Origin: Paraburkholderia phytofirmans PsJN
Lineage (GTDB): Bacteria; Pseudomonadota; Gammaproteobacteria; Burkholderiales; Burkholderiaceae
Direction: 5' to 3'
NCBI RefSeq assembly: GCF_000020125.1
Contig: NC_010681.1
Coordinates: 4,216,001 to 4,280,000 of the forward strand
DNA: 64,000 nt
In this document: positions 1 through 64,000 of the stretch, in pieces
How the letters are laid out: every line of letters starts with the position of its first letter
Position numbering within the stretch: the stretch's first letter is position 1
The notes under the pieces: generated by a model
Seen by the model: the letters and a program-made list of their open reading frames with translations, nothing else
Databases searched by the model: none
Told to the model about the DNA's origin: nothing
Made by a program: the position numbers and the translations under genes

Positions 1-132
1 CCAGCGGAAGTGGCCGAGGCGTTCGTTGCCACGCGTCTCGCCGAAGGTTGCGGCGAAAGCGGCCGTGTATATGGCACGCTGCCGGCCACGTTTGATCACG
101 CGGCGATCATCGAAAGAGCGTTTCCTGTCTGA
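1..132 (+). CDS. C-terminal end of an acyl-CoA dehydrogenase, possibly AidB-like (partial)
   Basis: The reading frame is open from the window edge for 43 codons to a TGA at 130-132. It reads AEAFVATRL, then VYGTLPATFDHAAIIERA, which resembles the C-terminal tail of acyl-CoA dehydrogenases of the AidB (alkylation response) type as I remember them. Codon use is GC-rich like the neighbours. Only the tail is visible, so no catalytic residue can be checked and the family call is tentative. Confidence 0.4.
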   Translation, partial: PAEVAEAFVATRLAEGCGESGRVYGTLPATFDHAAIIERAFPV

Positions 133-244
133 CGTTCGGCACGCACGCTTCAATCAAGCCGGGAAGCTACGGAAAAGCAGCGCAAGCAAATCCAAAAAAA
201 GCGCGACTCGACGCGCAACGCAATCCATCAGGGAGTGGACACAC

Positions 245-1663
245 ATGAAGAACGATCTGCCGGAAGTCGCCGCGCTCGAAGCGCTGCTGCGCGAGCAGCG
301 CCACGCCTATTTACGCGCGCCGTATCCGTCGTGGGACGCACGCGCCGCGCATCTGAAAGCGCTGCGCAAAGTCATGCTCGACAATCGCGACGCACTTGCC
401 GATGCGATGAACGCCGACTTCGGCAATCGTGCGAAACAGGAAGTGCTGCTCGCGGAATTCCTGCTGGTGAAGGAGGAAATCGACGGCGCGCTACGGCATG
501 GCAAGCGCTGGATGAAATCACAACGCCGCAGCACCAACAAATGGCTGCTGCCGGCGCGCGCGAAAGTCGTGCCGCAGCCGCTCGGCGTGGTCGGCATCAT
601 CGTGCCGTGGAATTATCCGGTGTTGCTCGCCGTCAGTCCGCTCGTCAGCGCGTTGACCGCCGGCAATCGCGCGATCGTCAAAATGTCCGAATTGACGCCG
701 CGCACTTCGGCGCTATTCGAGCAGTTGATCGGCCAGACCTTCGCGCGCGATCACGTCGCGGTGGTGAACGGCGACGCCGCGCTCGCCGCCGCCTTCAGCG
801 CGCAGCCCTTCGATCACTTGCTGTTCACGGGTTCGACCAAGGTCGGTCACGAAGTGATGCGCGCCGCCGCCGAGCATCTGACGCCGGTCACGCTCGAACT
901 GGGCGGCAAGTCGCCGGCCATCATCGGCGCGCATGCGCGTTTCGACAACGCGGTGGACAACCTCATCGCCGGCAAGACGCTCAACGCGGGGCAAACCTGT
1001 GTCGCGCCCGATTACGTGCTGGTGCCGCGCGGCAAGGAGCAGGCGTTCGTCGAACGGGCGCGCGCGCGGATGGCGAAGATGTATCCGAATTTCGCCAATA
1101 ACCCGGATTACACCTCGATCATTTCGACGCGCCACTTCGCGCGGCTGGAGCGTCTCGCCGACGAAGCCCAGGCCGCCGGCGCTCAATTGCACGCACTCAC
1201 CGACAGTTCGCCCGATGCAGCGAGCCGCCGCTTTCCGCTGATCGCCGTCACCAACGCGCCGGACGAATGCGCGCTGATGCAGGAGGAGATTTTCGGGCCG
1301 CTGCTGCCAATCGTGTCCTACGACACGCTCGACGACGGGATCGCGTGGATCAACGCCCGGCCGCGTCCTCTCGCGCTCTATCTCTACGCCGACGACACCG
1401 CCACCATCGAGCGCGTGACGCACGAAACCATCGCCGGCGGCATGGCGATCAACGAAACGCTGATGCATCTGGCGTGCGAGAGCCTGCCGTTTGGCGGAGT
1501 CGGCGCGAGCGGAATGGGTGCGTATCACGGCTACGAAGGCTTCGTGACGTTCTCGAAGATGAAGCCGGTGTTGACGCAGGCGCGTCTGAACGCGCGCGGC
1601 TGGATTTCGCCGCCGTACGGCAAACGGGTCGACGCGCTGCTGAAACTGATGATGCGGTTCTGA
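245..1663 (+). CDS. calB: Coniferyl aldehyde dehydrogenase
   Basis: NAD(P)-dependent aldehyde dehydrogenase of 472 residues, expected to oxidise coniferyl aldehyde to ferulate in lignin-derived phenylpropanoid catabolism. Family motifs are present: VGIIVPWNYP near residue 120, FTGSTKVG, the general-base glutamate E218 in LELGGKSP, the nucleophile C252 in NAGQTC, and EEIFGPLLP. ATG 245 is preferred because the longer reading back to position 26 adds a basic non-ALDH sequence overlapping the preceding gene. It converges on the minus-strand flhB-like gene with only three bases between the stops. The substrate is inferred from overall resemblance to CalB proteins; another aromatic or aliphatic aldehyde is possible. 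Confidence 0.75.
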   Translation: MKNDLPEVAALEALLREQRHAYLRAPYPSWDARAAHLKALRKVMLDNRDALADAMNADFGNRAKQEVLLAEFLLVKEEIDGALRHGKRWMKSQRRSTNKWLLPARAKVVPQPLGVVGIIVPWNYPVLLAVSPLVSALTAGNRAIVKMSELTPRTSALFEQLIGQTFARDHVAVVNGDAALAAAFSAQPFDHLLFTGSTKVGHEVMRAAAEHLTPVTLELGGKSPAIIGAHARFDNAVDNLIAGKTLNAGQTCVAPDYVLVPRGKEQAFVERARARMAKMYPNFANNPDYTSIISTRHFARLERLADEAQAAGAQLHALTDSSPDAASRRFPLIAVTNAPDECALMQEEIFGPLLPIVSYDTLDDGIAWINARPRPLALYLYADDTATIERVTHETIAGGMAINETLMHLACESLPFGGVGASGMGAYHGYEGFVTFSKMKPVLTQARLNARGWISPPYGKRVDALLKLMMRF

Positions 1664-1666
1664 CGC

Positions 1667-2026
1667 TCAACGGGTCGCCGGCCCACCTTCGATTTCGGTG
1701 GCCACCACGTCGATGACATCCGGCGCGTCGGCGTTCGCGGCCGGCGGCGGCTCGTTCTCGGCGCCGCTTTCCAGCCGATGCAGCCACGCGAGCATTTCCG
1801 CCACCGCCTGATAAAGCTGCGGCGGAATGCGCGCATCGAGATCCACCTGCATCAGCAGCGAGACCATTTCGGGCGCTTCGTGCACGTACAGGCCAGCCTC
1901 CTTGGCCCGCTGCACGATCATCTCGGCCAGCATGCCGTAGCCTTTGGCGATCACGCGCGGCGCGGGATCACTGCCTTGGGCGTCGTAGACGAGCGCGGCC
2001 GCGCTGCGGCGATGTTTGCGGCTCAT
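1667..2026 (-). CDS. Stand-alone FlhB C-terminal-domain protein
   Basis: A 119-residue protein with no membrane segment that matches only the cytoplasmic FlhB_CC part of the export switch protein. Its RRSAAALVYD start aligns with the PTHFAVALQY stretch just after the autocleavage site of full-length FlhB in this window, and the rest (VIAKGYG, EAPEMVSLLMQVDLDARIP, QAVAEMLAWLHRL) aligns with VVAKGVN, EAPPLARALYHNVELNREIP, GAVAEVLAWVYQL. The NPTH motif itself is absent. The start ATG overlaps the stop of the fliK-like gene (TGATG), implying translational coupling. A GTG three bases upstream is an alternative start. Role inferred: an auxiliary or decoy substrate-specificity switch partner. Confidence 0.8.
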   Translation of the reverse strand: MSRKHRRSAAALVYDAQGSDPAPRVIAKGYGMLAEMIVQRAKEAGLYVHEAPEMVSLLMQVDLDARIPPQLYQAVAEMLAWLHRLESGAENEPPPAANADAPDVIDVVATEIEGGPATR

Positions 2027-3459
2027 CACATGTCCCAGTCGAAATCGTCGGGCGGCGTGGCTGCGGTGCGACGGCGCACGCCCGCGGTTCGGCTCGCCGC
2101 CGAAGCGGCCGCACCGCCCGCCGCCGCCGAACCGGTCGCCGAAGCCGAGCGCGCATACGCCGACGCCGCCGCCTGAGCGGCCGCCGCGCCCGCGGCATTC
2201 GCGGCGGTGGCGGGCGCGCCGCCGCCGATCTCGCGAATCGTCAAACCATTCAACTGGATGCCCGCCGCCGCGAGCCGCTGACGGAAGCTCTCACCCTGCA
2301 TCGCAAGGCGCGCGGCGCCGCCGGGACTCGCCTGCACGCGCGCGACGAGGCGCGTGCCGGTCAGTGTCAGTTCCGCGTCGACGGTGCCGAGCGTCGGCAG
2401 CGATAGCGTCAGGCGCGTGCGCCACGGCTGATCGTCCTCGCTTGCCGTGCCGCCGCCGCTGCGGTCCCATTCGTCGCCTTCCTGCTCGATGGTCCAGTCG
2501 AGCTTGGCGCCCGGCCATGCTTCGCCGGTCCAGCGAAACTGCCCGGTCGCGAGCAGATCGAGCTGCTGACGCACCAACGGCACGGTCGCGGGATGAACCG
2601 CGGCGGCCATCGGCTGCGAATTCTGCGAGGCGCCTCCGTCGACGGTTTGCGCGGCCGCGTTATGCAGGCTCGCATGCGCGGGCTGGCCGTTCAGGTCCGA
2701 CAGGGAACTGGCCAGCACTTCGCCGGCCACGAAACGCGCGGCTTGCGCATTGGGGATCGAAGGCATCCCGCGAGCAGCGGCGCCGGCGTCTTGCGTGCCG
2801 CCGTTCGATGGACCATTCGGCGCCGCACCCATGCCCTGCCGGGCGGACGGATTGGCGGGCGACGCGTCGCCGCCGTCGTTCGCCCAATCGAGCGGCAGTT
2901 GCGCGGCAGCGGCAACGAGTTTGTTCTGCGCCTCGCCAGCGAGCGAAGCGGGAGAACGCTGTCCCGCCAGCCATTGCGCGAGATGCGCTTCATAAAAGAG
3001 GCCGCTATCGCCGACGGTCTGTTCGAGCGCTGCGGCGAGCGCCGCGACCGGCACCTGGGCCGCCGCGACATTGGCGGTGGCCGCGGTGGTAGCGGAATTC
3101 GGATTGGCGGTGGATGCAGTGGAAGCCGTTGCGGCAGCGGACGTGTCGAACAGCGGCAACGCGTCCACTTCGATATCGAGCGCGGGCGCGGCCGGCCAGA
3201 TCGGCGTCTGGCCGATCACGGCGGGCGTCGCCTCGCCGCCCGAGCGCACGATCGCATTGAGCGTCAGCGCGACGGCGGACAGCGCGGTCTGGGCGGAAGG
3301 CTGCGGCGCGGGCGTCTCAATGAGCGCCGGCATGGTCGGCGCGGTTTCGACGCCCGCCGTGCCGGCCTGCGAAGCAGCCGCACTGCCTGGCGCGATATTG
3401 AGCAGACTATCGATCCGGCTCGCGAGCACCGAAGCGACAGTCGTGTCGATCCCGTTCAT
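2026..3459 (-). CDS. Second FliK-type hook-length control protein
   Basis: 477 residues. The first ~290 are low-complexity, Ala/Gly/Pro/Gln-rich. A C-terminal Flg_hook-like domain follows from about residue 295 to 420, including QQLDLLATGQFRWTGEAW, RLTLSLPTLGTVDAELTL and FRQRLAAAGIQLNGLTI. FliK measures hook length and triggers the FlhB switch from rod/hook to filament export. The canonical fliK is at 10728-12221, and the two are only distantly similar. This copy sits downstream of fliS-fliT and directly upstream of the free FlhB C-domain, suggesting a co-evolved pair. It might act in a late export step or be specialised for another export event. Confidence 0.75.
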   Translation of the reverse strand: MNGIDTTVASVLASRIDSLLNIAPGSAAASQAGTAGVETAPTMPALIETPAPQPSAQTALSAVALTLNAIVRSGGEATPAVIGQTPIWPAAPALDIEVDALPLFDTSAAATASTASTANPNSATTAATANVAAAQVPVAALAAALEQTVGDSGLFYEAHLAQWLAGQRSPASLAGEAQNKLVAAAAQLPLDWANDGGDASPANPSARQGMGAAPNGPSNGGTQDAGAAARGMPSIPNAQAARFVAGEVLASSLSDLNGQPAHASLHNAAAQTVDGGASQNSQPMAAAVHPATVPLVRQQLDLLATGQFRWTGEAWPGAKLDWTIEQEGDEWDRSGGGTASEDDQPWRTRLTLSLPTLGTVDAELTLTGTRLVARVQASPGGAARLAMQGESFRQRLAAAGIQLNGLTIREIGGGAPATAANAAGAAAAQAAASAYARSASATGSAAAGGAAASAASRTAGVRRRTAATPPDDFDWDM

Positions 3460-3550
3460 GCCGATTCCTTGGTCACATTGGCGGCGTCGCGCTCAAATAA
3501 AGTCAGTCAGCCGGATGAATAGAGGCGCCTCTCGGCGCGCACGGCGCAAC

Positions 3551-3877
3551 TCAGCGCGCTCCGTACAGCTCCTTGAGCACGCGCGTGGGCCGTCCGGCGA
3601 ACAGCGCGGACAGATTGGCCATGCGCGGATTCGCCAGATCGCGGATCGCGGCGTCGTCGGCGAGGATCTGGCGGATCAGCGCGTACTTGCGCAGACGCTC
3701 CGCCTCGTCGAGCTTCACGCCCGTTTCGGCGTCTTTCAACGCCTCCACCAGATGGCGGTATTCCTCCTGCAGGTGGACCAGATCGTTCCACAGCGCGCGC
3801 CGGGCAGCTATCAGCATGCGGCAGGAAATCGCTGCAATCGCCTCGTAGCGGGCGAAGTATTCTGCGTTCGATGTCAT
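3551..3877 (-). CDS. fliT: Flagellar export chaperone / FlhDC anti-activator FliT
   Basis: 108 residues, mostly helical, containing RYEAIAAISCRMLIAARR and DEAERLRKYALIRQILADDAAIRDL. FliT binds the filament cap protein FliD and in enterics also restrains FlhDC. The family is poorly conserved, and the call rests on size, helical character and position immediately after fliS. ATG 3877 overlaps the fliS stop by four bases (ATGA), so the longer upstream reading is unlikely. No fliD gene is present in the window, so its client must be encoded elsewhere. Confidence 0.7.
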   Translation of the reverse strand: MTSNAEYFARYEAIAAISCRMLIAARRALWNDLVHLQEEYRHLVEALKDAETGVKLDEAERLRKYALIRQILADDAAIRDLANPRMANLSALFAGRPTRVLKELYGAR

Positions 3878-4308
3878 CTCATGCTTTCCGCGGCGGGCTG
3901 GGCTGCCATCCGCGCGATCTCCGGGGCAATCCCGATCCATGCCTCTTCGAGAGTGGCCAGAAGACCGTCCACCTCGACCAGCATCGCCTCGCTTTGTTTT
4001 ATGTTGGCTTCGAGCAGCCGGCGCGACATATAGCTATACAGCGCGTTCAACCGCTCCGCAATCTCACCGCCCGCCTCGAGGTTGAGCGATTGCTGCAGCC
4101 CGCTTTCGACGATCTGAATCGCCTTGCCGACCGCCTCTCCGCGAGCCGGCACATTGCCCTGCTGCAAATGCATGCGCGCCTGCGCGATCGCTTGCCTTGC
4201 GCCCTGATACAACATCACGATCAGACGATGCGGACTCGCGCCCATCACCCCTGTCTCGACGCCGACGCGTGCGTACGCATTGGCTCCAGAGTGTCCTGGG
4301 GAAAACAT
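3874..4308 (-). CDS. fliS: Flagellin export chaperone FliS
   Basis: 144 residues. FliS binds the C-terminus of flagellin in the cytosol, preventing premature polymerisation and aiding delivery to the export gate. Typical family sequence: ANAYARVGVETGVMGASPHRLIVMLYQGA at residues 9-37, then a helical bundle ending in LLATLEEAW. ATG 4308 is chosen because a strong GAGGAGG ribosome-binding site lies just upstream; the frame continues further up but without FliS-like sequence. It is the first gene of a fliS-fliT-fliK-like-flhB-like run and has its own sigma-28-type promoter. Flagellin itself is not in the window. Confidence 0.93.
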   Translation of the reverse strand: MFSPGHSGANAYARVGVETGVMGASPHRLIVMLYQGARQAIAQARMHLQQGNVPARGEAVGKAIQIVESGLQQSLNLEAGGEIAERLNALYSYMSRRLLEANIKQSEAMLVEVDGLLATLEEAWIGIAPEIARMAAQPAAESMR

Positions 4309-4393
4309 CGGCGCTCCTCCTCTCTTGCACTGCGGTTGGTCGTGGCACCTCGTCCGGGCACGTTGCCGCGCCCCGATCTCTGCCTGTACCTTG

Positions 4394-4421
4394 TTATCGG
4401 AAAGACAGCGGGAAAGCTTTA
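4394..4421 (-). promoter_or_regulatory. Sigma-28 (FliA)-type promoter for fliS
   Basis: On the minus strand TAAA (4421-4418) is followed after 16 nt by TCCGATAA (4401-4394), close to the enteric FliA pattern TAAA-N15-GCCGATAA. It lies about 86 nt upstream of the fliS start codon, in the non-coding gap between fliE and fliS. Confidence 0.65.
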
Positions 4422-4524
4422 GGCCAGCGCAAGGAGGATTAAGCGGCCAATGGTGCAGCCTTCGAGAGCCGCACGGCGCGCACACTTTCGGGCGGGCGGA
4501 ACAGCCTTGCCGCCCGAGCCGCGT

Positions 4525-4860
4525 TCACACCGACATCTGCATGATGTCGTTATAGGCGGACACCAGCTTGTTGCGCACCTGCAGGCCGAACTGGAAGCCC
4601 ACGTTGGCCTTTTGCATGTCGACCATCACGTCGTTGAGCGACACGTTCGACGAGCCGAGTTCGAACGCCTGCGATTCGCCGACCGCCTTGGTCTGATCGC
4701 CGCTGATCTTGTCCAGCGAGGCTTTCAGTGCCGACGCAAAACCGGTGGGCGTCGCCGCGCCGGACGTGTCGGCGACCGTATTGCTGCCGCCGGCCGCTTG
4801 CGCCGCCATCGACTGCATCTGTTGCAGCGCCGACGAAAGCGCGTTCACGGGGAAAGTCAT
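4525..4860 (-). CDS. fliE: Flagellar MS-ring/rod junction protein FliE
   Basis: 111 residues. FliE forms the adaptor between the FliF ring and the proximal rod and is the first rod-type export substrate. The C-terminal two thirds are characteristic: [34 protein letters not shown] and [20 protein letters not shown] 4860 ([16 protein letters not shown]) fits the family length; extension to 4893 adds unrelated residues. It is transcribed away from fliF, a usual arrangement in beta-proteobacteria. Confidence 0.95.
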
Positions 4861-5095
4861 GTTTTCTCCAGGGAAGGACGACCGGCATGCCAAACCGTAC
4901 CGATCTGGACGAAAGCATAGCAGCGGGCCATACGGGAAAGCCCCGAAACTAGGGGGGAAACCCGGCTCTATTCAAGCAATCGGGTTGAGCCGCGCTGCGG
5001 ATAATTTCAAGGGTGAAAGTCTCTGTCCGTGCGCCCGCCGACCCTCGGTGCGGTAGCGGGCAGAACGCAAAAGGCATCCCGGAGAAACCCGACGC
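4861..5095. promoter_or_regulatory. Divergent fliE/fliF control region
   Basis: A 235-base non-coding gap between divergently read fliE and fliF, so it should hold class-2 (FlhDC-dependent) promoters in both directions. I found no sigma-28 or sigma-54 motif in it and cannot place an FlhDC box with confidence. Confidence 0.5.
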
Positions 5096-6907
5096 ATGGA
5101 TTCGTCAGCCAACTCTTTGATCAACCCCGACGCCCGCATGGGCCTCGCCGGTGCGCAGCCCGGCGCCGGTGCGGCCGGTGCCGGCCAGGCCGGCGGCGCA
5201 GCAGACCTCGGCGGCCTGGGGAGCAACCTCGGTGGCAACTTCGGTCAGCGCCTGTCCGGCCTCGCGCAGATGCGCGGCAACCCGCGCGCTCCGCTGATCT
5301 TCGCGGTGGCGCTGCTGGTCGCCGTGGTGGCGGGGCTGTTCCTGTGGTCGCGGGCGCCGGACTACAAGGTGCTCTACAGCAACCTGTCGGACCGCGACGG
5401 CGGCGCCATCATCACGGCACTGCAGGCGGCCAACATTCCCTACAAGTTCTCCGACGCCGGCGGCGCGATCCTCGTGCCGGCCGAACAGGTGCATGAAATG
5501 CGTCTGCGTCTGGCCTCGCAAGGCTTGCCCAAGAGCGGCTCGGTCGGCTTCGAACTGATGGACAACCAGAAGTTCGGCATCAGCCAGTTCGCCGAGCAGA
5601 TCAACTATCAGCGCGCGCTGGAAGGCGAACTGGAACGCACGATCGAGTCGATTTCGTCGGTGAAGTCGGCGCGCGTGCATCTGGCGATTCCGAAGCCTTC
5701 CGTGTTCGTGCGCGACAAGGAAGCGCCGTCGGCCTCCGTGCTGGTCAACCTTTATCCGGGCCGCGCGCTCGACGAAGGCCAGGTGCTGGCGATCACGCAT
5801 ATGGTGTCGTCGGCGGTGCCGGACATGCCGGTGAAAGGCGTGACCATCCTCGATCAGGACGGCAACCTGTTGACGCAGCTGTCCACCGGCAGCGGACTCG
5901 ACGCCTCGCAACTGAAGTACCGCCAGCAGATCGAGCGCAGCACCCAGCAGCGCATCGACGCGATCCTCGCGCCCCTGTTCGGCTCGGGCAACGCGCATTC
6001 GCAGGTCAGCGCCGATATCGACTTCTCGCACAGCGAGCAGACCTCGGAAAACTACGGCCCGAACGGCAACCCGCAACAGGCGGCGATCCGCAGCCAGCAA
6101 TCGAGCAGCGCCACCGAAATGTCGCAAGGCGCGGCCTCGGGCGTGCCGGGCGCGCTGTCGAACCAGCCGCCGCAGCCCGCATCGGCGCCGATCAACGCGC
6201 CCAACGGCGCGAGCGGCGTGACGACCACGCCGGTCAGCGACCGCAAGGACTCGACCACCAACTACGAACTCGACAAGACGGTGCGTCATCTCGAACGGCC
6301 GATGGGCGGCATCAAGCGTCTGTCGGTGGCGGTGGTGGTGAACTATCTGCGTGTGGTCGACGCCAAGGGCCACGCCACGATGCAGCCGGTCACCGCCGAC
6401 AAGCTCGCGCAGGTCAACCAGCTGGTGAAGGACGCGATGGGCTTCGACCAGGCGCGCGGCGACTCGGTCAACGTGGTCAACAGCCCGTTCAGCACCGAGG
6501 TCGATCCGAACGCCGACCTGCCGTGGTGGCGCACGCCGGACATGATTGCGCTCGCCAAGCAGATCGCGACTTACCTCGGCATCGGCGCGGTCGCCCTGTT
6601 CCTCTACTTCGTGATGGTGAAGCCGGCGCTGCGCCGCGCCTTCCCGCCGCCGGAGCCGGCCGCCGTCGCGGCGCTGGCGTCACCGGACGAGCCGATTTTG
6701 CTGGACGGCATTCCCGCCGCCGAGCGCATGGGCGCGAACGGCACCAGCAGCAGCGTCGCCGAACTGGAAGGCGACAGCGAGCTGCTGGCGCTCGAAAGCG
6801 CCAAGCACAAATATGAGCGGAATCTGGAATTCGCGCGCAGCATCGCGCGCCAGGATCCGAAGATCGTTGCAACCGTCGTGAAAAATTGGGTGTCCGATGA
6901 GCGCTGA
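5096..6907 (+). CDS. fliF: Flagellar MS-ring protein FliF
   Basis: 603 residues forming the inner-membrane MS ring. A Gly/Ala-rich N-terminal tail precedes the first membrane helix at about 65-84 (IFAVALLVAVVAGLFLW). Then comes the periplasmic ring-building region with GFELMDNQKFGISQFAEQINY and ARVHLAIPKPSVFVRDKEAPSA. The second membrane helix is at about 488-508 (YLGIGAVALFLYFVMV). The cytoplasmic tail ends with YERNLEFARSIARQDPKIVATVVKNWV, the FliG-binding segment. It opens the fliFGHIJK run, and its stop overlaps fliG by 11 bases. Confidence 0.97.
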   Translation: MDSSANSLINPDARMGLAGAQPGAGAAGAGQAGGAADLGGLGSNLGGNFGQRLSGLAQMRGNPRAPLIFAVALLVAVVAGLFLWSRAPDYKVLYSNLSDRDGGAIITALQAANIPYKFSDAGGAILVPAEQVHEMRLRLASQGLPKSGSVGFELMDNQKFGISQFAEQINYQRALEGELERTIESISSVKSARVHLAIPKPSVFVRDKEAPSASVLVNLYPGRALDEGQVLAITHMVSSAVPDMPVKGVTILDQDGNLLTQLSTGSGLDASQLKYRQQIERSTQQRIDAILAPLFGSGNAHSQVSADIDFSHSEQTSENYGPNGNPQQAAIRSQQSSSATEMSQGAASGVPGALSNQPPQPASAPINAPNGASGVTTTPVSDRKDSTTNYELDKTVRHLERPMGGIKRLSVAVVVNYLRVVDAKGHATMQPVTADKLAQVNQLVKDAMGFDQARGDSVNVVNSPFSTEVDPNADLPWWRTPDMIALAKQIATYLGIGAVALFLYFVMVKPALRRAFPPPEPAAVAALASPDEPILLDGIPAAERMGANGTSSSVAELEGDSELLALESAKHKYERNLEFARSIARQDPKIVATVVKNWVSDER

Positions 6908-7892
6908 AGGCGTAATGAAGAGCGCGCTCCTGCTGATGTCGATCGGCGAGGAAGAAGCCGCGCAGGTGTTCAAGTTCCTCGGGCCGCGTGAAGTCCAGAA
7001 GATCGGCGTCGCGATGGCCGCATTGAAGAGCGTGACCCGCGAGCAGGTCGACGAAGTCCTGCAGGAGTTCGTGCGCGAGGCCGAGCAGCACACCGGCATG
7101 TCGCTGGATTCGAACGAGTACATCCGTTCGGTGCTGACCAAGGCGCTCGGCGACGACAAGGCCGGCGCGATCATCGACCGCATTCTGCAAGGCAGCGATA
7201 CCAGCGGTATCGAAGGCCTCAAGTGGATGGATTCCGCGGCGGTCGCCGAACTCATCAAGAACGAGCATCCGCAGATCATCGCGACCATCCTCGTTCACCT
7301 GGACCGCGATCAGGCGTCGGAAATCGTCGCCTGCTTCACGGAACGGCTGCGCAACGACGTGTTGCTGCGGATCGCGACGCTCGACGGCATCCAGCCGGCC
7401 GCGCTGCGCGAACTCGACGACGTGCTGACCGGCCTGCTGTCCGGCAGCGACAACCTCAAGCGCAGCCCGATGGGCGGCATCCGCACGGCGGCGGAAATTC
7501 TCAACTTCATGTCGAGCAATCATGAAGAAGGCGTGATCGAGAACGTTCGCCAATACGACGCGGAACTTGCGCAGAAGATTATTGATCAGATGTTTGTGTT
7601 CGAGAACCTGCTCGATCTGGAAGACCGCGCGATCCAGCTGTTGCTGAAGGAAGTCGAGTCCGAGGCGTTGATCATCTCGCTGAAGGGCGCGCCGCCCGCG
7701 CTGCGCCAGAAGTTCCTGTCGAACATGTCGCAGCGTGCGGCCGAACTGCTCGCCGAAGACCTCGACGCGCGCGGTCCGGTGCGCGTCTCCGAAGTCGAGA
7801 CGCAGCAACGCCGCATCCTGCAGATCGTGCGCAACCTGGCCGAAGGCGGCCAGATCGTTCTAGGCGGCAAGGCCGAAGATGCATATGTCTGA
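6897..7892 (+). CDS. fliG: Flagellar rotor/switch protein FliG
   Basis: 331 residues. FliG caps the C ring, binds FliF by its N-domain and engages MotA by its charged C-domain. Visible motifs are LMSIGEEEAAQVFKFL at the N-terminus, the NEHPQIIATIL signature of the middle domain, and the C-terminal MFVFENLLDLEDRAIQLLLKEVES torque helix. Length is normal. The start overlaps the end of fliF and the stop overlaps the start of fliH, consistent with one operon. Confidence 0.97.
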   Translation: MSAEGVMKSALLLMSIGEEEAAQVFKFLGPREVQKIGVAMAALKSVTREQVDEVLQEFVREAEQHTGMSLDSNEYIRSVLTKALGDDKAGAIIDRILQGSDTSGIEGLKWMDSAAVAELIKNEHPQIIATILVHLDRDQASEIVACFTERLRNDVLLRIATLDGIQPAALRELDDVLTGLLSGSDNLKRSPMGGIRTAAEILNFMSSNHEEGVIENVRQYDAELAQKIIDQMFVFENLLDLEDRAIQLLLKEVESEALIISLKGAPPALRQKFLSNMSQRAAELLAEDLDARGPVRVSEVETQQRRILQIVRNLAEGGQIVLGGKAEDAYV

Positions 7893-8562
7893 TCAGAACT
7901 CCGCAGCGAAGGAACGCCTCTCGGCCTACCAGCGCTGGGAGATGGCCTCGTTCGATCCGGTGCCGCCGGCGCCGCCCGAACCCGAAGTCGACGACGGCGC
8001 GTTCGAAGCCGAACTCGAACGCCTGCGCGACGCCGCTCATGCGCAGGGCATCGCGTCCGGCCACGTGGCCGGTCAGGCGCTCGGTTATCAGGCCGGTTAC
8101 GACCAGGGCCACGCTCAGGGTTTCGAGCAAGGCCAGAGCGAAGCGCGCGAAGAAGCCGCGCGGCTCGCGGCGCTGGCCGAAACCTTCAAGGCCGCGCTCG
8201 ACGGCGCTCAGGGCGCGATCTCCGAAACGCTGGTTGCGCTCGCGCTCGACATCGCGCAGCAGGTGGTGCGTCAGCACGTGCAGCACGACCCGACCGCGCT
8301 GATCGCCGCCGCGCGCGAGGTGCTGGCCGCCGAGCCGACGCTGGTCGGCGCACCGGCTTTGATCGTGAGTCCCGCCGATCTGCCGGTTGTCGAAGCCTAT
8401 TTGATGGAAGAACTGCAAACGCGCGGCTGGACCGTGCGTACCGATCCGGCGGTGGAGCGCGGCGGCTGCCGCGCGCAAGCCAACACCGGTGAAGTGGACG
8501 CCGGCATCGACACGCGCTGGGAGCGCGTGGCCGCCGCGCTCGGCAAGGTGAGCACATGGTGA
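7879..8562 (+). CDS. fliH: Flagellar export ATPase regulator FliH
   Basis: 227 residues. FliH forms the stator-like arm that holds the FliI ATPase at the export gate and inhibits it when free. The central stretch with spaced glycines ([26 protein letters not shown]) is the GxxxG repeat helix of the family, followed by a V/F-ATPase E-subunit-like C-terminal domain with [20 protein letters not shown] 7879 or ATG 7885 could be used; both overlap the fliG end. Its stop overlaps the fliI start. Confidence 0.92.
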
Positions 8563-10205
8563 AGCCGACGCTCGAAGAGATCCGCGCCAGCGACCTGACG
8601 CCGCTCGAACGCGAACTGGCGCTGGCGTCCTTCGGCGCCGAAGCGCTTGCGGAAGAACCGGCTGCGGTGACACCCGCGGCGGCGGCCGTCGCGGCAATCG
8701 AAGCCGCCTTGCGCGATCCGGCGCATGCCCATCCAGCGACGGGCGCCGCCGCGAGCCGCGATGCCGCCGCGGCGAGCCCTGCTTCCGCCGCCGTCGCTCA
8801 CCCGCCTTACGATCCCGCGCTCGACAGCAACCCGCACATGCAAGCGTGGCGCGGCCGCCTCGACGCACTGCGCGCGCGCAATGCGATCGCCAAGCCGATG
8901 CGTGCCTGTGGACGTCTCACGCGCGCGGCCGGTCTGGTGCTCGAAGCCGTGGGCCTGCGTCTGTCCGTGGGCGCCGAAGTGATGATCGAACTGCCGCAAG
9001 GCAGTTCGCTGCCGATGGCCGAAGCCGAAGTAGTCGGCTTCTCCGGCGACAAGCTGTTTCTGATGCCGACCACCGAAGTGATCGGCCTCCTCCCCGGCGC
9101 GCGCGTTTTTCCGCTCGAAAGCGCGCCGATCGCCGATCCGATGGCGGGCGCCAAACGTCTGCCGGTCGGTTGGGAATTGCTCGGCCGCGTGCTGGATGCC
9201 TCCGGCCGTCCGCTCGACGGACTCGGCCCGCTCGGCGCGCATGCCGACGCCCCGCTGTCCGCGCCGGTCATCAATCCGCTGAACCGCGAACCGATTCACA
9301 AGGTGCTCGACGTCGGCGTGCGCGCGATCAACGCATTGTTGACCGTCGGCCGTGGCCAGCGCATGGGGTTGTTCGCCGGCTCGGGCGTCGGTAAATCGGT
9401 GCTGCTCGGCACGATGGCGCGCTACACCAGCGCCGAAGTGATTGTGATCGGCCTGATCGGCGAACGCGGCCGCGAAGTGAAGGAATTCATCGAGCAGATT
9501 CTCGGCGAGGAAGGTCTGGCGCGCTCCGTGGTGATCGCCGCGCCCGCTGACGTCTCGCCGCTGCTGCGCATGCAGGCCGCATCGTATTCGACCTCGCTTG
9601 CTGAATATTTTCGCGACCAGGGCAAGCACGTGCTGCTGCTGATGGACTCGCTGACCCGTTACGCGATGGCGCAGCGCGAGATCGCGCTGGCCGTGGGCGA
9701 GCCGCCTGCTACCAAGGGCTATCCGCCTTCGGTGTTCGCCAAGCTGCCGGCGCTCGTCGAGCGGACCGGCAACGGCCCGGCGGGCGGCGGCTCGATCACG
9801 GCGTTCTATACGGTGCTGACTGAAGGCGACGACCAGCAGGATCCGATCGCCGACTCGGCGCGGGCGATTCTGGACGGTCACATCGTGCTGTCGCGCTCGC
9901 TGGCTGAAGCCGGTCACTATCCGGCCATCGACATCGAAGCGTCGATTAGCCGGGCAATGACCGCGCTGATCGACGATAACCATCTGGACAAGACGCGTAT
10001 GTTCAAGCAGATGCTGTCGCGCTATCAGCGCAACCGCGATCTGATCAACGTCGGCGCGTATTCAAGCGGGCGCGACGCGCTGCTCGACCGCGCGATTGCG
10101 TTGTATCCGCGGATGGAAGCCTTTTTGCAGCAAGGTTTTCGCGAATGCGCGAACTTTGAACCGAGTCTCGAGATGCTGGACGCGCTGTTTGCCCAAGGAG
10201 GCTGA
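8556..10205 (+). CDS. fliI: Flagellum-specific export ATPase FliI
   Basis: 549 residues, F1-beta-like hexameric ATPase that releases chaperones and primes export substrates. The Walker A loop is GSGVGKS at residues 275-281 with K280, the next strand ends [12 protein letters not shown], and Walker B is [19 protein letters not shown], with [14 protein letters not shown] further on. The P-loop lysine lies about 90 residues further from the N-terminus than in Salmonella FliI. The extra sequence is an Ala/Pro-rich stretch around residues 28-90, between the N-terminal FliH-binding helix and the barrel. It overlaps fliH by seven bases. Confidence 0.96.
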
Positions 10206-10207
10206 CG

Positions 10208-10657
10208 ATGGCGAAACACTTTCCGATCAAGACGCTTATCGGCCTGGCTCAGGACGATGTGGACGCCGCCGCGCAACGTCTGGGCCGCGCACAGCGTGAG
10301 CGCAACGACGTGCAGTCGCAGCTCGACGCCCTCGTCCAGTACCGCGACGAATATCACGCGCGCTTCACCGCGACGGCCCAGACCGGCATGCCTGCGGGGA
10401 ACATGCGCAATTTCCAGGCATTCATCGATACGCTCGACGCCGCCATCGAGCAGCAGCGCAATTTGCTGGTGACGGCCAACGCGCGCGTCGAGGCCGCCAA
10501 GCCCGACTGGCAGCGTCAGAAGCAGAAGCTGGGCTCGTACGAAGTGCTGCAGGCGCGCGGCGAAGCAGCCGAAGCCAAAACCACGGCGCGGCGCGATCAG
10601 CGCGACGCCGACGAACACGCCGCCCGGATTCTGCGGATGCGCGCCGAAGGCGTGTGA
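10208..10657 (+). CDS. fliJ: Flagellar export chaperone-escort protein FliJ
   Basis: 149 residues, almost entirely coiled coil (LAQDDVDAAAQRLGRAQRERNDVQSQL and so on), as expected for FliJ, the stalk-like subunit that sits in the FliI hexamer, contacts FlhA and recycles late chaperones. The sequence family is weak, but position directly after fliI, size and the IKTLIGLAQDDVDAAAQRL opening support the call. It starts three bases after the fliI stop, so it is translationally coupled. Confidence 0.9.
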   Translation: MAKHFPIKTLIGLAQDDVDAAAQRLGRAQRERNDVQSQLDALVQYRDEYHARFTATAQTGMPAGNMRNFQAFIDTLDAAIEQQRNLLVTANARVEAAKPDWQRQKQKLGSYEVLQARGEAAEAKTTARRDQRDADEHAARILRMRAEGV

Positions 10658-10727
10658 CGTGCATCAGGCGCACGAGCGCCGTCCCGATTGACCGAACACC
10701 TCGTTTGACCGATTGACAGGATTCCCT

Positions 10728-12221
10728 ATGTCGCTTCTTTCACAGATCGGCTCGCTGCTCGGCTCTGCCAGCAGCACGTCCAGCAGCGCGGCGATGGCCG
10801 CTGCGGCGAACGCCAAACCGTTCTCGCAAACCTTGCAGCAGAGCATCGATCAGCAGAACAGCGCGGCTGCGCTGAGCGCGAGCCAGCAGCAAGCTGCAGC
10901 CGCGGCGTCTTCTGGAACGTCGCCGTCTGCGTCGAGCGTGCACGACGCGCCGCCGCCGGCCGACCCCGCGCCGAAGAGCGCGGACGACGCAAGCAGCAAG
11001 GACACGAGCAAGCCGACGAACTCGGCTTCGTCCACGGCACCGTCGGGTGATACGCAACAGGCTTCGACCGACAAGACGAACGCCGCGCCGGCGAAAACCA
11101 GCAATACCGCGAGCCAGACCGACGCCGGCACGGCGGCGGCAGCCGCTGCCGCTCAAGCGCAGGCGCAGGCGCAAGCTCAAGCCGACGCGAACAATGCCAA
11201 TACGCCGACAACCGCTGACCCGGCCACGGCTTTGACCGACGCCGCGACCGCGCTGCCGGGCACGGCCACGGACGCCACGACGAATGGCACGCCGGGCAAG
11301 AAAACCGCCGCCACCGATCCGAAGTCATTGCAAGACGCATTGCAGGCAGCGCTGGCCGCGTTAGCTAACGGTCAAGGTGTGCCCGCGCAAGCGTTGGCGA
11401 GTGGCGCGGCCGCGAACGCCGCGACCTCGGCAAACGGCTTGAACGGTACGAACGCTGGACTGAACGGCACTGCCGACGGCAAGACGTTGGGTGCCGGCCT
11501 GTTTGGCGACGGCAAGGGCTCGAGTGCATCGAAAGCGGCGATGACGACGGCGGCGACGACCGTGGCCGACCCGTCAGCGGCCTCAAAAGCTGCGGCTGAC
11601 GCATTGACGGCAACGGCGGCCGGCGGCACGCAAGCCGACGGCCTGGCCTCTTTCAAGAGCGCGGCGGATGCCGCAACAGCGGCGCTAGCCGCCTCGCAGG
11701 CAGCCGCGAGCGCGGCGAGCACGACGGCGGCCGTCCAGACCACGGGCAACGCCAGCGCGGCGGAAGCGGCGAATACGTTGTCCCCGCAGGTCGGCACGAC
11801 TGACTGGGAGGACGCGTTGAGCCAGAAGGTGGTGTTCTTATCGAACGCACACTCGCAGAGCGCCGAGTTGACTTTGAATCCGAAGGATCTGGGTCCGCTA
11901 CAGGTTGTCTTGCAGGTTGCCGATAACCATGCACATGCGTTGTTCGTATCGCAGCACCAGTCTGTGCGCGAGGCCGTCGAAGCCGCGTTGCCGAAGTTAC
12001 GCGAGGCGATGGAATCCAACGGCATTGGTTTGGGAAGCGCGAGCGTCAGCGACGGCTTTGCGCGCCAGAGCAGCCAGCAGCAGAGCGCCGACTCCGGTCG
12101 TTCCGGCGGCCGCTCGAGCGGCGGAAGCGGATCGTTTGGCGGCGGCAGCGGCGACGCGGTAGCCTCGACGGTCAACGTACCTGTACGCCGCACGGTTGGC
12201 CTGGTCGACACATTCGCGTAA
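10728..12221 (+). CDS. fliK: Flagellar hook-length control protein FliK
   Basis: 497 residues. Residues 1-360 are extremely Ala/Thr/Ser-rich low-complexity sequence, the flexible ruler region. The C-terminal Flg_hook domain carries LSQKVVFLSNAHSQSAELTL, NPKDLGPLQVVLQVADNHAHALF and ALPKLREAMESNGIGLGSASV, the part that contacts FlhB to switch export to filament substrates. It ends with a Ser/Gly-rich tail. ATG 10728 (MSLLSQIG) is preferred over an in-frame TTG at 10713. It closes the fliFGHIJK run, and two hairpins follow. Confidence 0.93.
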   Translation: MSLLSQIGSLLGSASSTSSSAAMAAAANAKPFSQTLQQSIDQQNSAAALSASQQQAAAAASSGTSPSASSVHDAPPPADPAPKSADDASSKDTSKPTNSASSTAPSGDTQQASTDKTNAAPAKTSNTASQTDAGTAAAAAAAQAQAQAQAQADANNANTPTTADPATALTDAATALPGTATDATTNGTPGKKTAATDPKSLQDALQAALAALANGQGVPAQALASGAAANAATSANGLNGTNAGLNGTADGKTLGAGLFGDGKGSSASKAAMTTAATTVADPSAASKAAADALTATAAGGTQADGLASFKSAADAATAALAASQAAASAASTTAAVQTTGNASAAEAANTLSPQVGTTDWEDALSQKVVFLSNAHSQSAELTLNPKDLGPLQVVLQVADNHAHALFVSQHQSVREAVEAALPKLREAMESNGIGLGSASVSDGFARQSSQQQSADSGRSGGRSSGGSGSFGGGSGDAVASTVNVPVRRTVGLVDTFA

Positions 12222-12231
12222 ATTTTTTTGA

Positions 12232-12265
12232 CGCCCGGGCAGCATCGTTCGCCCGCCCGGGCGAA
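12232..12265 (+). terminator. Nested GC-rich hairpins after fliK
   Basis: Two overlapping alternatives can form. One pairs 12232-12240 with 12255-12263 (nine bases, CGCCCGGGC with its complement). The other pairs 12248-12254 with 12259-12265 around a four-base loop. A run of T lies just before the hairpin, at 12222-12229, rather than after it, so termination efficiency is uncertain. Confidence 0.45.
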
Positions 12266-12298
12266 CACAAGCCGCACCTCGACTGCGGACGATTAGAG

Positions 12299-12324
12299 AT
12301 CGGCGCCCTCCAGAGGGCGCCGAT
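12299..12324 (+). terminator. Terminator-like hairpin after fliK
   Basis: An 11-base perfect stem (ATCGGCGCCCT with AGGGCGCCGAT) with loop CCAG at 12310-12313, followed by TTGCGT. The stem is strong but the T tract is short. Confidence 0.55.
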
Positions 12325-12495
12325 TTGCGTCCAGCGATGAGCCAAGCGACCGCGACGGCGCGCGAAGCGCCGCCGGAAGAATGACTGCTTTGTCACTTAC
12401 GCGGAGTGTGCGAGAGCACGGATTCCAGATGGACCACGAGCGCGACTGCGCGAGGGCCCCGCTTATGGGCTAGCGGTGTGAAGCGGCTTTCTTTG

Positions 12496-12527
12496 CCTAC
12501 TTTCTTTGCCGCGGCAAAGAAAGTAGG
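12496..12527. repeat. 32-bp perfect palindrome, Burkholderia-type dispersed repeat
   Basis: Sixteen bases starting CCTACTTTCTTTGCCG are followed immediately by their exact reverse complement. The left arm's TTTCTTTGCC also occurs as a direct copy at 12488-12497, and the palindrome runs into a GC-rich TGCCGCCCCGCACAGGGGC element (12529-12547). From memory this composite is a short dispersed repeat seen many times in Paraburkholderia genomes. It lies between fliK and fliL and is not part of a gene. Confidence 0.75.
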
Positions 12528-12547
12528 TGCCGCCCCGCACAGGGGCA

Positions 12548-12706
12548 GCGCCAATAGACCACGAGCAAATCAAGGAAAGGCCAAAGAAGCCAAAGAAGCA
12601 AAAACAAGAGATAACCAACAATCCCCCTTCTTTTCGGCCCATCGCGCAGCGACCAAATCAACAACAATCACCATCACCAGCACTAAAGGCAAGCAAAGCG
12701 AACCAA
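12548..12706 (+). other. Purine-rich untranslated stretch before fliL
   Basis: This stretch, downstream of the palindrome, is markedly lower in GC than its surroundings and rich in A and AAAG runs, with a tandem GCCAAAGAA at 12575-12592. An open frame runs through it into fliL but has atypical residue composition, so I regard it as leader. No sigma-28 promoter was seen. Confidence 0.45.
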
Positions 12707-13207
12707 ATGGCAACCACGACCGCACCTCAACAAACCGCGCCGGCGTCTCCCGGCCCGATGAAGCGCATCATCCTGATCGTGCTGATTGCGATTATTGCCG
12801 CTGGCGCAGCAGGCGCGGGCGTCTGGTTCTTCATGTCGAAGCGGGCCCCGGCCGCGACTTCGGCTGAAGCAGCACCGCCGCCGGCGCCAGCACCGCTGTT
12901 CTTCCCGCTGGAATCCATGACGGTGAACCTGCAATCCGACGACGGCCAGCAGCATTTCCTGCGCATCGGCCTGACGCTAAAACTCACCGACGCAAAGACG
13001 CAGCAAGAACTCACCGACCACATGCCCGAAGTACGCAGTCGCATCCTGCTCGCATTGTCGAACAAGCACCCTGACGAACTCGCGCCGCTCGAAGGCAAGC
13101 GCGCCCTCGCCACGGAACTGCGCACGCTGATCGAGCAGCCGACCGACAAGGGCGCCGCGCCGATCCACGTCCAGGACGTGCTGTTCACCGAATTCGTCGT
13201 GCAGTGA
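12707..13207 (+). CDS. fliL: Flagellar basal-body-associated protein FliL
   Basis: 166 residues. FliL is a single-pass inner-membrane protein whose periplasmic domain surrounds and stabilises the MotAB stator. A short cytosolic tail precedes a membrane helix at about residues 20-41 (IILIVLIAIIAAGAAGAGVWFFM). Then come a Pro/Ala linker and the FliL domain FFPLESMTVNLQSDDGQQHFLRIGLTLKL with C-terminal HVQDVLFTEFVVQ. The frame is open further upstream, but ATG 12707 (MATTTAPQQ) gives family length. It opens the fliLMNOPQR run. Confidence 0.92.
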   Translation: MATTTAPQQTAPASPGPMKRIILIVLIAIIAAGAAGAGVWFFMSKRAPAATSAEAAPPPAPAPLFFPLESMTVNLQSDDGQQHFLRIGLTLKLTDAKTQQELTDHMPEVRSRILLALSNKHPDELAPLEGKRALATELRTLIEQPTDKGAAPIHVQDVLFTEFVVQ

Positions 13208-13272
13208 CGCCGGACGTGACGTTAATCAGCGCTGCCATCATCAACCGCCACGGGACGCACGAGGAATAAGGA

Positions 13273-14271
13273 ATGGGCCACGAAGAGTTCATGTCCCAGG
13301 AGGAGGTCGATGCCCTCCTCAAGGGCGTAACCGGCGAAACCGACTCGGAAGCCGAGCAAAGCGACCGTGTAGGCGTACGGCCCTACAACATCGCGACGCA
13401 GGAACGCATCGTCCGCGGCCGGATGCCTGGCCTCGAAATCATCAACGACCGTTTCGCGCGCCTGTTGCGCGTCGGCATTTTCAACTTCATGCGGCGCTCG
13501 GCGGAAATCTCCGTCGGCCCGGTGAAGGTGCAGAAGTACAGCGAATTCACCCGCAACCTGCCGATCCCGACCAACCTGAACCTGGTCCACGTGAAGCCGT
13601 TGCGCGGCACCTCGCTATTCGTGTTCGACCCGAACCTGGTGTTCTTCGTGGTCGATAACCTGTTCGGCGGCGACGGGCGTTTCCATACCCGCGTCGAAGG
13701 GCGCGACTTCACGCAGACCGAGCAGCGCATCATCAACAAGCTGCTGAACCTGGTGTTCGACAACTACACGGCGTCGTGGAAAAGCGTGCGCCCGCTGCAG
13801 TTCGAATACGTGCGCTCGGAAATGCACACGCAGTTCGCCAACGTGGCGACGCCGAACGAAATCGTCATCGTCACGCAGTTCTCGATCGAGTTCGGCACGA
13901 CGGGCGGCACGCTGCATATCTGCATGCCGTACTCGATGATCGAACCGATCCGCGACATTCTCTCGTCGCCGATCCAGGGCGAGGCGCTCGAAGTCGACCG
14001 CCGCTGGGTCCGCGTGCTGTCGCAGCAGGTGCAGGCAGCGGAAGTGGAACTGACCGCCGACCTCGCGCAGGTGCCGGTCACGTTCGAACAGATCCTGAAC
14101 ATGCGCAAAGGCGATGTTCTGCCGATCAACATCCCCGAACACATCACGGCGAAAGTCGACGGTGTGCCGGTGATGGAATGCGGCTACGGAATTTTCAATG
14201 GTCAGTATGCGTTGCGGGTCCAGAAGATGATCAGCGCAGCCGAAACAATGAAGGAAGGTGGATATGAGTGA
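13273..14271 (+). CDS. fliM: Flagellar motor switch protein FliM
   Basis: 332 residues. FliM forms the middle of the C ring and binds phosphorylated CheY. The N-terminal MSQEEVDALLKGV segment is the conserved CheY-binding peptide. It is followed by YNIATQERIVRGRMPGLEIINDRFAR, GTSLFVFDPNLVFFVVDNLFGGDGRF and the C-terminal SpoA-like region with VTFEQILNMRKGDVLPINIP. Length is normal. It overlaps the start of fliN by a few bases. Confidence 0.97.
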   Translation: MGHEEFMSQEEVDALLKGVTGETDSEAEQSDRVGVRPYNIATQERIVRGRMPGLEIINDRFARLLRVGIFNFMRRSAEISVGPVKVQKYSEFTRNLPIPTNLNLVHVKPLRGTSLFVFDPNLVFFVVDNLFGGDGRFHTRVEGRDFTQTEQRIINKLLNLVFDNYTASWKSVRPLQFEYVRSEMHTQFANVATPNEIVIVTQFSIEFGTTGGTLHICMPYSMIEPIRDILSSPIQGEALEVDRRWVRVLSQQVQAAEVELTADLAQVPVTFEQILNMRKGDVLPINIPEHITAKVDGVPVMECGYGIFNGQYALRVQKMISAAETMKEGGYE

Positions 14272-14728
14272 CCTGAACGCAAAGACTGAGGCCGAACTGG
14301 CCGCTGGCGCGCCGGAATTTGCCGCCGACGCAGCCGCCGCCGAAGACGAAGCGGCGATGGCCGACTGGGCCAGCGCGCTCGCCGAGCAGAACGACAATTC
14401 GGAAGTCAGCGCGACGACGGCCGGCGTGTTCCAGCCGCTGTCGAAGGTCGAGCCGACCACGACGCGCAACGACATCGACATGATTCTGGACATTCCTGTT
14501 CAGATGACCGTCGAACTCGGCCGCACCAAGATCGCGATCCGCAACCTGCTGCAACTCGCGCAGGGTTCGGTGGTGGAACTGGACGGCATGGCCGGCGAAC
14601 CGATGGACGTGCTGGTCAACGGCTGTCTGATCGCGCAGGGCGAAGTGGTGGTGGTGAACGACAAGTTCGGTATCCGTCTGACCGACATCATTACGCCATC
14701 CGAACGTATCCGGAAGTTGAATCGATGA
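14264..14728 (+). CDS. fliN: Flagellar motor switch protein FliN
   Basis: 154 residues. FliN forms the base of the C ring and docks FliH. An acidic, Ala-rich N-terminal tail (about 70 residues) precedes the SpoA domain with [38 protein letters not shown] and [21 protein letters not shown], then [15 protein letters not shown]. An AAGGAAGG ribosome-binding site six bases before ATG 14264 decides the start over GTG 14258. The stop overlaps fliO by four bases. Confidence 0.96.
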
Positions 14729-15336
14729 ATCGCGTTGCCGGTCGCGCCGTGTCGCGCACTGTTCTGAATCGCGCTGCACGGGCGGTGAACGTCGTCGCGG
14801 CCGCATGCTTCACTGCATCGATCTACACGCTGCTCGCACCTTCGGCCGCGCTCGCGGCGGACATGAACGCGGTCAACAACGCGGCGAAGATCGCCTCGGG
14901 CGTCGGCGCGGGTTCTGCTGTTCCGGCGCTCGGCGTCGGCGCGGTATTGCAAACCATTGTCGGGCTGCTGGTCGTGATCGGTCTGGTGTTCGGTTGCGCG
15001 TGGCTCGCTCGCCGCTTCGGCTTGCAGCCGGCGAATCGCGGCGGTCTCGTGAAGACCATCGGCGGCGCCTCGCTCGGGGGCAAGGAGCGGGTCGCGGTGG
15101 TCGAGATCGGCGATACGTGGCTCGTGCTCGGCACGGCGCCCGGCAATGTCCGTCTGCTTCACACGATGCCGGCCGGCTCGGCCGCCGTCGATCCGCTCGG
15201 CGCCACGCAAGCCGGTCCCGCCAGCGCGGCCGCCAGCGGCACGGCACTGCCAGGCACCTTCGGCCAACGCTTTCGCGACGCTTTAAAAGGCGAAGTGGGC
15301 AAACGTTTCAACGGGCAAGGCGGCGGGGTTCGGTAA
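14725..15336 (+). CDS. fliO: Flagellar export gate assembly protein FliO
   Basis: 203 residues. FliO helps assemble the FliP5Q4R1 export core. The N-terminus has a hydrophobic signal-like segment ending in [11 protein letters not shown]. The single membrane helix is [20 protein letters not shown] at about residues 75-94, followed by the short conserved cytoplasmic domain [28 protein letters not shown]. The tail is Ala/Gly-rich. The TAATG junction couples it to fliP. Confidence 0.9.
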
Positions 15337-16169
15337 TGCAGTTCAGTCTCTCTTCGGCGCGTCACGCGCATTCCGCTCGCATGTCCAGCACCCTTTCGAA
15401 AGTGATTTCGGCCGTGCGCCGCGTGGCGCCTGTCGGCCCGATCGCACTCGCGGCGTTGATGCTCGCACTGCCGACTCTGTCGTTCGCGCAGGCCGCGGGC
15501 TTGCCGGCCTTCAACACGAGCCCCGGCCCGAACGGCGGCACGACCTACTCGCTGAGCGTGCAGACGATGCTGCTGCTCACGATGCTGTCGTTCCTGCCGG
15601 CGATGCTGCTGATGATGACCAGCTTCACGCGCATCATCATCGTGCTCTCGCTGCTGCGCCAGGCGCTCGGCACGAGCACGACGCCGCCTAATCAGGTGCT
15701 CGTCGGACTCGCGCTGTTCCTCACGCTGTTCGTGATGTCGCCGGTGCTCGACAAGGCTTATACCGACGGCTACAAGCCATTCTCCGACGGCACGATCCCG
15801 ATGGAGACCGCCGTCAACCGCGGCCTCGCGCCGTTCAAGACGTTCATGCTGCGTCAGACTCGCGAAAGCGATCTCGCATTGTTCGCGCGCATTTCGCACG
15901 CCGCGCCGATGCAAGGTCCGGAAGACGTGCCGCTGTCGCTGCTGGTGCCCTCGTTCGTGACGAGCGAGCTGAAAACCGGCTTCCAGATCGGCTTCACGAT
16001 TTTCATTCCGTTCCTCATCATCGACATGGTGGTGGCGAGCGTGCTGATGTCGATGGGTATGATGATGGTGTCGCCCGCGACTATTTCGCTGCCGTTCAAG
16101 TTGATGCTGTTCGTGCTTGTGGACGGCTGGCAGCTGCTGCTCGGCTCGCTCGCACAGAGCTTCGTTTAA
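15336..16169 (+). CDS. fliP: Flagellar export gate protein FliP
   Basis: 277 residues. FliP is the main pore-forming subunit of the type III export gate. A cleavable signal sequence ends in [11 protein letters not shown], as in other FliP proteins. Then come [59 protein letters not shown], and C-terminal membrane helices with [26 protein letters not shown] and the [11 protein letters not shown] ending. ATG 15336 overlaps the fliO stop; an internal ATG at 15381 would also leave a signal peptide. Confidence 0.96.
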
Positions 16170-16218
16170 CGCTTTTTTTTACCGCGCCCGCGCCCTTCAC
16201 GCTTTCGGTCCCATCGCC

Positions 16219-16488
16219 ATGAATCAAGAATCCGTCATGACGCTCGCGCACCAGGCCATGTATGTCGGCCTGCTGCTCGCCGCGCCGTTGCTGCTGGTCG
16301 CGCTGGTAGTCGGTCTGGTGGTGAGCCTGTTCCAGGCCGCCACGCAGATCAACGAAAGCACGCTGTCGTTCATTCCGAAACTGCTCGCGATCGCCGTCAC
16401 GATGGTGATCGCCGGTCCGTGGATGCTCACGACCATGCTCGACTATCTGCGCCAGACGCTCACCAACATTCCGACGCTCGTCAACTGA
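16219..16488 (+). CDS. fliQ: Flagellar export gate protein FliQ
   Basis: 89 residues, two membrane hairpin helices (MYVGLLLAAPLLLVALVVGLVVSLFQA and LLAIAVTMVIAGPWMLTTMLDYL) flanking the ATQINESTLSFIPK loop typical of FliQ. It packs around the FliP-FliR core of the export gate. ATG 16219 (MNQESVMTLAHQAMY) is the family start. It lies 49 bases after fliP. Confidence 0.96.
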   Translation: MNQESVMTLAHQAMYVGLLLAAPLLLVALVVGLVVSLFQAATQINESTLSFIPKLLAIAVTMVIAGPWMLTTMLDYLRQTLTNIPTLVN

Positions 16489-16525
16489 GCGGCGCGCCGG
16501 TTTTCACCTTCCCTTCCGAGCCACG

Positions 16526-17308
16526 ATGTTTTCCGTCACCTACGCGCAACTGAACGCCTGGCTCACCGCGTTCCTGTGGCCGTTCGTGCGCATCCTCGCG
16601 CTGGTCGCCACCGCGCCGGTGCTCGGCAACCGCTCGCTGCCGATCCGCGTGAAGATCGGCCTCGCGGCCTTCGTCACGATCATCGTCGCGCCCACGCTCG
16701 GTGCGCTGCCGCAAGTCACGGTGTTTTCGGCCGAAGGCGTGTGGATCATCGTCAACCAGTTCCTGATCGGCATCGCGCTCGGAATGACCATGCAGATCGT
16801 GTTTCAGGCGATCAGCGCGACCGGCGACTTTGTCGGCCTCGGCATGGGTCTCGGCTTTGCGACCTTCTTCGATGCGCAGGCGGCCAGTTCGAGTCAGGTG
16901 CTGTCGAGCTACATGAACACCATCGCCATGCTGGTGTTTCTGGTGATCGACGGCCATTTGCAGATGATCAGCGCGTTGCTCGCCACGTTCCAGTCGGTGC
17001 CGGTGTCGGCGAACATTCTGGGCGCGCCCGGCTGGCGCACGCTGGCGAACTTCGGCAGTACGGTGTTTTCGGCCGGGTTGCTGTTGTCGCTGCCGGTGGT
17101 CGCCGCGCTTCTCATCACGAATCTCTCGCTCGGCATTCTGAATCGCGCCGCGCCGCAGATCGGCGTGTTCCAGATCGGCTTCCCGCTGACCATGCTGATC
17201 GGCATGCTGCTTCTGCAACTGATGGTCCCGAATATGATTCCGTTCTTCACGCGGCTGTTCGAGGTTGGTATCGATCAGATGGGGCGTGTGGCGGCGGGGT
17301 TCAAATAG
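16526..17308 (+). CDS. fliR: Flagellar export gate protein FliR
   Basis: 260 residues with six or more hydrophobic helices. FliR completes the helical FliPQR export core and contacts FlhB. Family-typical segments: FLWPFVRILALVATAPVLGNRSLPIRVKIGLA at the N-terminus, GFATFFDAQAASSSQVLSSYMNTIAMLVFL in the middle, and LGILNRAAPQIGVFQIGFPLTMLIGMLLLQL at the C-terminus. It is the last gene of the plus-strand fli block, ending at a bidirectional terminator shared with flgL. Confidence 0.96.
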   Translation: MFSVTYAQLNAWLTAFLWPFVRILALVATAPVLGNRSLPIRVKIGLAAFVTIIVAPTLGALPQVTVFSAEGVWIIVNQFLIGIALGMTMQIVFQAISATGDFVGLGMGLGFATFFDAQAASSSQVLSSYMNTIAMLVFLVIDGHLQMISALLATFQSVPVSANILGAPGWRTLANFGSTVFSAGLLLSLPVVAALLITNLSLGILNRAAPQIGVFQIGFPLTMLIGMLLLQLMVPNMIPFFTRLFEVGIDQMGRVAAGFK

Positions 17309-17342
17309 CATGCTCCCTCTCGTCGCGCGGCGCCATGAAAAA

Positions 17343-17385
17343 GAAGAAGGGCGGAACCGGCTCACACCGGCTTCCGCCCTTCTTC
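17343..17385. terminator. Bidirectional terminator between fliR and flgL
   Basis: A long hairpin pairs GAAGAAGGGCGGAA (17343-17356) with its complement ending at 17385. An inner CCGG/CCGG pairing and one bulged base extend the stem. AAAAA before the stem gives a U-run for minus-strand flgL transcripts; T-rich sequence follows on the plus side for fliR. Confidence 0.8.
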
Positions 17386-17405
17386 GTTTCAGACTACGCG
17401 CGCTA

Positions 17406-18629
17406 TCAGCTCAGGTACTGAAACAGCGAGATATTCTGAATCTTCGCGAACGCCTGCTGCGCCGCTTGCAGCGCAGCCTGCGTCATCGTGTACTTGCCGA
17501 TTGTCTTGACCATGTCGGTCTGCGTCAGATCCGCAAGATTGCTCGACGTCTGCAGCGTGTTGGTCTGCGTGACCGTCTGCAATGCCTGCACTTCCTGCTC
17601 GCGACCGCCCACGGCCGCTTGCGCCGTCACGACGTTGTTCATCGTGTTCTCGAGCTGGGTCATGCTGGTGGTCAGCGCGCTCTGGAAGCTCGCCGTCGAC
17701 GCGCCGCCCGACACCGGCGTTTGCAAAGTGGTGATCAGCTGGCTCAGGTTGGCGAACACATCCATGCTGCCTTGCGTGGCCGGCGTCACGCTAAAGCTGT
17801 CGCCCGCGTTCGGCGCGCCGGTGATCGACACCGACTGGCCGCCGAGCGTGATCGCCGACCCGGCCGTGAACGCTTGCGGCGCGCTCGTGGTCACCGCGCC
17901 GGTAGCCGGATCGGTCTGGCTCACGGTATAGGTGGTCGCGGACGAGAAGTTGATCGAATACTTGTCGGCGTTGGTCGGATCGGTCGGATTGGTCAGGCTT
18001 ACCTGGCTGATCACGCCCGTGCCGGTGTTGCCGGTCGTCGCGGCCGGCACGGCGCTGGTGCCGATAGGCGCAACGCTGCCGAAGATCGCAATGCCGTTGT
18101 CGCCGGTCTGCACCACGTGCGAATCCGTAACCTGCACGCCGGGCGTGCCGGTGTCGCCGGAATAGGTCACGACGCCGGCCGAATTCGTGGTGTACGGCTG
18201 CGCGCTGCTTTGATAACCGGCGAACAGGTAGTTGCCCTGCGGGTCGGTCGAATTGGCGAGCGTCATCAGCTGGCTGCGCAGGCTTTGCAGTTGCGTCGCG
18301 ATCGAACCGCGGTCGCCGTCGTTCAGCGAACCGTCGCCGGCGCGCAGCACCAGCGTATGAATGGTTTGCAGCACCGTATTGACGCTGCCGAGCGTGGTGT
18401 CTTCCTGTTGCAGCGAGGCGAGCGCAGTGCCCTGATTGGTCGTGTATTGCGACAGGGTCGTCGCTGTCGAGCTCAACTGCACGGCCTGCGCCGCGCCGAG
18501 CGGATTGTCCGACGGCGTGGAAAGGCTCACGCCGCTCGAAATCTCGGCATACAACTGCGACAACTGAGCTTGCTGATCGCTCATCGTCGCGACGTTCATA
18601 TTGAAGTACTGCGTGCTGGAGATGCGCAT
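17406..18629 (-). CDS. flgL: Hook-filament junction protein FlgL (HAP3)
   Basis: 407 residues; enteric FlgL is nearer 317. FlgL is the second of two junction proteins between hook and filament. The N-terminal D0/D1 helices are typical (MRISSTQYFNMNVATMSDQQAQLSQLYAEISSG), as is the C-terminal helix (NLADLTQTDMVKTIGKYTMTQAALQAAQQAF). The extra length is mainly a Thr/Gly-rich insert at about residues 200-283 (YSINFSSATTYTVSQ, then VSITGAPNAGDSFSVTP), which resembles inserts in FlgE and FlgK here. ATG 18629 is preferred to an in-frame TTG at 18635. It follows flgK by ten bases. Confidence 0.95.
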   Translation of the reverse strand: MRISSTQYFNMNVATMSDQQAQLSQLYAEISSGVSLSTPSDNPLGAAQAVQLSSTATTLSQYTTNQGTALASLQQEDTTLGSVNTVLQTIHTLVLRAGDGSLNDGDRGSIATQLQSLRSQLMTLANSTDPQGNYLFAGYQSSAQPYTTNSAGVVTYSGDTGTPGVQVTDSHVVQTGDNGIAIFGSVAPIGTSAVPAATTGNTGTGVISQVSLTNPTDPTNADKYSINFSSATTYTVSQTDPATGAVTTSAPQAFTAGSAITLGGQSVSITGAPNAGDSFSVTPATQGSMDVFANLSQLITTLQTPVSGGASTASFQSALTTSMTQLENTMNNVVTAQAAVGGREQEVQALQTVTQTNTLQTSSNLADLTQTDMVKTIGKYTMTQAALQAAQQAFAKIQNISLFQYLS

Positions 18630-18639
18630 TGTCAACGCC

Positions 18640-20613
18640 TCACTGGAAGATGCCGAGTATCGTCTGGAACAGGGTCTGCGCGGTCTGGATGACCTTGCTG
18701 TTCGCCTGATACAGCTGCTGATACTGAAGCAGGTTGGCTGCTTCTTCGTTGATGTTCACGCCCGAAACCGACTGCTGCGCGGTGGTGATCTGCGTCACCA
18801 GCGAGCTTTGCGCGGTGCTCGACGTCTGAATCTGGTTGGTCTGGTTGCCGATATTGTTGACGTAGTTCGCGTACGCGCCCGTCAGCGTGACCGTGCCGCC
18901 CGCCAGCGCTTTCGCGGTGGACAGATTCGACAGCGCCAGCGCGTTGCGACCATCGTTGGTCGCGCCGGTGTTCGGGCCGATGGTGAACTTGTCGCCGGCG
19001 GCCGGTGCGCCGCTGATCGTCACCGAAACATTGTTCATCTGGCCGGCGGTCGCGTTGTTGATCGTCAGCGTGGCGCCGGTGGCCGACGAATACGGCACCA
19101 CGGTCGCCGCACTGGCGATGGTGTACGTGGTGGCGGGGGAACCGGCCACCGTCACCGTCGAACCGACCGGGAAGCCGGACAGCCCCGTGCCGTCGTACGA
19201 GAGCGTGGTGGTCGAATTCGGCATGGTGTAGCCGGCCGTTACCGTGCCCTGCGTGATCGTGCCGGTGCCGGTGTTGCTCGATGCGGCGGCGCCCAGCACG
19301 GGCGCGGCGGCGGCGATCGCCGAGGCGTCGGTGGTGGCGGTCGCGAAGCTGTTGAGCGCGCCGCGGGTCGGCTCGACCGTGAACGAATCGCCGGCATTCA
19401 TCGTGCCGGTGGTCGAAAAATTCAGGCCGTTGATCGGCTGGCTCAGGTTGGTCGCCGAACCCACCACACTGCCCGTCGAATTGTCGGTCAGCGTGTACGT
19501 GGTGCCGTTGTAGGCCAGCGTGTAGTCGCCGGTGGTCGGCTGTGCGGGATTCGCGAACGACACGTTCAGCGACGCGTTGCCGGTGTTCTGCGTGTTCGCA
19601 TAAACAGTCGGGCCGCCCACCGAGAACAGCGCGCCACCCTTGGCGCCGGCCAGCGTGATGCCCAGTCCGTTTTGCGCGTTGACCTGCGCGGAGAAGCTCA
19701 CGGCGATCGCGCCGAGTTGCGCCTCGCCCGGATCGAGCGTCTGGCTGCGAAACGCGAGCAGACCGCCGAGCGTGCCGCCGTCGATCTTGCTGTCGGGCAG
19801 GTTTTGCGGCGCGGCCGCCGGATTCGCACCCGCCTGGCCGAGGTACTGAACGGACAATTCGCTGGTGTCGCCGGTCGAAGGCGCAGTGCCCAGGTTATAG
19901 CTGTTGCCGGAGGACACCAGCGGCTGGCCGTTGCTCATAAAGACGCTGTAGCTGCCGTTGCTGTTCACCACATTCACGCCGATCAGTTGCGACAGATTCG
20001 ACACGGCGAGATCGCGCTGATCCATCAACTGATTCGGCGGCTGGCCTTGCGTGCTGGCCTGAGTAATCTGGCCGTTCAACTGCGCGATCTGCTGCGTGTA
20101 GCTGTTGATCTGCGAAACGGTGTTGGTGAGCTGCGTGTTGACGCTCTGGCGCAGCGCATCGTACTGCTGACCCGCGGCGTTGATCTGGTTCACCAGCGTC
20201 TGCGCGCCGCTCATCGCGGTCTGGCGCGTGGCCAGGCTCGACGCGTTGTTCGAGACGTTCTGCAAACCGGTGAAGTAGCTGGTGATCGCGCTCGCAATCC
20301 CGGCGGTCGGGCTGCCGATCAGATTGTTCAGTTGCGAAATCAACGTGTTGTACGTCGATAGCGAGCTGCCCGAACTCTGCGCGTTGTTCAGCTCAGTGGT
20401 CAGATACTGGCTGTACTGGCGCGTCACGGTCGTGGTCGAGACGCCTTGCGGCAGATAGCCCGAGCCCGTGTACTGGCCGCCGCTTTCCGCATACACCGGC
20501 GTTTCGATGGTGTAGCCGGGCGTCGACGCGTTGCTGATGTTCTGGCCGGTCGTCGTGAGTCCCCACTGGGCTGCGTTCAGTCCACTGAGGCCGAGATTGA
20601 TGAGATTGGACAT
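18640..20613 (-). CDS. flgK: Hook-filament junction protein FlgK (HAP1)
   Basis: 657 residues; about 110 longer than enteric FlgK. FlgK is the first junction protein assembled on the hook. The N-terminus NLGLSGLNAAQWGLTTTGQNISNASTPGY and the C-terminus VSGVNINEEAANLLQYQQLYQANSKVIQTAQ are conserved. Two Thr/Gly-rich inserts at about residues 342-415 and 447-547 share the TTYTL and ITG-P-AGDSF(T/S)V pattern also seen in FlgL and FlgE. A sigma-28-type promoter lies 58 bases upstream, so flgKL is a late operon. Confidence 0.96.
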   Translation of the reverse strand: MSNLINLGLSGLNAAQWGLTTTGQNISNASTPGYTIETPVYAESGGQYTGSGYLPQGVSTTTVTRQYSQYLTTELNNAQSSGSSLSTYNTLISQLNNLIGSPTAGIASAITSYFTGLQNVSNNASSLATRQTAMSGAQTLVNQINAAGQQYDALRQSVNTQLTNTVSQINSYTQQIAQLNGQITQASTQGQPPNQLMDQRDLAVSNLSQLIGVNVVNSNGSYSVFMSNGQPLVSSGNSYNLGTAPSTGDTSELSVQYLGQAGANPAAAPQNLPDSKIDGGTLGGLLAFRSQTLDPGEAQLGAIAVSFSAQVNAQNGLGITLAGAKGGALFSVGGPTVYANTQNTGNASLNVSFANPAQPTTGDYTLAYNGTTYTLTDNSTGSVVGSATNLSQPINGLNFSTTGTMNAGDSFTVEPTRGALNSFATATTDASAIAAAAPVLGAAASSNTGTGTITQGTVTAGYTMPNSTTTLSYDGTGLSGFPVGSTVTVAGSPATTYTIASAATVVPYSSATGATLTINNATAGQMNNVSVTISGAPAAGDKFTIGPNTGATNDGRNALALSNLSTAKALAGGTVTLTGAYANYVNNIGNQTNQIQTSSTAQSSLVTQITTAQQSVSGVNINEEAANLLQYQQLYQANSKVIQTAQTLFQTILGIFQ

Positions 20614-20670
20614 GCGTCATCCTGAAGGGCGACACCGTACACATGCCGCCGCGTTACTTGAACATCTTGT

Positions 20671-20697
20671 TTAACGGCCTCAACTGGCAAAAATTGA
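20671..20697 (-). promoter_or_regulatory. Sigma-28 (FliA)-type promoter for flgKL
   Basis: On the minus strand TCAA (20697-20694), exactly 15 nt, then GCCGTTAA (20678-20671): the enteric TAAA-N15-GCCGATAA geometry with a T-to-A change at the -10 centre. A CCTCAA/TTGAGG inverted repeat spans the -35 end (20679-20699). The remaining gap up to ycgR (20882) shows nothing else. Confidence 0.7.
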
Positions 20698-20881
20698 GGT
20701 CATTCCGATGCGTGTTCGACGTTTGTTTCAACGTTTGCGAGGCTTGACTGCCGGACTTGTCATTCGTCGCGCAATGAGGCGCGCCGGTGCGGAAAACAGG
20801 TGACAAGGAAGTGACGATGAACCGGCAGGCACACACGATGCGCGAGCAATCCGCCCACGCACCGCGAATTCGACATTTCAA

Positions 20882-21655
20882 TCAGCGCACCAGCGAACGG
20901 CGCTTCATCTCGAGCTGCGTGATCAGACGTTGCAGCGTGTTTTCCGCGCTGCCAGGCAGCGTCAGAAAACGGAAGCCGAGCTGGTAACGCTGCGTGCCGT
21001 TCGGCAGCGCAGTGGAGCGATGCGACACGAGTTGCAGATCGAGCGAGAGCCGGCCGAGCGCGCCGAGCACCAGCTCGCAATCGAGCAGGCGCGTGCCCAT
21101 CGGCAATTCGGCCACGCGTTCGTCGGCGGTGCGCATGCCGACGCCGCCAAGCGACAGGTCGTGCACCTCGAAGCGGAACGTGTCGCCTTCGGGCAAACGG
21201 CCGGAGCATACGTACGGATCGAGAATCGGCGCATCGACGCGGAAGTACTCGCGGCGCTGCACGTAGAACAGCACCTCGGGGAAGTCGGCCTCGAACGCGG
21301 GCAGTCCTTCAAAGCGCGTCTCGCGCGGCGTGGCGGTGGCGAATTCCACGCGCACGCCGTCCGGCTGCGCGTGGAACTGGCAGCGCGGTGCGCCCAGCAA
21401 GCCCCGGTTCTGATCGGACAAGGCGCCCCAATCGAACGTGAAAGTGCGCCCGCGCACGTCGACTTCGAGCAGACGCGTGACGAGCTGTCCGCCGGCATAT
21501 TGAACGGTGAGGAAATCGCCGCGATTGACGAGATTGCGCAACTGAACGCCAATCTCCAGCGGATTGCGACGGCCAAAATCGTTGCCGCCTTCGGCTGTCT
21601 GAGCGTGCAACTGGCCTTGTGTGTCGGTCTGGCCGTTCGACTGGGTAGTATCCAT
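20882..21655 (-). CDS. ycgR: c-di-GMP-binding flagellar brake protein YcgR
   Basis: 257 residues. The N-terminal YcgR domain (NPLEIGVQLRNLVNRGDFLTVQY) is followed by a PilZ domain with both c-di-GMP-binding motifs: RREYFR and, further on, DLSLGGVG. Bound to c-di-GMP, YcgR contacts the flagellar rotor/stator and slows or biases the motor. ATG 21655 (MDTTQSNG) gives the family length; the frame extends upstream without homology. It has its own sigma-28-type promoter, so the brake is made with late motility genes. Confidence 0.9.
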   Translation of the reverse strand: MDTTQSNGQTDTQGQLHAQTAEGGNDFGRRNPLEIGVQLRNLVNRGDFLTVQYAGGQLVTRLLEVDVRGRTFTFDWGALSDQNRGLLGAPRCQFHAQPDGVRVEFATATPRETRFEGLPAFEADFPEVLFYVQRREYFRVDAPILDPYVCSGRLPEGDTFRFEVHDLSLGGVGMRTADERVAELPMGTRLLDCELVLGALGRLSLDLQLVSHRSTALPNGTQRYQLGFRFLTLPGSAENTLQRLITQLEMKRRSLVR

Positions 21656-21790
21656 GGGCTTGCCGGTATGCTTGTTCTTGCGGGCGCGTGCCAGAGCTCC
21701 TGTCGGGGCTTTCGCGCGGTCTTCATCGAAGCCGCAGCACGCGCATCCCACCCGGACATTACAACGCTTTCCGGTATCGGGTCTAACTGA

Positions 21791-21817
21791 TTAGCGGCAG
21801 TATCGGTCCAAAATTTA
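21791..21817 (-). promoter_or_regulatory. Sigma-28 (FliA)-type promoter for ycgR
   Basis: On the minus strand TAAA (21817-21814), exactly 15 nt, then GCCGCTAA (21798-21791). It lies about 135 bases upstream of ATG 21655 in the 337-base flgJ-ycgR gap and points at ycgR. Confidence 0.65.
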
Positions 21818-21878
21818 GGGGCCGGTCATGAATTATTTGCCGCAAACGTTAAAACGCACCGTCTCTTTCGCGGGTGGA

Positions 21879-21900
21879 CCGGCCGCCCATGGGCGGCCGG
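21879..21900 (-). terminator. Perfect GC-rich palindrome, likely terminator of the flgB-flgJ operon
   Basis: A 22-base perfect palindrome (CCGGCCGCCC, AT centre, then its complement) about 93 bases beyond the flgJ stop. There is no clear U-run, so a factor-dependent stop or mRNA end stabiliser is also possible. The rest of the gap holds the ycgR promoter. Confidence 0.5.
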
Positions 21901-21992
21901 CCTCGTCCGTCTTGTTATGCACCTGGCCCCGTCGCGTGCATGCTTTTGATTCGATCAAATGATCAGGCGATTCGAACCGCTGCCACGGCGGG

Positions 21993-22991
21993 TCAGCCCA
22001 TCTTCTGCATGATGGACATCAGTTTTTTCGCGTAGTGCGGGTCGGTCGCGTAACCGGCGCGCTGCATGCCGTTGGCAAAGCCGTTCACGTCATGCGCCGA
22101 ATTGATCACCTGCGCGTAACGCGGATTGCCCTTGAGCAGGCTCGCGTAATCGGTCATGGCTTCCTGATACGAGTCGTACGCGCGGAATTTTTCCACAACG
22201 CGCTGCGGCTTGCCGTTCACGTATTCGGTCGTGACCGTCGACACGGTCTTGCCCGTCCAGTCCTTGGTCGCCTTGATGCCGAACACGTTGTGGCTGGTCG
22301 AGCCGTCCGTCTTCTTGATCTCGCTCTTGCCCCAGCCGGATTCGAGTGCCGCCTGGCCGATGATGAAGCGCGCCGGAATGCCGGTCGCCGCGCTGGCGGC
22401 CTGCGCCGGTTGGGCGAGCTTATCGACGAAAGCGTCGACCTTCGGCGAGCTGCCGTCGCCCTTGAGCGGCGGAGTCAGCGCGCTGTTGGCCGAGTAGCCT
22501 TTGCCCATCGCCAGCTGGCCGTTGGCCTGCGCGTTGCCGTACGCTTTGGCGAGCGCGTTCAGCGCTGCGGTCTGGCCTTCATCGCCACCGCTGCCGCCGC
22601 CCAACGCGTTGGCCATGCCGGCCAGGCCACCCGCGCCGCCCGCACCGCCGCCTACCTGCATGCCCTGATTGCGCATCAGCTGCTTGAGCATGGCGTCCGC
22701 CACGCCAATGCCCTTTTGCGACATCTGTTGCGACAACTGCTGATCCATCATCGACGTGAAGGTGGCGCTGTCGTGCGAATCGAACGGGCCGTCTTGCGGC
22801 GTCGCGTCGCGCATGCTTTTGAGCATCATCTGCGTGAACACCGCGTCGAACTGCTGCGCGGCCATCTTCATGCCGGCTTGCGGAGATGCCTTGGCCTGCG
22901 CGCTCAGCTTCGCGAAGCCCTGCACGTCGAGCGCGAAGCGCTGGGTCAGGTCGTTCGCCGAAGCGGCGGAATTGGTCGTATCCGAATTCAT
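21993..22991 (-). CDS. flgJ: Flagellar rod assembly protein / peptidoglycan hydrolase FlgJ
   Basis: 332 residues. The N-terminal rod-binding domain (residues ~20-110) includes AAQQFDAVFTQMMLKSMRDATPQDGPFDS. A Gly-rich linker follows. The C-terminal glucosaminidase domain carries IPARFIIGQAALESGWGKSEI, with the catalytic glutamate in ALESGWG, then FGIKATKDW and KFRAYDSYQEAMTDYASLL. The hydrolase opens the murein so the rod can cross the periplasm. It is the last gene of the minus-strand flgBCDEFGHIJ run. Confidence 0.96.
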   Translation of the reverse strand: MNSDTTNSAASANDLTQRFALDVQGFAKLSAQAKASPQAGMKMAAQQFDAVFTQMMLKSMRDATPQDGPFDSHDSATFTSMMDQQLSQQMSQKGIGVADAMLKQLMRNQGMQVGGGAGGAGGLAGMANALGGGSGGDEGQTAALNALAKAYGNAQANGQLAMGKGYSANSALTPPLKGDGSSPKVDAFVDKLAQPAQAASAATGIPARFIIGQAALESGWGKSEIKKTDGSTSHNVFGIKATKDWTGKTVSTVTTEYVNGKPQRVVEKFRAYDSYQEAMTDYASLLKGNPRYAQVINSAHDVNGFANGMQRAGYATDPHYAKKLMSIMQKMG

Positions 22992-23003
22992 CCTGTGTCT
23001 TCC

Positions 23004-24191
23004 TTAGATGATTTCCAGGTCGGCGCGCAGAGCGCCCGCCGCTTTCATCGCCTGCAGGATCGACATCAGATCCGCGGGCGTCGCACCTAATGCGTTGAGC
23101 GCCTTCACCACTTCGGCGAGATTGGCGCCGGCGGTCACCAGCTTCAGTGCACCGTTGTCCTGCTTCATCTGAATCTGCGACTGCTTGGCCACCACCGTCT
23201 GACCGTTCGAGAACGCGCCAGGCTGGCTCACCACCGGCTGCGTATTGATCACCACCGAGAGGTTGCCGTGCGCTACTGCGCAGTTCTGGAGCGTGACCAT
23301 CTGATTCATCACGATCGAGCCGGTGCGCGCGTTCAGGATCACCTTCGCGGCGGCTTGCGCCGGCTTGACGTCGAGGTTCTGCAATTGCGCCATGAAGGCG
23401 ACCTGCTGCTCCGGATCGCTCGGCGCGCGCAGTTGAATCGTGCGGCCGTCGAGCGCGGTGGCCGTGCCGCCGCCGAATGCGTTGTTGACCGCCGCCACCA
23501 CACGCTGCGTGGTGTCGTAGTCCATGTCGTTGAGATCGAGCTGCATCGTGCCCGCTTGCGAGACCGAAGTCGGCACCGCGCGTTCGACGATCGCGCCGCC
23601 GGCGATGCGGCCCGCGGCCAGCGTGTTGACTTGCACCTTGCTGCCGTTGGCGCTCGCGCCAGCGCCGCCGACCGCGAGATTGCCTTGGCCGAGCGCATAC
23701 ACCTGGCCGTCGGCGCCCTTCAGCGGCGTGAGCAGCAGCGTGCCGCCGCGCAGGCTCTTGGCGTTACCGAGCGACGACACGGTCACGTCGATCTGTTCGC
23801 CGGGACGCGCGAACGGCGGCAGCACCGCCGTCACCATCACCGCGGCGACGTTCTTCAACTGGATGTTCGACAGCGACGATTGCGAATTGCTCGAACCCGC
23901 CGCCTGGTTGTTGATCGAGATGCCGAGGTTCGCCAGCATGTTGGCGAGCGTCTGCGTGGTGAACGGCGTTTGCGTGGTCTGGTCGCCCGTGCCGTCGAGG
24001 CCGACGACGAGGCCGTAGCCGATCAGCGGATTGTCGCGCACGCCCTGGATCTGCACGAGGTCCTTCAGGCGTTCGGCATAGGCAGGCGTGGCCGCCGGCA
24101 GCGCCGCGCAGGCAAGCGCGACGAAGGCGAGCGCGCGGCCGAAACCGGCGAGGCGGGCGCGGATGCGTGCACGGAAGAATACGTTACGCAT
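23004..24191 (-). CDS. flgI: Flagellar P-ring protein FlgI
   Basis: 395 residues. A cleavable signal peptide ends [10 protein letters not shown], and the mature protein opens with [31 protein letters not shown], the FlgI hallmark. The C-terminus [30 protein letters not shown] is typical. FlgI forms the peptidoglycan-level bushing around the rod and needs the FlgA chaperone. ATG 24191 sits right after the flgH stop; a GTG at 24200 would overlap flgH and is a possible alternative. Confidence 0.96.
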
Positions 24192-24193
24192 GA

Positions 24194-24898
24194 TCACCAC
24201 GGCGACACGTTGAGGAAGAAGCGCTGCAGGAAGCCCATATTCTCGGATTCGTCGATATAGCCCTTCGCGGAATATTCGATCTTCGCGTCGGCCACCTGGG
24301 TCGAGTACACGGCGTTCAGGTTGGAGATCGTGTTGGGATTCACCACACCTGAAAAGCGCACGAATTCATTGCCCTGATTGATCAGCATCTGCTTCTCGCC
24401 GCTCACCATCAAATTCCCGTTCGGCAGCACGCCGGTCACCGTGACGGTGATCACGCCGCTGAACGTGTTCGACGCGTTCGCGCCACCCGTCGCCGCGAAC
24501 TTGTTGGCACCGTTCGCGCTCAGGTTGACCTTGCCGAACAGACCGCCGAGAAAGCCGGCGGTCGGCACGTCGAAGTTGGTGTTGCCGCTGCGGTTGACGC
24601 CCGCGCCCGAGGACTTGGTCGCGTTGACGTTTTCCTGGATGACGATCGTCAGGATGTCGCCGACATTGCGCGGCCGCTGGTCTTCGAACAACGGACGCCC
24701 CGCGTAACCCGGGTTGTAGATCGAGCCCGGCGACTGCGCCGACGGCGGCATCGGCGGCAGCGCAGTCATCGGTTGCTGCGTGATGGGCTGCTTCGGCACG
24801 AGGCCGCAGCCACCCAGGGCCGCGAGCAGCGTGAGCTGCACGAGCGCCTGAGCGGTGCGCGAATGAACCGGATTACGAGAGAAGTGCGACATCATCAT
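24194..24898 (-). CDS. flgH: Flagellar L-ring lipoprotein FlgH
   Basis: 234 residues. A lipoprotein signal ends in LLAALGGC with the lipidated cysteine at about residue 31. The body contains [41 protein letters not shown] and [22 protein letters not shown], typical of FlgH, which forms the outer-membrane bushing of the basal body. Three consecutive ATG codons occur at the start (24898, 24895, 24892); which one is used is open. Confidence 0.96.
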
Positions 24899-24928
24899 TA
24901 CCGCCTGTTAATTCCAGTCCCTTGAACC

Positions 24929-25717
24929 TTAGACCTGCATCTGGCTCAGGGTCTGCAGCATCTGGTCGGAGGTGGTCACGGCCTTGCTGTTGATTTCGTA
25001 AGCGCGTTGCGTCTGGATCATGTTCACCAGTTCCTGCACCACGTTCACGTTCGATGCTTCCACGTAGCCCTGATTCAGCGTGCCGGCGCCGTTCAGGCCC
25101 GGCTGCGCGACGTTCGGCGCGCCCGACGAAGCGGTCTCCGCGAACAGGTTTTCACCCTTCGCATCCAGACCGGCCGGGTTGATGAACGTGGCGATCTGCA
25201 TCGAGCCGAGCTGCTGGCTGTTGGTCGAACCGGCCACGGTGATCGACACCACGCCGTCGCTGCCGATGGTGAGCGAGGTCGCGTTGTTCGGGATCGTGAT
25301 CGCCGGAATCACCTGGTAGCCGCTCGACGTCACGAGCTGACCCTGGGCATTGGTCTGGAACGAACCGTCGCGTGTGTAGGCGGTCGTGCCGTCGGGCATC
25401 TGCACCTGGAAAAAGCCCTGGCCGTTGATGGCGACGTCTTTCGAGTTGCCGGTCTGCTGCAGGTTGCCCTGCGTGTACAGACGTTCGGTGGCGACCTGTT
25501 GCACACCCGTGCCGAGCTGGATGCCGGACGGCAGTTCGGTGTTCTGCGTCGAGTTCGCGCCCGGCTGGCGGACGGTCTGATACAGCAGATCCTCGAACAC
25601 CGCGCGCGAGCCCTTGAAGCCGTTGGTGCTGACGTTCGCGAGGTTGTTCGAGATCACGTCCATCTGCGCCTGTTGCGCATTCATGCCGGTGGCGGCGATG
25701 TAGAGTGAGCGATTCAT
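24929..25717 (-). CDS. flgG: Flagellar distal rod protein FlgG
   Basis: 262 residues, normal length. FlgG builds the distal rod. The N-terminal helix region [46 protein letters not shown] is diagnostic, as is the C-terminal [34 protein letters not shown]. An AGGAAA ribosome-binding site precedes the ATG. It lies between flgF and flgH in the rod/hook operon. Confidence 0.98.
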
Positions 25718-25729
25718 GGTTGTTTCCTG

Positions 25730-26488
25730 TTAGCTAAAGCTGAGCAGCTGGTTGGCGGACTGATCGTTCTTGTCGGCGCTTTCCAGCAGCTTGGTCTGCA
25801 TCTGGAACTGGCGCGCGTTGGTGATCATCGAAACCATCGCGCTGACCGGATTCACGTTGCTGCCTTCGAGCGAGGCCGGCGCAAGCGTGACGGCCGGATC
25901 GGCGTCGGCGGCATTGCCGTCGGCGGTGCGAAAGAGGCCGTCGTCGCCGCGCGTCATGGTTTGCGGATCCGGATTCACCAGCTTCAGCTGATCGACCGTC
26001 ACCACCGCCGTGGGCGGATCGCCCGGCGTCAGGGCGGACACTGTGCCGTCCTTGCCGATGGTGATTTCCGCGCCCGGCGGCACCGACACCGGACCGCCGT
26101 TGCCGAGCACCACCTGATTGGTGGCGTTCACCAGCTGGCCGTTTTCATCCACGTGCAGATTGCCGGCGCGCGTGTAGGCCTCGCCGCCGTCGGCGGTTTG
26201 CACCGCCAGCCAGCCCGGCCCCTGAATCGCCACATCGAGCGGGTTGCCCGTCTGCTGGATCGGCCCGGGCGTGTAGTCCGCACCCGGCGTCGACGACAGC
26301 ACGAAGGTGCGGGTGGTGTTGTCGTTGATCGAACTGCCGTCGCCGAACGACATCGGCACGGCGCGGAAAGTCGCCAGTTGCGCGCGAAAACCGGTGGTCG
26401 ATGCATTGGCCAGGTTGTTCGCGACGATTGCCTGCTGTTCGAGCGCTTGCGTGCTGCCCGACATCGCGGTGTAGATCAGCCGATCCAT
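25730..26488 (-). CDS. flgF: Flagellar proximal rod protein FlgF
   Basis: 252 residues. FlgF is one of the proximal rod proteins. It starts MDRLIYTAMSGSTQALEQQAIVANNLANASTTGFRAQL and ends with EGSNVNPVSAMVSMITNARQFQMQTKLLESADKNDQSANQLL, both family hallmarks. The frame stays open far upstream over flgE, so ATG 26488 was chosen on homology. The upstream part of that frame is a shadow of flgE. Confidence 0.97.
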   Translation of the reverse strand: MDRLIYTAMSGSTQALEQQAIVANNLANASTTGFRAQLATFRAVPMSFGDGSSINDNTTRTFVLSSTPGADYTPGPIQQTGNPLDVAIQGPGWLAVQTADGGEAYTRAGNLHVDENGQLVNATNQVVLGNGGPVSVPPGAEITIGKDGTVSALTPGDPPTAVVTVDQLKLVNPDPQTMTRGDDGLFRTADGNAADADPAVTLAPASLEGSNVNPVSAMVSMITNARQFQMQTKLLESADKNDQSANQLLSFS

Positions 26489-26508
26489 GGTGGGGGAGTC
26501 CCGGTCGC

Positions 26509-28020
26509 TTACAGGTTGATCAGGGTCTGGTCGACGGTCTGCTGGGTCTTGATCGTCTGCGCGTTCGCTTGATAGTTGCGTTGCGCGGTGATCAGGTTCA
26601 CCAGTTCGCTCGTCAGATCGACGTTCGAGTTTTCCACCGCGCCGCCTTGCAGCACGCCGTGGTTGGTCGAGCCCGGCGCGGAAATCTGCGCGACGCCCGA
26701 AGCCGAGGTCTGCTGGAACTCGTTGTTGCCCAGGTTCACGAGACCGTTCTGGTTCGAGAAATTCGCCAATGCGATCTGGCCGAGAGCCGCGGTTTGCCGG
26801 TTCGAATAGTTGCCGGTCAGCGTGCCGTCGGCGCCGATCGTGAAGCTCGTCAGCGTGCCGGCTTCGTAACCGTCGGGTTGCAGCGAATTCACGCCGTCCT
26901 TGCCGCCGTACTGCGTCGTGCCGGCAATGTTCAGCGTCAGTTGCTGCGGCGTCGACGAACCGTCGGTGGTCGGAATCGAGAAGTTGTAGGCGAACGGCGT
27001 GGTGGTCGCGACACCGGCTGCGTCGGTGGTGCTGAGCAGCGTGCCCGACGAGTTGAAGTTCGCGTGGCCGATCAGCTGTGCCGTGCCCGTCGACGTGCCT
27101 GCGTACACGTTCCATGCACCGGCCGCCGTCTTGGCGAAGTACATGTTGACCGTCTGCGAACCGCCGAGCGAGTCGTACACAGTCGTGCTGGTCGAGTAGT
27201 CGTACGTCGACGAGCTGTTCTGATTGAACGCCACCGGGGTCGGCGCGATTGCGACGCTGTCGCCGGTCGCCGGCGTGCCGTTGAGCGTGATGGTCTGACC
27301 GTTGCCGAGCGAGATCGCCGTGCCCGCCGTGTACGTTGCGGGTGCGGTCGTCGTGCCGAGCGTGGTGTCGGTGACCGTGTAGGTCGTCGGGCTCGTGAAG
27401 TTGACGGTGTAGTTGTCGTTGTTCGTGCCGGAAGCGGTGTTCGTGATGGTCGCGCCGGGCGTGGTCAGCGTGCTGCCCGCGACGAGCGCCGGCGTCACGG
27501 TCGGCGTGCCGAGCATCAGCGGGTCCTGCGCGTTCAGGTTCAGGCCGGCGACGATCTTGGTGGTCGCTTGCGGCGCGATGTTCGCGGTCGGCACGGTGAG
27601 CGGCACGGTCTGCGCGGTGTTGATGATGCCCGAGCTGTTGGCGGCGTAGCCCATCAACTGCAAGCCTTGCGCGTTGGTGATGAAGCCGTTCTTGTCGAGC
27701 TGGAACACGCCGTTGCGCGAGTACACCATCGAACCGTTATTCGACAGCTGGAAGAAGCCGTTGCCGTTGATCGCGACGTCGAGCGCCTGGTTGGTGCTGG
27801 TGATCGTGCCTTGCGAGAACTGCTGCTGCACTTCGGCGAGCTTGGTGCCGATGCCGACCTGGTTGCCTACCGCCGTCGCCACGGAATTGGCGTACATGTC
27901 GGCGAATTGCGCGGCGCCGCTCTTGAAGCCAACCGTATTCGCGTTGGCAATGTTGTTGCCGATCACGTCGAGGTCGCTCGACGATGCCGACAAACCACTC
28001 AAACCTTGTTGGTAACCCAT
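26509..28020 (-). CDS. flgE: Flagellar hook protein FlgE
   Basis: 503 residues; about 100 longer than enteric FlgE. FlgE polymerises into the hook. The N-terminus MGYQQGLSGLSASSSDLDVIGNNIANANTVGFKSGAAQFAD and C-terminus ENSNVDLTSELVNLITAQRNYQANAQTIKTQQTVDQTLINL are canonical. Much of the extra length is a Thr/Gly-rich block at about residues 188-260 (NYTVNFTSPTTYTV, then ITLNGTPATGDSVAIAP), which resembles blocks inserted in FlgK and FlgL. It probably lies in a surface-exposed domain. Confidence 0.97.
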   Translation of the reverse strand: MGYQQGLSGLSASSSDLDVIGNNIANANTVGFKSGAAQFADMYANSVATAVGNQVGIGTKLAEVQQQFSQGTITSTNQALDVAINGNGFFQLSNNGSMVYSRNGVFQLDKNGFITNAQGLQLMGYAANSSGIINTAQTVPLTVPTANIAPQATTKIVAGLNLNAQDPLMLGTPTVTPALVAGSTLTTPGATITNTASGTNNDNYTVNFTSPTTYTVTDTTLGTTTAPATYTAGTAISLGNGQTITLNGTPATGDSVAIAPTPVAFNQNSSSTYDYSTSTTVYDSLGGSQTVNMYFAKTAAGAWNVYAGTSTGTAQLIGHANFNSSGTLLSTTDAAGVATTTPFAYNFSIPTTDGSSTPQQLTLNIAGTTQYGGKDGVNSLQPDGYEAGTLTSFTIGADGTLTGNYSNRQTAALGQIALANFSNQNGLVNLGNNEFQQTSASGVAQISAPGSTNHGVLQGGAVENSNVDLTSELVNLITAQRNYQANAQTIKTQQTVDQTLINL

Positions 28021-28063
28021 GACGGTCTCCGTATCTGGAAAGTCGTAACTGACAGAATCTGAA

Positions 28064-28786
28064 TCAGAGGATGGCGGCGACGCTGGTCAAGCCGACCGTC
28101 GAGCCGTTCGAGAGCACGAGGCCCGGCGTACCGTTGGTCTGCATGACGACGCTTTGCACCGTGGCGCCCGTGAGCGTGGTGGCCGTGGCCTGCTGGCCGT
28201 TGATCGTGCCGACCGCGCTGATCGTGTAGTTGCCGTCGGGCAGCGTGGCACCCTTGGAATCGGTCGGCGTCCAGCCCACCGGAATCGTGCCGGCCGACTG
28301 CTTGCCGAGGTCGATCGTGTTGACGATCTGGCCCGCCGAGTTCTTCACGACGACCTGCAGATCGCTCACCGAGTTGGCGAGCTGCACGCCGAACGCACCG
28401 GCCTTGCCGCTCGCGACCGCCACCGAGCTGCCCGGGGCGAGCACGGTCGAGCCGATCAGCAGCGCGGCCTGCGACTGCTGGCCCGCCGACATCTGCGTGG
28501 CGAGCGAGCTGAGGGTCGTGTTCAACTGGCTGATGCCCGAGACCGTATTGATCTGCGCCAGCTGCGAGGTCATCTGCGAGCTGTCCATCGGGTTGGTCGG
28601 GTCCTGGTTCTTCAACTGCGCGACGAGCAGTTGCAGAAACGTGTTCTGCAGGTCGGTCGCCGAGGTGCCGGACGTGCTGCCCGTCGAACTCGTGGAACTC
28701 GAGGCACTGTTCGTGCCGTTCATCGTATCGAGCAGCGTTTGCGACACTGTCGTGCCGCTGCCGCCGATGGTGGTGTTGGTGGTCAA
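28064..28786 (-). CDS. flgD: Hook assembly scaffolding protein FlgD
   Basis: 240 residues. FlgD caps the growing hook. Conserved sequence: DLQNTFLQLLVAQLKNQDPTNPMDSSQMTSQLAQINTVSGISQLN in the N-terminal half, then the FlgD Ig/tudor-like region with GWTPTDSKGATLPDGNYTISA. The start is TTG 28786, with a strong GAGGAG ribosome-binding site six bases upstream; the first in-frame ATG is 12 codons later. It follows flgC by only ten bases. Confidence 0.95.
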   Translation of the reverse strand: MTTNTTIGGSGTTVSQTLLDTMNGTNSASSSTSSTGSTSGTSATDLQNTFLQLLVAQLKNQDPTNPMDSSQMTSQLAQINTVSGISQLNTTLSSLATQMSAGQQSQAALLIGSTVLAPGSSVAVASGKAGAFGVQLANSVSDLQVVVKNSAGQIVNTIDLGKQSAGTIPVGWTPTDSKGATLPDGNYTISAVGTINGQQATATTLTGATVQSVVMQTNGTPGLVLSNGSTVGLTSVAAIL

Positions 28787-28796
28787 GGAGCTCTCC

Positions 28797-29222
28797 TCAG
28801 GTTCCGATCGTGAGCGTTTTCAGCATCAGTGTCTTGGCGGTGTTCAGGGTCTCGACGTTGGCCTGGTACGAGCGCGAGGCCGAGATCATGTTGACCATTT
28901 CCTGCACCGGATCGACGTTCGGCAACGTGACATAGCCGTCCGAATTGGCGGCCGGATTGCCGGGGTCGTAGGCGGTCTTCATCGGCGTTGGGTCGTCGAC
29001 CACGCCGGTGACCTGCACGCCGCCGACCTGCTGGCCGGAAGCCGTGCGCGCGCCGCCAAGCGGGCTGACCGCGAACACGACCTGCTTGGCCTTGTACGGC
29101 TGACCGTCCGGGCCGGTCGTGCTGTCCGCGTTGGCGAGATTCGACGCCGTCACGTTGAGCCGCTGCGACTGCGCCGACATCGCGGAGCCTGCAACACCAA
29201 AAATGTTCATCAGGGATGGCAT
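28797..29222 (-). CDS. flgC: Flagellar proximal rod protein FlgC
   Basis: 141 residues, standard length. The N-terminus [29 protein letters not shown] and the C-terminus [39 protein letters not shown] are typical of FlgC, a proximal rod subunit exported early. ATG 29222 and an in-frame ATG 29210 (MNIFG) are both possible starts. Confidence 0.97.
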
Positions 29223-29314
29223 TTCCCGACCTCTCTCTTACCGGTTCGACCCGGCTTCACGTTAATCCCGTAGCGATTGTTCTTGCGTACTGCTGAGTCT
29301 GTCGGCGTGGCTTC

Positions 29315-29809
29315 TTACGAGCCCGACTGGATCGCCGACAGCATCGTTTTGATCTGGCTGGACAACACCGTCATGCCCGATTCGAAGTGCAGCGTGTTGT
29401 CCGCGAACTGCACCCGCTCCGTGTCGATGTCGACCGTATTGCCGTCGAGCGCGGGTTGGGTCGGCACGCGGTATTGCAGATTGCCGTAGTCGTCGGACGG
29501 GCCGCCGGTCGGCGTCAGCGTCGACTTGCCGGCCATGTGGCCCGGCGCCGTCGACACCATCGACATGCCGCTCGTCACACCTGCGGGCTGCGTCATCGCC
29601 AGCGTCGCGTTGTTCGACGCAGCGGTGCCAGTGGCGCTGCCGCTCTTCTTCAGCGCGCCGGCAAGCGACGAGGCGAAGTCGACGTCGCGCGCCTTGTACC
29701 CAGGGGTATCGGCGTTGGCGATATTCGACGACAACAGCTCCTGCCGGTAAGCGCGCACATCGAGCGCCTGACGGCCAAAGGCGAATTCGGCATCGAGTTT
29801 GTCCAGCAT
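29315..29809 (-). CDS. flgB: Flagellar proximal rod protein FlgB
   Basis: 164 residues. FlgB is the first rod protein of the operon. It has LDAEFAFGRQALDVRAYRQELLSSNIANADTPGYKARDVDF at the N-terminus and a C-terminal helix with FADNTLHFESGMTVLSSQIKTMLSAIQ. A Thr/Ser/Gly-rich centre makes it longer than the enteric 138-residue protein. ATG 29809 (MLDKLDAEF) is the family start. The operon runs flgB to flgJ on the minus strand, divergent from flgA. Confidence 0.95.
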   Translation of the reverse strand: MLDKLDAEFAFGRQALDVRAYRQELLSSNIANADTPGYKARDVDFASSLAGALKKSGSATGTAASNNATLAMTQPAGVTSGMSMVSTAPGHMAGKSTLTPTGGPSDDYGNLQYRVPTQPALDGNTVDIDTERVQFADNTLHFESGMTVLSSQIKTMLSAIQSGS

Positions 29810-30026
29810 AAGAATCTCCGGAGAACGTTCCCGAGGCTTCCCATGCATGCCTCGCGTGAGGACTGCACCAGGCGGGAAGGCCTTTTTGCATGAGGTGCAT
29901 CTTATGGGCCGAACGCAAGCGGCAATCGGACGAATAACCGGGAAAGGGGGCTTCTATTCAACGTTTGCGCAAAGGGGGCGCTCACTAGAATGCAAGGCGT
30001 ACCGATGCATTCGATGGAGAAACACG
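29810..30026. promoter_or_regulatory. Divergent flgB/flgA control region
   Basis: A 217-base gap between divergent flgB and flgA, the usual site of FlhDC-activated class-2 promoters in both directions. No sigma-28-type motif was found here. I could not place an FlhDC box with confidence. Confidence 0.5.
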
Positions 30027-31541
30027 ATGGACCAGCCCGCCTTCGATCCGACGCACCGCGCGAATTGCGCGGCGGCGCATCGCGTGGGTACGGGCGCCGG
30101 CGTCGCGCGGCGTGCGGCGCGCACGGCCTCGCGTCTGCTGACGCGCCTCGTCGTGAATCTGGCGGTGTGGGTTGCCGGCGGCATCGTGTTGCTGCCAGCC
30201 ACCACGCGGGCCCAGGAAGCCGGCGGCCCGATCGTGATTCCGGGACCGGGAGAAAAGAATCCGGCCGCCCTCGCCGATCTGGCCGAGCATATGCAAACCG
30301 CGCCGGCCAAGCGCGCCGGTTCTGCCGCTACGTTGGCCGCGGCCACCGCGCAGTCGCTGACGCCGAATTCCACGGCTCGCGACGCCGATTCATTCACGCG
30401 CGCCGCCAATGCAAGCGGCTCGATCGTCATTCCGGGCGCGGGCGAACCGCCGGCCGCGCCGCAAATGATCCGCACCAACTTCAGGCCCGACGCCAACGGC
30501 GTCGTCACGATTCCCGCGCCGGGCAGCGCCAATGCGAACGCCATGGACGGCGTCGCACGGGTCAATGTCGTGCCGGGTTCACGCCAGGTGGTTCCGGTCG
30601 TGGTGACGCCCGCGCCGCAGGCCAATGGCGCACGGCAAGCCGCAGGCGTTCAGCCGGTGGCCGCCAATGCGCCGCTCAACGCAGCCGCAGGGGCATCCAC
30701 GGCAGCGGGCTTCGACAGTTTGGCTTCGCGCGGCGAGCCGCCGCAGTTGGGTGCGAACGGCAAGGCGGTGTTGACCCGCGCCGCTGTCGCGCCGGTTGCG
30801 ACGGCTACGCCCGCGCCGGCCACTATCGGCCGCAGGCCGGCCGTGCGGCAAGTCGCACCGGCCGTCGCGCAACAGAATCTGCGTCCCGCGACGCTCGCGC
30901 CGGCCGCGCCGCTGTCCGGCCAGCAGGATCCGGAGGCGATCCGCAGCGCCGCGCTCGCATTCCTGCAGCAGCAGTCCGCCGGCTTGCCCGGCAAGGTCGA
31001 CATCACCGTGGCGCCGGCGTTTCCGCGCGGTCTCGCAGACTGCACGATGCTAGAACCGTTCATGCCGAGCGGCGCGCGCCTGTGGGGCCGCATGACCGTC
31101 GGCGTGCGCTGTGCGGGCGAGCGTCCCTGGACCATTTATCTGCAGGCGCGCATCTCGCTGCACGCCACCTACTATCTGGCCGCCCGTGCCATGGCGCCCG
31201 GCGAAGTGCTCACCGCCGCCGACCTCGTCGCGCGTGACGGCGATCTGACCGGCTTGCCGCAGGCGATCGTCACGGACCCGTCGCAGGCGGTCGGCTCGGT
31301 CACGCTCACGCGAGTTGCCGGCGGCATGCCGCTGCGCCGCGACATGCTGAAAAGCGCGTCGGCGGTATCGATCGGGCAAACGGTGCGGGTCGTGGCAGCC
31401 GGCGAGGGCTTCGCGATTTCGGCGGAAGGCAGCGCGATGAACAATGCGTCGCCGGGCCAGCAGGTGCGGGTCAAAACGGCCAACGGCCAGATCATTTCCG
31501 GCATCGTGAAAGACGGCTCGACCGTGGAGATTCAGCTGTGA
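30027..31541 (+). CDS. flgA: P-ring assembly chaperone FlgA with long N-terminal extension
   Basis: 504 residues against about 220 in enterics. A basic N-terminus and hydrophobic segment (LVVNLAVWVAGGIVLLP) ending near TTRAQ act as signal sequence. Residues ~65-295 are Ala/Pro-rich and hold three similar short motifs: PIVIPGPGE (68-76), SIVIPGAGE (132-140) and VVTIPAPGS (159-167). The FlgA core starts near residue 298 (DPEAIRSAALAFLQQQ) and includes the SAF-like YYLAARAMAPGEVLTAADLV and C-terminal QQVRVKTANGQIISGIVKDGSTVEIQL. FlgA chaperones FlgI in the periplasm. The role of the extension is unknown. Confidence 0.9.
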   Translation: MDQPAFDPTHRANCAAAHRVGTGAGVARRAARTASRLLTRLVVNLAVWVAGGIVLLPATTRAQEAGGPIVIPGPGEKNPAALADLAEHMQTAPAKRAGSAATLAAATAQSLTPNSTARDADSFTRAANASGSIVIPGAGEPPAAPQMIRTNFRPDANGVVTIPAPGSANANAMDGVARVNVVPGSRQVVPVVVTPAPQANGARQAAGVQPVAANAPLNAAAGASTAAGFDSLASRGEPPQLGANGKAVLTRAAVAPVATATPAPATIGRRPAVRQVAPAVAQQNLRPATLAPAAPLSGQQDPEAIRSAALAFLQQQSAGLPGKVDITVAPAFPRGLADCTMLEPFMPSGARLWGRMTVGVRCAGERPWTIYLQARISLHATYYLAARAMAPGEVLTAADLVARDGDLTGLPQAIVTDPSQAVGSVTLTRVAGGMPLRRDMLKSASAVSIGQTVRVVAAGEGFAISAEGSAMNNASPGQQVRVKTANGQIISGIVKDGSTVEIQL

Positions 31542-31686
31542 CCCGCTACGGCGCGCACGCCACGATGGTTTCCCGTGCCACGCCTGTTCCGGCGGGCACG
31601 AGCGGCGCGCCAGGCAGCACCAGAAGCAGGCCAGCCAAGGCCCCGGAAGGAGATGTAAGGAAAGGTAACGCCTTGATCGATTGCGC

Positions 31687-31714
31687 TAAAGTTTTGATCA
31701 GCGGTAGCCGTTAT
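31687..31714 (+). promoter_or_regulatory. Sigma-28 (FliA)-type promoter for flgM
   Basis: TAAA (31687-31690), 16 nt beginning GTTTT, then GCCGTTAT (31707-31714), 29 bases before the flgM start codon. This matches known class-3 control of flgM, which lets FliA induce its own anti-sigma factor. Confidence 0.75.
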
Positions 31715-31742
31715 AAGGATCAAATCGTTCAGGAAGCCAATC

Positions 31743-32096
31743 GTGAAAGTCGATTCCACAACCAATTCGAATCTGCCGACGTTGAAAGACGCCCTGTCCC
31801 GTTCGCAACAAAGCGACGCGACGACCGCGAACGGCAACGCGCAGAATGCGGGCACGGCCTCGCAGACCACCACCAGCGGTTCGGGCGGCGCCAGCGTCAG
31901 CCTGTCGGGTCTGTCGCAACATCTGCGCAGCCTCGCGGCGTCCGGCTCGGCCGACATCGATACGGCGCACGTCGAGTCGATCAAGCAAGCCATCAAGGAC
32001 GGCTCGCTGAAGATCGATTCCGGCAAGATCGCCGACGGCGTGCTGAACACCGCACGCGAACTGTTGCAAAGCAAAACCTCGTCGACCGGCAACTGA
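31743..32096 (+). CDS. flgM: Anti-sigma-28 factor FlgM
   Basis: 117 residues. FlgM holds FliA inactive until it is exported through the completed hook. A disordered Ser/Thr/Gln/Asn-rich N-terminal half is followed by the FliA-binding helices: VSLSGLSQHLRSLAASG, DIDTAHVESIKQAIKDGSLKIDSGKIADGVLNTARELL. It starts with GTG 31743 behind an AGGAAG ribosome-binding site. It lies between flgA and flgN, as in most flgAMN sets. Confidence 0.95.
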   Translation: MKVDSTTNSNLPTLKDALSRSQQSDATTANGNAQNAGTASQTTTSGSGGASVSLSGLSQHLRSLAASGSADIDTAHVESIKQAIKDGSLKIDSGKIADGVLNTARELLQSKTSSTGN

Positions 32097-32190
32097 TCGA
32101 CGCATCGAAGTACGGTGAAGTGCCGGGCGGCGTTCGACAAACCCGGCTCGCGGATCAAGCGCGAGCCGTCGTGTTCAGCGAGTTGTTGAG

Positions 32191-32637
32191 ATGAAAGACG
32201 CCCTGCTTGCCACCCTCATCGAAGAATATTCGGCCGTCGAGGCATTTGCCTCGATTCTCACGCTCGAGACCAAGGCGCTGACTGCCTTGTCGCCGCTGGA
32301 ATTGCTGCCGCCGATCGTCGAGAAGAAAACCGAACTGATCGGCGCGCTGGCCAAACTCGAAGCCACCCGCGACGGGCTGCTCGCCGAGTTGGGCTTTCCC
32401 GCCGGCTGGGCCGGCATGGAGCTCGCGGCCAGCACCGACGCGCGTGTCGCCGAGCAGTGGTCGCTGCTGCAAAAAGCCGCCGAACGCGCGCGGCGCTGCA
32501 ATACCAGCAACGGTGAACTGATCCGCGTGCGCATGGACTACAACCAGCGGGCGCTCACGGCGCTGCAGGTGGCCGCGCCCCAGAAGGTCGGCTTCTATGG
32601 CCCGGATGGCCGGATTCCCGCGCGTCCCGCCGTGTAA
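32191..32637 (+). CDS. flgN: Flagellar export chaperone FlgN
   Basis: 148 residues, helical, with the FlgN-type features ALLATLIEEYSAVEAFASILTLETKAL and KTELIGALAKLEATRDGLLAELGF. FlgN is the cytosolic chaperone for the junction proteins FlgK and FlgL, which are encoded 12 kb upstream. It ends the flgAMN run at a strong intrinsic terminator. The frame is open from ATG 32191 with a conserved MKDALL beginning. Confidence 0.92.
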   Translation: MKDALLATLIEEYSAVEAFASILTLETKALTALSPLELLPPIVEKKTELIGALAKLEATRDGLLAELGFPAGWAGMELAASTDARVAEQWSLLQKAAERARRCNTSNGELIRVRMDYNQRALTALQVAAPQKVGFYGPDGRIPARPAV

Positions 32638-32695
32638 AGATTGTCGCTGGACCCGCATGGCCTGACACGTGGGCAGGACTGAAACAGATGGATTG

Positions 32696-32730
32696 AAAAG
32701 GGCTCGTCTTTTGACGAGCCCTTTTGCTTT
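32696..32730 (+). terminator. Rho-independent terminator after flgN
   Basis: A 13-base perfect stem, AAAAGGGCTCGTC (32696-32708) with GACGAGCCCTTTT (32713-32725), TTTT loop, then GCTTTT. The rest of the gap to hicA (to 32945) holds one small GC hairpin (32735-32752) and no other gene. Confidence 0.9.
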
Positions 32731-32945
32731 TCAGGCGCCCCGCTTCGGGCGCGCCGCGCCTTTCCGCACACGTTAGCCATCCGGCCAGGTGGCGCGAAAT
32801 CGCCCGCCGCGTTGAAATCACGGCTTCCCCCCTTACTAAGTTGCTTCGCCGTCCCAGGCTCTTTCCAGGCTATCGGACGTGCATCGACGGAGTGCTAACC
32901 ACTAGCGAGGTTGTGTAATGGTGTGTATGATTCGAGGAGTGCAGT

Positions 32946-33128
32946 ATGAAAAGTGCCGAGGTCGTGAAACTCATTCAAACGGCGGGTTGGCAGGTGGTCC
33001 GCATAACGGGCAGCCACCATCATTTTCGTCACGCGGAAAGAACCGGTCTCGTGACCATCCCGCATCCGAAGAAAGATCTTCCGCCCGGCACATTGAACAG
33101 CATCCTGAAACAGGCGGGCCTGAAATGA
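32946..33128 (+). CDS. hicA: HicA-type mRNA interferase toxin
   Basis: 60 residues with the whole HicA pattern: KSAEVVKLIQTAGWQVVRITGSHHHFRH, where the histidine of the GSHH motif is catalytic, then VTIPHPKKDLPPGTLNSILKQAGL. HicA cleaves mRNA in a ribosome-independent way and is neutralised by HicB. A CGAGGAG ribosome-binding site precedes ATG 32946. Its stop overlaps the hicB start by four bases (ATGA). It lies between flgN and fliA, where it has no evident flagellar role. Confidence 0.93.
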   Translation: MKSAEVVKLIQTAGWQVVRITGSHHHFRHAERTGLVTIPHPKKDLPPGTLNSILKQAGLK

Positions 33129-33535
33129 AGAACCTGACTTTCCCTATCGCGATCGAGCCGGGGAGCGCGGATCACGCGTTCGGCGTCATCGTGCCGGACA
33201 TTCCGGGCTGTTATGCGGCGGGCGATACGCTGGAAGAAGCCTACGCGAATGCCAAGGAGGCTATCGAGGCCCACCTTGACGTCCTGCTCGACGAGGGCTT
33301 GCCGATTCCCGCGCGGCGTACGCTGCAAGAGCACCGGCGCAATCCCGACTATGCGGATTTCACGTGGGGGCTTGTCGCCACCCGGAATATTCCCGCCTTG
33401 AAGAAGGCGGTACGTATCAATATCTCGCTGCCCGAAGCGCTGGTCCAGGAGATCGACGCTTATGCCCAGGCGCGCGGCATGTCGCGCTCGGCCTTTCTGG
33501 CGCTGGCCGCGGAACATGAAATGGCCGAGGCATGA
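33125..33535 (+). CDS. hicB: HicB-type antitoxin
   Basis: 136 residues. The N-terminal degenerate RNase-H-like HicB domain reads FGVIVPDIPGCYAAGDTLEEAYANAKEAIEAHLDVLLDEGLPIP. The C-terminal ribbon-helix-helix domain is RINISLPEALVQEIDAYAQARGMSRSAFLALAAEHEM. The antitoxin binds HicA and, through its DNA-binding domain, usually represses the operon. ATG 33125 overlaps the hicA stop; an upstream in-frame ATG at 32918 would swallow hicA and is rejected. It converges on fliA. Confidence 0.93.
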   Translation: MKNLTFPIAIEPGSADHAFGVIVPDIPGCYAAGDTLEEAYANAKEAIEAHLDVLLDEGLPIPARRTLQEHRRNPDYADFTWGLVATRNIPALKKAVRINISLPEALVQEIDAYAQARGMSRSAFLALAAEHEMAEA

Positions 33536-33595
33536 GAAAAAGCGGTTACGCGACATGCCGCTCACCGCTCCTTCACGCCATCGAATAATCGAACT

Positions 33596-34330
33596 TCAGG
33601 TCGCCTCGGCGTTCGCCCAGGCCATCTCACGCAAGCGCGTACGCAAACGGGCCACGGCCTGGCTGTGCAACTGGCAGACTCGCGATTCGCTGACTTCCAT
33701 CACCGCGCCGATTTCGCGCAGGTTCATGCCGCGTTCGTAGTACAGCGACATCAGCAGCTTCTCGCGGTCCGGCAGGCGGTCGATCGCCTCCACCAGCGCC
33801 GAGCGCAAGCTGTCGTCGAGCAGCGCCGACAGCGGGTCCGAGTGATCGACGCAGTAGCGGTCGAGGAACGGCTCGTCGTCCGCCGAACGGTCGAAGTCTT
33901 CGTAATAGATCAGCTGGCTGCCGTGCAGATCCTGCAGCATCGACTGATACTCGTCGAGCGGCATTTGCAGATGCTCGGCAATCTCCGTTTCGCTCGCCGA
34001 GCGGCCCAGATTCTGCTCCACCTTGTGCACCGCCGTTTCCACTTCTCGCGAGGTGCGCCGCAAGCTGCGCGGCAACCAGTCGTTGCTGCGCAACTCGTCG
34101 AGCATCGCGCCGCGAATCCGCTGGCTCGCGTAAGTCTCGAACTGCGCGCCCTGGTCTTCCTTGTAGCGGCCTGCCGCGTCCAGCAGTCCGATCATGCCGG
34201 CCTGGATCAGATCGTCGAGATCGACGCTCGCCGGCATCTTGGCGACGAGCTGCAAGCCGAGACGACGCACCAGCGGTGCGTACTTCGTCAGAACTTCGGC
34301 TTGGGAAATCTTTCCCTGAGCGTTATACAT
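33596..34330 (-). CDS. fliA: RNA polymerase sigma-28 factor FliA
   Basis: 244 residues. FliA directs late flagellar, motor and chemotaxis transcription. Region 2 is visible as SVDLDDLIQAGMIGLLDAAGRY and FETYASQRIRGAMLDELRSNDWLPRSLRR, region 3 as KVEQNLGRSASETEIAEHLQM, and region 4 as LPDREKLLMSLYYERGMNLREIGAVMEVSESRVCQLHSQAVARLR. ATG 34330 follows an AAGGGGAG ribosome-binding site. It is the last gene of flhF-flhG-fliA. Five matching promoters are found in this window. Confidence 0.97.
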   Translation of the reverse strand: MYNAQGKISQAEVLTKYAPLVRRLGLQLVAKMPASVDLDDLIQAGMIGLLDAAGRYKEDQGAQFETYASQRIRGAMLDELRSNDWLPRSLRRTSREVETAVHKVEQNLGRSASETEIAEHLQMPLDEYQSMLQDLHGSQLIYYEDFDRSADDEPFLDRYCVDHSDPLSALLDDSLRSALVEAIDRLPDREKLLMSLYYERGMNLREIGAVMEVSESRVCQLHSQAVARLRTRLREMAWANAEAT

Positions 34331-34358
34331 CGTGCTCCCCTTGTCCTTGTGCCGCCAC

Positions 34359-35228
34359 TCAGGCGTGCTGCGCAGACGGTTGGTCGGCGTGTTGCGCCGC
34401 TGTAACTGTCGCAGGCGCCAACCATGGCGTTTGCGACGACATCGCTGGCCGCATCGGCCAGTACTGCAACTCGGCGGCGAGGTGCCGGAAGTCGCGCGCA
34501 GCCGGTGTCGACGGAAACGCATCGACGACACAACGCGACAACTCCAGGGCTCGCGCCATCCGCGCATCGGCGGCAATACAACCGGCGTCTTCCAGCGCCA
34601 CCGTCAGGTAGCGCCCGGCCACGCCGGCCAGGTTTGCAAAGGCGGTATGCGCGTCGTTCACGCTCTGCACATGGTTCACCAGCACGGGGAACTGCGCGAT
34701 GGCGTGCGCGTAGTGCAGGCGCTTCATGCATGCGTAGGCGTCGGTGATCGCGTGCGCGGCCATGCGCGTGACGATCATCACGTCGTGCGCCTGCCGGGCG
34801 AGCGCCGAGAGATGACCTTGCGCATCGAGTTCCGCGTCGATCAGCACGACGTCGGCGGAACCGCGCAACACCACGCCGAACTCCGCGGCCGTATGGCCTT
34901 CCCGGTTCGGACGTGAGGCGGCCAGCACCGAGAAGCCAAGCGAGTGCCTTGCGGCGGCATCGTCGAGCGTCATCTCGCCGCGCATCACGGCGGCGAAATT
35001 GCCCGCGCCGCGCACGCCGCCAAGCATCGCGCTCACCGACTTCTCGCCGAGGCATTCGTCGATCACCAGTACGTCCTTGCCCTGCTGCGCCAGCGCGGCG
35101 GCGAGGTTCACCACCGTCGTGGTCGAGCCGACGCCGGCCGAGCCGCTCGTCACCGCGATCACACGCGAGCCGCTGCGAGCCAGCATCCGCCGCAGTCCTT
35201 CTGCCTGATCGGAGATGAGCTTATCCAA
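34359..35228 (-). CDS. flhG: MinD/ParA-like flagellar number regulator FlhG (FleN) with degenerate P-loop
   Basis: 289 residues. FlhG/FleN works with FlhF to limit flagellar number and site. The fold is recognisable: VIAVTSGSAGVGSTTTVVNLAAALAQQGKDVLVID. But the deviant Walker A (normally KGGVGKT) reads SAGVGSTT (30-37), losing both lysines, and the second aspartate of the usual DAD is C59 (IDEC). ATP binding or hydrolysis is therefore doubtful. The start is TTG 35228, behind a GAGGTC site and overlapping the flhF stop by eight bases; the next ATG is 14 codons later. Confidence 0.85.
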   Translation of the reverse strand: MDKLISDQAEGLRRMLARSGSRVIAVTSGSAGVGSTTTVVNLAAALAQQGKDVLVIDECLGEKSVSAMLGGVRGAGNFAAVMRGEMTLDDAAARHSLGFSVLAASRPNREGHTAAEFGVVLRGSADVVLIDAELDAQGHLSALARQAHDVMIVTRMAAHAITDAYACMKRLHYAHAIAQFPVLVNHVQSVNDAHTAFANLAGVAGRYLTVALEDAGCIAADARMARALELSRCVVDAFPSTPAARDFRHLAAELQYWPMRPAMSSQTPWLAPATVTAAQHADQPSAQHA

Positions 35229-37146
35229 AGCGGACCTCGTGCAATTCGGCCGTGGAACGTGCGGACAATGCGGACAGCAACGCCGGAATGTCGTCGTCGT
35301 GCGGCACGAATGGCGAGTTATCGCGCGGTATGCAGAAGGTGCTCTTGATCAGGAATTTCTTCGTTGCGACGTACAGGTTTTCCGGCACCTTCTGACCGGT
35401 CGACACGTAGTGCACCGGCAGCTTGTAGCGGATCACCGTATCGAGCACGCCGCCCAGATTGGTGGCTTCGTCGAGCTTGGTCAGAATGCAGCCGGCGAGC
35501 GGCTGTTGATCCGGCGCGCGCTGATAGGCCTGCACGACTTCGTTGAGCGTGTCGCCATGGCTGGTCGCGTTGAGCAGCAACAGGCGCTGCACCGGCTGAC
35601 CGGCGTGGCACAGCATGGCGATCTGGTCGGAGACGAGGCGGTCGCGCTGGCTCATGCCGATCGTGTCGATCAGCACGATGTGCTTGTTGCGCAGCTCGGA
35701 GAGCGCGAGTTGCAGGTCGGCGCCGTCTTTCACCGCATGCACCGACACGCCTAGAATCTTGCCGAAGATGCGCAATTGTTCGTGGCCGCCGATCCGGTAG
35801 CTGTCGGTGGTGAGCAAGGCAACCTTGCTGGCGCCGAAGCGCATCACGCAGCGCGCGGCGAGCTTGGCGGTGGTCGTGGTCTTGCCGACGCCGGTCGGGC
35901 CCATCAGCGCGAACACGCCGCCGCGCTCCATCAGCGCGTCTTCGTCTTCCATCACCGGCAGGTTCGAATCGAGCACCGAGCGGACCCAGTCCATGCCGCC
36001 GTCCATGCTCTCGATGTCGTCCGGCAGGTTGTCGACCATCATCTGCACGAGCTGCGCGGAGAAGCCGGCCGCGAACAGATGCTTGGTGAGCGAGGCGCGC
36101 ACCGGGTTGCGGCGCTGGCGCTCGCCCCACAGCAGGCCGGCGAAGTGTTCTTCCATCATGCCGCGCATCGACGACAGCTCGCTCATCACGGTGTCGTTGA
36201 CCACTTGCTCCATGCGCGCCTTGATCGCTTCGGCGACCGAAGCAGGCGTGCGAGTGTCGTCGGTCGAGGACGGAGCCGGTGCGTTTTTCTGCGCGGCGCG
36301 GCGCGCGGCGGCTTGCGCGCCTTCGCGCGCCCAGTCGGGCGTGTCGACGGCTTGCGGCGCGGCGGGCTTGCCCGGCTCGACGGCGGCGCCAAGGCCCTTG
36401 GCCATCGCGGCGGCCGGCGTCATCGCGGCGGGACGCGCGCTATATGCGCCCTCCTGCTGCTGTTCGGCGGCGATGCGGCGCGCGTGGTCGATCAGCCAGG
36501 GATTCGATTCGGCCATCGTGCGCGGCGTTTGCGCGTCGGCGCCCGGCGCGGCGGGCGCAGCCGGCACGCCGGCCGCTTTGAGCAGATCGGCGCGGATGTC
36601 TTCGGTGAGGCGCGAGGCCGCGGCGCGCGCACTCGGTTGCTCGGGGTTGACCGGTTTCGACGGCACTGCGGCGGCTGCGTTGAGCGGCGCGGCCGGCATC
36701 GCCTTGGGTGCGTTCGCGGCCGGCTTCAGGGCGGCGGCCAATGCGTCGCTCGCGTCGTCGTCCGTGTGGTCAGAGTAGGAAGCGCCGTTGCCCAGATGCT
36801 CCGCACCGGCTTCCGGGCTTGCGCCGAACACCGACGAGAACACATCGGGCATGCCGCTCGCGTACGGATTCGCCTGCATCGGCGCTGCCGCCGGCATGGC
36901 GCGCGGGGCGGCCAGCGCGGGGCGTCCAGCCATCGCATTCATCGATCCAACCTGCTGTGCAGCAGCCCCTGCGCGCGGGACTTTCGGCGAGAGGGCAACC
37001 AGGTCGCTGTCGGCCAGTGCGACGATCTCGACGCTGCCGTCGTCCATCGTGCGATTGGACAGCACGACGGCGTCCGCGCCCAACGCTTCGCGCACGAGAC
37101 GCAGCGCATCACGACTGGTAGCACCGACAAATTTACGAATGTTCAA
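35221..37146 (-). CDS. flhF: SRP-type GTPase FlhF, flagellar placement protein
   Basis: 641 residues. FlhF is an SRP-family GTPase that sets flagellar location. It has the typical N-terminus NIRKFVGATSRDALRLVREALGADAVVLSNR, a ~250-residue Ala/Pro-rich linker, the N domain, and a C-terminal G domain with GPTGVGKTTTTAKLAA near residue 413, LLTTDSYRIGGHEQLRIF, LIDTIGMSQRD and TKLDEATNLGG. The start is TTG 37146 with a GGGGGTCC element upstream; no ATG fits the conserved beginning. The linker makes it longer than many homologues. Confidence 0.95.
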   Translation of the reverse strand: MNIRKFVGATSRDALRLVREALGADAVVLSNRTMDDGSVEIVALADSDLVALSPKVPRAGAAAQQVGSMNAMAGRPALAAPRAMPAAAPMQANPYASGMPDVFSSVFGASPEAGAEHLGNGASYSDHTDDDASDALAAALKPAANAPKAMPAAPLNAAAAVPSKPVNPEQPSARAAASRLTEDIRADLLKAAGVPAAPAAPGADAQTPRTMAESNPWLIDHARRIAAEQQQEGAYSARPAAMTPAAAMAKGLGAAVEPGKPAAPQAVDTPDWAREGAQAAARRAAQKNAPAPSSTDDTRTPASVAEAIKARMEQVVNDTVMSELSSMRGMMEEHFAGLLWGERQRRNPVRASLTKHLFAAGFSAQLVQMMVDNLPDDIESMDGGMDWVRSVLDSNLPVMEDEDALMERGGVFALMGPTGVGKTTTTAKLAARCVMRFGASKVALLTTDSYRIGGHEQLRIFGKILGVSVHAVKDGADLQLALSELRNKHIVLIDTIGMSQRDRLVSDQIAMLCHAGQPVQRLLLLNATSHGDTLNEVVQAYQRAPDQQPLAGCILTKLDEATNLGGVLDTVIRYKLPVHYVSTGQKVPENLYVATKKFLIKSTFCIPRDNSPFVPHDDDIPALLSALSARSTAELHEVRFG

Positions 37147-37403
37147 GCTGGACCCCCGATGAGGTAAACGGACTAACGGACCGGCAACATACCGCTTCCC
37201 ATTGAGACCATTATTGCGAAACCCGTCGAGGCACGATCGATGGATAAAGACCGTTAAACGCGGGCAATTCGGACGATGGAAACGTGCGTCGATTCACACG
37301 CACGCCGGTTTGAAACGCGCCTGGCGGCGGCGTCGGACGGCGCTTTCGCGGACGCGGCGTGTACGTCGTCGCCTGCTTGCGGCATGCAAAACCAGGCGCC
37401 GGA
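37147..37403 (-). promoter_or_regulatory. Upstream region of flhF-flhG-fliA
   Basis: The 328-base gap between flhA and flhF holds the flhA terminator at its far end. The remaining ~257 bases must carry the flhF-flhG-fliA promoter. I see no sigma-28-type motif, consistent with FlhDC control of fliA, and no other gene. Confidence 0.4.
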
Positions 37404-37431
37404 ATAAAAACCGGCGCTCGATGAGCGCCGG
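37404..37431 (-). terminator. Rho-independent terminator after flhA
   Basis: Read on the minus strand, a nine-base perfect stem CCGGCGCTC/GAGCGCCGG with a three-base loop is followed by TTTTTATT. It separates flhB-flhA from flhF-flhG-fliA. Confidence 0.88.
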
Positions 37432-37474
37432 CAAAAGACATCGGCCACAAAATGGCCTCGGTGAGCGATCCGCG

Positions 37475-39577
37475 TTAACCGTGCGCGCCGATCAGATTCA
37501 CCACCTTGATATTGCGCGTGTCGGGCACCTCCGCATACGACAGCACTTTCAGCTGCGGCAGGCTGCGGCGCAGGAAGCGCGCGAGCATCGGCCGCAATGC
37601 ATGCTGCACGAGCAGCACGGGCGCGAGCCCAAGGTTCTGCTGACGCGTCATCGCCTTCTGCGTTTCGTTCAGCAGCGTATGCGCAAGTCCCGGCTCGAGA
37701 CCCGGATTGGAGCCGGTCGAGAGCGCCTGCGAGAGCACACGCTCGAGATTCGAATCGAGGCCCATTACCTGCATATCGCCGGCGCCCGGGAACCACTGTT
37801 GCGTGATCGCGCGACCCAGCGCGAGGCGTACGGCGGCAGTGAGATCGTGGGCGTCGGTGATCTTGGGCGTGTGTTCGGAGAGCGCTTCGAGGATCGTGCG
37901 CATGTCGCGGATCGGCACGCCTTCTTCCAGCAGATTTTGCAGCACCTTTTGCAACGTGGTGAGCGGCAGCGACTTCGGCACCAGATCGTCGACCAGCGAC
38001 GGCGTGTCCTTCTGCATGCGCTCGAGCAGCGCCTGTACTTCCCGGCGGCCGAGCAGTTCCGACGCGTGCGTGACCACCAGATGATTCAGGTGCGTCGCCA
38101 CCACCGTGCTCGAATCGACCACCGTGTAGCCATACACCTGCGCCTGTTCGCGCAGGTTCGTATCAATCCAGATAGCCGGCAAACCGAAGGCGGGATCTTG
38201 CGTCGGCGTGCCCGGCAGCGCGGCGGACACCTGGCCGGGATTGATCGCGAGCCATTGGCCCGGATACGCTTCGCCGACGCCCACTTCGACACCCTTGAGC
38301 GCGATGCGGTAGCCATTCGGCCGCAATTCCAGGTTGTCGCGAATATGAATGACCGGCGGCAAAAAGCCGATTTCCTGCGCGAACTTCTTGCGGATGCTCT
38401 TGATCCGCTTGAGCAGTTCGCCGTCCGAGTTCTTGTCGACGAGCGGAATCAGCCGGTAGCCGACTTCGAGGCCGAGCGTGTCGATCATCGTCACGTCGTC
38501 CCAGCTCGCTTCGGTGTTTTCGACCGGCGCCATTGCGGCCGGCGCGACATCGACGAGCGCCGTGGTGTTCTTGCGCTCCTCGGCGCGTTTTTTCATCGTG
38601 CGGCCGAGCTGGATCAGGCCGCCGCCGAGAATCAGAAACGCGAAGTGCGGCATGCCCGGAATCAGGCCCATCAGCACGAGAATGCAGCCGGTGATCATCA
38701 GCACGCGCGGATTAGTGAAGAGCTGTCCCGTGAGCTGGGTGCCGATGTCTTCGTTGGTCGCCACACGCGAGACGATCACGCCGGCCGCCGTCGAAATCAC
38801 CAGCGACGGAATCTGCGCGACGAGACCGTCACCGATGGTGAGCAGCGTGTAGTTCTTGCCCGCCGCCGCGAAGCTCATGTCGTGCTGCACGATACCGACG
38901 ATCAGTCCGCCAATGATGTTGATCACCATGATCAGCAAACCGGCGATCGCATCGCCGCGCACGAACTTGCTCGCGCCGTCCATCGAGCCGTAGAACTCGG
39001 CTTCCTGCGAGACTTCGGCGCGGCGCTTCCTGGCCTGTTCTTCGTTGATGAGGCCGGCGTTCAGGTCGGCGTCGATCGCCATCTGCTTGCCAGGCATCGC
39101 GTCGAGCGTGAAGCGCGCGGACACTTCCGCGATCCGCCCCGCGCCCTTGGTGATCACCATGAAGTTGATCACCATCAAAATGATAAAGACGACGATACCG
39201 ACCGCGAAGTTGCCGCCCACGAGAAAGTGGCCGAACGACTCGATCACCTGGCCGGCCGCATCGGGACCGGTATGGCCTTCGAGCAGCACGACCCGGGTGG
39301 ACGCCACGTTCAGCGAGAGGCGCAGCAAGGTCGAGAACAGCAGCACGCTCGGGAATGCGGCGAAATCGAGCGGCTTCATCGTGTACATGCTGACGAGCAG
39401 CACCATCACCGAAAGCGCGATGTTGAAGGTGAACAGCAGATCCAGCAGGAACGGCGGCAACGGCAAAATCATCATGCCGAGGATCATGCAGATCAGCACC
39501 GGCCCGGCGAGGGCGCGCAAATTGGTGCTGCTCAAGGCATCCGGCCGTCGGGCGAGGAAACCGGCGCGAGCGTTCAT
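37475..39577 (-). CDS. flhA: Flagellar export gate protein FlhA
   Basis: 700 residues. The N-terminal half has eight membrane helices (GPVLICMILGMMILPLPPFLLDLLFTFNIALSVMVLL and so on) and the family signature FPSVLLFSTLLRLSLNVASTRVVLLEG. The cytoplasmic half, the docking platform for chaperone-substrate complexes, includes EVGYRLIPLVDKN, IRKKFAQEIGFLPPVIHIRDN and the C-terminal AEVPDTRNIKVVNLIGAHG. The start overlaps the end of flhB by four bases, so the two are one operon. Confidence 0.98.
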   Translation of the reverse strand: MNARAGFLARRPDALSSTNLRALAGPVLICMILGMMILPLPPFLLDLLFTFNIALSVMVLLVSMYTMKPLDFAAFPSVLLFSTLLRLSLNVASTRVVLLEGHTGPDAAGQVIESFGHFLVGGNFAVGIVVFIILMVINFMVITKGAGRIAEVSARFTLDAMPGKQMAIDADLNAGLINEEQARKRRAEVSQEAEFYGSMDGASKFVRGDAIAGLLIMVINIIGGLIVGIVQHDMSFAAAGKNYTLLTIGDGLVAQIPSLVISTAAGVIVSRVATNEDIGTQLTGQLFTNPRVLMITGCILVLMGLIPGMPHFAFLILGGGLIQLGRTMKKRAEERKNTTALVDVAPAAMAPVENTEASWDDVTMIDTLGLEVGYRLIPLVDKNSDGELLKRIKSIRKKFAQEIGFLPPVIHIRDNLELRPNGYRIALKGVEVGVGEAYPGQWLAINPGQVSAALPGTPTQDPAFGLPAIWIDTNLREQAQVYGYTVVDSSTVVATHLNHLVVTHASELLGRREVQALLERMQKDTPSLVDDLVPKSLPLTTLQKVLQNLLEEGVPIRDMRTILEALSEHTPKITDAHDLTAAVRLALGRAITQQWFPGAGDMQVMGLDSNLERVLSQALSTGSNPGLEPGLAHTLLNETQKAMTRQQNLGLAPVLLVQHALRPMLARFLRRSLPQLKVLSYAEVPDTRNIKVVNLIGAHG

Positions 39578-40785
39578 GCGGAGGCTCCTGAAGGGTCGTC
39601 GTTAGTAGCGTTGAGGGTCTCGGCGGCTTCCTGCTCGGCTTCGTCGTCCGATACGCCGCCCTTGTCGAGTTCCGCGGGCACGTCGAGTTCGGTCGGTGCG
39701 AGCGGCACGTCGCCGCCTTCGGTCTTGAAGCGCCGCAGCTGATAGACCCACGCGAGCACTTCGGCGACCGCGCCGTACAGCGGGCCCGGAATCTCGCGGT
39801 TGAGTTCGACGTTGTGATACAGCGCCCGCGCGAGCGGCGGCGCTTCCAGCAACGGCACGTTGTTTTCGGCGGCGATTTCGCGAATCCGCGCCGCCACGAG
39901 ATTCACGCCCTTGGCGACCACCTTCGGCGCGCGCATCTCGCCGTCGGTGTATTGCAGCGCCACGGCGAAGTGCGTCGGGTTGGTCACCACCACGTCGGCC
40001 TTCGGCACGTTGGTCATCATGCGGCGGCGGGCAATCGCGCGCTGCTGCTGGCGAATCCGCCCTTTGACGTGCGGATCGCCTTCGCTTTCGCGATGTTCGC
40101 GCTTCACTTCTTCCTTCGTCATGCGCAGCTTTTTGTGGAATTGCCACAGTTGATACGGCACATCCATCGCGGCGACGACGAACATGCCCGCCACCGTCAT
40201 GCCGCAGCACACGGCGATCAGATGCACGGTGTTGGCGAGCGCGAGATGCAGCGGCTGCATCGCCAGCGCGAGAATCTCTTCACGGCGATTCCAGATCGCC
40301 GTGCCGCCGATCACGCCGACCACCAGCGTCTTCGCGAGCGACATGCCGAGCTGGATCGGACCGTTGATCGAGAACATCTTGCCGAGGCCGGCAATCGGAT
40401 TGAGGCGGTCGAATTTCGGCTCGAGGCCTTTCGCCGACAGTTGCCAGCCACCCAGCGCCATCGGTGCGAACAAGGCGGCGACGCCGGTGAAAGCGAGAAT
40501 TGGCAGCAGCGCGTACAGCCCTTCGCGGCTTGCCACGCCCGCACCGATCATCATGCGGCGCGTTTCGAACGCGCCGGCGTGATCGAACGAAAAGGCCGCG
40601 CGCAGCATGCCCTGCAAATGTTCGCCGATGCTGCCGGACATTCCCCATACGCCGAAGAACCCCGCCGCCAGCAGGGCAAACGTGGACAGCTCCCGCGAAC
40701 GCACGATCTGCCCTTCCTCGCGCGCCTTCTGCAGGCGCCGGGGAGTGGCTGATTCGGTTTTTTCGAGGTCGCTATCCTCTGCCAC
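39574..40785 (-). CDS. flhB: Flagellar export switch protein FlhB
   Basis: 403 residues. It opens EDSDLEKTESATPRRLQKAREEGQIVRSRELSTF, followed by four membrane helices and a cytoplasmic domain with the autocleavage motif NPTH. Counting from GTG 40785 places the cleavage asparagine at residue 269, the same number as in Salmonella FlhB, which together with a GGAGAG ribosome-binding site supports this GTG start over the longer reading to 40854. FlhB and FliK switch export from hook to filament substrates. A second, free C-domain copy is at 1667-2026. Confidence 0.97.
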   Translation of the reverse strand: MAEDSDLEKTESATPRRLQKAREEGQIVRSRELSTFALLAAGFFGVWGMSGSIGEHLQGMLRAAFSFDHAGAFETRRMMIGAGVASREGLYALLPILAFTGVAALFAPMALGGWQLSAKGLEPKFDRLNPIAGLGKMFSINGPIQLGMSLAKTLVVGVIGGTAIWNRREEILALAMQPLHLALANTVHLIAVCCGMTVAGMFVVAAMDVPYQLWQFHKKLRMTKEEVKREHRESEGDPHVKGRIRQQQRAIARRRMMTNVPKADVVVTNPTHFAVALQYTDGEMRAPKVVAKGVNLVAARIREIAAENNVPLLEAPPLARALYHNVELNREIPGPLYGAVAEVLAWVYQLRRFKTEGGDVPLAPTELDVPAELDKGGVSDDEAEQEAAETLNATNDDPSGASA

Positions 40786-41028
40786 AAAAGCTCTCCAGTC
40801 GGCTGAGGCACGGCGCCTCTTTCCAGTGAGAGCGATTATTCCCGCTCGACGCAAGCACCGATCGGCGGATAAGCGCGGAGAAAGGGGGGTATTTCGAGGG
40901 ATGGAGACGGCCGGAACGCCAGCCGGTCGGCCTTGCTGACGCGATGCGGCCGCGCGCGGCCGGACCGGACACGCGCGCGGTCTCGCGCGAGCGCCGGCCC
41001 GGTCTCAGGCTTCAGTACGACGCGTCAA

Positions 41029-42318
41029 TCAAAACGCCACGAAAGGCGTTTGACCGCCATTCGCTGTCTGATCGATGCCGTAATACACATGGCGGCCGTA
41101 GAAGAACGGCAACCCGAGATCGAAGCTGCTGTTGCCGCCGATCTGCCCTGCGAGGTCATTGAACGCGTAGTTGCTGCCGTTGCTGAACAGCGTCGCCGCA
41201 CTCAGGATGCCGATGCTGGCGTTCGACTGCGTATTGTTCAGTCCGACCAGCGTCAGCGTCCGTGTTTGCGCCGACGACGGGCAGTAAAAGCCCGCAAAGT
41301 TGCTGCCGCACTGCGCGAGCGAGCTATCGCCGAAGAAGTAGGCGTTCGAGCCCGAGTCGAGGAAGGCCTGCACCTTCGTGCCGTTGAACACGCTGTTGTC
41401 CATGTCACCGAAGGCGTCGGTGGTAAAAAGCTGGACCCCGGTAAGCGCATTGTTCGCCTGCGTGCCGACGCCGAACACCAACGTGCCGGTGGCCGATGGC
41501 GCGCCGGTATTCGACACCGGCGGCATTTGCACGATCACGCCGTTGTTGTCGACCGGGAAATACGGGACCGGATTGGCGACCTGCTGCGCGATCGGCACCG
41601 GCGTGCGGGCGCACGACACGCCGCCCGGACAGGCGAAGTAATTGCTGAAGTTGGCCGCCTGCGCCGGGTCCGAGCAGGTCGTGCCGCAATCGGTGGGCGC
41701 CGTGCCAATGCCGAGAATGCCGTTGGCGCCGAGATCGTCGACCTTGTTTTCGGCCGAACCGCTGCCGCAGCCGCGCGTGGGCACCGTGCTCGAATCCTTG
41801 TCGCCGATAATCTGCATCGGAATCGCCGCCGTGGTCGTCTCGCCACCGATCGCGATGGTGGCGGTGCGCACCGTGCCCCACGTGAAGCCGTCCGCGAAGG
41901 TCGCGCACTCGGCGAGCTGCGCGCCGCCGATGGTGATGGGCTGCAACGCACTGAGCAGCGAGGGGTTCACGACCGAACTGACCACGCGCAGCCCGTACGA
42001 ACCGGTATCGACCTGGATATTGTCAATAGTCTGACAATTCGTAGTCGAACCGGGCGCGCATATTTTCACGCTGACCGCCGGGATGTTGATCACGCCGTTC
42101 ACGCCCCGGCCGACGGTGATGGGCACGGTATTCGCCGCGGTCGCGGCGATCGGCTGCTGGGTCGGACTGGCCGGCAGCGAGCCGCCGTTCAGCGTGGTCG
42201 ACGAATCGTTGTTGGAGCCGCCACCGCCGCCGCACGCGGCGAGCGCGGACACCAACGCCACGGCCACGACGGCCTGTATCCAGCCCTTGAGCTTCACAGC
42301 AATATGCTTGGTTCGCAT
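41029..42318 (-). CDS. DUF3443 lipoprotein with pepsin-like motifs
   Basis: 429 residues. A lipoprotein signal ends VSALAAC (C29) before a Gly/Ser linker. The domain matches the Burkholderiaceae family DUF3443 from memory. It carries two aspartyl-protease-like motifs, D104TGS (IQVDTGSYGLRVV) and D321SGS (AFLDSGSNAYFFG), and GANGILGIG at 198-206, which resembles the pepsin GILGL strand. Many cysteines (86, 95, 138, 184, 211, 215, 230, 236) suggest disulfides. It lies 15 bases after the DUF2844 gene. Proteolytic activity is inference only. Confidence 0.75.
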   Translation of the reverse strand: MRTKHIAVKLKGWIQAVVAVALVSALAACGGGGGSNNDSSTTLNGGSLPASPTQQPIAATAANTVPITVGRGVNGVINIPAVSVKICAPGSTTNCQTIDNIQVDTGSYGLRVVSSVVNPSLLSALQPITIGGAQLAECATFADGFTWGTVRTATIAIGGETTTAAIPMQIIGDKDSSTVPTRGCGSGSAENKVDDLGANGILGIGTAPTDCGTTCSDPAQAANFSNYFACPGGVSCARTPVPIAQQVANPVPYFPVDNNGVIVQMPPVSNTGAPSATGTLVFGVGTQANNALTGVQLFTTDAFGDMDNSVFNGTKVQAFLDSGSNAYFFGDSSLAQCGSNFAGFYCPSSAQTRTLTLVGLNNTQSNASIGILSAATLFSNGSNYAFNDLAGQIGGNSSFDLGLPFFYGRHVYYGIDQTANGGQTPFVAF

Positions 42319-42333
42319 GTCTCGTCCTCGCTA

Positions 42334-42879
42334 TTACTGGATGTCCGAACCGCTGACGCCGGCGGGCAGCGCCGGAGGCAACCACGCCTGGCCATTGAAC
42401 GAGCCCATGTGGCCGCCGGAGCGCACCACGAGGCCGCTCTGGTCGACCGCGACCGGGCCGCGGCTGCCGCCGCGCGCCGCGCGCACGGCCTTCACGCCGG
42501 CCACGTACTGCGGGAAATAGCTGCCGAGCAGATCGTTCAGATCCGGCATTTGCGGGCCGCGCCAGGCAATGCCGAACACGGAGCCGTCCGAGGCGAGATA
42601 TTCGCGGACCACGGTGCCGTTGCCGAGCGCCGTCTCACGCACGGTGTAAGACGTGGAAGCGGTGGCGGAAGACCCAGCGTTGGATGCGGAGCGCATCACG
42701 CTCTGCGCCGCGTTGACGGCGCTGCTGCCGGGCTGAACGATACGTGACGAGACCAACGCGCCCGTAGGCGGTGTCATGGGGGCGCCGCCCAGTCCCGCAT
42801 GAGCGGACTGCACGGCGATGAGCGAACAGGGCAAAGCAAGCGCCGTAACGATCCCGGCGCGGCGAACACGACTCCACAT
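42334..42879 (-). CDS. DUF2844 family exported protein
   Basis: 181 residues. A signal peptide runs to IAVQSAHAGLG. The mature part contains SYTVRETALGNGTVVREYLASDGSVFGIAWRGPQMPDLNDLLGSYFPQYV, the DUF2844 pattern, and ends in a Gly/Pro-rich tail. ATG 42879 has a GGGAGGAGC ribosome-binding site; the upstream extension lacks a signal. It probably forms an operon with the DUF3443 lipoprotein, a pairing I recall from other Burkholderia. Function is not known; both would act outside the inner membrane. Confidence 0.75.
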   Translation of the reverse strand: MWSRVRRAGIVTALALPCSLIAVQSAHAGLGGAPMTPPTGALVSSRIVQPGSSAVNAAQSVMRSASNAGSSATASTSYTVRETALGNGTVVREYLASDGSVFGIAWRGPQMPDLNDLLGSYFPQYVAGVKAVRAARGGSRGPVAVDQSGLVVRSGGHMGSFNGQAWLPPALPAGVSGSDIQ

Positions 42880-43140
42880 GACAAGGCTCCTCCCGAGCTG
42901 CCGCTCGGTTCGCACGCGGTGCAAACCGGCTGCATGTATGCAGATCATACGGCACCGCTGCGGTCGCACTGCGGAGGGTTTGTCCCCATCGTGCCACCGT
43001 CCGGCGCGTGTCTTCACCGGAGCGCCGTGCCGCTGCTTGAGTTCGTAGTATGCCTGTGGTTTGTGTCGGCAGACAGCAAGCACACGCGGGCGCGTGGCTT
43101 GCTATGTGTCATGCTGCGGCCCGGCGCCCGTGGTGGGTGG

Positions 43141-43161
43141 GGCGCGACGCGGCGTCGCGCC
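43141..43161 (-). terminator. GC hairpin after cheZ
   Basis: A nine-base perfect stem (GGCGCGACG with CGTCGCGCC) and a three-base loop directly after the cheZ stop. There is no U-run. It marks the probable end of the chemotaxis operon. The rest of the gap to 42879 shows no gene. Confidence 0.45.
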
Positions 43162-43167
43162 GGCAGG

Positions 43168-43878
43168 TCAGAAGCCGAGGCTGGCGAGCAGATCGTCGAC
43201 TTGCGACTGGTCCTGCACCACGTCCGTTTTGCCCTCCGGATTGATTTGCGGACCGTTCAGCAGATGTTCGGGGCTGCCGGTCGGAGAGACTTCGGCCGCC
43301 AGCGCCGCCGCGTTCGCCGCGAACTGCTCGCGCCGTTCGAGCGCGATGTTCTCGACCAGCACGCCAAGCAACTGCTGCTCGATCAGATACACGACATCCG
43401 TGATCTTCTTGATGACCTGGCCGGTCAGATCCTGGAAGTCCTGCGCCAGCATGATCTCCATGAGCTGCGAGTTGGTCGCGCTGGTCGCGTCGGGCACGCC
43501 GCGCAGGAAGGTCCGCGTGTCGTTCATCAACGCGCGCACTTCCTCGCGTTCGATCGGCGCCGCGTACCACTGCTCCCAACGCGCGTCGAGTTCGCCCGCG
43601 TCTTTCTGCAGCTGCTCCTGGATCGGCTTGGCGATGTCGATAGCGGACAGGACGCGTTCGGCGGCCTGCTCCGTCATATCCGCGATGTACTTCAGGCGGT
43701 CGCGGGCATCGGGCACGGCTTCGGCCGCACGCTCGACATGTTTGTCGAGCCCGAGCTCGCGCATCGAGTCGCGCAGCGTGCGCGTCAGTTGTCCAATGCG
43801 GGCGAGGATGCGGTCGGACGCGAAGTCGCCGCTCTCGTTGGCCGCGTCGGCTCCTTGCGCGTTGGTCGGCAGATTCAC
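43168..43878 (-). CDS. cheZ: CheY-P phosphatase CheZ
   Basis: 236 residues. CheZ dephosphorylates CheY-P at the receptor array. The long helical hairpin bears the active-site motif AQDFQDLTGQVIKKI, with aspartate and glutamine as the catalytic pair, and the C-terminal peptide SQVDDLLASLGF is the CheY-binding tail. The start must be GTG 43878 (VNLPTNAQ): it follows the cheY stop directly, and the ATG two bases earlier runs into TGA. A GGGAG element lies upstream. Confidence 0.95.
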   Translation of the reverse strand: MNLPTNAQGADAANESGDFASDRILARIGQLTRTLRDSMRELGLDKHVERAAEAVPDARDRLKYIADMTEQAAERVLSAIDIAKPIQEQLQKDAGELDARWEQWYAAPIEREEVRALMNDTRTFLRGVPDATSATNSQLMEIMLAQDFQDLTGQVIKKITDVVYLIEQQLLGVLVENIALERREQFAANAAALAAEVSPTGSPEHLLNGPQINPEGKTDVVQDQSQVDDLLASLGF

Positions 43879-43879
43879 A

Positions 43880-44275
43880 TCAGCTCCCGGCTTTGGCCAT
43901 CTTCTCGAGAATCTTGTTGAGCTTCTCGTCGAGCGTCGCGGCCGTGAACGGCTTGACGACATAACCGCTCGCGCCGGCCTGCGCCGCCGCGATGATGTTT
44001 TCCTTCTTCGATTCGGCCGTCACCATCAGCACCGGCAGGTGCGTGAGATTGGCGTCGGCGCGGATCTCCTTGAGCATGGCCAGACCGTCGAGGTTCGGCA
44101 TGTTCCAGTCGGAAATCACGAACTCGTACGTACCGCCACGCAGACGCGCGAGGCCGGCCGCGCCGTCTTCCGCCTCGTCGACGTTCGAATAGCCGAGTTC
44201 CTTGAGGAGGTTGCGAACGATCCGGCGCATCGTCGGAAAGTCGTCAACAACCAGAATCTTCATTCCCTTATCCAT
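43880..44275 (-). CDS. cheY: Chemotaxis response regulator CheY (second copy, adjacent to cheZ)
   Basis: 131 residues, a single receiver domain. Acidic pair VVDDFPTM, phospho-acceptor aspartate in [12 protein letters not shown], threonine in VTAES and lysine in VVKPF are all present. This copy is very like enteric CheY and is adjacent to cheZ, so it is probably the one that binds FliM. ATG 44275 ([10 protein letters not shown]) and ATG 44263 each have an AAGGGA site. Another CheY-like gene is at 52319-52696. Confidence 0.95.
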
Positions 44276-44361
44276 TTCATTCCCTTTGCTTGATCCATGG
44301 TGCGGCGCCTGACCGCTCAACTCGCGCCTCAATCCAGCGCCTCAAATCCTACCGGCCCGCA

Positions 44362-45459
44362 TCATACCCGCTGAACGCGGTCGCCCATTGCCGAGAGACG
44401 CGCCATCACACGTCGGCTCATTTCCGGCAACGCCGCGATCTCGTCCGCCGCGCCAAGCGCAATCGCTTCACGCGGCATGCCGAACACGATACAGCTCGCT
44501 TCGTCCTGCGCAAGGGTGTACGCCCCTGCCTTTTTCATGTCCAGCAGTCCGGCTGCGCCGTCGCGCCCCATCCCGGTCAGAATCACGCCGACCGCGTTCT
44601 TGCCCGCATGCTGCGCGGCCGAACGGAACAGCACGTCCACCGACGGACGATGCCGGTTCACCGGCGGCTCGTCCGACAGGTGAGCAATATAGTTCGCACC
44701 ACTGCGGGCAAGCAACAGATGAGCGTGGCCGGGCGCAATGTAAGCATGTCCCGGCAGCACGCGTTCGCCGTGCTCTGCCTCTTTAACGGTAATCCGGCAC
44801 AAACCATTGAGGCGTTGCGCAAAAGATTTTGTGAAGCCCGGCGGCATATGCTGCGCGATCAGCACTGCGGGCGCATCCGGCGGCAGCGGCACCAGCACTT
44901 CGCGGATCGCTTCCGTGCCGCCCGTCGACGCGCCGACGATGATCAGCTTCTCGGTACTGAGCAGCGGATTGTTGAAGAGCGGAGCCGCGCCGACCGGCGC
45001 CTGCGTCGCATGGGCAGCCGCGTGCTGCGCCGGCGCGGCCTGGCGCACACGTGCGCGCGCGGCGGCGCGAATCTTGTCGGCGAGCTTTTCCGAGTAATCG
45101 AGCATGCCGTCGCGAATGCCGACCTTCGGCTTGGTGACGAAATCGACCGCGCCGAGTTCGAGCGCGCGCAGCGTGATTTCATTGCCGCGCTCGGTCAGCG
45201 ACGACACCATCACGACCGGCATCGGCCGCAGGCGCATCAGCTTCTCAAGGAAATCGAGACCATCCATGCGCGGCATTTCGACGTCGAGCGTCAACACGTC
45301 CGGATTGTGCTGTTTGATGAGATCGCGCGCGACCAGCGGGTCGGGTGCGGTCGCCACCACCGTCATGTCCGGCTGGCCGTTGATGATTTCCGTCATCAGG
45401 CTGCGGATCAGCGCCGAATCGTCGACGCACAGTACTTTGATCTTTTGCACAGCGCTCAC
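44362..45459 (-). CDS. cheB: Protein-glutamate methylesterase/deamidase CheB
   Basis: 365 residues. The receiver domain has [29 protein letters not shown] and VTKPK. After a linker comes the methylesterase domain with the catalytic serine in [12 protein letters not shown], histidine in [15 protein letters not shown] and aspartate in [13 protein letters not shown]. It removes receptor methyl groups on CheA signal. GTG 45459 overlaps the cheD stop by four bases, so translation is coupled. Confidence 0.96.
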
Positions 45460-46271
45460 GCCTCCTCTGTGGTTCTGGCGTTGTTTGAATTGATCGGGCG
45501 CGTTCCGAACAGTTCGATGCGTGGCTTTGCTGCGCCTGCGCCCGCACTGCCCGCCGCTGTTCCCGCCGGCGAGCCGAACAGCTCGACCTTCGGACGAGCG
45601 CCTGCGGAACTCGAAAACAGTTCGACCTTGGCTCTCGGCGCGGCCGGCGTCGAGAACAGTTCCACCCGCTTGCGCGCCGCGGCGAGCCGCTCGGCACGCG
45701 CTTCGGCGCTTTGCCGCATCAGCGCCTGTTCGCGCTCGGCCACGCCCGCTTCCTGCTGCAGGCGCAACTTCTTCACCATCACCTGGCCCGTGCGCGGCAT
45801 GAACGCCACCTTGCGCGGATGCGAGCCCTGCAAGTCTTCGGCGACGATGCGGATTTTCTCCACCGCCAGATAGCGGCGCACGAACTCCGAATTGCGGTCG
45901 CCTATGTTCATCGTCGTCATGCCGGCGAGCACCGCGCCGCCGCCGAAAACCTTGGCTTCGAAACGCTCGCGCCGGCCGCCGGCCTTGATCAGTTCGTTGA
46001 TCAGCACTTCCATTGCGTAGGCGCCGTAGCGCATCGAATCCGATGCGGCCTGCGCGACGTCCGCGCCGTCGTCGGGCAACATGAAGTGATTCATGCCGCC
46101 GATGCCCGCCGTGCGATCCTGGATGCAGGCCGCGACGCAGGAACCGAGCACGGTAACCAGCACCATGTCTTCGTGCGTGGTGTAGAACTCGTTCGGCAAC
46201 AGCTTCACGCCGGGGCGTTGGAAGTGGTTGTCGAAGTACAGATTGGTGGCAATTGGCAAGGCGCTGCTCAT
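45456..46271 (-). CDS. cheD: Receptor glutamine deamidase CheD with repeated VELF tail
   Basis: 271 residues; the catalytic CheD domain fills only about residues 1-165. It has the nucleophile in [10 protein letters not shown], histidine in GGMNHFMLP and VFGGGAVL. Then come a charged helical stretch (163-200) and a ~70-residue tail with four similar motifs: RKRVELFS (203-206), AKVELFS (216-219), PKVELFG (229-232) and PRIELFG (252-255). The tail is absent from Bacillus CheD. CheD deamidates receptor glutamines and may act on CheY-P. The repeats may be docking peptides. It overlaps both cheR and cheB by four bases. Confidence 0.92.
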
Positions 46272-47224
46272 ACCGTCACCCCGCTCGCCGTGTGATGCGA
46301 TGCCGTTGCCGGGCCGCGGGTCGCCGTCGGCGTGCGCGCGCCGGTCGCGTCACGCGTCAGTTCGTAGACGGTCTGGCCGCGCAGCTTGAATGCCTGCGTG
46401 ACGTATGTGAAGTTTTCCGAGTGGCCGGCGAACAGCAGGCCGCCCGACTTCATCAGCGGCTCGAAGCGTGAGAGCACTTGCGCTTGCGTCGGCTTGTCGA
46501 AATAGATCATCACGTTGCGGCAGAAGATCGCGTCGAACTGCGAACGCAACTGGTAATCGCGGTCGGTGAGATTGAGTTGCTCGAAGCGCACCAGCGCGCG
46601 CACTTCCGGACGCACCTTGACCATGCCCGCGTGTGCGCCAGTGCCCTTCAGAAAGAAGCGCTTGAGCCGCTCGGGCGAGAGATGCTTCACCTGGTCGAAC
46701 TGGTACATGCCGGCTTCGGCTTTGGCGAGCACTTGCGTATCGATATCGGTGGCAAGCACCGAGGCCTGACGCGCGCCGCTGTCGCCGAGCGCTTCGATCA
46801 GCGTCATCGCAATCGAATACGGCTCTTCACCGGTCGACGCCGCCGAACACCACACCGAAACCGGCTGCGCGCGGCGCGGCACGAAATCGGCGAGGATCGG
46901 AAAATGATGCGCCTCGCGAAAGAACGCCGTCAGGTTGGTGGTCAACGCATTCGTGAACGCTTCCCACTCGGCCGGATCGTTTTCCGCTTCGAGCAGGTCG
47001 AGATACTGCTTGAAGGTGTCGAGGCCGCGGGTGCGCAGACGCCGCGCCAGACGGCTGTACGCCATGTCGCGCTTGTGATCCGACAGCGAAATGCCCGCGC
47101 TGCGGTGAATCAGTTCGCGAATGCGAGCGAAGTCCGCCGACGTAAATTCGAAATCCCGTGCCTGTTCGCCGGATTTAACCGGGTCAGCCCGGTCCGGACG
47201 TTGCTGTGCGCGCGTTGCCATCAT
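46268..47224 (-). CDS. cheR: Chemotaxis protein methyltransferase CheR
   Basis: 318 residues. The N-terminal helical CheR domain has [40 protein letters not shown]. The SAM-binding domain carries [37 protein letters not shown] and [18 protein letters not shown]. It adds methyl groups to receptor glutamates. The receptor encoded just upstream ends with a CheR-tether peptide, fitting this pair. ATG 47224 overlaps the stop of a small upstream frame. Confidence 0.97.
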
Positions 47225-47412
47225 GAGAGTTCCTGCCTGCGATACGAGCCATCCCGCTTTCCGCCCGGAAAATCGCCCCGGGTAGAAGGGATTGTGTTCG
47301 CGGGGTCGCGCCCGCCCGCGAGTTCCGCCACCATGCAGTCGGCCCGCGACACGCCGATAAAGCGTGCTTCGATGATTCGCTCCTCATGGAGCGAGATGCC
47401 GAATGACTGCAT
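47221..47412 (-). CDS. Possible 63-residue protein between chemoreceptor and cheR
   Basis: An open frame of 63 codons fills the mcp-cheR gap. It starts at ATG 47412, 16 bases after the receptor stop, with AGGAAG about a dozen bases upstream. Its TGA overlaps the cheR ATG by four bases, just like the cheR-cheD and cheD-cheB junctions, which argues that it is translated. The product begins MQSFGISLHEERIIEARFIG and has a basic C-terminal half (PGGKRDGSYRRQ). I recognise no family. It could be a leader that couples cheR translation. Confidence 0.4.
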   Translation of the reverse strand: MQSFGISLHEERIIEARFIGVSRADCMVAELAGGRDPANTIPSTRGDFPGGKRDGSYRRQELS

Positions 47413-47428
47413 GTCTTTGTGCCACTTC

Positions 47429-49282
47429 CTAGAATGTTTCCCAGTCCGCATCCGAGCCCGCCGTGGCCGCGCTCACTGCGGCCGGACGTGCTGCGGATTC
47501 GGATGCCGCGCGGGCGGTCTTCGGCTTGAGCGCCGGTTCGACACGCGCGGCGCCTGCGTCGTGGCTCGCCGAAGCCGATGCCGATGCCGTATTTGCCGCC
47601 GGCTGCGCTGCGCCGCCGTTCACGGATGCATGCGGCGCGGCTTTGGCCGCCGGCTTGCTCTTGCTGCTGGTCACGCGAGACGCCGTCGATTGCGAACGCG
47701 TTGCCGCCGCGCTGTTATGCACCGCGCCGCCGGCCACTTTCCAGCCATTCACGACGGCCTGCAACTGACGCGTCTGATCTTCGAGCGAGGCCGCCGCGGC
47801 CGCCGCCTGTTCGACCAGCGCGGCGTTCTGCTGCGTGACTTCGTCCATCTGCACGACCGCGCGATTCACCTGTTCGATGCCGCCCGACTGCTCTTCGGAC
47901 GCCGCGCTGATCTCGCCCATGATGTCGGTCACGCGGCGCACGGCCTGCACGATCTCGTCCATCGTGGTGCCGGCGCGGCCGACCAGTGCCGAGCCGCTTT
48001 GCACCTTGTCGACCGAGTCGCCGATCAGTTCCTTGATTTCCTTCGCGGCGCTGGCGCTGCGCTGCGCGAGGCTGCGCACTTCGCCCGCCACCACCGCGAA
48101 GCCACGGCCCTGTTCGCCGGCGCGCGCGGCTTCGACCGCCGCGTTCAACGCGAGAATATTGGTCTGGAAAGCAATGCCTTCAATCACGCCGATGATGTCG
48201 ACGACCTTGTTCGAACTGCTCGCGATGTCTTGCATGGTCGTGACGACCTGGCCCACCACGTCGCCGCCGCGCGTGGCGATGTCGGATGCGTTGACGGCCA
48301 GTTGGCTCGCCTGACGCGCGTTCTCGGCGTTCTGCCGCACGGTGCCGGTCAACTGCTCCATGCTCGACGCGGTTTCCTGCAGCGAGGCGGCCTGCTGTTC
48401 GGTACGCTGCGAGAGGTCGGTGTTGCCCATCGCGATTTCGCGTGCACCGGTGTCGATCGATTCCGTGCTGCTGTGAACCGCCTTCACCATCGTCGACATG
48501 CTCTCCTGCATGCGCTTGATGCCGGCGAACAGTCGCCCGATTTCATTGCGGCTGAAGACGTTGATCGTCTCTGACAGATCGCCCGCGGCGATGCGCTCGA
48601 AGCACGCCGTCGCGTCGGCGAGCGGCTGCACGATCAGGCCGCGCAGCGCGAAGCGGATACCCACCACGAGAAGCAGTGCGAGCGCGGTGACAGCGATGAT
48701 CAGCGTCGTCATCAGCGAGATGTTCGATTGCGCGCTCGCTTGCTGATCCACGGCGCTCTGCTGCAAGCCCTTAATGACCGCCGCCGCCGCCCCGTCATAA
48801 GCGATGAACATCGGGCTGATTTTCGTATCGGCGATCGCGTGATAGGCGGCCATGTCGTTCGCATTCAACGCCGCGAACTCCGGGTCGACGCCTTCGCGCA
48901 TCACGCTCATGCGCTTGGCAATAACATCGTCGAGCAGCGCCTGATCGACGCCAGGCTTCGGTGCGTCGAGATAACTCTGCCAGCTTTGGTTGCCCTTGGT
49001 CAGCAACTCCTGCGCGCGTTCGATCGCTTTCTTCGCTTCGTCCGCGTTGCCCGCGGCGGACAACGTGTTGAAGCGGTCCACCGCGAGGCGCGAGCGCAGC
49101 AGGTACGCCGAGGCATCGTCGAGCGCGTGAATGGCGACCAGATCGCCGCGCGCAATGCGGTCGAGCGATTGACTCGCGCGATTCAGCGCGCTCAGTCCAA
49201 GTACGCCGACCACCACGGTCAGCGCGACCAGAATGATCCCCACTATCGTCAACGACGTGCGAATCGACCACCTGCTCAGCAT
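47429..49282 (-). CDS. Methyl-accepting chemotaxis protein with CheR-tether pentapeptide
   Basis: 617 residues. The first membrane helix is at residues ~10-31 (LTIVGIILVALTVVVGVLGLSA). A periplasmic four-helix sensor domain of ~160 residues follows, then a second helix (LMTTLIIAVTALALLLVVGIRFAL), a HAMP domain and the signalling tip GIEGIAFQTNILALNAAVEAARAGEQGRGFAVVAGEVRSLAQRSA. The Ala/Ser-rich tail ends in DWETF, matching the NWETF docking peptide of Tsr/Tar for CheR and CheB. It is organised like an enteric high-abundance receptor. The ligand cannot be told. Confidence 0.95.
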   Translation of the reverse strand: MLSRWSIRTSLTIVGIILVALTVVVGVLGLSALNRASQSLDRIARGDLVAIHALDDASAYLLRSRLAVDRFNTLSAAGNADEAKKAIERAQELLTKGNQSWQSYLDAPKPGVDQALLDDVIAKRMSVMREGVDPEFAALNANDMAAYHAIADTKISPMFIAYDGAAAAVIKGLQQSAVDQQASAQSNISLMTTLIIAVTALALLLVVGIRFALRGLIVQPLADATACFERIAAGDLSETINVFSRNEIGRLFAGIKRMQESMSTMVKAVHSSTESIDTGAREIAMGNTDLSQRTEQQAASLQETASSMEQLTGTVRQNAENARQASQLAVNASDIATRGGDVVGQVVTTMQDIASSSNKVVDIIGVIEGIAFQTNILALNAAVEAARAGEQGRGFAVVAGEVRSLAQRSASAAKEIKELIGDSVDKVQSGSALVGRAGTTMDEIVQAVRRVTDIMGEISAASEEQSGGIEQVNRAVVQMDEVTQQNAALVEQAAAAAASLEDQTRQLQAVVNGWKVAGGAVHNSAAATRSQSTASRVTSSKSKPAAKAAPHASVNGGAAQPAANTASASASASHDAGAARVEPALKPKTARAASESAARPAAVSAATAGSDADWETF

Positions 49283-49325
49283 TTCGATGCTCCCTATCCC
49301 AATCGTTTCGTGAAGGCTGCCGCCG

Positions 49326-49862
49326 TCAGGCGCCGAGCGTTTCGATCAGCGCCATCTCGCGGCTGGTCATGAGCTTCTCGATGTCCATCAGGATCAGCAT
49401 GCGGCCGTCGACGGTGCCCAGACCCGTGAGGTACTCGGTCGTCAGCGTGGCCCCGAATTCCGGCGCCGGCATGATCTGGTCGGTGGCGAGCGTCAGCACG
49501 TCCGACACGCCGTCCACCACCATCCCGACCACGCGATGCGCGACGTTCAGGATGATCACCACCGTCTGGTGGTCGTACTCGACACGGCCCAGATGGAACT
49601 TGATACGCATGTCGACGATCGGCACGATGATGCCGCGCAGATTGATCACGCCCTTGATGAACTCGGGCGCATTGGCGATCCGCGTCACGTTGTCGTAGCC
49701 GCGAATTTCCTGCACCTTGAGAATGTCGATGCCGTACTCTTCGGCGCCGAGCGTAAAGACGAGGAATTCCTGACCGCCGGCGTCTGCCTGCTGCGCGTCG
49801 CGGCGGCTATTCGCACCGGTCGCGTTCGCGACGCTCGAATTGATGGATTGGACTTCTGCCAC
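49326..49862 (-). CDS. cheW: Chemotaxis coupling protein CheW
   Basis: 178 residues, an SH3-like adaptor linking receptors and CheA. Typical sequence: [55 protein letters not shown] and [16 protein letters not shown] ~30-residue polar N-terminal tail is present. GTG 49862 ([10 protein letters not shown]) is preferred, with GGGGG upstream; TTG 49874 is an alternative. It lies between cheA and the receptor gene. Confidence 0.95.
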
Positions 49863-49931
49863 GTTAGCCCCCAAACGGTTGGGATGAAATGAGTTGAGTA
49901 AGTGTTACTGTTGCGGCGAATGTGACGGACA

Positions 49932-52232
49932 TCATGCGAGGCTCAGCGCGCCATGCGCGTGGCGTGTTTCGCGGTTCAGCGCGGCGACGTCCACGATCAG
50001 CGCGACGCTGCCGTCGCCGAGAATGGTCGCGGCGGAAATGCCGTGCACCTTGCGGTAGTTCGTTTCCAGATTCTTCACCACCACCTGCTGCTGGCCCACC
50101 AGCTCGTCGATCAGCATCGCAAAGCGGCGCCCCTCGGTTTGCATGATGGTGACGATGCCTTGGGTCGGTTCCTGCTTCGCCCCTTCGACGTTGAACACTT
50201 CGTGCAACGCCACGAGCGGCAGGTATTCACCGCGCACCCGCACCACGCGCTCGCCGTTGGCGACCGTGTAGATGTCTTCGGCTTGCGGCTGCAGCGACTC
50301 CATCACGAAGTTCAGCGGCAGAATGAATATCTCATTGCCGACCTTGACCGACATGCCGTCGAGAATCGCCAGCGTGAGCGGCAACACGATGCGCGTGGTG
50401 CTGCCCTTGCCGGCGTGCGAGGTGATTTCCACGTGACCACCCATCGACTGGATGTTCCGCTTCACCACGTCCATGCCGACGCCGCGGCCCGACACGTCGG
50501 TGACCTGCTCCGCCGTCGAAAAGCCCGGCAGGAAGATCAGGTTCCAGACTTCTTCGTCGCTCATGGTCTCGCTGACCTGCATGCCCTGCTTGGCCGCCTT
50601 CGCGAGAATCTTGTCGCGGCGCAGGCCCGCGCCGTCGTCGCTCACTTCAATGACGATGTTGCCGCCGTGATGCGCGGCCGACAGCACCAGCTGACCGGTC
50701 GAGTCCTTGCCCGCCGCGCGCCGCGCTTCCACGGTTTCGATGCCGTGGTCGAGGCTGTTGCGCACGAGGTGAGTCAACGGATCGATGATCCGTTCGATGA
50801 GGCTCTTGTCGAGTTCGGTCGCTTGACCGAAGGTGACGAGTTCCACTTCCTTGCCGAGTTTCGCCGCCAGATCGCGCACCAGGCGCGGGAAGCGGCTGAA
50901 CACATAATCCATCGGCATCATGCGGATCGACATCACCGCTTCCTGCAGATCGCGCGCGTTGCGCTCGAGCTGCGCCATGCCGTTGAAGAGGCGATCGTGC
51001 AGCGCCGGGTCGAACGTGCTGGTGGTTTCCGCGAGCATGGCTTGCGTGATCACCAGTTCGCCAACCAGGTTGATCAGCTGATCGACCTTTTCGACGCCGA
51101 CGCGAATCGAACTGCCTTCCGCACCGCCCGCCGCCGCAGCCGGACGTGCCGCCTTGCGGTCCTGCTCGGCGGGTGCGGCTGCGCTTGCCTGCGCTGGCGC
51201 CGGTGCGCTCGTGGCCGCCGCGGGTTGAGCCGCGGCCGGCGCCTGCGCGGCCGGTGTGTCGAACAGGCCGTGCGTGGCCGTAGATGCGGGTGCAGCGGTG
51301 CCGGCCTCCGATGCCGGCGATGCTGCGTGGTCCGCCTGAGTCACCTGTACTGCTTGCGCCGGGGACGAGTCGGCGGCGTCGGGCGTTCCAGGTTCGCCTT
51401 GCTGCGTATCGTCCGCCGGTGCGGTGCCGCGGCCGATCACGATCTGACTTTCGTCGATCACGAAACAGCACACGGCGATGATGTCGTCGGAGGTCACATC
51501 GGTCGCGAGCCACAGCGTCAGATCGCCGCCGCTCTTGACCTGCCCGACGATGTTGCCCAGGTTGCCGAGCTCTTCGGCCAGCAGTTCCTGGTCCTTCTCA
51601 CCAACGCCCCGTAGCGTAATTTTCAGATGGGGGCCGGTTTCTTCGCCGGCTCCCGCGGCTTGCCCGGTCTGTGCCGGTTCGCCGTCAGTCCATTCACCCG
51701 CCGCCTGCACCGCCTGTTCGACGACGTGCTCCGGCGGGGTACCGCCCTGTACTGCCTCTGCTGCCTGCACTGCCTGGGTTGCAACCGGTGCCGCGCTCGC
51801 CGCGGCGGGTGCTGCCGCCGCAGCCGGTGCCGCGCCGTCGCGGCTTTCCGCGTTCAGGCGTTCGAGCTTCGCGCAAATCGCCTTCGCCGTGGCCGCGTCC
51901 GGTTCGGCGCTCGCGCGGTAGTCGGCGAGCTGGCCGGACAACACGTCCTTGGTTTCGAGGAACGTGTCGATCATGTCCTTGCGCAGCACGAGTTCGTTAT
52001 TGCGCGCGCGGTCGAGCAGCGATTCGAGAATGTGCGTCGTTTCCGTCAGCGCGGTAAAGCCGAACGTCGCCGCGCCGCCCTTGATCGAATGCGCCGCGCG
52101 GAAAATTGCCGCGAGGTCTTCGGGGTCCGGGTGAGCGATATCCAGATTGAGCAGCAACTGCTCCATCTGCGCGAGCAGTTCGTCCGCTTCGTCGAAGAAC
52201 GTCTGATAGAACTGAGTGATGTCGAGTGTCAT
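49932..52232 (-). CDS. cheA: Chemotaxis sensor histidine kinase CheA
   Basis: 766 residues. P1: IFRAAHSIKGGAATFGF with the phosphorylated histidine. A linker leads to a P2-like middle region (LKITLRGVGEKDQELLAEELGNLGNI), then a long Ala/Pro-rich linker. P3 dimerisation: RVGVEKVDQLINLVGELVITQAML. P4 kinase: HLVRNSLDHGIE (N box), VIEVSDDGAGL and GRGVGMDVVKRNI (G boxes). P5 CheW-like: LTLAILDGMSVKVGNEIFILPLN to the end. It phosphorylates CheY and CheB. It follows cheY in the operon. Confidence 0.97.
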   Translation of the reverse strand: MTLDITQFYQTFFDEADELLAQMEQLLLNLDIAHPDPEDLAAIFRAAHSIKGGAATFGFTALTETTHILESLLDRARNNELVLRKDMIDTFLETKDVLSGQLADYRASAEPDAATAKAICAKLERLNAESRDGAAPAAAAAPAAASAAPVATQAVQAAEAVQGGTPPEHVVEQAVQAAGEWTDGEPAQTGQAAGAGEETGPHLKITLRGVGEKDQELLAEELGNLGNIVGQVKSGGDLTLWLATDVTSDDIIAVCCFVIDESQIVIGRGTAPADDTQQGEPGTPDAADSSPAQAVQVTQADHAASPASEAGTAAPASTATHGLFDTPAAQAPAAAQPAAATSAPAPAQASAAAPAEQDRKAARPAAAAGGAEGSSIRVGVEKVDQLINLVGELVITQAMLAETTSTFDPALHDRLFNGMAQLERNARDLQEAVMSIRMMPMDYVFSRFPRLVRDLAAKLGKEVELVTFGQATELDKSLIERIIDPLTHLVRNSLDHGIETVEARRAAGKDSTGQLVLSAAHHGGNIVIEVSDDGAGLRRDKILAKAAKQGMQVSETMSDEEVWNLIFLPGFSTAEQVTDVSGRGVGMDVVKRNIQSMGGHVEITSHAGKGSTTRIVLPLTLAILDGMSVKVGNEIFILPLNFVMESLQPQAEDIYTVANGERVVRVRGEYLPLVALHEVFNVEGAKQEPTQGIVTIMQTEGRRFAMLIDELVGQQQVVVKNLETNYRKVHGISAATILGDGSVALIVDVAALNRETRHAHGALSLA

Positions 52233-52318
52233 GCCTGGGTCACCGCGAGAGTTCCTGTCTTGGCTTGGGCTGCCGTGCCGCCGCGTCGAGAGCTTCTTTA
52301 ACTGGGTCTATGTGGCGC

Positions 52319-52696
52319 TTACGCGTGGTCTGGCTCGGCTAGCGCCGCCACCAGTTCGGTCAGCATGTCCGGGTCGAGCGGCTTTTCGATCCAGCCGGTC
52401 GCGCCCGCGGCTCGCGCCGCTTCCTTGAACGGCTCGCCCGATTCCGTCGTAAGGACGAGGATGGGCGTGGCCTGGTAAGCCGGGTTGTTGCGCAGCGCGG
52501 CGATCAGATCGAGGCCGGTCTTGCCCGGCATGTACTGGTCGGTCAGCACGAGGTCGAACGACATGGCGAGCGCGTTTTCGAGCCCTTCGTTGCCGTCCGC
52601 CGCGAGCGTCACCTCGTAGCCGGCCGTCGTCAGCGTGGCGGCGAGAATCTGCCGCATCGATGCCGAATCGTCGATTGCCAGGATGTGCCTGATCAT
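52319..52696 (-). CDS. CheY-like single-domain response regulator (first copy)
   Basis: 125 residues. Receiver landmarks: LAIDDSASMRQILAATL, phospho-acceptor aspartate in VLTDQYMPGKTGLDLI, threonine in LTTES and lysine in IEKPLDPD. It is clearly diverged from the cheZ-linked CheY (43880-44275) and has a different switch surface. It could be a phosphate sink or act on another target. ATG 52696 gives MIRHILAIDD; the frame upstream is not receiver-like. It lies between motB and cheA. Confidence 0.93.
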   Translation of the reverse strand: MIRHILAIDDSASMRQILAATLTTAGYEVTLAADGNEGLENALAMSFDLVLTDQYMPGKTGLDLIAALRNNPAYQATPILVLTTESGEPFKEAARAAGATGWIEKPLDPDMLTELVAALAEPDHA

Positions 52697-52781
52697 GAAA
52701 ACCTCGCTGCACTTGTTGCTATTGGACCGCCCCGCTGTCCGCGCCAGCGGGCGCGTCGAGCAGCAGGGCAATCGCTGTCTG

Positions 52782-53789
52782 TTACTGGGCCGACGACACT
52801 GCCGCCGGCAACTTCGGGGCAACCGTCACCGGCTGCGCAAGCTTTTGCAGCAACGGCTTGGAGCCGGCTGCGTCGTCCGACAAGGTGGTCGTGGTGGAGT
52901 CGTCATGATTCAGCGCCTCCTCCGACTTCCTGTTCAGCACGATGATGCTGATGCGGCGGTTCTCCGGATCCATCGGGTCCGCCTTGTTCAGGTTCTGCGT
53001 CGACGCGAGGCCGAGTACGCGCATCACCTTCGCTTCGTCCATGCCGCCGCCGATCAGCTCGCGGCGCGACGCGTTGGCGCGGTCCGCGGACAGTTCCCAG
53101 TTGCTGTAGCCCTTCTCGCCGCCGGCGTACTGCGCGGCGTCGGTGTGGCCCTGCACGATGATGCGGTTCGGCACGTCGTTCAGCGTATGGCCGATTTCGC
53201 GCAGGATGTCGCGCATATACGGCTCGACCTGGTCTTTCGCGGTCGCGAACATGGGCCGCTTCTGCGAGTCGACGATCTCGATGCGCAAGCCGGTCAGCGT
53301 CGAGTCGATGCGGATCTGCTGCTTGAACTGGCGCAGCACCGGGTTCGCTTCGATCGCGGCCATCAGCTTGACCTGCAGATCGTGCAGGCGAACCTGCTCG
53401 CGGCGCTCCAGCTCGCCTTGCAACTGCTTGATCGAGTCTTCGCTGCCGTGCGCGGCGCTGTGCTCGGCGCGGTTGTTCGAACCTTCGCTTGAGCGCGTCA
53501 CGCCTTGCGCGTCGGTCGAGATATCGCGGCCGCCGCCTTTCAGAATGCTCGAGTCCTCGGCGCTGCGATCGCCGCCCCACAGCGTGATCTTCAGCGGCTG
53601 GTTGAAGTAGTCGGCAATGCCCTTCAACTGCACCGTGGACGCCGAACTCAGCAACCACATCAGCAGGAAGAACGCCATCATCGCGGTCATGAAGTCCGCA
53701 TATGCGAGCTTCCACGCGCCGCCGTGGTGGCCGGCTTTCTTCGGCGCGGCGCGCTTGACGACAATGGCGCGGTCTTTGTCCTTGCTCAT
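52782..53789 (-). CDS. motB: Flagellar stator protein MotB
   Basis: 335 residues. A basic cytosolic tail (KDKDRAIVVKRAAPKKAGHHGG) precedes the single membrane helix WKLAYADFMTAMMAFFLLMWLLS, whose aspartate carries protons. The periplasmic part ends with the OmpA-like peptidoglycan-binding domain: GLRIEIVDSQKRPMF, IIVQGHTDAAQY and NWELSADRANASRREL. It anchors the stator to the wall. motA ends 21 bases upstream. Confidence 0.97.
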   Translation of the reverse strand: MSKDKDRAIVVKRAAPKKAGHHGGAWKLAYADFMTAMMAFFLLMWLLSSASTVQLKGIADYFNQPLKITLWGGDRSAEDSSILKGGGRDISTDAQGVTRSSEGSNNRAEHSAAHGSEDSIKQLQGELERREQVRLHDLQVKLMAAIEANPVLRQFKQQIRIDSTLTGLRIEIVDSQKRPMFATAKDQVEPYMRDILREIGHTLNDVPNRIIVQGHTDAAQYAGGEKGYSNWELSADRANASRRELIGGGMDEAKVMRVLGLASTQNLNKADPMDPENRRISIIVLNRKSEEALNHDDSTTTTLSDDAAGSKPLLQKLAQPVTVAPKLPAAVSSAQ

Positions 53790-53810
53790 CGGTTCGGTTC
53801 CCGGCGCCCT

Positions 53811-54671
53811 TTATTTGGCCTTGACGCGGCGCACGTGCTCTTCCAGCTCGGCGAACGACGGGCGTTCAGTCGAGAAGAGCACCTTGCGGCCGAACTCGAC
53901 GGCGATCGCCGGCGCGTAACCGTTCAGGCTGGCCAGAATCGTCACCTTGATGCACTGGAACATCTTGGTCGACTCGGTCACGCGCTGTTCGGCGACGCTC
54001 GCGAGCGGCCCGATCAGCCCGTACGAAAGCAGAATCCCGAGAAAGGTGCCGACCAGCGCCTGCGCGATCATCTCGCCGAGCACCGCGGGCGGCTTGTCGG
54101 CGGAGGCCATGGTGTGCACCACGCCCATCACCGCGGCCACGATACCGAACGCCGGCATGGCGTCGCCGACCTTGTTCAGCGCGTGAGCGGGCGCTTCGCC
54201 TTCCTGGTGATGCGTCTCGATCTCCTCGTCCATCAAGCTTTCGATCTCGAACGCGTTCATGTTGCCGCCCACCATCAAGCGCAGGTAGTCGGTCAGGAAT
54301 TCGATGATGTGATGGTCCGCGAGAATCTTGGGGTACTGGGTGAAGATCGGACTCTTCGACGGATCGTCGATATCCGCTTCCAGCGTCAGCGTGCCTTCCT
54401 TGCGCGCCTTGGCCAGCAGGACGTAGAGGAGCGCCATCAACTCCATATAGACGTCCTTGTTGTACTTCGCACCCTTGAACAGGGTTGGAATGACGCGCAG
54501 CGTGGCCTTGATCGTCTTCATTCCGTTACCCAGAATGAATGCGCCTACCCCGGCGCCGACGATCATCAGCACTTCAACGGGCTGCAGCAGCGCGCCGAGA
54601 TGACCGCCTTCCAGCGCGTAACCGCCGAAAACGGACAAAAGCGTCACGAGTGTTCCCACGAAAATCAGCAC
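53811..54671 (-). CDS. motA: Flagellar stator protein MotA
   Basis: 286 residues, four membrane helices. Family sequence: LIFVGTLVTLLSVFGGYALEGGHLGALLQPVEVLMIVGAGVGAFILGN, the cytoplasmic loop with KARKEGTLTLEADIDDP containing the charged torque residues, and VVHTMASADKPPAVLGEMIAQALVGTFLGILLSYGLIGPLA. GTG 54671 (MLIFVG) is the start. A sigma-28-type promoter lies 46 bases upstream, so motAB and the che genes can be expressed apart from flhDC. Confidence 0.97.
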   Translation of the reverse strand: MLIFVGTLVTLLSVFGGYALEGGHLGALLQPVEVLMIVGAGVGAFILGNGMKTIKATLRVIPTLFKGAKYNKDVYMELMALLYVLLAKARKEGTLTLEADIDDPSKSPIFTQYPKILADHHIIEFLTDYLRLMVGGNMNAFEIESLMDEEIETHHQEGEAPAHALNKVGDAMPAFGIVAAVMGVVHTMASADKPPAVLGEMIAQALVGTFLGILLSYGLIGPLASVAEQRVTESTKMFQCIKVTILASLNGYAPAIAVEFGRKVLFSTERPSFAELEEHVRRVKAK

Positions 54672-54712
54672 TGCCGAGCCCTCACAAAGAAGCGACGGTG
54701 ACCGTCGTTAAT

Positions 54713-54778
54713 CTGGTTTACGGCAACGAAGCGGAAAACTTTGGTGGAAAAGCGGCTCGTCGCTCCGGTGTAAACCAG
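54713..54778. repeat. Nine-base inverted repeat flanking the motA promoter
   Basis: CTGGTTTAC at 54713-54721 and its exact complement GTAAACCAG at 54770-54778, 48 bases apart. The left arm overlaps the -10 end of the motA sigma-28-type site. It could mediate looping or mark a regulator's half-sites; chance cannot be excluded. Confidence 0.4.
54717..54743 (-). promoter_or_regulatory. Sigma-28 (FliA)-type promoter for motAB-che
   Basis: On the minus strand CAAA (54743-54740), exactly 15 nt beginning GTTTTCC, then GCCGTAAA (54724-54717). It is 46 bases before the motA start codon in the flhC-motA gap. Confidence 0.7.
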
Positions 54779-54892
54779 AGGCGGATGCAGCAGTCCGGCG
54801 CTGCGGCGGGACCGGCCGTGGCGCGGGCCGGCTGAGAGCCCCGCCGCATGGGCGATGGACGGCGCGCCGCGCGGCGGCGGTCGCCTTGCAGG

Positions 54893-55453
54893 TCAGGCTT
54901 CGAGCGCGGCGAGGCTCTCGCGGGCCCGGGCGTCGGCGAATTTCTTTGTCTTACCGGCGCGCGAAGGCGGCTGGCACAGGCCGCAGACGAATGCGTGCTG
55001 CGGATCGTGCGCGTGCGCGACAAAATGTCCCCCGCAGCGGCAGCAGGCGGTCATTTGCAGCATTCGGGAGTCGAAAAAGCGCACCAGCGTCCAGGCGCGC
55101 GTGAGACTGAGCACGGGCTCGTCGTCGTGCAGCTGGACGTGTTCGAGGTACAGCCGGTAGCTCTTCACGATCGACTGGATCGTCGGGCAGCCGCCGTGAC
55201 CGGCCATGAAGCGGTAGATGTTGTAGAACAGCGAGGAGTGAAAGTTCGGCTGCCAAGTCATGAACCAGTCGGTCGAAAACGGCAACATGCCCTTGGGCGG
55301 TGACACCCCTTTCAGCTCTTTATATAGCTTGATGAGCCGGTCGCGCGACAGACTGGTTTCCGCTTCCAGCAATTGCAAACGCGCGCCAAGCTCGATCAGT
55401 TGGATCGCCAGGGTGATTTCCCTGACTTCGAGCACAACACTCTTATAGGCCAT
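54893..55453 (-). CDS. flhC: Flagellar master regulator subunit FlhC
   Basis: 186 residues. FlhC with FlhD forms the DNA-binding activator of class-2 flagellar genes. Typical sequence: REITLAIQLIELGARLQLLEAETSLSRDRLIKLYKEL and PPKGMLPFSTDWFMTWQPNFHSSLFYNIY. The zinc-binding cysteines appear as CCRCGGHFV and CGLCQPP. ATG 55453 follows flhD closely. It is followed by motA, as in enterics. Confidence 0.97.
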   Translation of the reverse strand: MAYKSVVLEVREITLAIQLIELGARLQLLEAETSLSRDRLIKLYKELKGVSPPKGMLPFSTDWFMTWQPNFHSSLFYNIYRFMAGHGGCPTIQSIVKSYRLYLEHVQLHDDEPVLSLTRAWTLVRFFDSRMLQMTACCRCGGHFVAHAHDPQHAFVCGLCQPPSRAGKTKKFADARARESLAALEA

Positions 55454-55504
55454 CCGTGTGCGTTTCCCCCGTCCTGATCGCTTTAGTTGAATTACAACGT
55501 GCCA

Positions 55505-55825
55505 TCAGCCGAGGTGCTCGACTGGCTGGCTTGCCATCAGGATCGCGGAATGCGCCTGGGCCACGGCGCTGGATTTGCCTTTGTCCGCCAGAGCGGACAG
55601 TACGGCATGGTCGTCGAAACGGAAACGGCACAACACCTGATTGGACGCCGCCAGCTTGACGGTCTGCGCCAACGACAGATTGGCGAGCACATCGGCTAAC
55701 TGGTCCGAAATCCCCATGCGAAACATGCCCATCGGCTTGTCTTCGCGCAGCAGTCGCTGGGCGAGCAGGAGATAAGACAGGTTGACTTCTCTGATCTCAT
55801 TGAGCATATCGCTTGTCGCGCTCAT
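55505..55825 (-). CDS. flhD: Flagellar master regulator subunit FlhD
   Basis: 106 residues, all-helical. Typical sequence: MLNEIREVNLSYLLLAQRLLREDKPMGMFRMGISDQLADVLANLSLAQTVKLA. ATG 55825 (MSATSDML) has a GGGGGAA ribosome-binding site; the longer reading to 55969 adds an unrelated basic sequence. It heads flhDC-motAB-che, and its long upstream region is the likely entry point for environmental control of motility. Confidence 0.96.
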   Translation of the reverse strand: MSATSDMLNEIREVNLSYLLLAQRLLREDKPMGMFRMGISDQLADVLANLSLAQTVKLAASNQVLCRFRFDDHAVLSALADKGKSSAVAQAHSAILMASQPVEHLG

Positions 55826-56534
55826 GATTCCCCCGGGGTGTATCTGGCTGGTCAGGCCGTTACGGAAACGTTTGCTCGGACGCGCGCACTTAATCCGCGC
55901 GAATCGGCTCGTTTCTGGTCTTGCGAGCATTGTGTCGAAAGGGGGAGCGGACGAAAATCGGACAGACACCCAGCCTTGTTGACGGATTAATCCGTCATTC
56001 GTGTAGGAATTTTTCCTACAAAGGCGAGTCGGAGAGCGGGTTTGCGGAGAGCGAAGATGCGCAATCTGGAATTTTCCAATGCGCCTTGGAACACGCTGCT
56101 TTTACTGATGTGAACCAGACGGTGAGTCTGAGCGACTCATGGCCCGCACCGTAACAGCGGTGAGCCCGAATTATAAGACGTTTTCACTTCTCTGCAATGT
56201 GCCCCGTGTAGGCGTTGCGCTCCATGTTTCGGGCCCGCGCCTTGCTGAGGGCTTCTCAGCGTTCGAATAATCATCCGGCGGCTTTCCTCCTTGACCGAGA
56301 TCAGCGTCCTGACGACCTGTAACGCACCATGTTTCGCGCTGTAACAACATTAAGCGTTTGAAAAATAACTCGAATTAGCCCGGCCGATCCCGATAATGAA
56401 GCTAAGGGATTACCCGATGCAGGTTCGGAACACCCCCGGGCGGCGGCTTACCGCGCCCAACCGTCCGTCAGGCATTCGCTCCTCGCTCTACTCGAGCGCC
56501 GCTGTGCGATGCCGTTCTGATTAGGAGAAAACGC
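55826..56534. promoter_or_regulatory. Long flhD / glycosyltransferase intergenic region
   Basis: 709 bases without a convincing gene, shared by divergent flhD and the glycosyltransferase. It holds two perfect dyads near 55981-56020 (listed separately) and AT-rich patches around 56340-56400. I could not assign -35/-10 boxes for flhD with confidence. Confidence 0.5.
55981..56020. promoter_or_regulatory. Two adjacent perfect dyads upstream of flhD (operator candidates)
   Basis: First, GACGGATTAATCCGTC at 55981-55996, a 16-base perfect palindrome. Five bases on, TGTAGGAA (56002-56009), TTT, TTCCTACA (56013-56020), eight-base arms. The second resembles TAGGA/TCCTA sites bound by NarL/FixJ-class regulators such as RcsB or BvgA. 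They lie about 155-195 bases before the flhD start. Either could also be an RNA hairpin. Confidence 0.55.
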
Positions 56535-57599
56535 ATGCGAATCGCACAAATTGCGCCGTTGTATGAAGCTGTTCCGCCGAAACTTTACGGTGGCACCGAA
56601 CGCGTCGTGTCGTATCTGACCGAAGCCCTGGTCGACCTCGGCCACGACGTCACGCTGTTTGCAAGCGGCGACTCGGTCACCTCCGCGAACCTCGACGCCT
56701 GCTGGCCTCGTGCGCTGCGCCTTGATCCGACGATCCGCGATGCGCTGGCTCCGCACGTCCTGATGATGGAAAAGGTCCGCAGGGTTGCGCACGAGTTCGA
56801 CGTGCTGCACTTCCACCTCGACTACATGCCGTTCCCGCTCTTCACGGCAATGGACACGCCGTTCGTGACGACGCTGCACGGCCGCCTCGACTTGCCGGAA
56901 CTGCAACCGGTGTTCGATGCGTTCTCCAACGTGCCGGTCGTCTCGATTTCCGATTCGCAGCGTGCACCGCTGCCGCAAGCGAACTGGCTCAACACGATTT
57001 ACCACGGTCTGCCGGAGCAGCTGCTCACGCCGCAAACCCACAAGAAGCCGGAGTATCTGGCGTTCCTCGGCCGCATTTGTCCGGAGAAGCGCGTCGATAC
57101 GGCTATCAAGATCGCTGCGCAAAGCGGTCTGCCGCTGAAGATCGCCGCCAAGGTGGACAAGGCCGACCAGGAATATTTCAAGCGCGAAATCGAGCCGCTG
57201 CTGTCGCTGGCGCATGTGGAATTCGTCGGCGAGATCAATGAAGCACAGAAGCCCGAATTCCTGTCGGGCGCCAAGGCACTGCTGTTCCCGATCGACTGGT
57301 CGGAGCCGTTCGGCCTCGTGATGATCGAGTCGATGGCGTGCGGCACACCGGTGATCGCGTTCAACCGCGGGTCGGTGCCGGAAGTGATCGACCATGGCGT
57401 GACAGGTTACATCGTCGAGGACGTGCAAGGCGCGGTCGCGGCGCTGCAACGCCTGGACGAATTGTCGCGCACCGAAATCCGCGCTCAGTTCGAACGCCGT
57501 TTCAGCTCGAAAACGATGGCCCAGAATTACGTGGATGGCTATTCGGCATTGATCGAAGCCACGCGCCGCCCGGTGTTGCGCCAGGTCGCGGTGGGCTAA
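56535..57599 (+). CDS. GT4-like glycosyltransferase
   Basis: 354 residues, GT-B fold. The N-terminal domain has MRIAQIAPLYEAVPPKLYGGTERVVSYLTEALVDLGHDVTLFASGDS. The C-terminal nucleotide-sugar domain has YLAFLGRICPEKRVDTAIKIA, LLFPIDWSEPFGLVMIESMACGTPVIAFNRGSVPEVIDHG, with the EPFGLVMIE acidic motif. It should transfer a sugar from a nucleotide donor; acceptor unknown. An AGGAG ribosome-binding site precedes ATG 56535. It stands alone, divergent from flhD, followed by a strong terminator. A link to flagellin or surface glycosylation is speculation from position. Confidence 0.88.
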   Translation: MRIAQIAPLYEAVPPKLYGGTERVVSYLTEALVDLGHDVTLFASGDSVTSANLDACWPRALRLDPTIRDALAPHVLMMEKVRRVAHEFDVLHFHLDYMPFPLFTAMDTPFVTTLHGRLDLPELQPVFDAFSNVPVVSISDSQRAPLPQANWLNTIYHGLPEQLLTPQTHKKPEYLAFLGRICPEKRVDTAIKIAAQSGLPLKIAAKVDKADQEYFKREIEPLLSLAHVEFVGEINEAQKPEFLSGAKALLFPIDWSEPFGLVMIESMACGTPVIAFNRGSVPEVIDHGVTGYIVEDVQGAVAALQRLDELSRTEIRAQFERRFSSKTMAQNYVDGYSALIEATRRPVLRQVAVG

Positions 57600-57766
57600 A
57601 CGCGGATTCAAGCGGTCGGGCAGTTCTCGCTCTGCCGCTTGAGTATCGAAACTCGCCGCTTATCGTGCTTACGGCGTTTCCGATTTGCAGATCAATAGTG
57701 AGTCAATTTGTCGTGTGAATCGTTTGCGCGAGCGGCAAATCCAAGTTAACCCGCTTCTTTGTCCAG

Positions 57767-57795
57767 AAAAGCCGCCCCTCAAGGGCGGCTTTTTT
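57767..57795 (+). terminator. Rho-independent terminator after the glycosyltransferase
   Basis: An 11-base stem, AAAAGCCGCCC (57767-57777) with GGGCGGCTTTT (57783-57793), five-base loop CTCAA, then more T. It may also serve the converging hns-like gene. Confidence 0.9.
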
Positions 57796-57897
57796 AATAC
57801 GGGTATGGATGCGCTTCCATCGCGGATTAGCACTCAGCAAATAAAGACCGAGTACCAATAATCCTTCAGTTGGCTTTCGCCTTGACCGGCAATCGGC

Positions 57898-58200
57898 TCA
57901 AGCCGCGCCAATCAAAAACCGTTCGCGATTCTTACCGACGATCCACTTGGGCGGTTTGCCGCGCCCGCTCCACGTATTGCCCGACTTCGGATCCTGGTAC
58001 TTTGCCGGTAGCGGCGCCTTCTTGGGCGGGCGGCCACGCTTGGCGGCGACCGCAAAGCCGAGGTCTTGAGCCGTCAGACCGTATTCAGCGATCTTTTGGC
58101 GGATGTCGGCGACCACATTGTCGATTTCAGTACGCCGCGCTTCTTCCGCTTGTGCCTGCAATTTGGCGATCTGCGCTTTGAGGTCTGCATATTGAGACAT
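57898..58200 (-). CDS. H-NS family nucleoid protein
   Basis: 100 residues. The N-terminal oligomerisation helix is ADLKAQIAKLQAQAEEARRTEIDNVVADIRQKIAEYGLTAQDLGF. A basic AAKRGRPPKKAPLPAKYQDP linker with an AT-hook-like RGRPPK follows, then the H-NS DNA-binding motif GNTWSGRGKPPKWI. Burkholderia encode several such proteins. It binds AT-rich DNA and usually silences. ATG 58200 is preceded by GGGGAGAA. The AT-rich stretch just upstream is a likely autoregulatory target. Confidence 0.93.
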   Translation of the reverse strand: MSQYADLKAQIAKLQAQAEEARRTEIDNVVADIRQKIAEYGLTAQDLGFAVAAKRGRPPKKAPLPAKYQDPKSGNTWSGRGKPPKWIVGKNRERFLIGAA

Positions 58201-58489
58201 TCCGGTTCTCCCCTTTTCTAGAACTCATTGGCTCGCAGACTAACTGCAATTATAAAAATTCGCAATGGACAAGAATACCGATTTAGCAAGATATCCTCTG
58301 ATAATTATTAACATGGCGAATTGTAAAACGGTATCTTTATCTCGCAATAAAAAGGTAAAGGCGACACCACATTGACAATTCTTGACACATGATTTGGCGG
58401 CCTTTCCCTAGAATTGCGCGTTCACGGCATGCAGACGGACTTAGCCGCGCGTGCCAGCAGAAGCCCCATCTTTTTTAGGATTACCAATC
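58201..58489. promoter_or_regulatory. AT-rich divergent hns/aqpZ region
   Basis: Bases ~58241-58360 are strongly AT-rich within a high-GC window, with AATTATTAAC and ATAAAAAGG runs. This suits H-NS binding. Two TTGACA hexamers (58372-58377 and 58382-58387) and TAGAAT (58409-58414) lie before aqpZ, but their spacing (21 or more) is not canonical. Confidence 0.5.
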
Positions 58490-59230
58490 ATGCAGCTGTC
58501 AAAGCGCCTCGTTGCCGAGTTGTTCGGCACTTTCTGGCTCGTGCTCGGGGGCTGCGGCAGCGCTGTCCTCGCTGCCAACTTCGCCGGCCCGGTTCACGGT
58601 CTGGGCATTGGCTTCGTGGGCGTGTCGCTCGCGTTCGGCCTGACCGTGCTGACCATGGCTTTTGCGATCGGCCACATTTCCGGCTGCCATCTGAATCCGG
58701 CCGTCAGCGTCGGCCTGACCGTCGCAGGGCGCTTTCCCGCGCGCGACCTGCTGCCGTACATCGTTGCCCAGTTGATCGGTGCCGTGCTGGGTGCGCTGGT
58801 GCTGTCGCTCATCGCGTCGGGCAAACCCGGCTTCGATCTCGTCGCCAGCGGCTTCGCAAGTAACGGCTATGGCGAGCGCTCGCCGGGCCACTACTCGCTC
58901 GCCGCGGCATTCATTTGCGAAGTGGTGATGACGGGCTTCTTCCTCTTTGTCATTCTCGGCTCGACCGATAAACGCGCGCCCGCCGGCTTCGCGCCGATCG
59001 CCATCGGCCTGTGCCTCACCCTGATTCACCTGATCTCGATCCCGGTCACCAATACGTCGGTCAACCCGGCGCGTTCCACGGGCCCGGCGCTCTTCGTCGG
59101 CGGTGCGGCGATGGATCAGTTGTGGCTGTTCTGGGTTGCGCCGATCCTCGGCGCAGTGATCGCCGGCGTGTTGTACCCGGTTATCGCCGAAAGCCGCAGC
59201 GGCAATGCTCAGAAGCTGGCGCTCGATTAA
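58490..59230 (+). CDS. aqpZ: Aquaporin Z
   Basis: 246 residues, six membrane helices and the two half-helices with NPA signatures: [13 protein letters not shown] and [15 protein letters not shown]. It opens [31 protein letters not shown], as in E. coli AqpZ, and ends [20 protein letters not shown]. It passes water across the inner membrane for osmotic adjustment. The start follows an AGGA element. A terminator follows. Confidence 0.96.
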
Positions 59231-59255
59231 TTCGCGCGCAGTCATTTGGGCAACG

Positions 59256-59284
59256 AAGCGGGCGCTGAGGCGCCCGCTTTGTTT
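59256..59284 (+). terminator. Rho-independent terminator after aqpZ
   Basis: A ten-base perfect stem AAGCGGGCGC/GCGCCCGCTT around TGAG, followed by TGTTTT. Confidence 0.85.
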
Positions 59285-59381
59285 TGCGGTGGAGGCGACG
59301 GGTTCTCGATATCGCAGCGATGACGCACTCGCGCCCGCTGCTAGAATCGTGCGACTTCCCAAGCTCGCACAGGTGCTCCCT

Positions 59382-60077
59382 ATGAAGCGTTTCCGCGGTT
59401 TCCTGCATGGCGTCGCACTCGCCATCGGCGGCCTGTGCGCGGGGGTGTTGACGCCACCCACGGCGCATGCCGCTGACGGCCAGACGGAAACGCTGGTGTT
59501 CGTGCGGCACGGTGAGAAACCCGCCCAGGGCTATGGGCAACTGAACTGCCAAGGGCTCAACCGCGCGCTGGCCTTGCCGGCCGTGATCGCGGCCAAGTTC
59601 GGCAAACCGGATGCGATCTATGCACCCGATCCGGGCCAGCAGAAAGACGACAGCGGCAAGCCCTACTACTACATCCGGCCGCTTGCGACGATCGAGCCGA
59701 CCGCCATCCAGTTCCAGATGCCGGTGCAAACGCCGTACGGTTTCGCTCAGATCGACCAGCTCGGCACCGCGCTCGTCAATCCCGCCAATCGCAACAAGCT
59801 CATTGTCGTGGCGTGGGAACACAAGCTGATCGTGAAGCTATTGCGCCAGATGATGAGCGCGCACGGCGGCAATGCCGCCGACGTCCCGAACTGGAAGAGC
59901 GACGATTTCGACAGTATTTATATTGTTCGCCTCGACTGGCAAAACGGCACCGCGCGCGCCAGCTTCAAACGGGATCGTCAGGGGCTGGATGGGCGAGCAA
60001 CCGATTGCCCTTGCGCGCAGTTGCAAGGGGCTGCATCGGCGGCTTCATCAGCGGCTTTGTCGAATGCCGCAGATTAA
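59382..60077 (+). CDS. Secreted histidine phosphatase family protein
   Basis: 231 residues. A signal peptide runs to TPPTAHAAD. The phosphohistidine motif is FVRHGEKP, and the second catalytic-type histidine lies in IVVAWEHKLIVKLL. The middle has DAIYAPDPG and YYYIRPLATIEPTA. It probably hydrolyses a phosphoester in the periplasm; the substrate is unknown. ATG 59382 (MKRFRGFLHG) is the only start that gives a signal peptide. It stands alone. Confidence 0.8.
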   Translation: MKRFRGFLHGVALAIGGLCAGVLTPPTAHAADGQTETLVFVRHGEKPAQGYGQLNCQGLNRALALPAVIAAKFGKPDAIYAPDPGQQKDDSGKPYYYIRPLATIEPTAIQFQMPVQTPYGFAQIDQLGTALVNPANRNKLIVVAWEHKLIVKLLRQMMSAHGGNAADVPNWKSDDFDSIYIVRLDWQNGTARASFKRDRQGLDGRATDCPCAQLQGAASAASSAALSNAAD

Positions 60078-60363
60078 TCGGGTAATACAGATGTAAGCCG
60101 CAATTACGCATGCGGCCATGTGATTTGAGTTGAGCGCAGCGGCGGGACGGATTCGGCGCGGCTCCAGGAGCCGCGAATCCCTATCCGGCAGGGCTTTGAC
60201 CGAACGGCACTCAGCGCGCGGCATGCCTATGTAAGGCTGCTCCCGCCTTTCAAATCCTGCGACGATGCTTGCAGTCCGTAACATCTCGTCGCAGTACCCA
60301 CCGACCGGAATGCGTAGATTGAACCTGTGCGACAAACATACGTCGCCTCACAGGAGAACAAAT

Positions 60364-60675
60364 ATGAAACGCATCGTCACTCACTTGCTGGTTGCTGCAG
60401 GACTCGCGGCGGGCGCATGCGGTGTCGCGCAAGCGCATACGGATCTGAACATCGGCCTGTCGCTCGGCGCACCGGTTTATGCCCGCCCGGCTCCGGTCTA
60501 CGCCGCGCCGCAGCCGGTCTACTACGGCAACGGCGGCTGGGACCATCGCTACGATCGCGGCGACTACTACCGCGGCGACCATCGATATGATCGCAACTGG
60601 AACCACAATGACCGCAGCTGGGGCCACGATAACCGGGGCGACCATGACAACCGCCGTGGCGGATGGCACGGGTAA
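60364..60675 (+). CDS. Small secreted Tyr/His/Asp-rich protein
   Basis: 103 residues. Signal peptide MKRIVTHLLVAAGLAAGA ending near VAQAHT. The mature part starts DLNIGLSLGAPVYARPAPVYAAPQPVYY, with repeated PVY units, and ends in a low-complexity stretch rich in HRYDRG, DHRYDRNWNHNDRSWGHDN and RGG. An AGGAG site precedes ATG 60364. Similar short PXPV or YR-rich exported proteins are common in Burkholderia. Function unknown; the histidine/aspartate tail might bind metal. The preceding 286-base gap holds one GC hairpin near 60152-60178. Confidence 0.7.
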   Translation: MKRIVTHLLVAAGLAAGACGVAQAHTDLNIGLSLGAPVYARPAPVYAAPQPVYYGNGGWDHRYDRGDYYRGDHRYDRNWNHNDRSWGHDNRGDHDNRRGGWHG

Positions 60676-60787
60676 TCTTCCTGCTGCGTCTAACGTCGGC
60701 GAATGAGGCGGCTTGCTGACCCTGATGGACTCTGGTCGTGCAACGCCGTCACTGGTGGCCTGAACCAAGCGACGCGCTCACTCAAGA

Positions 60788-60829
60788 GAAACGGCCTTGC
60801 CTCCATGGATGTGGAGGCAAGGCCGTTTC
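60788..60829. terminator. 18-bp perfect hairpin between convergent genes
   Basis: GAAACGGCCTTGCCTCCA (60788-60805), loop TGGATG, then its exact complement (60812-60829). It lies between the small secreted protein gene (plus) and the HAD gene (minus), so it can stop both. No long T tract follows on either side. Confidence 0.75.
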
Positions 60830-60838
60830 CGTTTCCCC

Positions 60839-61660
60839 TCAGGACATCAGTTCGTCGTCGAGCGAGAAAAGCTTGCGCAGATGGTGCGCGACGCCCGCTT
60901 CGAAGTTGTTGCCGATGCGCGGCACGTTCGGCAAACGCGTGATGAGGTCGGGATTGGCGTTGTTCATCATGAACGGATGGCCGGCCGTTTCCAGCAGATC
61001 GATATCGTTCATGTTGTCGCCGAAAGCGACGCATTGTGAGGCATCCACGCCAAGGCGCTCGAGCACGATCTGCAATGCGCGGCCTTTCGATACGTCTGCC
61101 GTCATCACTTCCAGACAGTCCGGCAGTGAATAGGTTACGTATAAGGCGTCGCCAAATTCGCGCGCGAGATTGGCGGCGACCTGCGCGAGATCAGCGGGAG
61201 CGCCAATGTAGAGAGCCTTCGCGATGTCGACGCCATCGTGTTTCGGCAGGTCGGTCACCTCGTAGGTAAAGCCCGAGTCTTGGTGAAACTTCAGCAGATC
61301 CGGCGCGTCGCGGTCGATCAGCCACGCCTGATCGGCGAACAGGTTGACGATCACGCGGCCATGCGCGCCGGCGATTTCCGGCTGTACGAGTCGCTGCACG
61401 ATAGCCGGAGGGAGGTCGTCGGCGTGGATCACCGTGTTGTCCGGCGCGTGGATGCGCGCGCCATTCGAGGTAATCAGATACGGATTGATGCCCAGCACGT
61501 CGCGGATGCCGGCGACGTCGCAATAATGGCGGCCCGTTGCGATCACGAACCGCAGCCCGTCGCTTTCGAGTTTGCGCACGGTGGCGATCGTGAACGGGTC
61601 CACCTGGTGATCCGCGTTGAGCAGCGTGCCGTCGAGATCCGTGGCGATGACTTTGTACAT
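60839..61660 (-). CDS. Cof-type HAD-superfamily phosphatase
   Basis: 273 residues. HAD motif I is ATDLDGTLL at residues 6-14, motif II ATGRH and motif IV FGDNMNDIDLLETAGHPFMM. A C2-type cap lies between (residues ~85-190), the Cof/YbiV arrangement. These enzymes hydrolyse small phosphorylated metabolites such as sugar phosphates or FMN. ATG 61660 gives MYKVIATDLDGTLL. It could be grouped with the kinase gene immediately upstream on the same strand. Confidence 0.9.
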   Translation of the reverse strand: MYKVIATDLDGTLLNADHQVDPFTIATVRKLESDGLRFVIATGRHYCDVAGIRDVLGINPYLITSNGARIHAPDNTVIHADDLPPAIVQRLVQPEIAGAHGRVIVNLFADQAWLIDRDAPDLLKFHQDSGFTYEVTDLPKHDGVDIAKALYIGAPADLAQVAANLAREFGDALYVTYSLPDCLEVMTADVSKGRALQIVLERLGVDASQCVAFGDNMNDIDLLETAGHPFMMNNANPDLITRLPNVPRIGNNFEAGVAHHLRKLFSLDDELMS

Positions 61661-61791
61661 AGTTTGAGCAGGCGGGCAGCGTCGAAGCTACGTATTTTAC
61701 CGTTGCCGGCCGCATTCGCCGGAACGCGTTGGCCATGCACGACTATTCCACCCGCAAGCGCACGACTCACACACGACGCGCCTCGCCGTCT

Positions 61792-62673
61792 TCAGCCGCC
61801 GATGCGGACCGCTTCACGTTGCGCCAACTGCAATCCACCGTGCGCCGAGTCGGCCAGCGGCTCGCGCAAACGCGCCTGATAAATCTGCGGCACGTACTCG
61901 CGCAACGGCGCGCCGAGGCCGCCGCACAGCGCGACCGGCAGGCTCGCCGACGGGTCAAGCGCGGTAATCATCTTGCCCACTTCGGCGCCGGCCTCGCCGA
62001 GCAAGCGCGCCGCGAATGGATGCGTACGGTGAGCGATGAGAATCGGCGCGAGCCTCGCATACGCCGTCTGGTTGGCTTCGCAGAGCCAGACAACGAGGCT
62101 GTCGCGGTCGTGCGCGCCGGTGTGCGCGACGAGTGCCCGCGCCAGATCGTCGATGGGACCACGACCGTCCAGCGCCTGCTGAGCATGCACGATGACTCGC
62201 AGTCCGAGCCACGCGCCGCTCGCTTCGTCACCCGATGGAAAGCCGTAGCCGCTAACCTGGCGGCATTCGCCCTCGCCGTCCAGTACGGCCGCCACGCTGC
62301 CGGTGCCGAGCGCGACGATCACTCCATGCGCGCCGCCGTGCGCGCCGAGCAAGGTGGTGTAGGCGTCGCTTTCCACGGCGAGTCCCGCTAGCGCGGGCGC
62401 TTGTGCGCGAAACGCGGCCAGCCAGTCACGATTGTTGACGCCCGCCAATCCGCAGCCGAGCACGCAGCGCGACCAGTCCAGCGCCTTGCCGGCACTGGCA
62501 AATGCTTCGCCGCAGCCGGCCGCGATAGCCTGCCACGCACGTTCGACGCCAAGCCCCAACCCCGACGGCCCGCTTGCCGCCTGCGCCAGCTCGCGGCCTT
62601 GCGCGTCGCCGAGCACGACCCGCGTGCCGCTGCCGCCGCCGTCAATGCCGATCAGAAAGAAGTCTTTGTTCAT
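61792..62673 (-). CDS. BadF/BadG-family sugar kinase, probable glucosamine/N-acetylglucosamine kinase
   Basis: 293 residues of the ASKHA fold. PHOSPHATE-1 motif GIDGGGSGTRVVLGD, DAYTTLLGAHGG, PHOSPHATE-2 VALGTGSVAAVL and GFPSGDEASGAWLGLRV, then VALCGGLGAPLREYVP for adenosine. It most resembles bacterial glucosamine kinases (GspK). It would phosphorylate amino sugars from cell-wall or chitin turnover. No transporter or NagA/NagB gene is nearby to confirm the substrate. It is divergent from tag. Confidence 0.82.
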   Translation of the reverse strand: MNKDFFLIGIDGGGSGTRVVLGDAQGRELAQAASGPSGLGLGVERAWQAIAAGCGEAFASAGKALDWSRCVLGCGLAGVNNRDWLAAFRAQAPALAGLAVESDAYTTLLGAHGGAHGVIVALGTGSVAAVLDGEGECRQVSGYGFPSGDEASGAWLGLRVIVHAQQALDGRGPIDDLARALVAHTGAHDRDSLVVWLCEANQTAYARLAPILIAHRTHPFAARLLGEAGAEVGKMITALDPSASLPVALCGGLGAPLREYVPQIYQARLREPLADSAHGGLQLAQREAVRIGG

Positions 62674-62813
62674 GGAATCGAGTGAGTTCCGTGGATGAAT
62701 AACGCATAGCGTGGCAGGTCAGTTTCAATCCGGCAATCGGCCGAATGGCTAGCTTGCAGTGCGCACGGCTTCGGCTATGCTGGCGGGCGACATCACAACG
62801 CAGGAGCGCTACA

Positions 62814-63410
62814 GTGACACAGCGATGCAACTGGGTATCGAGCGAAGCGCTCGCACAGTATCACGACACCGAATGGGGCGTCCCCTCGCGCGACGACCAG
62901 CATCTGTTCGAGATGCTCGTGCTGGAAGGCGCTCAGGCCGGCTTGTCGTGGTCGACGATTCTCAACAAACGGGCCGGCTATCGCCACGCGTTTGCGGACT
63001 TCGACATCGCGAAGGTTGCGCGCTTTACGCCGAAACACGTCGAGACGCTGGTGAAGGACGAAAGTATCGTGCGCCACCGCGGCAAGATTGAAGCGGCCAT
63101 TACCAACGCCCGAGCCGTCCAGCAGATTCAGGCCGAGCACGGCTCGCTCGCCAACTTCATATGGTCGTTCGTCGATCAGACGCCGATCCAGAACGATTGG
63201 ACTTCTTATAAGCAGGCGCCCGCGTCGACCGACATTTCGGATGCGCTGAGCAAGGGGCTGAAGCGCTACGGCTGCAAGTTCGTCGGCTCGACGATCTGTT
63301 ACGCGTTCATGCAGGCAGTCGGCATGGTGAACGACCACGAGGCGAGTTGCATGTGCCGCGCGCGATGCGCGGCGCTTGGCAAGAAAGGACGGAATCGTAA
63401 AGCGGGCTGA
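62814..63410 (+). CDS. tag: DNA-3-methyladenine glycosylase I
   Basis: 198 residues. Tag excises 3-methyladenine from alkylated DNA. Zinc ligands as in E. coli Tag can be placed: cysteine in QRCNWV, histidine in YHDTEWG, and the HEASC histidine and cysteine. The core GLSWSTILNKRAGYRHAFADFD, and later LKRYGCKFVGSTICYAFMQAVGMVNDH, is highly typical. GTG 62814 (VTQRCNW) with a GGAG site decides the start. It lies alone, divergent from the kinase gene. Confidence 0.95.
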   Translation: MTQRCNWVSSEALAQYHDTEWGVPSRDDQHLFEMLVLEGAQAGLSWSTILNKRAGYRHAFADFDIAKVARFTPKHVETLVKDESIVRHRGKIEAAITNARAVQQIQAEHGSLANFIWSFVDQTPIQNDWTSYKQAPASTDISDALSKGLKRYGCKFVGSTICYAFMQAVGMVNDHEASCMCRARCAALGKKGRNRKAG

Positions 63411-63812
63411 GGCGGCCCGGTACGCGCCCACGCTTAGTGCCGCTGTTCTAACAAAGGACGGCAGCTCAGGGAAACTCCCAGGCGCCACGGCGCGTACCCA
63501 GCCTCTACCGCGCGGCGCAAGGCCTGGAGGGCGACACACGGCGCATCACAACGCCCGACCCGGCGCGATGCGCCCATCCGGTAAATCCCTGCTGCGCTTC
63601 CAGTGCATGTCGGTCGTTATACGGTTATGAGTTGCGGCTGCGGCAGTTGGCGAATCCTGCGGCATGGGGAGCATCGTGCAAAACGAGCCAAGCTCGGGAA
63701 TTGGCGCTTTTCGCCACGCTGTTTCGGGATTCACCGAATGGCGCACGCCCGATACTGCCGGTCATGCGCTTGAACAACGAATAGCCGCTGCGTAATGCAC
63801 GGGAGACCAACC
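63411..63812. other. Gap without recognisable gene
   Basis: About 400 bases between tag and the last gene. Short frames on both strands have no family resemblance or convincing start signals. No repeat or clear terminator with a T tract was seen. Confidence 0.5.
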
Positions 63813-64000
63813 ATGAAAACGCTTAACTTCCTGACGCATCAGGAGATTTTCGACCAAGCCGTGGATCATTTGTTGGGCCAGAAGCGCGCGGCGCTATTGC
63901 CGCGAGGTGGTGGCGCTTATCGCGGTTACTGTGGCGGTTGCCCGGTCGGCAGCTTCATCAAACCGCGCGACTACATGACCGCGATGGAAGGCATTCCGGT
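63813..64000 (+). CDS. Unrecognised protein, N-terminal part only (partial)
   Basis: An open frame from ATG 63813, with a GGGAGA site upstream, runs off the window after 62 codons. It starts MKTLNFLTHQEIFDQAVDHL and contains GGGAYRGYCGGCPVGSFIKP, with a closely spaced cysteine pair. No signal peptide or membrane segment is visible. I recognise no family. Confidence 0.6.
   Translation, partial: MKTLNFLTHQEIFDQAVDHLLGQKRAALLPRGGGAYRGYCGGCPVGSFIKPRDYMTAMEGIP

Follow-up and report, generated by a model that had tools for sequence, protein, structure and literature searches.

The flagellar genes flgL, flgK and flgE of Paraburkholderia phytofirmans PsJN raise the question whether four blocks in their products are copies of one domain and, if so, how the hook protein came to carry one. 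In this study, we analysed a stretch of 64,000 nucleotides (hereafter the window) that is part of a 4.47-Mb contig in a genome of 8.2 Mb. All three genes lie on its minus strand and encode products of 409 (FlgL), 657 (FlgK) and 503 (FlgE) amino acids; organism-named relatives of window FlgE and FlgL with at least 90% identity are nearly all from Paraburkholderia. The genes and modules are:

17406..18635, minus strand: flgL, hook-filament junction protein, 409 amino acids as called (TIGR02550, 8e-84)
17772..18038, minus strand: FlgL residues 200-288, D2 beta-sandwich module (PF21158 below cut-off, E 0.0018)
18640..20613, minus strand: flgK, hook-filament junction protein, 657 amino acids (TIGR02492, 6e-92)
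18964..19305, minus strand: FlgK residues 437-550, D3 module (PF21159, 3.7e-42)
19354..19602, minus strand: FlgK residues 338-420, D2 module (PF21158 above cut-off, 33.9 bits)
26509..28020, minus strand: flgE, hook protein of 503 amino acids with a nested extra domain (NCBIfam NF004238, 2.2e-147)
27235..27507, minus strand: FlgE residues 172-262, FlgL-type D2 beta-sandwich (predicted fold) inserted in hook D2 (no Pfam match)

The initial annotation had located the blocks in four nucleotide spans. Read in frame on the minus strand, each span gives the stretch described there, and the domain limits turned out slightly wider than the annotation had them. Window FlgE is a hook protein by its 491.7 bits against NF004238 (threshold 400), and Pfam recognises Flg_bb_rod, D1, FlgE_D2 (residues 257-385) and Flg_bbr_C in it. 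Many FlgL relatives have 407 amino acids, which fits a start of flgL at the ATG two codons further in. Window FlgL aligns through its D2 module with Legionella FlgL (5yti and 7c7z), and window FlgK matches B. pseudomallei FlgK (4ut1) at 1e-236. The genome encodes a second FlgE (G000:C3:2729572-2730801, a frame of 411 amino acids) without the insert, and the stretch surrounding it (L047) lacks flgK and flgL.

Three of the four modules are known domains. One study describes the D2 sandwich of FlgL and how it resembles FlgK D2, and B. pseudomallei FlgL was predicted there to possess a D2 as well (PMC6155364); another reports that the fold of B. pseudomallei FlgK D3 is similar to that of FlgK D2 (PMC5691160). 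Both FlgK domains are present in Pfam, D2 as PF21158 and D3 as PF21159. FlgK residues 437-550 belong to PF21159 with 143.8 bits (cut-off 24.7) over positions 1-116 of its 116, while against PF21158 (curated cut-off 24.2 bits) window FlgL stays below with 18.7 bits and FlgE residues 172-262 have no match. A new domain family for the four blocks was considered and rejected, since three of them are FlgK D2, FlgK D3 and FlgL D2 (PMC6155364, PMC5691160), and these domains occur well beyond Paraburkholderia. Thus, the initial annotation was right about the kinship of the modules, and its interpretation has to be amended in that three copies are published domains that reach beyond the genus. It had also ascribed much of the extra length over the enteric proteins to the blocks. 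This holds for one extra module per protein, which explains most of the difference to Salmonella (FlgL 409 vs 317, FlgK 657 vs 553 and FlgE 503 vs 403 amino acids). It does not hold for the first FlgK block, because Salmonella FlgK has the same D2 (chain 9go6_A aligned with window FlgK through this domain).

The fold of the FlgL and FlgK modules was taken from solved relatives and that of the FlgE module from prediction. Only the middle part of the full-length FlgE model (mean pLDDT 67) was used, the rest being poor. In this model residues 172-262 adopt the same fold as solved FlgL and FlgK D2 domains over the whole domain and lie outside the conserved axial core. The insert is nested in hook D2, since model residues 149-387 align with the D2 domains of solved FlgE structures, and it enters a hook D2 loop near Salmonella FlgE residues 165-169. 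By Foldseek E-value, Xanthomonas FlgL came first (4e-5), followed by Wzc (3e-3) and by Legionella FlgL and FlgK (5e-3); by TM-score, Wzc (0.55) was lower than the FlgL and FlgK matches (0.61-0.72).

Kinship of the four modules was examined with single sequences (Smith-Waterman against 2000 shuffles) and with family profiles. The single-sequence z values were 15.4 for FlgL-FlgE, 11.3 for FlgL-FlgK D2, 7.0 for FlgL-FlgK D3, 4.8 for FlgK D2-FlgE and 4.5 for FlgK D3-FlgE, none of the 2000 shuffles reaching the observed score in any of these pairs. Only FlgK D2-FlgK D3 was weak (z 3.2, 12 of 2000 shuffles as high). With profiles built from 9 (FlgE) to 37 (FlgK D2) sequences and compared by hhalign, all six pairs were strong, with scores of 50-116: FlgL-FlgE 116 (E 1e-22), FlgL-FlgK D3 90, FlgL-FlgK D2 86, FlgE-FlgK D2 and FlgK D2-FlgK D3 63 each, and FlgE-FlgK D3 50, the last over an alignment of just 34 columns (57 without row G063). 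A dependence of the FlgL-FlgK D3 link on this one swapped row was rejected, because the score did not change without it (90.3 vs 90.1). Column shuffles (60 per pair, eight pairs) gave maxima of 15-21 and never more than 20.6, compared with 46-120 observed. For the FlgE insert these maxima were 15.4 against FlgL D2 and 20.6 against FlgK D2, so that its likeness to both (116 and 63) exceeds what composition yields. Profiles of the unrelated domains FlgE D1, FlgE D2 and FlgK D1b scored 8-19. At the DNA level FlgL and FlgE are similar as well (score 54, codon-shuffle maximum 26); the other five pairs were within the codon-shuffle maximum or one point over it. The claim of the initial annotation that one module is present in four places is thereby borne out: all pairs exceed the shuffled and unrelated-domain controls, and neither different folds nor a lack of mutual profile hits was seen when the sequences and the FlgE fold were compared. 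The four segments are copies of one beta-sandwich of 80-110 residues, the D2-type outer domain of the hook-filament junction.

The distribution of the FlgE copy is narrow. In Paraburkholderia, FlgE aligned end to end through the insert in 62 of 97 genomes (a hand count, with sequences inspected for a part of them) and two genomes had no match; in Cupriavidus, an insert at the same site was found in five of 60 genomes. In a sample of the family, FlgE was matched in 79 of 120 genomes, and among 41 aligned FlgE 12 carry the insert and 29 do not. In many insert-less FlgE the two tblastn parts adjoin, one ending near residue 173 and the other starting near 259. Among 120 loci, mainly flagellar clusters (open reading frames of at least 150 amino acids), the module was present in 41 FlgE, 37 of FlgL type and four of FlgK type, with some genomes counted twice. 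The FlgL-type carriers were Paraburkholderia, four strains named Burkholderia sp. and G034 of another genus code, and the FlgK-type carriers were Cupriavidus. No module was detected in these loci outside proteins matching FlgE, FlgK or FlgL, FlgF and FlgG being counted as FlgE in this search. In an alignment of 28 FlgE (A2), 23 have the FlgL-type insert, two the Cupriavidus FlgK-type insert and three none; the Pfam FlgK D2 model matched two of the 28, both from Cupriavidus. An all-protein search with FlgE residues 186-262, which reaches close relatives only, returned 65 matches; those bearing a name are all from Paraburkholderia or Burkholderia sp. and are annotated as FlgE, as flagellar hook-basal body protein or as unnamed hypothetical proteins. 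In the class, the insert profile found matches in 114 of 369 genomes. In the window genome it found FlgE and FlgL at E of at most 0.001, and PF21158 found FlgK D2, FlgL, FlgK D3 (E 0.67) and one weak partial match (G000:C3:2495647-2495778, E 0.4, one internal TGA). As the module is common in junction proteins and rare in the sampled hooks, transfer into FlgE is favoured.

Several other FlgE observations were made in these surveys. Two FlgE genes, both aligning through the insert, occur in five Paraburkholderia genomes (G075, G139, G141, G154 and G206). L041 (G034, genus code g14) has a FlgL-type insert and a FlgE core that falls inside the Paraburkholderia carriers, owing either to gene transfer or to the placement of the genus. 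FlgE of L071 (G017; 1061-2644, 527 amino acids) has a different insert in its hook D2 region, with a weak Pfam Flagellin_IN match (E 0.0086, below cut-off).

The inserts of the two genera resemble different junction domains. The Cupriavidus profile (three sequences) scored 120 with FlgK D2, 46 with FlgL D2 and 42 with the Paraburkholderia insert. The inserts of Cupriavidus G233 and G242 reached 68 and 50 bits with the FlgK D2 profile, compared with no listed match and 20 bits with the FlgL profile, and three Cupriavidus FlgE were above cut-off with the Pfam FlgK D2 model. In a tree of 114 modules, whose bootstrap had not settled, the inserts of Paraburkholderia fall into a single group (96/92) placed among Burkholderiaceae FlgL D2 (94/98), and the Cupriavidus inserts group with Cupriavidus FlgK D2 (97/85). 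The module trees are weak because the modules have only about 80 residues: in AU tests, a FlgL D2 clade excluding the FlgE inserts (p 0.27) and a FlgK D2 clade excluding the Cupriavidus inserts (p 0.18) were not rejected, and the finer nesting of the inserts within FlgL D2 and FlgK D2 is the favoured arrangement. A single origin of the Cupriavidus inserts was neither supported nor rejected (p 0.33). On the tree of the FlgE core with the module removed, the 15 FlgL-type carriers require one change (support 87/69), and their sister group (G085, G151, G192 and G161) lacks the insert; the Cupriavidus inserts require two. Cupriavidus G240, also without insert, is identical to the carrier G115 at 470 of 479 bases before the site and at 616 of 682 after it, and a gain or loss there was thus probably recent. 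It is for FlgE that the duplication and spread suggested in the initial annotation is shown best. The FlgL of the same genome was the best match of the FlgE insert in one of nine cases and among the top two in three, and insert-FlgL scores averaged 152 within and 131 between genomes, most inserts being closer to a foreign FlgL. There is therefore no support for flgE and flgL of the same genome having recently been copied or converted from each other, and no recent copy was seen.

FlgK D3 appears to have been exchanged as well. In a third genus (code g12, probably Burkholderia), FlgK of G063 and G032 carries a FlgL-type module in the place of D3. With both genomes left out of the profiles, these modules scored 98.7 and 97.4 bits as FlgL type and 46.8 and 48.7 bits as D3, compared with 118-129 bits as D3 and 21-26 bits as FlgL type for the ordinary D3 of three other FlgK. 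When the G032 module was used as query, 24 of 65 genomes of this genus showed a pair of matches separated by 1.2 to 1.5 kb, as FlgK plus FlgL would give; the first match was at least 81% identical in 20 of them and 60-66% identical, and thus less sure, in four. FlgK sequences were read directly for G063 and G032, and judging from sequence similarity 20-24 of the 65 genomes seem to have exchanged FlgK D3 for a FlgL-type copy. Since an AU test of a FlgK D3 clade including the G063 copy gave p 0.10, the profile scores carry this point.

Tandem modules were also observed. FlgL has two D2 in L063 (G072; 8808-10343, 511 amino acids) and three in L071 (G017; 9784-11646, 620 amino acids), and FlgK of a Rhodocyclaceae MAG (L146, 946 amino acids) has five modules in a row, one of D2 type and four of D3 type.

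Taken together, the FlgE copy is very probably a case of domain capture, in which a FlgL-type D2 entered hook D2, and such captures recur in the family. FlgK D2, FlgK D3 and FlgL D2 would be the older homes of the module. In one Paraburkholderia lineage a FlgL-type D2 would have been inserted in frame into the hook D2 loop, probably once, and then inherited; the same FlgE site would have received a FlgK-type D2 in Cupriavidus, and a FlgL-type module apparently took the place of FlgK D3 in some members of the third genus. The genes flgE, flgK and flgL, which are located in one cluster, may share a tolerant acceptor architecture, in which an outward loop with closely spaced ends emerges from a conserved core; illegitimate or homeologous recombination could then copy a compact domain from one gene to another and leave export and assembly unharmed. 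No trace of the recombination step was found. By analogy, the module would project outward and thicken the hook surface, and might provide further contacts, either from subunit to subunit or where hook and junction meet. In a wider sense, we consider it likely that outer hook and junction domains are shared, exchangeable cassettes, and that at least three separate transfers of this beta-sandwich among flgE, flgK and flgL took place in one family (FlgL type into FlgE, FlgK type into the same FlgE site, FlgL type over FlgK D3), with tandem copies in addition. If true, the hook surface evolves by taking up junction domains at a fixed acceptor loop. For the FlgE copy we can point to a likely source, two genera share the acceptor site, and close relatives have insert-less alleles; the gain of outer domains by axial proteins thereby becomes testable. 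Moreover, some Paraburkholderia possess the domain and a sister lineage does not, which offers a natural comparison for the mechanics of an outer hook domain.

It is tempting to speculate about the role of the module at the surface. Thr/Ser residues make up 0.354 of nine FlgE inserts vs 0.209 of the window FlgE core, and the median dN/dS is 0.57 for the insert vs 0.32 for the core over 938 pairs, which are not independent; dN is 2.5 times and dS 1.3 times higher in the insert. Both the composition and the faster change fit an exposed surface part. That the module is glycosylated or antigenic, as the initial annotation suggested, is a guess. Potentially, it serves as a fast-evolving outer face for phage or host recognition or as a glycan carrier, and the different module types found at one site, in FlgE and in FlgK D3, would agree with such a diversifying decoration as the rates do. 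However, the core average takes in buried parts, the alignment of the insert is less sure (higher dS) and its median dN/dS is under 1, and we regard this explanation as possible and somewhat doubtful. Two FlgE pairs stood out by their inserts: L102 and L093 have nearly identical cores and diverged inserts (dN 0.285 vs 0.014 in the core), and in the close pair L117 and L088 the insert has a dN/dS of 1.57. Divergent inserts on near-identical cores may reflect replacement of the insert by recombination in these pairs.

A further idea is that the FlgE copy was selected to match the hook surface to the junction, with FlgE D3, FlgK D2 and FlgL D2 forming a continuous outer layer held by quasi-homotypic contacts. 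The solved Salmonella junction leaves both FlgK D2 and FlgL D2 exposed (PMC12221982), and for B. pseudomallei it was proposed that FlgL and FlgK meet through quasi-homotypic D2-D2 contacts (PMC6155364). However, judging from docking on the C. jejuni hook, the additional FlgE D3 of that species would take up some of the space of a FlgK D2 like that of Salmonella or B. pseudomallei, a possible clash and not a contact (PMC5691160). The Paraburkholderia carriers for which a FlgK sequence was at hand have kept both FlgK D2 and D3; given this docking, their FlgE module should sit elsewhere or contact FlgK. The donors of the inserts also differ between the two genera; a particular partner surface thus does not seem necessary, and a selected match of this kind is unlikely.

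The module might instead be ancestral in FlgE and lost in most lineages, the inserts of Paraburkholderia and Cupriavidus differing by divergence. Their common site, the insert-less Cupriavidus G240 beside carriers and the non-significant finer nesting would allow this. However, a single clade of both inserts was rejected (p 0.004, delta lnL 51), the two match different donors, the FlgE carriers in the 120 loci are confined to the groups named above, and in the best 28 loci from outside the family every carrier is FlgL or FlgK. Loss from an ancestral FlgE is thus already disfavoured and appears quite improbable. Convergence of Thr/Gly-rich exposed beta segments, to which the Thr/Ser-rich inserts and the weak single-sequence likeness of FlgK D2 and D3 might point, can hardly be correct given the low scores of same-composition shuffles and of other domains of these proteins and the agreement of the FlgE fold with D2 modules across nearly its whole length, and for FlgL-FlgE and FlgL-FlgK D2 it is rejected on present data.

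Extra hook domains are present in other bacteria, and to our knowledge their origin has not been traced and no donor has been named for those of Campylobacter and Caulobacter. FlgE D3/D4 of Campylobacter and D3 of Caulobacter likewise exceed the Salmonella D0-D2, and the two D3 are reported to differ from each other (PMC5691160). Neither protein was among the matches listed in the structure search with the insert alone, and their extra domains may nevertheless be related to it. No account of the module in FlgE was found in the literature searched, a weak negative as it covered few subscription papers, and the FlgE copy, by repeated capture from different junction proteins, appears undescribed there. 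Compared with FlgK D3 (PF21159), window FlgK 437-550 is an ordinary member and is related by profile to the other modules; D3 is often longer than these (92-128 amino acids in the family, with one of 209). Pfam recognises FlgK D2 (PF21158; Salmonella 2d4y, B. pseudomallei 4ut1) but not the FlgE insert of Paraburkholderia, which is farther from this domain (score 63) than from FlgL D2 (116). From FlgL D2 (Xanthomonas campestris 5ziz/5zj0, Legionella pneumophila 7c7z/5yti), its nearest known relative, the FlgE copy differs in that it is nested in hook D2 on another core and in its higher Thr/Ser content (0.354 vs 0.297).
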